From positions 325,659 to 341,635 of the forward strand of contig NQOP01000002.1 of NCBI GenBank assembly GCA_003585845.1: a stretch of DNA of 15,977 bases. Direction: 5' to 3'. The stretch is from Bifidobacteriaceae bacterium NR021. Its GTDB lineage: Bacteria > Actinomycetota > Actinomycetes > Actinomycetales > Bifidobacteriaceae. Numbering within the stretch: position 1 is the stretch's first letter; every line of letters starts with the position of its first letter. A program made the position numbers and the translations under genes. A model generated the notes under the pieces. That model saw only the letters and a program-made list of their open reading frames with translations, searched no databases and was not told the DNA's origin. Below are positions 1-15,977 of this stretch, one piece after another.

Positions 1-1122
1 TGCACCAGCGGCAGCACCGTTAGCATTGCTATTCTGCTGAGCAGAAGCCTTGGTATCCTTACCCTTCTGAGAAGCAGCCTTAGCTTCCTTACCAAACTTA
101 CCGCTCATAGCAGAAGCATAAGCATGCTTCAAACCAGGAACAGCTGGAACCTTTGGATCCAAAGGATCAGAAGTCACAACTGGTGGCAACAAAGCTGGGT
201 TCACACCAGCAGCAACAGCCTCATTGTAAACATCCTTGTAAGCCTGCAAAGCCTTGTTATAAGCAGCTACAGCAGCCAAATCCTTTGCCAAAGCATCATC
301 ATAAGCAGCCTTAGCCTTAGCCAAAGCAATAGTTGCACGCTTAAGATGAGCATCAGCACGATCTGCTGCATCACGCAAACGAGTCTCAGTAGTAGAATCA
401 TTCACGCCAGAAGCCAAGAACGCATTGAGCTTTTGATGAGCAACAGTGGCTGCATTCTCACGTGCATTGTACTCAGCAACAGCAGCAACCAAAGCCTTAT
501 AAGCATCATCGAAATTCTTCTTAGCAACAGCAAGCAAATCATCCTTGTTGTCCAAGTTCATCTTAGCAAGACGAACCTTGTTAATAAGAGCCCTCTTAAC
601 CTCATCCTCAGTTGGACCAACGAAGTCACTAAGATCAGCCTTCTTCTGGTTCAAATCAGCAAGATCAGAAGCCAAGACAGCATTTGCTTGACGCAATTCA
701 GCTTCAGCATCGTCTTTAGCGGTCTTAGCGGCGGTGAGAGCGCTTACAGCTGCGTTATACTCATCCTGAGCAACAGCCACCTTATGCTCTAAAGCTGTTT
801 TAGCCTCGCCCTGAGCAGCCTGAAGTTCAGCTTTAAGATTGTTTAACGTTGTAAAAGCAGCATCCCTGGCAGCAAGCTTAGCGTTGTAATCAGCAAGAGC
901 ATTATTATACTTAGCAAGATAACCATCTTTTTTATCGTTAACAGCCTTGAAAGCTGCATCATAAACGCCCTGAGCATCCTGAACTCGAACAGTGCACCAC
1001 TCAACAGTGTGACCCTTGCATGGGTTGTTATCCTTCACAGCCATTGCTGGGGCAGCAAAAGCGAAACCAGAGAGGAGGGTGGCGCCAGCAGCAAATGCGG
1101 CGATAGCCTTCTTATTCAACAT
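1..1122 (-). CDS. Secreted alanine-rich coiled-coil surface protein, 3' end beyond window
   Basis: The open frame runs from ATG at 1122 to the left edge without a stop, giving 374 residues in view. The start follows an AAAGGAA ribosome site. Residues 1-28 form a signal peptide: Lys-Lys near the start, a hydrophobic Ala/Phe stretch, and a likely cut after Ala-Met-Ala. The mature protein opens with two cysteines about seven residues apart (NPCKGHTVEWC), which could form a disulphide. About 250 residues of Ala/Lys/Glu/Asp-rich heptad-like sequence follow, with repeated K-A-x-Y-(D/N)-x-A patterns, so a long extended coiled coil is likely. Then come a Pro-rich linker (DPLDPKVPAVPGLK) and a Lys/Ser/Gln/Asn/Ala-rich low-complexity tail of the kind that often precedes a cell-wall anchor. 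No LPXTG is visible because the gene is cut. I do not recognise the family. A stalk-like adhesin or wall protein is an inference. Confidence 0.85.
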   Translation of the reverse strand, partial: MLNKKAIAAFAAGATLLSGFAFAAPAMAVKDNNPCKGHTVEWCTVRVQDAQGVYDAAFKAVNDKKDGYLAKYNNALADYNAKLAARDAAFTTLNNLKAELQAAQGEAKTALEHKVAVAQDEYNAAVSALTAAKTAKDDAEAELRQANAVLASDLADLNQKKADLSDFVGPTEDEVKRALINKVRLAKMNLDNKDDLLAVAKKNFDDAYKALVAAVAEYNARENAATVAHQKLNAFLASGVNDSTTETRLRDAADRADAHLKRATIALAKAKAAYDDALAKDLAAVAAYNKALQAYKDVYNEAVAAGVNPALLPPVVTSDPLDPKVPAVPGLKHAYASAMSGKFGKEAKAASQKGKDTKASAQQNSNANGAAAGA

Positions 1123-1144
1123 AATATTTTCCTTTCTTCTTCTC

Positions 1145-1165
1145 CTTCGTGCTAGGTACACGAAG
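1145..1165 (-). other. Hairpin in the 5' leader of the surface-protein gene
   Basis: CTTCGTG and CACGAAG form a perfect 7-bp stem around a 7-nt loop, ending just upstream of the ribosome site. There is no T-run after it on the minus strand, so it is not an intrinsic terminator. A role in mRNA stability or start-site exposure is inferred. Confidence 0.5.
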
Positions 1166-1236
1166 AAAAATTTGCTGTGCAACTCCAAACGGAGCCACAC
1201 ACGCCCGTCAACTAGGAATGACCGGCGTTTGCTATT

Positions 1237-1267
1237 AAGATACCCCCCCCCCGTTCGCAAAAGTCAA
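1237..1267 (-). promoter_or_regulatory. Candidate phase-variable promoter with G10 spacer
   Basis: On the minus strand TTGACT (1267-1262, five of six consensus bases) is followed by a 19-nt spacer and then TATCTT (1242-1237, four of six). The spacer consists of TTTGCGAAC followed by ten uninterrupted G (1252-1243). Two fewer G would give the optimal 17-bp spacing. Transcription would begin near 1230, leaving a leader of about 107 nt before the ATG at 1122. Poly-G spacers of this kind control expression by slipped-strand mispairing in known systems such as Neisseria porA and opc. That this one does so is inferred. Confidence 0.65.
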
Positions 1268-1291
1268 GAGCCGACACGTAGCTCGTTAACA

Positions 1292-1309
1292 AAAAACATC
1301 GATGTTTTT
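1292..1309. promoter_or_regulatory. 18-bp perfect palindrome, possible operator
   Basis: AAAAACATCGATGTTTTT is its own reverse complement over 18 bp with a central CG. It ends 24 bp upstream of the -35 of the candidate surface-protein promoter. Central-CG palindromes are common as LacI-family operators, but no regulator is encoded nearby. It could also simply be an AT-rich cruciform-prone sequence. Confidence 0.4.
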
Positions 1310-1379
1310 ACGAAAATATTTCAGTCAAACTATTTTTAAGAGTAAAAAATACAGTATTACGCATTATTTTTCGTAAAAA
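1305..1379. repeat. 12-bp inverted repeat, AT-rich
   Basis: TTTTTACGAAAA (1305-1316) and its exact complement TTTTCGTAAAAA (1368-1379) are separated by 51 bp of AT-rich DNA. The left arm overlaps the end of the 18-bp palindrome. No gene is present here. The arms could be paired protein-binding sites, but nothing in the sequence names the protein. Confidence 0.45.
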
Positions 1380-1482
1380 TGTCAATTTCAAGGTTTTTAA
1401 AGATTTTTCCCAGAAAACTCTCAGGAAACTCTTGAATACTCCCCCAGTCAGCCGCAAAACCGTTGCAAAACCGCCATTCTCA

Positions 1483-1518
1483 CGCGACACGCCAACAGCC
1501 CGCTTCTTGCGTGTCGCG
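1483..1518. repeat. 10-bp GC-rich inverted repeat
   Basis: CGCGACACGC (1483-1492) is the exact complement of GCGTGTCGCG (1509-1518), with a 16-nt loop. No T-run follows on either strand, so it is not a standard terminator. It stands out as GC-rich within AT-rich gene-free DNA. Confidence 0.45.
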
Positions 1519-1531
1519 CGGCGGCAGAAAG

Positions 1532-1599
1532 TTTACAGCGGTGTAAAGGAAAAGTCGTCTACGCGCCTTAATCCGGCATAAACTTTACACGGCTGTAAA
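1532..1599. promoter_or_regulatory. Twin TTTACA-N4-TGTAAA operator-like sites
   Basis: Two 16-bp sites share identical half-sites with a 4-bp middle: TTTACA-GCGG-TGTAAA at 1532-1547 and TTTACA-CGGC-TGTAAA at 1584-1599. Their centres are 52 bp apart, close to five helical turns, which suits a dimeric regulator binding the same DNA face. They lie about 270-330 bp upstream of the surface-protein promoter and downstream of the rplL terminator, so a control target is not obvious. I do not recognise the regulator. Confidence 0.5.
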
Positions 1600-1649
1600 A
1601 TTTCGGTCGCAAAACCGACAAAAAACGGCAAAAACTTTACGCGCGCAAC

Positions 1650-1680
1650 AAAAAAGGCGGCAGGAATAATCCTGCCGCCT
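1650..1680 (-). terminator. Intrinsic terminator of the rplJ-rplL operon
   Basis: A perfect 11-bp stem (AGGCGGCAGGA paired with TCCTGCCGCCT, 1655-1680) closes a 4-nt loop. On the minus strand it is followed directly by six T. It lies 61 bp past the rplL stop, in the right orientation to end that transcript. Confidence 0.95.
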
Positions 1681-1741
1681 AATTTTCACTATGCACACAC
1701 GCATAAAACTGCGTTACGCGCAAAGTAACAAAAAGTTAGAA

Positions 1742-2122
1742 CTACTTAAGTTCAACGGAAGCGCCGGCCTCTTCGAGGGCAGCCTTAGCCTTCTCAGCAT
1801 CTTCCTTCTTAGCCTTCTCAAGAACAGCCTTTGGAGCGCCGTCCACGAGAGCCTTAGCTTCAGCCAAGCCGAGGTTGGTCAAAGCACGCACAGCCTTGAT
1901 GACTGCAATCTTCTTGTCGCCAGCAGCGGTAAGAACGACGTCAAACTCGTCCTTCTCTTCCTCAGCAGCGCCAGCAGCAGCTGGAGCAGCGGCAACAGCG
2001 GCGACAGGGGCAGCAGCCTCGACGTCGAACTTCTCTTCAAAGGCCTTGACGAACTCAGAGAGCTCAACGAGGGTCATTTCACCAAAAGCTTCAAGAAGCT
2101 CTTCACTAGTGAGCTTAGCCAT
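1742..2122 (-). CDS. rplL: Ribosomal protein bL12 (L7/L12)
   Basis: 126 residues, the normal length. Residues 1-33 are the dimerisation domain that binds L10 ([20 protein letters not shown]). An Ala-rich flexible hinge follows at about 36-55, then the C-terminal factor-binding domain beginning [20 protein letters not shown] and ending in GASVELK. The protein forms the mobile stalk of the 50S subunit that recruits and activates elongation-factor GTPases. The ATG at 2122 has a clear AGAAAGGAAG ribosome site. It is the second gene of the operon, 97 bp after rplJ, and is followed by a strong terminator. Identity is certain from the hinge and C-terminal domain. Confidence 0.98.
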
Positions 2123-2147
2123 AATTGGCTTCCTTTCTTACTTGGTC

Positions 2148-2213
2148 AGGCACAAGTTGTGCCTTACGACCATAACATTTTTATTATTGGTTGGTCTCAT
2201 GCAGCAAGCTGCA
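2148..2213 (-). other. Paired hairpins between rplJ and rplL
   Basis: Two perfect inverted repeats fill the 97-bp gap: TGCAGC-AA-GCTGCA (2200-2213), seven bases past the rplJ stop, and AGGCACAA-G-TTGTGCCT (2148-2164), just before the rplL ribosome site. Neither has a T-run. L12 is needed in several copies per L10, and intercistronic processing or stabilising hairpins are one known way to achieve that ratio. That role here is inferred. Confidence 0.5.
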
Positions 2214-2219
2214 AGGGAA

Positions 2220-2741
2220 TCAAGCGGCCTTTTCCTGCTTCTCGCGCAAAGCGTCGATTGTACGAACTGCCTTGGTTGGCAATGCGTTGAACAGGTAAGC
2301 GGCCTTGGACATGGTGCCCTTGAGCGCGCCGGCCATTTCGGAAAGCAATTCTGGGCGAGACTTGAGATCTGCCAATTGCTTTGCTCCTTCGGCATCGTAA
2401 ACGGTTCCATCTGCGAAACCGCCCTTAATGACGAGGGCTTTATTCTCTTTGGCAAAATCACGCAAGGTCTTAGCAGCCTCAATGAAATCACCCTTAACGA
2501 AGGTGACTGCAGTTGGGCCGGCGAGAAGCTCGTCAAGACCTTCAATGCCCGCTTCCTTAGCAGCAATACGAGCAAGCGTGTTCTTAGCCACAGAGTAGGA
2601 AGTATCGCGGCCTAGCTTTTCGCGCAGAGTAGAAATCTGCGGAACGGTAAGCCCGCGGTACTCGGTGAGGTAGATAGCGTCTGCATTACGGAAAAGTTCC
2701 GTAAGCTCGGCAACTACCGCTTCCTTTTCGGGCCTCTTCAT
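2220..2741 (-). CDS. rplJ: Ribosomal protein uL10
   Basis: 173 residues, typical for bacterial L10. It opens MKRPEKEAVVAELTELFRNA and contains the conserved YRGLTVPQISTLREKLG and VAKNTLARIAA segments of the rRNA-binding domain. It ends in the Ala/Glu/Lys-rich helix that carries L12 dimers (ALREKQEKAA). L10 anchors the L12 stalk to 23S rRNA and, in other bacteria, binds its own mRNA leader. The start at 2741 is set by the family N-terminus and an AGGAAGGAA ribosome site. The frame stays open further upstream to 2873, but that stretch is leader RNA with no L10 homology. First gene of the rplJL operon. Confidence 0.97.
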   Translation of the reverse strand: MKRPEKEAVVAELTELFRNADAIYLTEYRGLTVPQISTLREKLGRDTSYSVAKNTLARIAAKEAGIEGLDELLAGPTAVTFVKGDFIEAAKTLRDFAKENKALVIKGGFADGTVYDAEGAKQLADLKSRPELLSEMAGALKGTMSKAAYLFNALPTKAVRTIDALREKQEKAA

Positions 2742-2968
2742 GGCGTTCCTTCCTAAATTGGCCGTAGGTGAAAGAAACGCATCAAGCTTAATTAAACAGG
2801 GCAATAAAAAAAGCCCTGCGCACTGGCAGAGCAACATAAGAAGCACTAAAGCGTGCTTAAATTTTCGACTCATAACGAGATCCGCTATAAATCATTGCTC
2901 AACCTGTGCTGGCCTGACACATCAATTTCAGGAATCTCGCGATTCCGCCAACGGTCTGTGGTTTACGT
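2742..2968 (-). promoter_or_regulatory. L10 leader (autoregulatory 5' UTR of rplJL)
   Basis: About 225 nt of untranslated leader separate the predicted transcription start from rplJ. It folds readily: GGAATC-GCGA-GATTCC (2931-2946, a GNRA tetraloop on the RNA), then CCTGA...TCAGG (2913-2932), flanked by TGGC/GCCA. This resembles the branched, kinked L10-binding region of other rplJ leaders. A terminator and a competing hairpin lie downstream (separate entry). In Bacillus subtilis the L10-L12 complex binds such a leader and causes premature termination. The same mechanism here is inferred from layout, not from a covariance search. Confidence 0.75.
2797..2832 (-). terminator. Leader attenuator: terminator versus competing hairpin
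   Basis: On the minus-strand RNA, GCUCUGC (2832-2826) pairs with GCAGGGC (2819-2813) in a 7-bp stem with one G-U pair and a 6-nt loop. Seven U follow at 2812-2806, which makes an intrinsic terminator inside the leader. The same CAGGGC (2818-2813) can instead pair with GCCCUG (2802-2797) across the U-run. The two structures exclude each other, which is the signature of attenuation. About 55 nt separate this switch from the rplJ start. Confidence 0.7.
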
Positions 2969-2974
2969 TGGGCA

Positions 2975-3003
2975 AGTTTAATACGCCGCTAAGACATTGT
3001 CAA
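2975..3003 (-). promoter_or_regulatory. rplJL promoter
   Basis: TTGACA (3003-2998, perfect -35) is followed by exactly 17 bp and TAAACT (2980-2975, four of six -10 bases). It sits between the upstream permease terminator and the L10 leader, with transcription expected to start near 2968. Confidence 0.75.
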
Positions 3004-3046
3004 GAGAAATACTATGAAAATAAAATAGAAACAAAAAAATAGAAAT

Positions 3047-3076
3047 AAAAAAGAGGGCATGTAACACACACCCTCT
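3047..3076 (-). terminator. Terminator after the purine permease gene
   Basis: AGAGGG (3052-3057) and CCCTCT (3071-3076) form a 6-bp stem with a 13-nt loop. On the minus strand it is followed by six T. The opposite side carries AATTTTT, so it may also work on the other strand. It separates the permease transcript from the rplJL promoter about 45 bp further on. Confidence 0.8.
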
Positions 3077-3090
3077 AATTTTTCTTACGC

Positions 3091-3140
3091 CTGTAAATTC
3101 AATTCTTGTAAATTAAATTCACATTTACTTACATTTACAG
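3091..3140. repeat. Cluster of TGTAAAT / ATTTACA repeats at the permease 3' end
   Basis: Within 50 bp there are CTGTAAAT (3091), TTGTAAAT (3106), CACATTTAC (3120) and ATTTACAG (3133). The outer pair is an exact 8-bp inverted repeat, and inner copies nest inside it. It overlaps the permease stop codon. It may fold as a long, weak AT-rich hairpin ahead of the true terminator. The half-sites resemble the twin sites near 1532-1599. Confidence 0.4.
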
Positions 3141-4538
3141 CACAGCGTTAGCAACAAAATCAAGTAAGAACAGCAAAGAAACAATCCAAAGCATTGGATG
3201 AACTTCTTTAGCACGCTTCTTGCAAGTCATTACCAAGCAGTACATGATAAAGCCAGCGGCAATACCATAAGAAATGTTGTAAGAGAATGCCATGAACACT
3301 GCAGCGAAGAATGCAGGAATTGCCTCAGAAATATCATCCCAAGCAATTTCCTTCAAAGAGCTTGCCATCATGCATCCAACAACCACAAGCACGCCGGCAG
3401 TTGCAGCAGCAGGAACAGCAGAAACTACAGGAGCAAGCACTATAGAAAGCGCGAAGCAAATAGACACAACTACGGAAGTCAAACCGGTACGACCACCAGC
3501 ACCAATACCTGCAGCAGACTCTACATAAGTAGTGGTGTTAGAAGTACCGAAAATTGCACCAACAGAAGTTGCGATGGAATCTGCGAACAAAGCGCGATCC
3601 ATCTTGGAGCTAAAGCCAGAGCCGTTTTCAAGAGCCTTTTCATCCGCCTCAGAGAAGATACCTGTACGACGACCAGTGCCAATGAAGGTACCCAAGGTGT
3701 CGAAAGTATCAGACATTGAGAATGCAAAAATCGTTATCAAAACAAGCGGAACGCGCGAAGGGTCTGCAAACAGCGTTGGGAAGCCTTTGTCGCTAAATAT
3801 TGCGCAGAAAGTAGTAGGCAAATCGTGGAAAGCGCCCATGATTGACACAGAGTTGTTCATAGTCGTCAAACCCATTGGAATACCAATGATAGCTGTAACG
3901 ACAATGGAAATAAGCAAAGATCCACGAACATTCAACACAGTAAGCACGATTGCCAAAAGCAATCCAATGAGGAACAACCACAATACTGGGTTCTTTAAAA
4001 CAGCAAGACCTGGAATTGCAGGAGTTGCACCAAAATGAGACGCAATTTTTGCAGCTTTATCATCCTTTGGAGTGAACTTAATCAAATCAACATTCACCAT
4101 GCCGACATAAGCCACAAATAAACCAATGCCACCGCCGATTGCGTGTTGTAACGAAGTCGGGATGGCACGAATAATCATTTTACGAATTTTAGTAACGGTA
4201 ATAAGAATGTTAATTAAACCGCATAAGAACACCATGCACATTGCATGCTGCCAACTAAAGCCTAAGCCTTTTACGACTGTGAACGTAAAGAATGCATTTA
4301 AGCCCATTCCAGCAGCCTGAGCGTAAGGCACGTTAGCAAACAAGCCCATAACAAGCGTGCCAATAATAGCGGCAATAATTGTTGCTAAGAACACGCCACC
4401 CCATGGCATACCAGTTTCTTTTAATACAGTTGGATTTACGATGATAATGTACGACATCGCGAAGAATGTAGTGAGACCTGCAGTGATCTCCGTTGATACA
4501 TTCGTGCCGTTTTCTTTGAGATGGAAGAACTTTTCCAT
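3135..4538 (-). CDS. NCS2-family purine permease (AzgA/PbuG type)
   Basis: 467 residues, a polytopic inner-membrane protein with roughly 12 or more hydrophobic segments. Family marks are TEITAGLTTFFAMSYIIIVNP (residues 16-36, starting in the first membrane segment), GMGLNAFF (77-84), FAFSMSDTFDTLGTFIGTG mid-protein, and GIGAGGRTGLTSVV. This subgroup imports adenine, guanine and/or hypoxanthine by proton symport. The exact substrate cannot be read from sequence. The start at 4538 is chosen because MEKFFHLKENGTNVS matches the usual N-terminus and AAGGAACAGAGAG precedes it. The in-frame extension to 4616 is Cys/Arg-rich and unlike the family. The gene is 253 bp from pstB, with no terminator seen between them, so some read-through is possible. 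I see no purine riboswitch upstream. Confidence 0.92.
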   Translation of the reverse strand: MEKFFHLKENGTNVSTEITAGLTTFFAMSYIIIVNPTVLKETGMPWGGVFLATIIAAIIGTLVMGLFANVPYAQAAGMGLNAFFTFTVVKGLGFSWQHAMCMVFLCGLINILITVTKIRKMIIRAIPTSLQHAIGGGIGLFVAYVGMVNVDLIKFTPKDDKAAKIASHFGATPAIPGLAVLKNPVLWLFLIGLLLAIVLTVLNVRGSLLISIVVTAIIGIPMGLTTMNNSVSIMGAFHDLPTTFCAIFSDKGFPTLFADPSRVPLVLITIFAFSMSDTFDTLGTFIGTGRRTGIFSEADEKALENGSGFSSKMDRALFADSIATSVGAIFGTSNTTTYVESAAGIGAGGRTGLTSVVVSICFALSIVLAPVVSAVPAAATAGVLVVVGCMMASSLKEIAWDDISEAIPAFFAAVFMAFSYNISYGIAAGFIMYCLVMTCKKRAKEVHPMLWIVSLLFLLDFVANAVL

Positions 4539-4791
4539 ATACTCTCTGTTCCTTGGTTTACAAGCGCAAAAGACCAGAAAAGCGCAGCGAAAGCACTTGA
4601 GCAATCGCGTACGCAATTACATTTGGGCATTCACGCAGAGGTTACTGCGACTCGTCGAATGAACGAAGGCATCACAAAATCTCACATAAAATTACGAAAA
4701 TTGCGAAACCTTTGAACAACCGAACAGCATTGACCTTACGCGCACGTGCTGACCAAGGAAATACACAGAAATCAAAAAAGTATATAACAAA

Positions 4792-5571
4792 TCAGCCAAA
4801 ACGACCAGAAATATAACGCTCAGCTTCAGCATTGCGCGGATTGTTGAACATAGTAGTCGTGTCTGCAAAGTATTCCAGATGACCTGGTTTTCCGACAGCC
4901 TTCAAATTAAAGAATGCCGTGTAGTCCGCAACACGCGCAGCTTGCTGCATGTTGTGAGTCACAATCACAATCGTGTAGTCGCGCTTAAGCTCGTTAATCA
5001 AATCTTCTACAGCCAACGTAGAAATAGGGTCAAGAGCTGAGCAAGGCTCGTCCATAAGCAAAACTTGCGGATGCACAGCCACAGCTCTAGCAATGCAAAG
5101 TCGCTGCTGTTGACCGCCAGAAAGACCAATACCCGGCTTATCTAAGCGATCCTTAACTTCATTCCACAAGTTCGCGCCTCGCAAAGCCCACTCAACTAAA
5201 TCGTCAGCATCACTCTTAGCAATTTTACGATTATTCAAACGAACTCCAGCAAGCACGTTTTCGCGAATAGACATAGTTGGGAAAGGATTTGGGCGCTGGA
5301 AAACCATGCCAACATCGCGGCGGACAGCCACAGGGTCAACGTCTTTGCCATATAAATCGCGTCCTTCAAGAAGCACTTGACCTTCTACGCGCGCGCCAGG
5401 AGTGATTTCGTGCATGCGGTCTAAAGTGCGCAAAACTGTTGATTTTCCGCATCCGGAAGGTCCGATAAAAGCCGTCACTTTATTTGGCTCAATATTAATA
5501 TTCACGTCTTCTACAGCAAGAAAATCACCATAGTAAATATTTAAGTGCTTCACATCAATTCGCTGACCCAT
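4792..5571 (-). CDS. pstB: Phosphate ABC transporter ATP-binding protein PstB
   Basis: 259 residues, the normal PstB length. Walker A is GPSGCGKST at residues 37-45, with the Q-loop in [14 protein letters not shown] (a PstB hallmark). The ABC signature is LSGGQQQR, Walker B VLLMDEP with catalytic Glu, and the H-loop VTHNMQQA. It is a cytoplasmic ATPase driving phosphate import through PstC-PstA. The start at 5571 gives the family N-terminus [15 protein letters not shown] with a GAAAGTGAG ribosome site. The frame is open further up to 5772, but that part overlaps pstA and encodes a Lys/Ser repeat from the AAAGC tract. Last gene of the pst cluster. No phoU follows in the window. Confidence 0.97.
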
Positions 5572-5597
5572 TTTATGCTCACTTTCTAAAAATTTAA

Positions 5598-5650
5598 TTC
5601 GCTTTGCTTTGCTTGATTTCGCTTTGCTTTGCTTTACTTTATTTCGCTTT
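5598..5650 (-). repeat. AAAGC-rich direct repeat between pstA and pstB
   Basis: TTCGCTTTGCTTTGCTT occurs at 5598-5614 and again, identical, at 5618-5634. A partial TTCGCTTT is at 5643-5650, so the period is about 20 bp, built from a TTTGC unit. On the mRNA it is a nearly pure purine AAAGC tract filling most of the 77-nt gap between the pstA stop and the pstB start. Such short-unit arrays can change length by slippage. Confidence 0.7.
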
Positions 5651-6701
5651 ATCTCGTTTTTACAGAAAACACTCGAGCTACAACTCGCCCCAAAATATTT
5701 AGTAACAACACCAACACAATAAGCGTTAAAGCTGCAGCCCACGAGCGCTCCATCGGAATTGACGTTACACAAGAAGCCGGCGCGTTAGCCGGGCAATTCG
5801 CAGAAAGCTTGGAATATTCCTGGTAAACATACACCGGCAAAGTCGTCATTTGCCCGTCAAATAAATTGAGATTCGTTGAAGCAATAAAGCCTGAAGCCAT
5901 AAGAAGTGGCGCAGTTTCACCAATAACGCGCGCAACCGCAAGAATACAGCCAGACACAATTCCCGGAAGAGCAGTGCGCAAAACGATTTTTGTAATTGTG
6001 CGCTGCTGAGTAACTCCCAAAGCAAGAGACGCCTCGCGCAAATCGTTAGGCACGATTTTTAGCATTTCTTGAGAAGACTTCACAACTGTTGGAATCATAA
6101 GAAGCGAAAGAGCAACAGATCCTTCAAAACCATTGATTGTACCTGGGCCAGCAAGAAAAGCAAACATTGAAAACGCAAACAAGCCAGCAACAATAGACGG
6201 AATACCACTCATAACGTCAACAAGCAGATTAATTATGCGCGAAATTTTGTTTCCGCGAGCATACTCAACCAAATAAACAGCACACATTAAACCAATCGGA
6301 ATTGAAATAACCATAGCACCTAACGTTATTTCAAGAGTTCCAATAATCGCGTGCAAAATTCCGCCATAACCGCCAGTTCCAGTAGCATTTCCGCCCACAA
6401 CGTAAGTCATGTTATGAGTGAGAAAATCAAAATTCAAGCGCTTAATACCATTGATAATGGTTGTTAAAAGCAAAGAAATAAGCGGAATAAGTGCAACAAC
6501 AAAAGACAAGAAAATCAGCACACGCATAAGCATGTCTTTACGTTTGCGCGCAGCTATGTGTGAGCGAGTTGGGCGGAATTTGTTGAAGTCAATAACCGGA
6601 GCTGCGGAATTTTCTGCGGAATTCTCAGCAGAACTTTCGACAGACTTTTCGGCAAAAGTATTTTCGCTAAGCACTTCAATATTATTAATTTGATTCTCCA
6701 T
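5649..6701 (-). CDS. pstA: Phosphate ABC transporter permease PstA
   Basis: 350 residues. A hydrophilic N-terminal tail of about 55 residues contains [10 protein letters not shown]. Six membrane segments follow, beginning at [17 protein letters not shown]. The ABC-permease coupling loop [19 protein letters not shown] sits before the fifth segment, and [13 protein letters not shown] is a PstA/PstC hallmark. With PstC it forms the phosphate channel in the cytoplasmic membrane. The ATG at 6701 directly abuts the pstC stop (TAAATG), so translation is probably coupled. The tail is longer and more acidic than in most PstA proteins I know. The core is ordinary. Confidence 0.96.
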
Positions 6702-7706
6702 TTATGCGCCCGCCTTTCCTGTGATTTTGCGAGCAATAAAGTTGACTGCAAAAGAAATAACAAACAAAACTAAGCCGGTTGCAATAAGCGCACTTACGCC
6801 AAGTCCGTTTGCTTCCGGATACTGCGCTGCAATATTTGCTGCGATAGTTTGATTTTGAGAAGCCTTGAAAATATTGATACCAAAAGTAAATCCAGGAGAC
6901 AGAATCATCAAAACTGCCATAGTTTCGCCCAAAGCACGACCCAGCCCAAGCATAGAAGCCGACACAATACCAGACTTTGCAAACGGCAGAACCGCTAATC
7001 TAATCATCTCCCACTTTGTAGCGCCGAGCGCAAGCGCACCTTCTTGCTGCAAACGCGGAGCCTGCTGGAAAATATCGCGAGCCATAGAAGTAATAATCGG
7101 CAAAATCATCACAGCCAAAACTAATGCAACCGTAGCAGCAGAACGAGAAGGATTAGCCGCCGGACCAGAAAATAACGGAATCCAGCCAAAAAGTTTAGAA
7201 ACCCAATCCCAGAAAGGATACATAGCTGGAACCAAAACCAATCCGCCCCACAAACCATAGATTACGGACGGAATTGCCGCAAGCAAATCAATTACTCCAC
7301 TTAAAAGCGGAACAATTTTTTTAGGCGCATAATACGAAATAAACAGAGCAATACCAATTGCCACAAAAAATGCGAACAGCAGCGCGAGCGCAGACATAAG
7401 CACTGTGCCAAAAATAAGCGGAGCCACATAGCTTATAAAATCATGTGCCTTACCACCAGTAAAATCAGCAAACACATGACTTACTTGATCGTGATTTCCA
7501 CTTAATAACGGCAAAGCACAAAACAGCAGAAATACTGCAACTGCCGTAAGAACAAGCAAAATTAGCATGCCGCAGCCCGCAGCCACGCCTTTAAAAAGAC
7601 GGTCTGCAAGATGAGTGCCAACATAATTTTTTCTATTGCTCTCAGAAATTTTAGCAGTTTCGTTTGCACTATTCGCGACTGCTTTCGCATTTTTCGTAGA
7701 ACTCAA
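6702..7706 (-). CDS. pstC: Phosphate ABC transporter permease PstC
   Basis: 334 residues with six membrane segments after a hydrophilic N-terminus of about 35 residues. The coupling loop EGALALGATKWEMIRLAVLPFAKSGI and GLGRALGETMAV are PstC marks. It starts at a TTG: the codon before it is a TGA stop in the same frame, so no upstream start exists, and AAAGGAG sits at good distance. An ATG at 7710 lies in another frame, too close to the ribosome site, and reads only 13 codons before a stop. The gene follows pstS by 49 nt and abuts pstA. The weak start codon may keep permease below binding-protein levels, which is an inference. Confidence 0.95.
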   Translation of the reverse strand: MSSTKNAKAVANSANETAKISESNRKNYVGTHLADRLFKGVAAGCGMLILLVLTAVAVFLLFCALPLLSGNHDQVSHVFADFTGGKAHDFISYVAPLIFGTVLMSALALLFAFFVAIGIALFISYYAPKKIVPLLSGVIDLLAAIPSVIYGLWGGLVLVPAMYPFWDWVSKLFGWIPLFSGPAANPSRSAATVALVLAVMILPIITSMARDIFQQAPRLQQEGALALGATKWEMIRLAVLPFAKSGIVSASMLGLGRALGETMAVLMILSPGFTFGINIFKASQNQTIAANIAAQYPEANGLGVSALIATGLVLFVISFAVNFIARKITGKAGA

Positions 7707-7755
7707 TCATTCTCCTTTATAACCGATACGTTCATCATATCAGTTTGTAAAGTTT

Positions 7756-8967
7756 TTATTTTCCTGTTTTAACAGACTTAATCGATGCGTTAATTTTGCT
7801 TACCAAATTTTGTGGAAGTGGAGCTGTTCCAGCAGCAGAAGAAGCAGCATTCTGCCCTTCCGCGCTAGTTACGTAGCTCAGCCAAGACTTCACAAATCGA
7901 GCAGTTCCTGCATCTTTATAAACCGAGCAAGCAATATCGTAAGAAACTAACACAATTGGATAAGCTCCCTCAGATTGCGTATTGTGATTAATTTTCATAA
8001 CAACGCGATTAGGATATTTTGCAGAAGCGTCTGCGTTAATTTCAGAATCAGCTAAAGTTTTAGAAGCAGCTTCCGGAGAAATCTGATTATAAGTATCCCC
8101 CACTTTCACTGCAACAGTGCCGAGCTTACCGACCTGTGAAAAATCAGCGTAACCAATCGCACCATTCGCCATGCGAATAGTAGATACAACGCCCGAAGTT
8201 CCCTTTGCGCCTTGACCGACATTATTTGGCCAGTTTTCGCTAAGATCGTGCGACCAATCGTCTGGAGCCGCATCCTTTATATAGCTTAAGAAATTCTGCG
8301 TTGTGCCAGACTTATCGGAGCGGTGAACAACAGTAATCGGGGTGTTTGGAAGCTTTAGCTTAGGATTCTGCTTCTTGATATCGTCATCATTCCAGCGCGT
8401 AATTTTTCCGTCGAAAATTTTAGCAATCGTCGAAGCGTCCAAATTAATATGCTTGCCAGCATCAGAAACGCCTTTAAGGTTGAAAATAATCGCAATTGGT
8501 GAAACATACACAGGCACGTCGAAAGCCGTAGTTCCATTAGCACAAACCGACTTAGACTTTTCAACTTCGTCGTTACTCAACGCTTTGTCTGAACCAGCCC
8601 AAGCCGTGGCTCCCGTCATAAAGGTGGTAACGCCAGCACCAGAACCGGTAGGATTGTAGGCAATTTTTGCACCCGGATTTTTAGATTGGAATCCTGCAAT
8701 CCACGCTTCAATTGCAACCTGCTGGGAAGAAGCGCCCGAGCCTTGGAAATTGCCGGAAATTTTTGCATTCTGCGCTCCGGTTGCGTTGTTGCTGCCAGCT
8801 GGACTATTGTCGCCGCAAGCAGCACAAGTTGCGCACAAGCCGAAAGTGAGCGCCACCGCAGCAATACTACGGAACTTAAGTGCGCTTTTATTTGTATTTA
8901 GTTTTGTTGTAATTACCTTGGTTGCATCCAATTTGTTCATATTTAATTTGTTCATATCGTTACGCAT
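7756..8967 (-). CDS. pstS: Phosphate-binding lipoprotein PstS
   Basis: 403 residues. A long n-region of about 34 residues with NKL repeats precedes a hydrophobic segment (SIAAVALTFGLC) and a lipobox-like CAAC. Lipidated Cys is probably at residue 51, so the protein should be anchored outside the membrane. Phosphate-binding family marks follow: YNPTGSGAGV, GSD, HRSDKSGTTQNF and GAIGYADFSQ. It captures extracellular phosphate for PstC-PstA-PstB. The start at 8967 is preferred because CGAAAGGAAAGAAG precedes it. The frame is open to an ATG at 9024, but no ribosome site is there. First gene of the pst operon. Regulation by phosphate starvation is expected from family knowledge. Confidence 0.95.
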   Translation of the reverse strand: MRNDMNKLNMNKLDATKVITTKLNTNKSALKFRSIAAVALTFGLCATCAACGDNSPAGSNNATGAQNAKISGNFQGSGASSQQVAIEAWIAGFQSKNPGAKIAYNPTGSGAGVTTFMTGATAWAGSDKALSNDEVEKSKSVCANGTTAFDVPVYVSPIAIIFNLKGVSDAGKHINLDASTIAKIFDGKITRWNDDDIKKQNPKLKLPNTPITVVHRSDKSGTTQNFLSYIKDAAPDDWSHDLSENWPNNVGQGAKGTSGVVSTIRMANGAIGYADFSQVGKLGTVAVKVGDTYNQISPEAASKTLADSEINADASAKYPNRVVMKINHNTQSEGAYPIVLVSYDIACSVYKDAGTARFVKSWLSYVTSAEGQNAASSAAGTAPLPQNLVSKINASIKSVKTGK

Positions 8968-9077
8968 ATTCTTCTTTCCTTTCGCGAAGAATTGCCTTGC
9001 ACCCCACCACATTTTCGCGTTCATATAGCCGTATTGCGAATTGGGCGCATTCTTTTAATTAATCCCTATCTTTTTTT

Positions 9078-9109
9078 ATTAACGCAACCATCGTAAACAG
9101 GTGGGTAAA
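9078..9109 (-). promoter_or_regulatory. Weak candidate pstS promoter with TTTAC repeats
   Basis: Two TTTAC copies (9109-9105 and 9097-9093, 12 bp apart, in GTTTTACCC and TGTTTACGA) precede GTTAAT (9083-9078), with no recognisable -35. Direct repeats replacing a -35 are typical of phosphate-regulon promoters. The match to any defined Pho box is poor, so this is tentative. Confidence 0.3.
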
Positions 9110-9135
9110 ACCTCACCGGCAAAAATAAAATGGGT

Positions 9136-9157
9136 ACCAAAAATGGCGGCATTTGGT
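9136..9157 (-). terminator. Possible terminator after mtnN
   Basis: On the minus strand ACCAAATG pairs with CATTTTTGGT (two unpaired T) around CCGC, followed after four bases by TTTTATTTTT. The stem is imperfect and AT-rich. It lies about 60 bp past the mtnN stop. Confidence 0.35.
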
Positions 9158-9217
9158 GCTACTTATTGCGCTATTTGCGTAAACGTAGGGTGGCGACTAC
9201 ATCAGCGTGTCGAAATG

Positions 9218-9928
9218 TCACAAATTGCGAATTATATTTACAGTAATTTTTGCAGCCGTGTCCGCGTATTCGGAGATATCGAAAGCGCGGAAAGTTTCGT
9301 ATTCAGTGTCTGCATTATCACTCATTGCGCGCACAATAAGCGCAGGAACGTCATTACGAGCAGCAACATGTAAGACAGCAGCACCTTCCATTTCAACTGC
9401 ATCCGCTTGAGTAGCTGCAATTACTTCTGCTACTTTTTCTGGAGAATCAACAAAATATCCGCCGGACGCAATTGTTCCAGCAATATGCGTGATTTTCATA
9501 TCAGTAAGCACTTTGCTAGCTACTTTAAGAAGATAATCATCCGAATGAAATTCGCTCGCGAATGGCTTCCACTGACCGATTAGACGCATATCAGTATCGA
9601 GATATTTTACAGTTTTTCCAAGAACAACATCGTTCGTATGCAAATTTTTATTAAGATTTCCTGCAATTCCAGAAAAAATTACAGCTTGAGGGTTGTATGT
9701 GTCAATAAGATATTGCACAGTTGCAGCAGCATTTACTAAGCCCATTCCGCCAACCGTAGCTGCAACTTCGATTTTACTGCCATTCGCCGCGTCAAGAGTG
9801 CCGCAAGATACGTCAAGACTTGCAGCCTTCTTGCGACTTACGTTTTCAAGCGCGTTAGCAATATGCGCAACTTCCTCCTCTAAAGCGCCAACAACAGCAA
9901 CTTTGGTAATTTTCTCAGTATTAGACAT
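9218..9928 (-). CDS. mtnN: 5'-methylthioadenosine/S-adenosylhomocysteine nucleosidase
   Basis: 236 residues, the normal length. It hydrolyses MTA and SAH to adenine and the thioribose or ribosyl-homocysteine product, clearing by-products of methylation and feeding adenine salvage and autoinducer-2 precursor. Visible marks are AVVGALEEEV near the N-terminus (a catalytic Glu region), GGMGLVNAA, VIFSGIAGNLN, and the active-site VEMEGAAVLHVA with Glu181 and RAMSDNAD with Asp204. The start at 9928 fits the family. It overlaps the end of the upstream membrane-protein gene by 8 bases, and AAAAAAGGA lies before it. A start at 9940 would sit on top of the ribosome site. Coupled translation with the upstream gene is likely. 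Confidence 0.95.
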   Translation of the reverse strand: MSNTEKITKVAVVGALEEEVAHIANALENVSRKKAASLDVSCGTLDAANGSKIEVAATVGGMGLVNAAATVQYLIDTYNPQAVIFSGIAGNLNKNLHTNDVVLGKTVKYLDTDMRLIGQWKPFASEFHSDDYLLKVASKVLTDMKITHIAGTIASGGYFVDSPEKVAEVIAATQADAVEMEGAAVLHVAARNDVPALIVRAMSDNADTEYETFRAFDISEYADTAAKITVNIIRNL

Positions 9929-10409
9929 TAGCAGAATCATCCTTTTTTACTTCGCTACTTACGCATTTATCGTTATTCTTAACCAAAAACACGCATACTA
10001 AAGTCATAATAACAAAAGTAAAAGTCGCAATCTTCAGCAATGCTCCGCACGTAAAATCAAACCAAGGATTCACAACAGGAACATTGAAAAACGCAATAAT
10101 TTGATCCTGCAAAGCAAGAAAAGCAAAAAATCCAGCTATAAGAAGCACACAAACTAAAGTACCAACAATGCGACGCCATCCGCGAGCAAAAACAAGCAGA
10201 GCAATTCCAGTTACAAACGGCATAAAAGCACTAAACCACAAAGCAGAAAACTCAACAAGCGTATACCCAGCACTATGCGTGCCACGATACCATGCAAAAG
10301 CCAACAAAATAACACCAGTGGCAATCAAAGCAAACAACACATAACGCACCACAGGTAGTGCTTTACACATAAAACCTTTATTAGCTTTATTCAAGTCTTT
10401 GTTATACAT
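9921..10409 (-). CDS. Small four-helix membrane protein, unknown function
   Basis: 162 residues. I do not recognise the family. Four hydrophobic segments are clear: VVRYVLFALIATGVILLAFAW, FSALWFSAFMPFVTGIALLVFA, IVGTLVCVLLIAGFFAFLAL and IATFTFVIMTLVCVFLV. A short basic N-terminus and a charged C-terminal tail ending KKDDSANV flank them. The start at 10409 is chosen for GGGAG nine bases upstream. An in-frame ATG at 10481 lacks one. The last codons overlap the mtnN start by 8 bases, so the two are probably one transcription unit. Whether it acts with MtnN, for example in purine or methionine-cycle transport, cannot be told from sequence. Confidence 0.8.
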   Translation of the reverse strand: MYNKDLNKANKGFMCKALPVVRYVLFALIATGVILLAFAWYRGTHSAGYTLVEFSALWFSAFMPFVTGIALLVFARGWRRIVGTLVCVLLIAGFFAFLALQDQIIAFFNVPVVNPWFDFTCGALLKIATFTFVIMTLVCVFLVKNNDKCVSSEVKKDDSANV

Positions 10410-10522
10410 TTCAACACACTCCCTTGTACGCAAAATATAATGCAAAAATAGACGGCAAATACAGTAAGGAATATAAGCCAAGTAGAAGTTAATTGAGATT
10501 ATCTTACTACAATCTCTAATCT

Positions 10523-11704
10523 CTAAGCTCTACGGCGAGTTGCTACAGATTTAGCTAAAATTCTTAGCAAATCGTCAGTATCTTCCCAAGAAATACAACG
10601 ATCCGTAATAGACTTGCCGTATTCAAGCTCGCTAAGAGGAGCAGGATCCTGATTGCCACCTTGCAAGAAGCTCTCCATCATAACGCCCTTAATGCCCTGC
10701 TCGCCAGCAGCCAAACGATCCGCAATCTCGCGCACAACTTCAATCTGGCGACGCTCATCCTTGCCAGAATTACCATGCGAGCAATCCACAACCACGCCGT
10801 TAGAAGCCACGCAACCAGTGCCCAAACGCAAACGAATTGAAGCCACAGCAGAAGCAACCGACGCAGCATCATAATTCGGACCCTTACTAGATCCGCGCAA
10901 AACCACGTGGCAATCCGGGTTACCAAGAGTCTGCACAGCACAAGCGCGACCAAGATGATCAATACCAAAGAACGTATGATGCTGGCTCGCAGCTAAGCAG
11001 CCATTTACAGCCGCAGAAACAGAACCATCCGTAGCATTCTTAAAACCAACAGGCATAGAAAGACCACTAGCAAGCTGACGATGAATCTGAGACTCAGTAT
11101 TACGCGCGCCAATCGCACCCCAACTCACAGCATCCGCAATAAACTGAGGGCTGGTCGGCTCCAAAAACTCAGTAGCAGCAGCCAAACCAGCATCCAACAC
11201 GCCAAGCAAAGTCTTACGCGCAAGCAACAAACCCTTGTGAATATCATGCGTTCCGTCAATATCCGGGTCGTTAATCAAACCCTTCCAGCCAAGAGCCGTG
11301 CGCGGCTTTTCAAAATACACGCGCATAACAATAAGAAGTTCACCTTCAAGCTCCGAACGCAACTTAGCCAAACGATTCGCGTAATCAAGAGCAGCCTTAG
11401 GATCATGCACAGAACACGGGCCAACAATAACCAGCAAGCGATCATCGTCACCATTCAAACAGCCACGAATCTCATCACGCGACTGCGCAACAATATCCTG
11501 CGCATACGGCGACAACGGCAACTCGCCAAGCACCTGAGCAGGAGTAGGCAGCGGCTCAAGCTCCAACACGCGGCGGTTAATAATGCGATCCACACCAACC
11601 TGGTCCTCCCAGCGCTGGAACTTCGCAGAGTTAAGAGGGTTGCGCCCCTCCTCAACTTCCTTCTTTACCGCGCGAGAAGTACGCTGCTCAGCTGTAGAAG
11701 CCAT
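10523..11704 (-). CDS. aroG: 3-deoxy-D-arabino-heptulosonate-7-phosphate (DAHP) synthase, class I
   Basis: 393 residues. It condenses phosphoenolpyruvate with erythrose-4-phosphate, the first step of the shikimate pathway. AroF/G/H-type motifs are intact: VIVGPCSVHDP (GPCSVHDP at 95-102), VMRVYFEKPRTALGWKGLINDP, GAIGARNTESQIHRQLASGL, PVGFKNATDG, VVDCSHGNSGKD and GVMMESFLQGGNQ. These cover the metal-binding Cys, His, Glu and Asp positions and substrate-binding Arg and Lys of the family. It is about 40 residues longer than E. coli AroG, mainly at a charged N-terminus. The ATG at 11704 follows AGGATGGTGA. The leader contains a diverged hairpin-repeat cluster. Which aromatic amino acid inhibits it cannot be read here. 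Confidence 0.96.
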   Translation of the reverse strand: MASTAEQRTSRAVKKEVEEGRNPLNSAKFQRWEDQVGVDRIINRRVLELEPLPTPAQVLGELPLSPYAQDIVAQSRDEIRGCLNGDDDRLLVIVGPCSVHDPKAALDYANRLAKLRSELEGELLIVMRVYFEKPRTALGWKGLINDPDIDGTHDIHKGLLLARKTLLGVLDAGLAAATEFLEPTSPQFIADAVSWGAIGARNTESQIHRQLASGLSMPVGFKNATDGSVSAAVNGCLAASQHHTFFGIDHLGRACAVQTLGNPDCHVVLRGSSKGPNYDAASVASAVASIRLRLGTGCVASNGVVVDCSHGNSGKDERRQIEVVREIADRLAAGEQGIKGVMMESFLQGGNQDPAPLSELEYGKSITDRCISWEDTDDLLRILAKSVATRRRA

Positions 11705-11731
11705 TTGTTCACCATCCTATAAAAACTGTGC

Positions 11732-11830
11732 GATGCAAACACCGCCGCGCTTGCGCAGAGAGTCCAACCTAACTTGGTGGGGTCGGTGCTTGCATCTTGA
11801 ATAAAGATGCAAGCACCGCCGCGCTCACGC
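11732..11830. repeat. Diverged 25-bp direct repeat upstream of aroG
   Basis: The 25-mer starting GATGCAAACACCGCC at 11732-11756 recurs as GATGCAAGCACCGCC... at 11806-11830, matching at 22 of 25 positions with a 74-bp period. The second copy spans the right arm of one hairpin and the left arm of the next. The first copy stands alone just upstream of the aroG ribosome site, as if from a decayed unit. Confidence 0.65.
11784..11818. repeat. 15-bp perfect hairpin (cluster unit 1)
   Basis: CGGTGCTTGCATCTT pairs perfectly with AAGATGCAAGCACCG around the loop GAATA. There is no T-run on either strand. Its last two bases are shared with the first two of the next hairpin. Confidence 0.8.
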
Positions 11831-11869
11831 GAAAAGCACACTGTGCTTTTCGCAATAGTGAGCGCGGCG
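11817..11869. repeat. 24-bp near-perfect hairpin (cluster unit 2)
   Basis: The outer arms CGCCGCGCTCAC (11817-11828) and GTGAGCGCGGCG (11858-11869), and the inner arms GCGAAAAGCACA (11829-11840) and TGTGCTTTTCGC (11842-11853), are all exact complements. A single C is at the centre and AATA bulges on one side. No T-run follows, so this is not a standard intrinsic terminator. Confidence 0.85.
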
Positions 11870-11870
11870 A

Positions 11871-11913
11871 TCTCGAGTAGGCTAATTTCCCTGTGAAATT
11901 AGCCTAGGCGAGA
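11871..11913. repeat. Hairpin overlapping the pepC stop (cluster unit 3)
   Basis: TAGGCTAATTTC (11878-11889) pairs perfectly with GAAATTAGCCTA (11895-11906) around CCTGT. The outer TCTCG/CGAGA pair can extend it after a two-base mismatch. The pepC stop codon (11904-11906) lies in the arm. No T-run follows on the minus strand. It may act as a 3' stabilising stem for pepC mRNA, which is inferred. Confidence 0.75.
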
Positions 11914-13238
11914 GCGCCCATTGGATCCCATGCCGGTAATACAATTGCTGGTTCTTCTAGGGCTTTGCGATATTCTTCCGGAAGCAAATTCTTCGGCACT
12001 GCAACTTCGTACACATACTCGGTAAACCAGTCGTCACTCATCGTAAAGTAACCCTTATCTGCAATATCAGTGCCCCAAGAGTTCTCTACGCGCCAACGAC
12101 GAGTAGTCGTACCATCATCAGCAACATCCACACCAGCAAAAGCCATAGCGTGATTCATCGCAGAATCAGCAAAACGCACACGCGCTTCCTTATCCAAATC
12201 AAAATCAACGCCATAAACGCGACCATACTCGAACAAATCAGTAGCCCAAGCGCCATTCTCGCGATCCATCATAGGATGGCAGTCGGCGCCAAACCACACT
12301 GGAATGCCCTTCTCAACCAAAATCTTACGCACGCAATCCTTCATAAACTGGTTTGGCACGTTCAAATATTCGGTTGCGTCTCCGCCAGCAACATTACCCA
12401 AGTGCTCAATAGCAATTTTCTTGCCCTTAGGATGTTCAGCTCGAGGATCGTCAACCAAGCACACATAATCCTCAAGACCAGCATTCACGTACTTCTTCCA
12501 GAACTCAACTGGCGTAATCTCACCATCACGATGGAACTTGCCGTCGCTATCAGTCCACTCCCAATCGAAGCTCTTAGGTGGCTCACCCAAGTGGATCGTC
12601 AAAATCCTGTGACCTGCAGCAGTAGCATCCGCAATAATCTCATCAATTTCAGTAGCATTCGCATACATATGAGCAACAGCAGTATGCAAAAGCGCACGCA
12701 ACTGCGTATTCATAGCGCCAGTATTCTTAGAAGAAGCGGTTTCTGGGAACAAATCCTTAGGAACAGCACCATACTTCTTGTAAACGTTCATAGCCATGGT
12801 CCACTGGCCGCCGTCGCCCATAACATCGTGCAACAAATGCTGAATCAAACGAGAATCTGAAGGCTCACCTGCACGCACCAAAGCCGCAACATCCTTCAAG
12901 AAGTAGTTAATTCGCTCAAGCTTGTCATAGTACATTGCGTAGTTCTGAGAAAACTCAAATTCCTTCAAACCAAGCGACTTCTTCGCAATGAAACGAGCCA
13001 CGTTCAACGAGCTAAACAACCAGCAACGGCCAGAACGATCCTGATGTGTTGCATCTCCGTTATCAACAATGGTAGAAAAACGACGCTGCAATAAGCGCGC
13101 ACGATCATAATTACGCGCGACTTTATCAATACCAGCAGCAGTCACACCATTCATAGCTAAACGGTTTAAAGGATTTGCGTCAAAATCCTCACGCAAACCT
13201 TGTAATTTTTCATCAGTTAGAGCAGTGATTTCAGTCAC
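11904..13238 (-). CDS. pepC: Aminopeptidase C (bleomycin hydrolase family, C1B)
   Basis: 444 residues, the usual size. It is a cytoplasmic cysteine aminopeptidase, hexameric in studied members, that releases N-terminal residues from peptides. The papain-type catalytic set is complete: Gln66 and Cys72 in HQDRSGRCWLFSSLN, His363 in SAMNHAMAFAG, and Asn386 in WRVENSWG. The C-terminal tail, which in this family reaches into the active site, ends DPMGALA. The start is a GTG at 13238, preceded by AGGAAAGG at good spacing and matching the family N-terminus TEITALTDEKL. The frame is open nine codons further up to an ATG at 13265 without a ribosome site. The stop codon sits inside a hairpin. Confidence 0.95.
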   Translation of the reverse strand: MTEITALTDEKLQGLREDFDANPLNRLAMNGVTAAGIDKVARNYDRARLLQRRFSTIVDNGDATHQDRSGRCWLFSSLNVARFIAKKSLGLKEFEFSQNYAMYYDKLERINYFLKDVAALVRAGEPSDSRLIQHLLHDVMGDGGQWTMAMNVYKKYGAVPKDLFPETASSKNTGAMNTQLRALLHTAVAHMYANATEIDEIIADATAAGHRILTIHLGEPPKSFDWEWTDSDGKFHRDGEITPVEFWKKYVNAGLEDYVCLVDDPRAEHPKGKKIAIEHLGNVAGGDATEYLNVPNQFMKDCVRKILVEKGIPVWFGADCHPMMDRENGAWATDLFEYGRVYGVDFDLDKEARVRFADSAMNHAMAFAGVDVADDGTTTRRWRVENSWGTDIADKGYFTMSDDWFTEYVYEVAVPKNLLPEEYRKALEEPAIVLPAWDPMGALA

Positions 13239-13350
13239 AACGCTACCTTTCCTGTTAATTATCAATATTTATTTCAAATATTTATTCAAATACCAGCACA
13301 TTCTAATGTACGATACTTAAGCCAATCTACAAATTTTACAATATTTTTCT

Positions 13351-14784
13351 TTATTGATTATCTGTGTCTTGGTTTTCTTGAGACCCGTTAGCTTCGCTAG
13401 CTTCTTCAGATTCAGCCAACGCAGCTTGAACATCTCGCTGAGCCTGCTTAGCATCCGCAGAAGATTGAGCATTCGCCGAATCCTCATTATCGTCAGAAAC
13501 TTGCGCAACTTGTTGGCTTTGTTGAGCATCCCCAAAATCAAATCCAGAGAAAGCATTCGCAAACAGCGAGCGCAATTCCGTAACGCGCTGCGTAATAGTT
13601 GCCTCACGATGCTGTAATTGGGTTAATCGAGTCGTCATGCCATCAAGCTCTTGCTGCGCTGCAGCTCTACGCTCTTCAACCTGAGCAGTTGCCTCCTGCA
13701 TAGCTTTTCGCACAATATCAGCAGCCTGACTATCCGCAGCCTGATGCGTTTGCGCTGCATATTCGTCAGCTTCTTGATGAACAGTTTTTGCGCGAGCAAC
13801 CAAAGCATCTGCTTCTTCCTGAGCTGCACTTTCTTTCTCTTTTAAACCAGAAAGCAAGGCATTGACTTTCTTTGTAGCTTCCTCCTGTTGAGCAGCAATA
13901 TCTGCGCGAATCTGCTCAACTTCTGCACTAACTTGGCTTAATGTACGCGTACGTTCAACTTGAGCATCATCCGCAATTTCTTGAGCTTTAGCGGCAGCAG
14001 CATCCGTAATTTCGCCAGCTTTGCGCTGTGCGTCAGCCATCATCTTCGAAGCATGTTCGCGCATATCAGCAAGCTTTTTATTTGCTTCTGCGAGAGCAGA
14101 TTCAATCTGATCGTTTGTTTCAGCTTTAGCACGCGCAATCTCTTCGTTTGCAGCCGCACGCTGCTCAGCAATTTTTTGAGCAGCTTCCGACTTAAGTTGC
14201 GAAATGCTGCTTTCTTGTTGCGCACGCTCTGAAGCCATACGCTTTGTATGTTCTTCTTGAGCGTTTTGTAAAGCTAATTCTGCAGCGTCTTTTTGAGCTT
14301 GCACATCTTTAGCAGTAGTATCGCGCAAACGTGCAGAATCTTCTTGTGCAGCCTGCATAAGTTGTGTCGACTTTTGCGTGGCATTGGAAAGCATTGTGTC
14401 TGCTTTAGTTTGTGCTTCTTGCATTAAATGTGCAGCATCCAGCTTTGCATTGTTCAGCAAAGTTCCAGCTTGTGCTTGTGCATTCTTTTTAATTGATGCA
14501 GCATCTTGCTTAGCGCGCTCAAGCAATTGAGAACTAGTTTGCTCAGCAGATGCCAGCAATTGTTGCGCATTTGCACCTAAAGATGCAAAAGTATTTCCGC
14601 TTTTTGCACGTTTTACATTATTTTTTTCTTCTTGCAATTGCGCTTGTAATTGCAAAATTGATTCATCGCTTGAACGCACTTGTTCACGCAGACGAGAAAT
14701 AGTACGCTCATAGTTTGCAAATGCTTCATTTACCTTGTCTTTATCGTACCCACGCAACGCGGTTGGGAATAAATCAGCCACCAT
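13351..14784 (-). CDS. DivIVA-like long coiled-coil protein
   Basis: 477 residues. The N-terminus VADLFPTALRGYDKDKVNEAFANYERTISRLREQ matches the DivIVA membrane-curvature domain, with the GYDKDKV hinge motif. About 370 residues of Ala/Gln/Glu/Lys-rich heptad sequence follow, with many AQ..AD.M...A..KA repeats, forming a very long coiled coil. The C-terminal 70 or so residues are acidic, Ser/Gln/Asn-rich and probably disordered (ending SQENQDTDNQ). The start at 14784 follows AAAGGAAT. DivIVA/Wag31 and the related actinobacterial Scy and FilP organise the cell pole and wall growth. This one is longer than Wag31, so a polar scaffold is the best inference. It follows pgeF, in keeping with the pgeF-to-divIVA neighbourhood of other Gram-positives. 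Confidence 0.85.
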   Translation of the reverse strand: MVADLFPTALRGYDKDKVNEAFANYERTISRLREQVRSSDESILQLQAQLQEEKNNVKRAKSGNTFASLGANAQQLLASAEQTSSQLLERAKQDAASIKKNAQAQAGTLLNNAKLDAAHLMQEAQTKADTMLSNATQKSTQLMQAAQEDSARLRDTTAKDVQAQKDAAELALQNAQEEHTKRMASERAQQESSISQLKSEAAQKIAEQRAAANEEIARAKAETNDQIESALAEANKKLADMREHASKMMADAQRKAGEITDAAAAKAQEIADDAQVERTRTLSQVSAEVEQIRADIAAQQEEATKKVNALLSGLKEKESAAQEEADALVARAKTVHQEADEYAAQTHQAADSQAADIVRKAMQEATAQVEERRAAAQQELDGMTTRLTQLQHREATITQRVTELRSLFANAFSGFDFGDAQQSQQVAQVSDDNEDSANAQSSADAKQAQRDVQAALAESEEASEANGSQENQDTDNQ

Positions 14785-14861
14785 AATATTCCTTTCACAA
14801 GCCCCCACACAGCTGCACAAAACGCTGTGCTACACCATCAGAATCAACGCTATCACTTACA

Positions 14862-14897
14862 AGCAAAAAACACTCGTGTGTTGCGCACGTTTTTGCT
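14862..14897 (-). terminator. Possible terminator after pgeF
   Basis: On the minus strand AACAC-ACGA-GTGTT is followed by four more T within a T-run, and outer arms AGCAAAAA/TTTTTGCT can extend the stem. The core stem is only 5 bp. It lies about 65 bp past the pgeF stop and before the divIVA-like gene. Confidence 0.45.
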
Positions 14898-14960
14898 AAG
14901 CTCACACAACTGCACTTACTACCTAGCTCAAATACAGTAATGTTTATATAGCATATGTGA

Positions 14961-15926
14961 TTATTTGTTGCGAATTACTAAAGCAAGAAGTCTACCTTCA
15001 TGCGATTTTCCAGCAAGTTGCGCGCGCCTATGCGAATACCACAGAGGATTTTCCAAAGTGCACATTGGGTTTTGCAAATCCTGCAAGCGTGCAGCTAAGG
15101 ACTCGCCCTCCCCATCTACTTCGCAAATCGTGCGCAATTCCTCATCTTCAGATAAATATTGCGTTGCAGCTGTAACTCGCGGCAAAGCGTCAACAATATT
15201 CGCAACTCCTGCGAGCGCTAAATCAATGCGAGCAGCTTCAGCAATATCAATACCGATTCCACCGAAACGCGTTTTTGTTACAGTTTGCGGGTATCGTTTT
15301 TCAAAATCGCGCGCAATACTCTCACCAACTTCGTAGCAATCTCCACAAATACATGGGCCGAGCACTGCTGTTATGCGAGAACGCTCAGCTCCCTTTTCGC
15401 ACATTGCTTCGATAGCAGCATCGAGCACTCCAGCCATCAATCCTTTTCGCCCACAATGCGCTGCAGCGATTACTCCAGCTTCGTCGTCCGAAAGTAAAAC
15501 TGGCAAACAATCTGCAGCAAACATTCCCAAAGCAAGCGAGCACGCAGTTGAAACTTGCGCATCCGCCTCAATTCTCAATTGTGAATCTGCAAAACCTGTT
15601 GCATCAAAACCGTAAGAAGTATTCCATGAATCTACTACACTATCTGCGTCAAATACTTCTCTGCCATGAATTTGAGCAACAAGCGACAAGTCTGCTTGCA
15701 AAGCTTTCTGTAAAGCTGCGCGATTGCTTGCTACGGCTTGTGCGCTATCTCCGGCGCGTCCGCCTAAATTAAGTGAAGCAAATGAGCCTTCAGAAATTCC
15801 ACCCAATCTAGTAGTAAAAACTGCATGAGTGTGAGTTCCTAACGCCACCGGAATAGTCACAGGAATTGGCGTACCGTCCTCATCTTCGTGAGGCAACGGC
15901 ATACCAGTTACGCTTGTTTCTTGCAT
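14961..15926 (-). CDS. pgeF: YfiH/PgeF laccase-domain protein
   Basis: 321 residues. The multicopper-oxidase-like YfiH fold is marked by FTTRLGGISEGSFASLNLG, QIHGREV with His87, FAADCLPVLL with Cys140, AAHCGRKGL with His157, and LGPCICGDCYEVG. The His/Cys/His set binds a metal (zinc) in family structures. Members have been described as purine nucleoside phosphorylase/adenosine deaminase enzymes and as peptidoglycan-editing factors. The precise role here is open. The usual AHAGWRG is replaced by AHCGRKG, which adds a cysteine beside the metal His and loses the Trp. The start at 15926 follows GAAAGAAAAC, a modest ribosome site. The gene begins 14 bp after the stop of an upstream frame. Confidence 0.9.
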   Translation of the reverse strand: MQETSVTGMPLPHEDEDGTPIPVTIPVALGTHTHAVFTTRLGGISEGSFASLNLGGRAGDSAQAVASNRAALQKALQADLSLVAQIHGREVFDADSVVDSWNTSYGFDATGFADSQLRIEADAQVSTACSLALGMFAADCLPVLLSDDEAGVIAAAHCGRKGLMAGVLDAAIEAMCEKGAERSRITAVLGPCICGDCYEVGESIARDFEKRYPQTVTKTRFGGIGIDIAEAARIDLALAGVANIVDALPRVTAATQYLSEDEELRTICEVDGEGESLAARLQDLQNPMCTLENPLWYSHRRAQLAGKSHEGRLLALVIRNK

Positions 15927-15940
15927 TTTATTGTTTTCTT

Positions 15941-15976
15941 TCAGCCTAAATAAGCCAATTCTTCATTGCTTAATTG
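15941..15976 (-). CDS. C-terminal end of an upstream gene (partial)
   Basis: Eleven codons, QLSNEELAYLG, end in TGA at 15943-15941, just ahead of pgeF. The spacing and protein-like composition suggest the tail of an operon partner whose body lies beyond the right edge. Another frame ends AIKQ-stop, so the reading frame is not certain. The product cannot be identified. Confidence 0.35.
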   Translation of the reverse strand, partial: QLSNEELAYLG

Positions 15977-15977
15977 C

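Follow-up and report, generated by a model that had tools for sequence, protein, structure and literature searches.

A ten-G tract between the -35 and -10 elements of a surface-protein gene from a Gardnerella-like genome: a probable slippage-driven expression dial

In the 15,977-base stretch of DNA analysed here (the window), a run of ten G on the minus strand is probably the length-variable portion of a sigma-70-type promoter spacer and would act as a slippage-driven expression dial resembling that of Neisseria porA; judged from sequence comparison, we give this reading a probability of roughly three in four. The tract lies in the spacer, its flanks are conserved while its length differs between copies, sister promoters without a tract hold their -35 and -10 elements 17 nt apart, and the genes concerned form one family. 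We infer, beyond this, slippage at G10 within a single strain, how strongly and in which direction it affects transcription, and a benefit through surface variation.

The window genome (G000; 1.80 Mb in 9 contigs, 89% complete) is one of 12 genomes, among the 112 searched in its GTDB genus, that have an upstream box in common and that we call the clade genomes. Named Gardnerella species tied to them are G. greenwoodii (G105), G. piotii (G120) and G. swidsinskii (G031), and strains named G. vaginalis are 1500E (G140), NR010 (G090) and GED7760B (G014). The window genome itself, together with G022, G045, G139 and G141, appears to belong with Gardnerella as well, a placement made solely through the common promoter cassette, box and proteins. 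In its rplL region, the window shows 96% identity to G022 and 95% to G031. A DNA pattern scan returned 38 loci, 14 of them named Gardnerella, while we counted the remaining 24, from other organisms, as chance matches; the viral contigs searched gave no match.

The G10 site and its promoter elements

The tract reads as C10 on the plus strand (1243-1252) and as G10 on the minus strand (1252-1243). On the minus strand, TTGACT (1267-1262) is followed by 9 nt, the G10 tract and TATCTT (1242-1237); the site is CTCTTGACTTTTGCGAAC-G10-TATCTTAATAG, and the spacer, TTTGCGAAC+G10, amounts to 19 nt. The sequence-only reading had described a TTGACT and a TATCTT separated by 19 nt, ten of them G, and this was exact when the coordinates were read again. 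Its statement that the tract is the longest homopolymer of the window was likewise borne out, since the next longest are five runs of 7. With a first-order Markov model built on the window, runs of at least 10 are expected 0.0013 times for C and 0.00002 times for G. Between the tract and the ATG of the secreted surface-protein gene lie 120 nt, which places the tract outside the coding sequence, where a change of length would shift no reading frame.

TATCTT agrees with TATAAT at only four of six positions, and a simple promoter scan with spacers restricted to 16-18 nt made no call at the G10 site. The case for a promoter rests on comparison with relatives. In these, the -35 element (1262-1267, minus strand) belongs to a segment, CTTGACTTTT, that is unchanged across 18 aligned tract copies; the tract (1243-1252) is present with 9, 10 or 11 G; and the -10 element (1237-1242) reads TATGTT in many relatives, while TATCTT also occurs in tract-free sisters.

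The same scan did call a site further upstream, TTGAAA, 17 nt and AATAAT at 1391-1363, with 10 of 12 matches. Transcription might thus start at the conserved upstream box, with the tract exerting its effect inside the transcribed leader or as an element of the RNA, and the box is indeed the best conserved block of the upstream alignment. However, AATAAT at this place recurs in L190 only, of 17 other aligned copies, and 0.6 such sites are expected by chance in the scan. Moreover, the tract always stands between TTGACT and TATnTT, and in its tract-free sisters a pair of this kind is found 17 nt apart. We consider an upstream start highly improbable and favour a promoter at the tract.

Two further candidates were rejected. 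A TTG-started extension of the reading frame to 1260 would render the tract intragenic; it was discarded because it is at the ATG that the conserved signal peptide starts, and because the Shine-Dalgarno sequence before this ATG is common to the family. A G-quadruplex at the tract was also dismissed, as one run of G10 is not enough for such a structure within the strand. Upstream of the -35 element, at 1292-1309, lies a perfect 18-bp palindrome, AAAAACATCGATGTTTTT, which is missing from most of the aligned relatives.

A repeated tract promoter and its tract-free sisters

We searched the 112 genomes for copies of the site using a pattern with fixed flanks that let 0-20 positions vary freely behind the first G. 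This returned 28 copies in nine genomes, and none with the reversed control. Although any length up to the limit was allowed, six copies had 9 G, twenty-one had 10 G, one had 11 G, and nothing else was found. The same signal peptide was encoded after all 28. Seven extra copies, in which a base next to the -10 element is altered or an additional one is inserted (L149, L304, L314, L315, L317, L265 and L266), likewise precede this signal peptide, two of them being cut by N soon after the start. In total, 35 cassette copies were collected from 11 of the 12 clade genomes (ten with 9 G, twenty-three with 10 G and two with 11 G); G022, the remaining genome, has a copy broken by N (L044, L332). Spacings thus run from 18 to 20 nt, with the window copy at 19 nt; within the family, 10 G occurs more often than any other length and is no special state.

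Counted across relatives, the tract is not invariant in length: 9 to 11 G occur among copies with the same flanks. This also holds within single genomes, with 9 and 10 G in G009 and 9, 10 and 11 G in G139. Variation of tract length on unchanged flanks, as known from porA, is seen at the level of copies and species. These differences could be assembly or sequencing errors at a site that is truly invariant. Three G9 tracts of the window assembly (L020-L022) are followed immediately by N, which looks as though assembly had broken off at G-tracts, and published work on such tracts warns that their lengths are hard to read (PMC11287997, PMC9187656). Lengths differ, however, in several genomes, one of which is a single contig (G139), and a Sanger test of colonies found genuine 9/10 variation at another Gardnerella tract (PMC11287997). 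An error of this kind seems quite improbable as the source of the differences.

Evidence on the promoter elements came from sister genes. We surveyed 40 upstream regions of signal-peptide relatives, of which 5 carried the cassette, 1 another G-tract, 3 were partly or wholly N and 31 were tract-free; in all 40 we sought the motif TTGANT-N14-23-TA(T/A)(C/G)TT. It occurred at exactly 17 nt in ten of the 31 tract-free regions (L294, L299, L302, L307, L308, L309, L313, L316, L321 and L329), and L026, from outside this set, is an eleventh such sister. In L307, L308, L316, L329, L309 and L026, TATCTT itself stands 17 nt from TTGA(T/G)T. The motif was absent from 18 of the 31 tract-free regions. It was found at other distances in L310 (18 nt, with an interrupted tract), L295 (20 nt) and L312 (16 nt), the latter two having unrelated leaders and being perhaps chance occurrences. 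As nine or ten of the eleven 17-nt sisters have one leader type in common and are probably a single lineage of orthologues plus L309, they are not eleven independent cases.

Because the tract-free sisters keep the pair at 17 nt, TTGACT and TATCTT would be real elements whose distance is set by the tract; these sisters provide the strongest evidence for this view, and they support the earlier proposal that the tract sits inside a promoter spacer. They also imply that 8 G would give the standard spacing, which fits the proposal that loss of two G would bring the window promoter to a 17-bp optimum. No 8-G copy was present among the 35 cassette copies.

The upstream box, CTGGGAAAAATCTTTAAAAACCTTGAAA, adds a further link between the two kinds of promoter. 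It spans 28 nt on the minus strand (1386-1413) and begins 146 nt before the -35 element, measured start to start. With at most one mismatch it occurred at 38 places in 12 of the 112 genomes, the reversed control giving none. Thirty-five of these boxes lie 146-148 nt before a tract promoter and three before tract-free promoters (L329, L026 and L309), all three of which have the -35/-10 pair at 17 nt. The box is possibly a regulator site.

We propose that slipped-strand mispairing at replication would add or remove single G and thereby shift the -35 against the -10 element in 1-bp steps. A tract of 8 G (17 nt) would then correspond to the standard spacing, and 9, 10 and 11 G (18, 19 and 20 nt) are expected to form a graded series of weaker states, among them the window copy with its 19 nt. 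The expected benefit is variation of the cell surface. Some genomes contain up to six tract promoters before sister proteins that have this signal peptide in common, so the cassette copies could switch independently.

Alternatively, the tract could be a fixed spacer structure read by RNA polymerase or a regulator, with one-base differences as tolerated noise and a promoter that is constitutive or otherwise regulated. The tight clustering of length, within one G of 10 in all 35 copies, is consistent with this, as are interrupted G-rich runs before TAT in L310, L318, L330 and L331. Against it, eleven sister promoters manage at 17 nt with no long G run at all, and several unrelated promoters of these genomes keep G-tracts at the same place. 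We regard a fixed structure as unlikely and favour a spacer of changing length.

The gene, its leader and its neighbourhood

The gene behind the promoter (1-1122, minus strand) starts with an ATG at 1122-1120 and contributes 374 codons to the window. The reading frame runs off the window start and then meets a run of N in the assembly, so that the 3' end of the gene lies outside the window and is lost in an assembly gap. Residues 1 to about 28 form a signal peptide, as judged from inspection and conservation; across 36 relatives chosen from 120 listed, 25 of the first 28 positions vary hardly or not at all. The claim that a secreted surface protein with a signal peptide follows the promoter is thereby supported. 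Among 8000 scored candidates, 231 proteins were related at E ≤0.001, and every one of the 120 relatives listed that bears an organism name is from Gardnerella or Bifidobacteriaceae. A protein-level scan of genome contigs confirmed zero relatives.

A full-length relative, P0002, is 89% identical to the window protein. In full-length relatives, P0002 and P0003 among them, the C-terminus consists of LAKTG or LPQSG followed by a hydrophobic stretch and RKIRH, a tail that by eye looks like a sortase signal, and the window protein is probably a wall-anchored surface protein. Searches of Pfam and NCBIfam with the 374 residues seen gave nothing above the cut-off, the best weak Pfam matches being to the KIF21A and golgin models. 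We assign the protein a function only as far as secreted and probably wall-anchored, and judge it helical in character from its residues only. Proteins that share one half can have unlike N-terminal halves (P0002 versus P0007).

If transcription starts about 7 nt after the -10 element, the 5' leader covers 1123-1230 on the minus strand. The RNA folded from 1230 to 1120 (111 nt) is strongly structured (z -5.8, none of 200 shuffles as good). Directly before the ribosome-binding site, whose likely Shine-Dalgarno sequence AAAGGA was read at 1130-1135 (minus strand), a hairpin at 1140-1170 (minus strand) shows compensatory changes across the family: 6 of its 12 predicted pairs have changes on both sides, and five pairs are broken, each in one or two sequences, among 20 of 31 distinct leaders picked by a common ribosome-site motif. 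The hairpin stands before the ribosome site in 28 of these 31 leaders, and L271, L273 and L281 form one of unrelated sequence. Rfam returned no match at the gathering score. The hairpin is a possible RNA control or stability element that would act downstream of the promoter step.

Upstream, rplL (1742-2122, assigned by Pfam) is followed by an intrinsic terminator on the minus strand (1655-1680), an 11-pair stem and a T-run that part the surface-protein gene from the ribosomal genes. Since rplL ends in this strong terminator, the surface-protein gene probably needs a promoter of its own. An intergenic element at 1522-1654 has 28-nt inverted arms (1521-1548 and 1583-1610), with similar stretches elsewhere in the genome at C2:421322, C2:121520 and C2:106867. 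Downstream of and near rplL in G022, G031, G045 and G090, each species has other members of the signal-peptide family, at other distances, as if this were an exchange site.

Upstream box, -35 element, G9-11, -10 element, leader with covarying hairpin and near-identical signal peptide together make up a cassette. Tentatively, and with somewhat less than an even chance of being right, we suggest that this cassette serves across the clade as a combinatorial switchboard, with up to six copies per genome switching independently beside the tract-free 17-nt sisters. If so, a swap of one promoter type for the other would carry a gene, in evolution, from stochastic to constant expression or back, and the proteins behind the cassettes would have exchanged their N-terminal halves.

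Known phase-variable systems and other G-tracts of the clade

The product of porA is an outer-membrane porin from a different phylum, whereas the window gene probably encodes a wall-anchored protein and belongs to a multicopy family with tract-free sisters. In Gardnerella, slippage at NanH3 is reportedly known, going by the title of a reference. In Neisseria meningitidis, the porA poly-G lies between -10 and -35, with an optimum of 17 nt (PMC7864442, citing van der Ende 1995). Here, too, a poly-G tract occupies the promoter spacer of a surface-protein gene, as the site itself and the eleven tract-free sisters at 17 nt indicate, and the likeness to porA that the sequence-only reading had drawn can stand. 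Its parallel with opc falls away: the opc poly-C, also a homopolymer of variable length in the promoter of a surface protein, takes in the -35 itself, with a regulator as the presumed mediator of its effect (PMC7864442), while the promoter described here has a full -35 outside the tract, with TTGACT 9 nt upstream and invariant in 18 copies.

That such a tract would be noteworthy in the Bifidobacteriaceae is less new than had been supposed. Garcia et al. (2024; PMC11287997) reported abundant G/C tracts of at least 8 in Gardnerella, about 70% of them within 300 nt upstream of an open reading frame, many at surface-protein genes, and by Sanger sequencing found one surface-gene tract to vary between 9 and 10 among colonies of one strain. 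These tracts resemble G10 in genus, upstream placement and surface genes, and G10 falls within the same size and distance range. In the main text of that paper, the word 'promoter' appears once, in the reference list, and 'spacer' is absent; we found in it no placement of a tract between -35 and -10 and no account of this promoter family. In Bifidobacterium breve UCC2003, of the same family as the window host, slippage between G10 and G11 controls pilus genes, as followed by maximum depth sequencing (PMC9187656); the tracts studied there are intragenic and act by reading frame, unlike G10, and one sentence mentions additional G-tracts within promoter spacers. In the literature on Gardnerella phase variation and homopolymer tracts, with subscription journals mostly outside the scope of the search, no title or abstract opening described this promoter family. 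What the present analysis adds is the multigene cassette, the tract-free 17-nt sisters, the upstream box, the covarying leader hairpin and further promoters of the same layout. Gardnerella is central to bacterial vaginosis, and differences within its clonal populations are not yet explained (PMC11287997); promoters with a countable tract, together with tract-free sisters as built-in controls, yield countable predictions on which genes switch, at what length and in which direction.

We also surveyed the other G-tracts of these genomes, using 129 tracts from 7 of the 12 clade genomes (G014 not included). Nine tracts with N beside them were dropped, which left 24 cassette tracts and 96 others of at least 8 G; the latter fell into 62 clusters at 60% ungapped flank identity, a crude grouping in which, for example, L166 and L195 remain separate. 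TA followed the tract directly in 32 of the 62 clusters, against 8.6% expected (p ~3e-18), and TTG preceded it by exactly 14 nt in 10 of these 32, against a mean of 1.0 at other offsets (corrected p ~1e-6); kinship among copies and clusters makes the p-values here and below optimistic. Five of the ten (L016, L018, L171, L172 and L213) lead to an open reading frame with a start that by eye is signal-peptide-like. Two relatives of the surface-protein family, L171 (G11, 19 nt) and L305 (G9), carry a G-tract promoter that differs from the cassette. With the cassette left out, the strict pattern TTGA-N10-G8-N0-6-TANNNT gave 15 matches in 11 of the 112 genomes, 12 of them in 8 of the 12 clade genomes and 3 in other genomes of the genus; the reversed control gave 1.

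Sixteen tracts of this other type were longer than the cassette tracts (mean 10.7 versus 9.8, p 0.0017), whereas their total spacing was the same (mean 18.7 versus 18.8 nt, p 0.80), with 19 nt the commonest value in both classes. Different lengths at equal spacing are as expected if spacing is what matters. Given the lack of 8-G copies and the mode of 19 nt, either the assembled genomes mostly represent weak states, or the optimum is longer when the spacer contains a G-run.

Six further loci (L147, L165, L186, L194, L205 and L226), in five genomes, have in common a G-tract of 8-11. At L147, the one locus examined for frame, this tract lies within an open reading frame, and the group is likely a frameshift switch.
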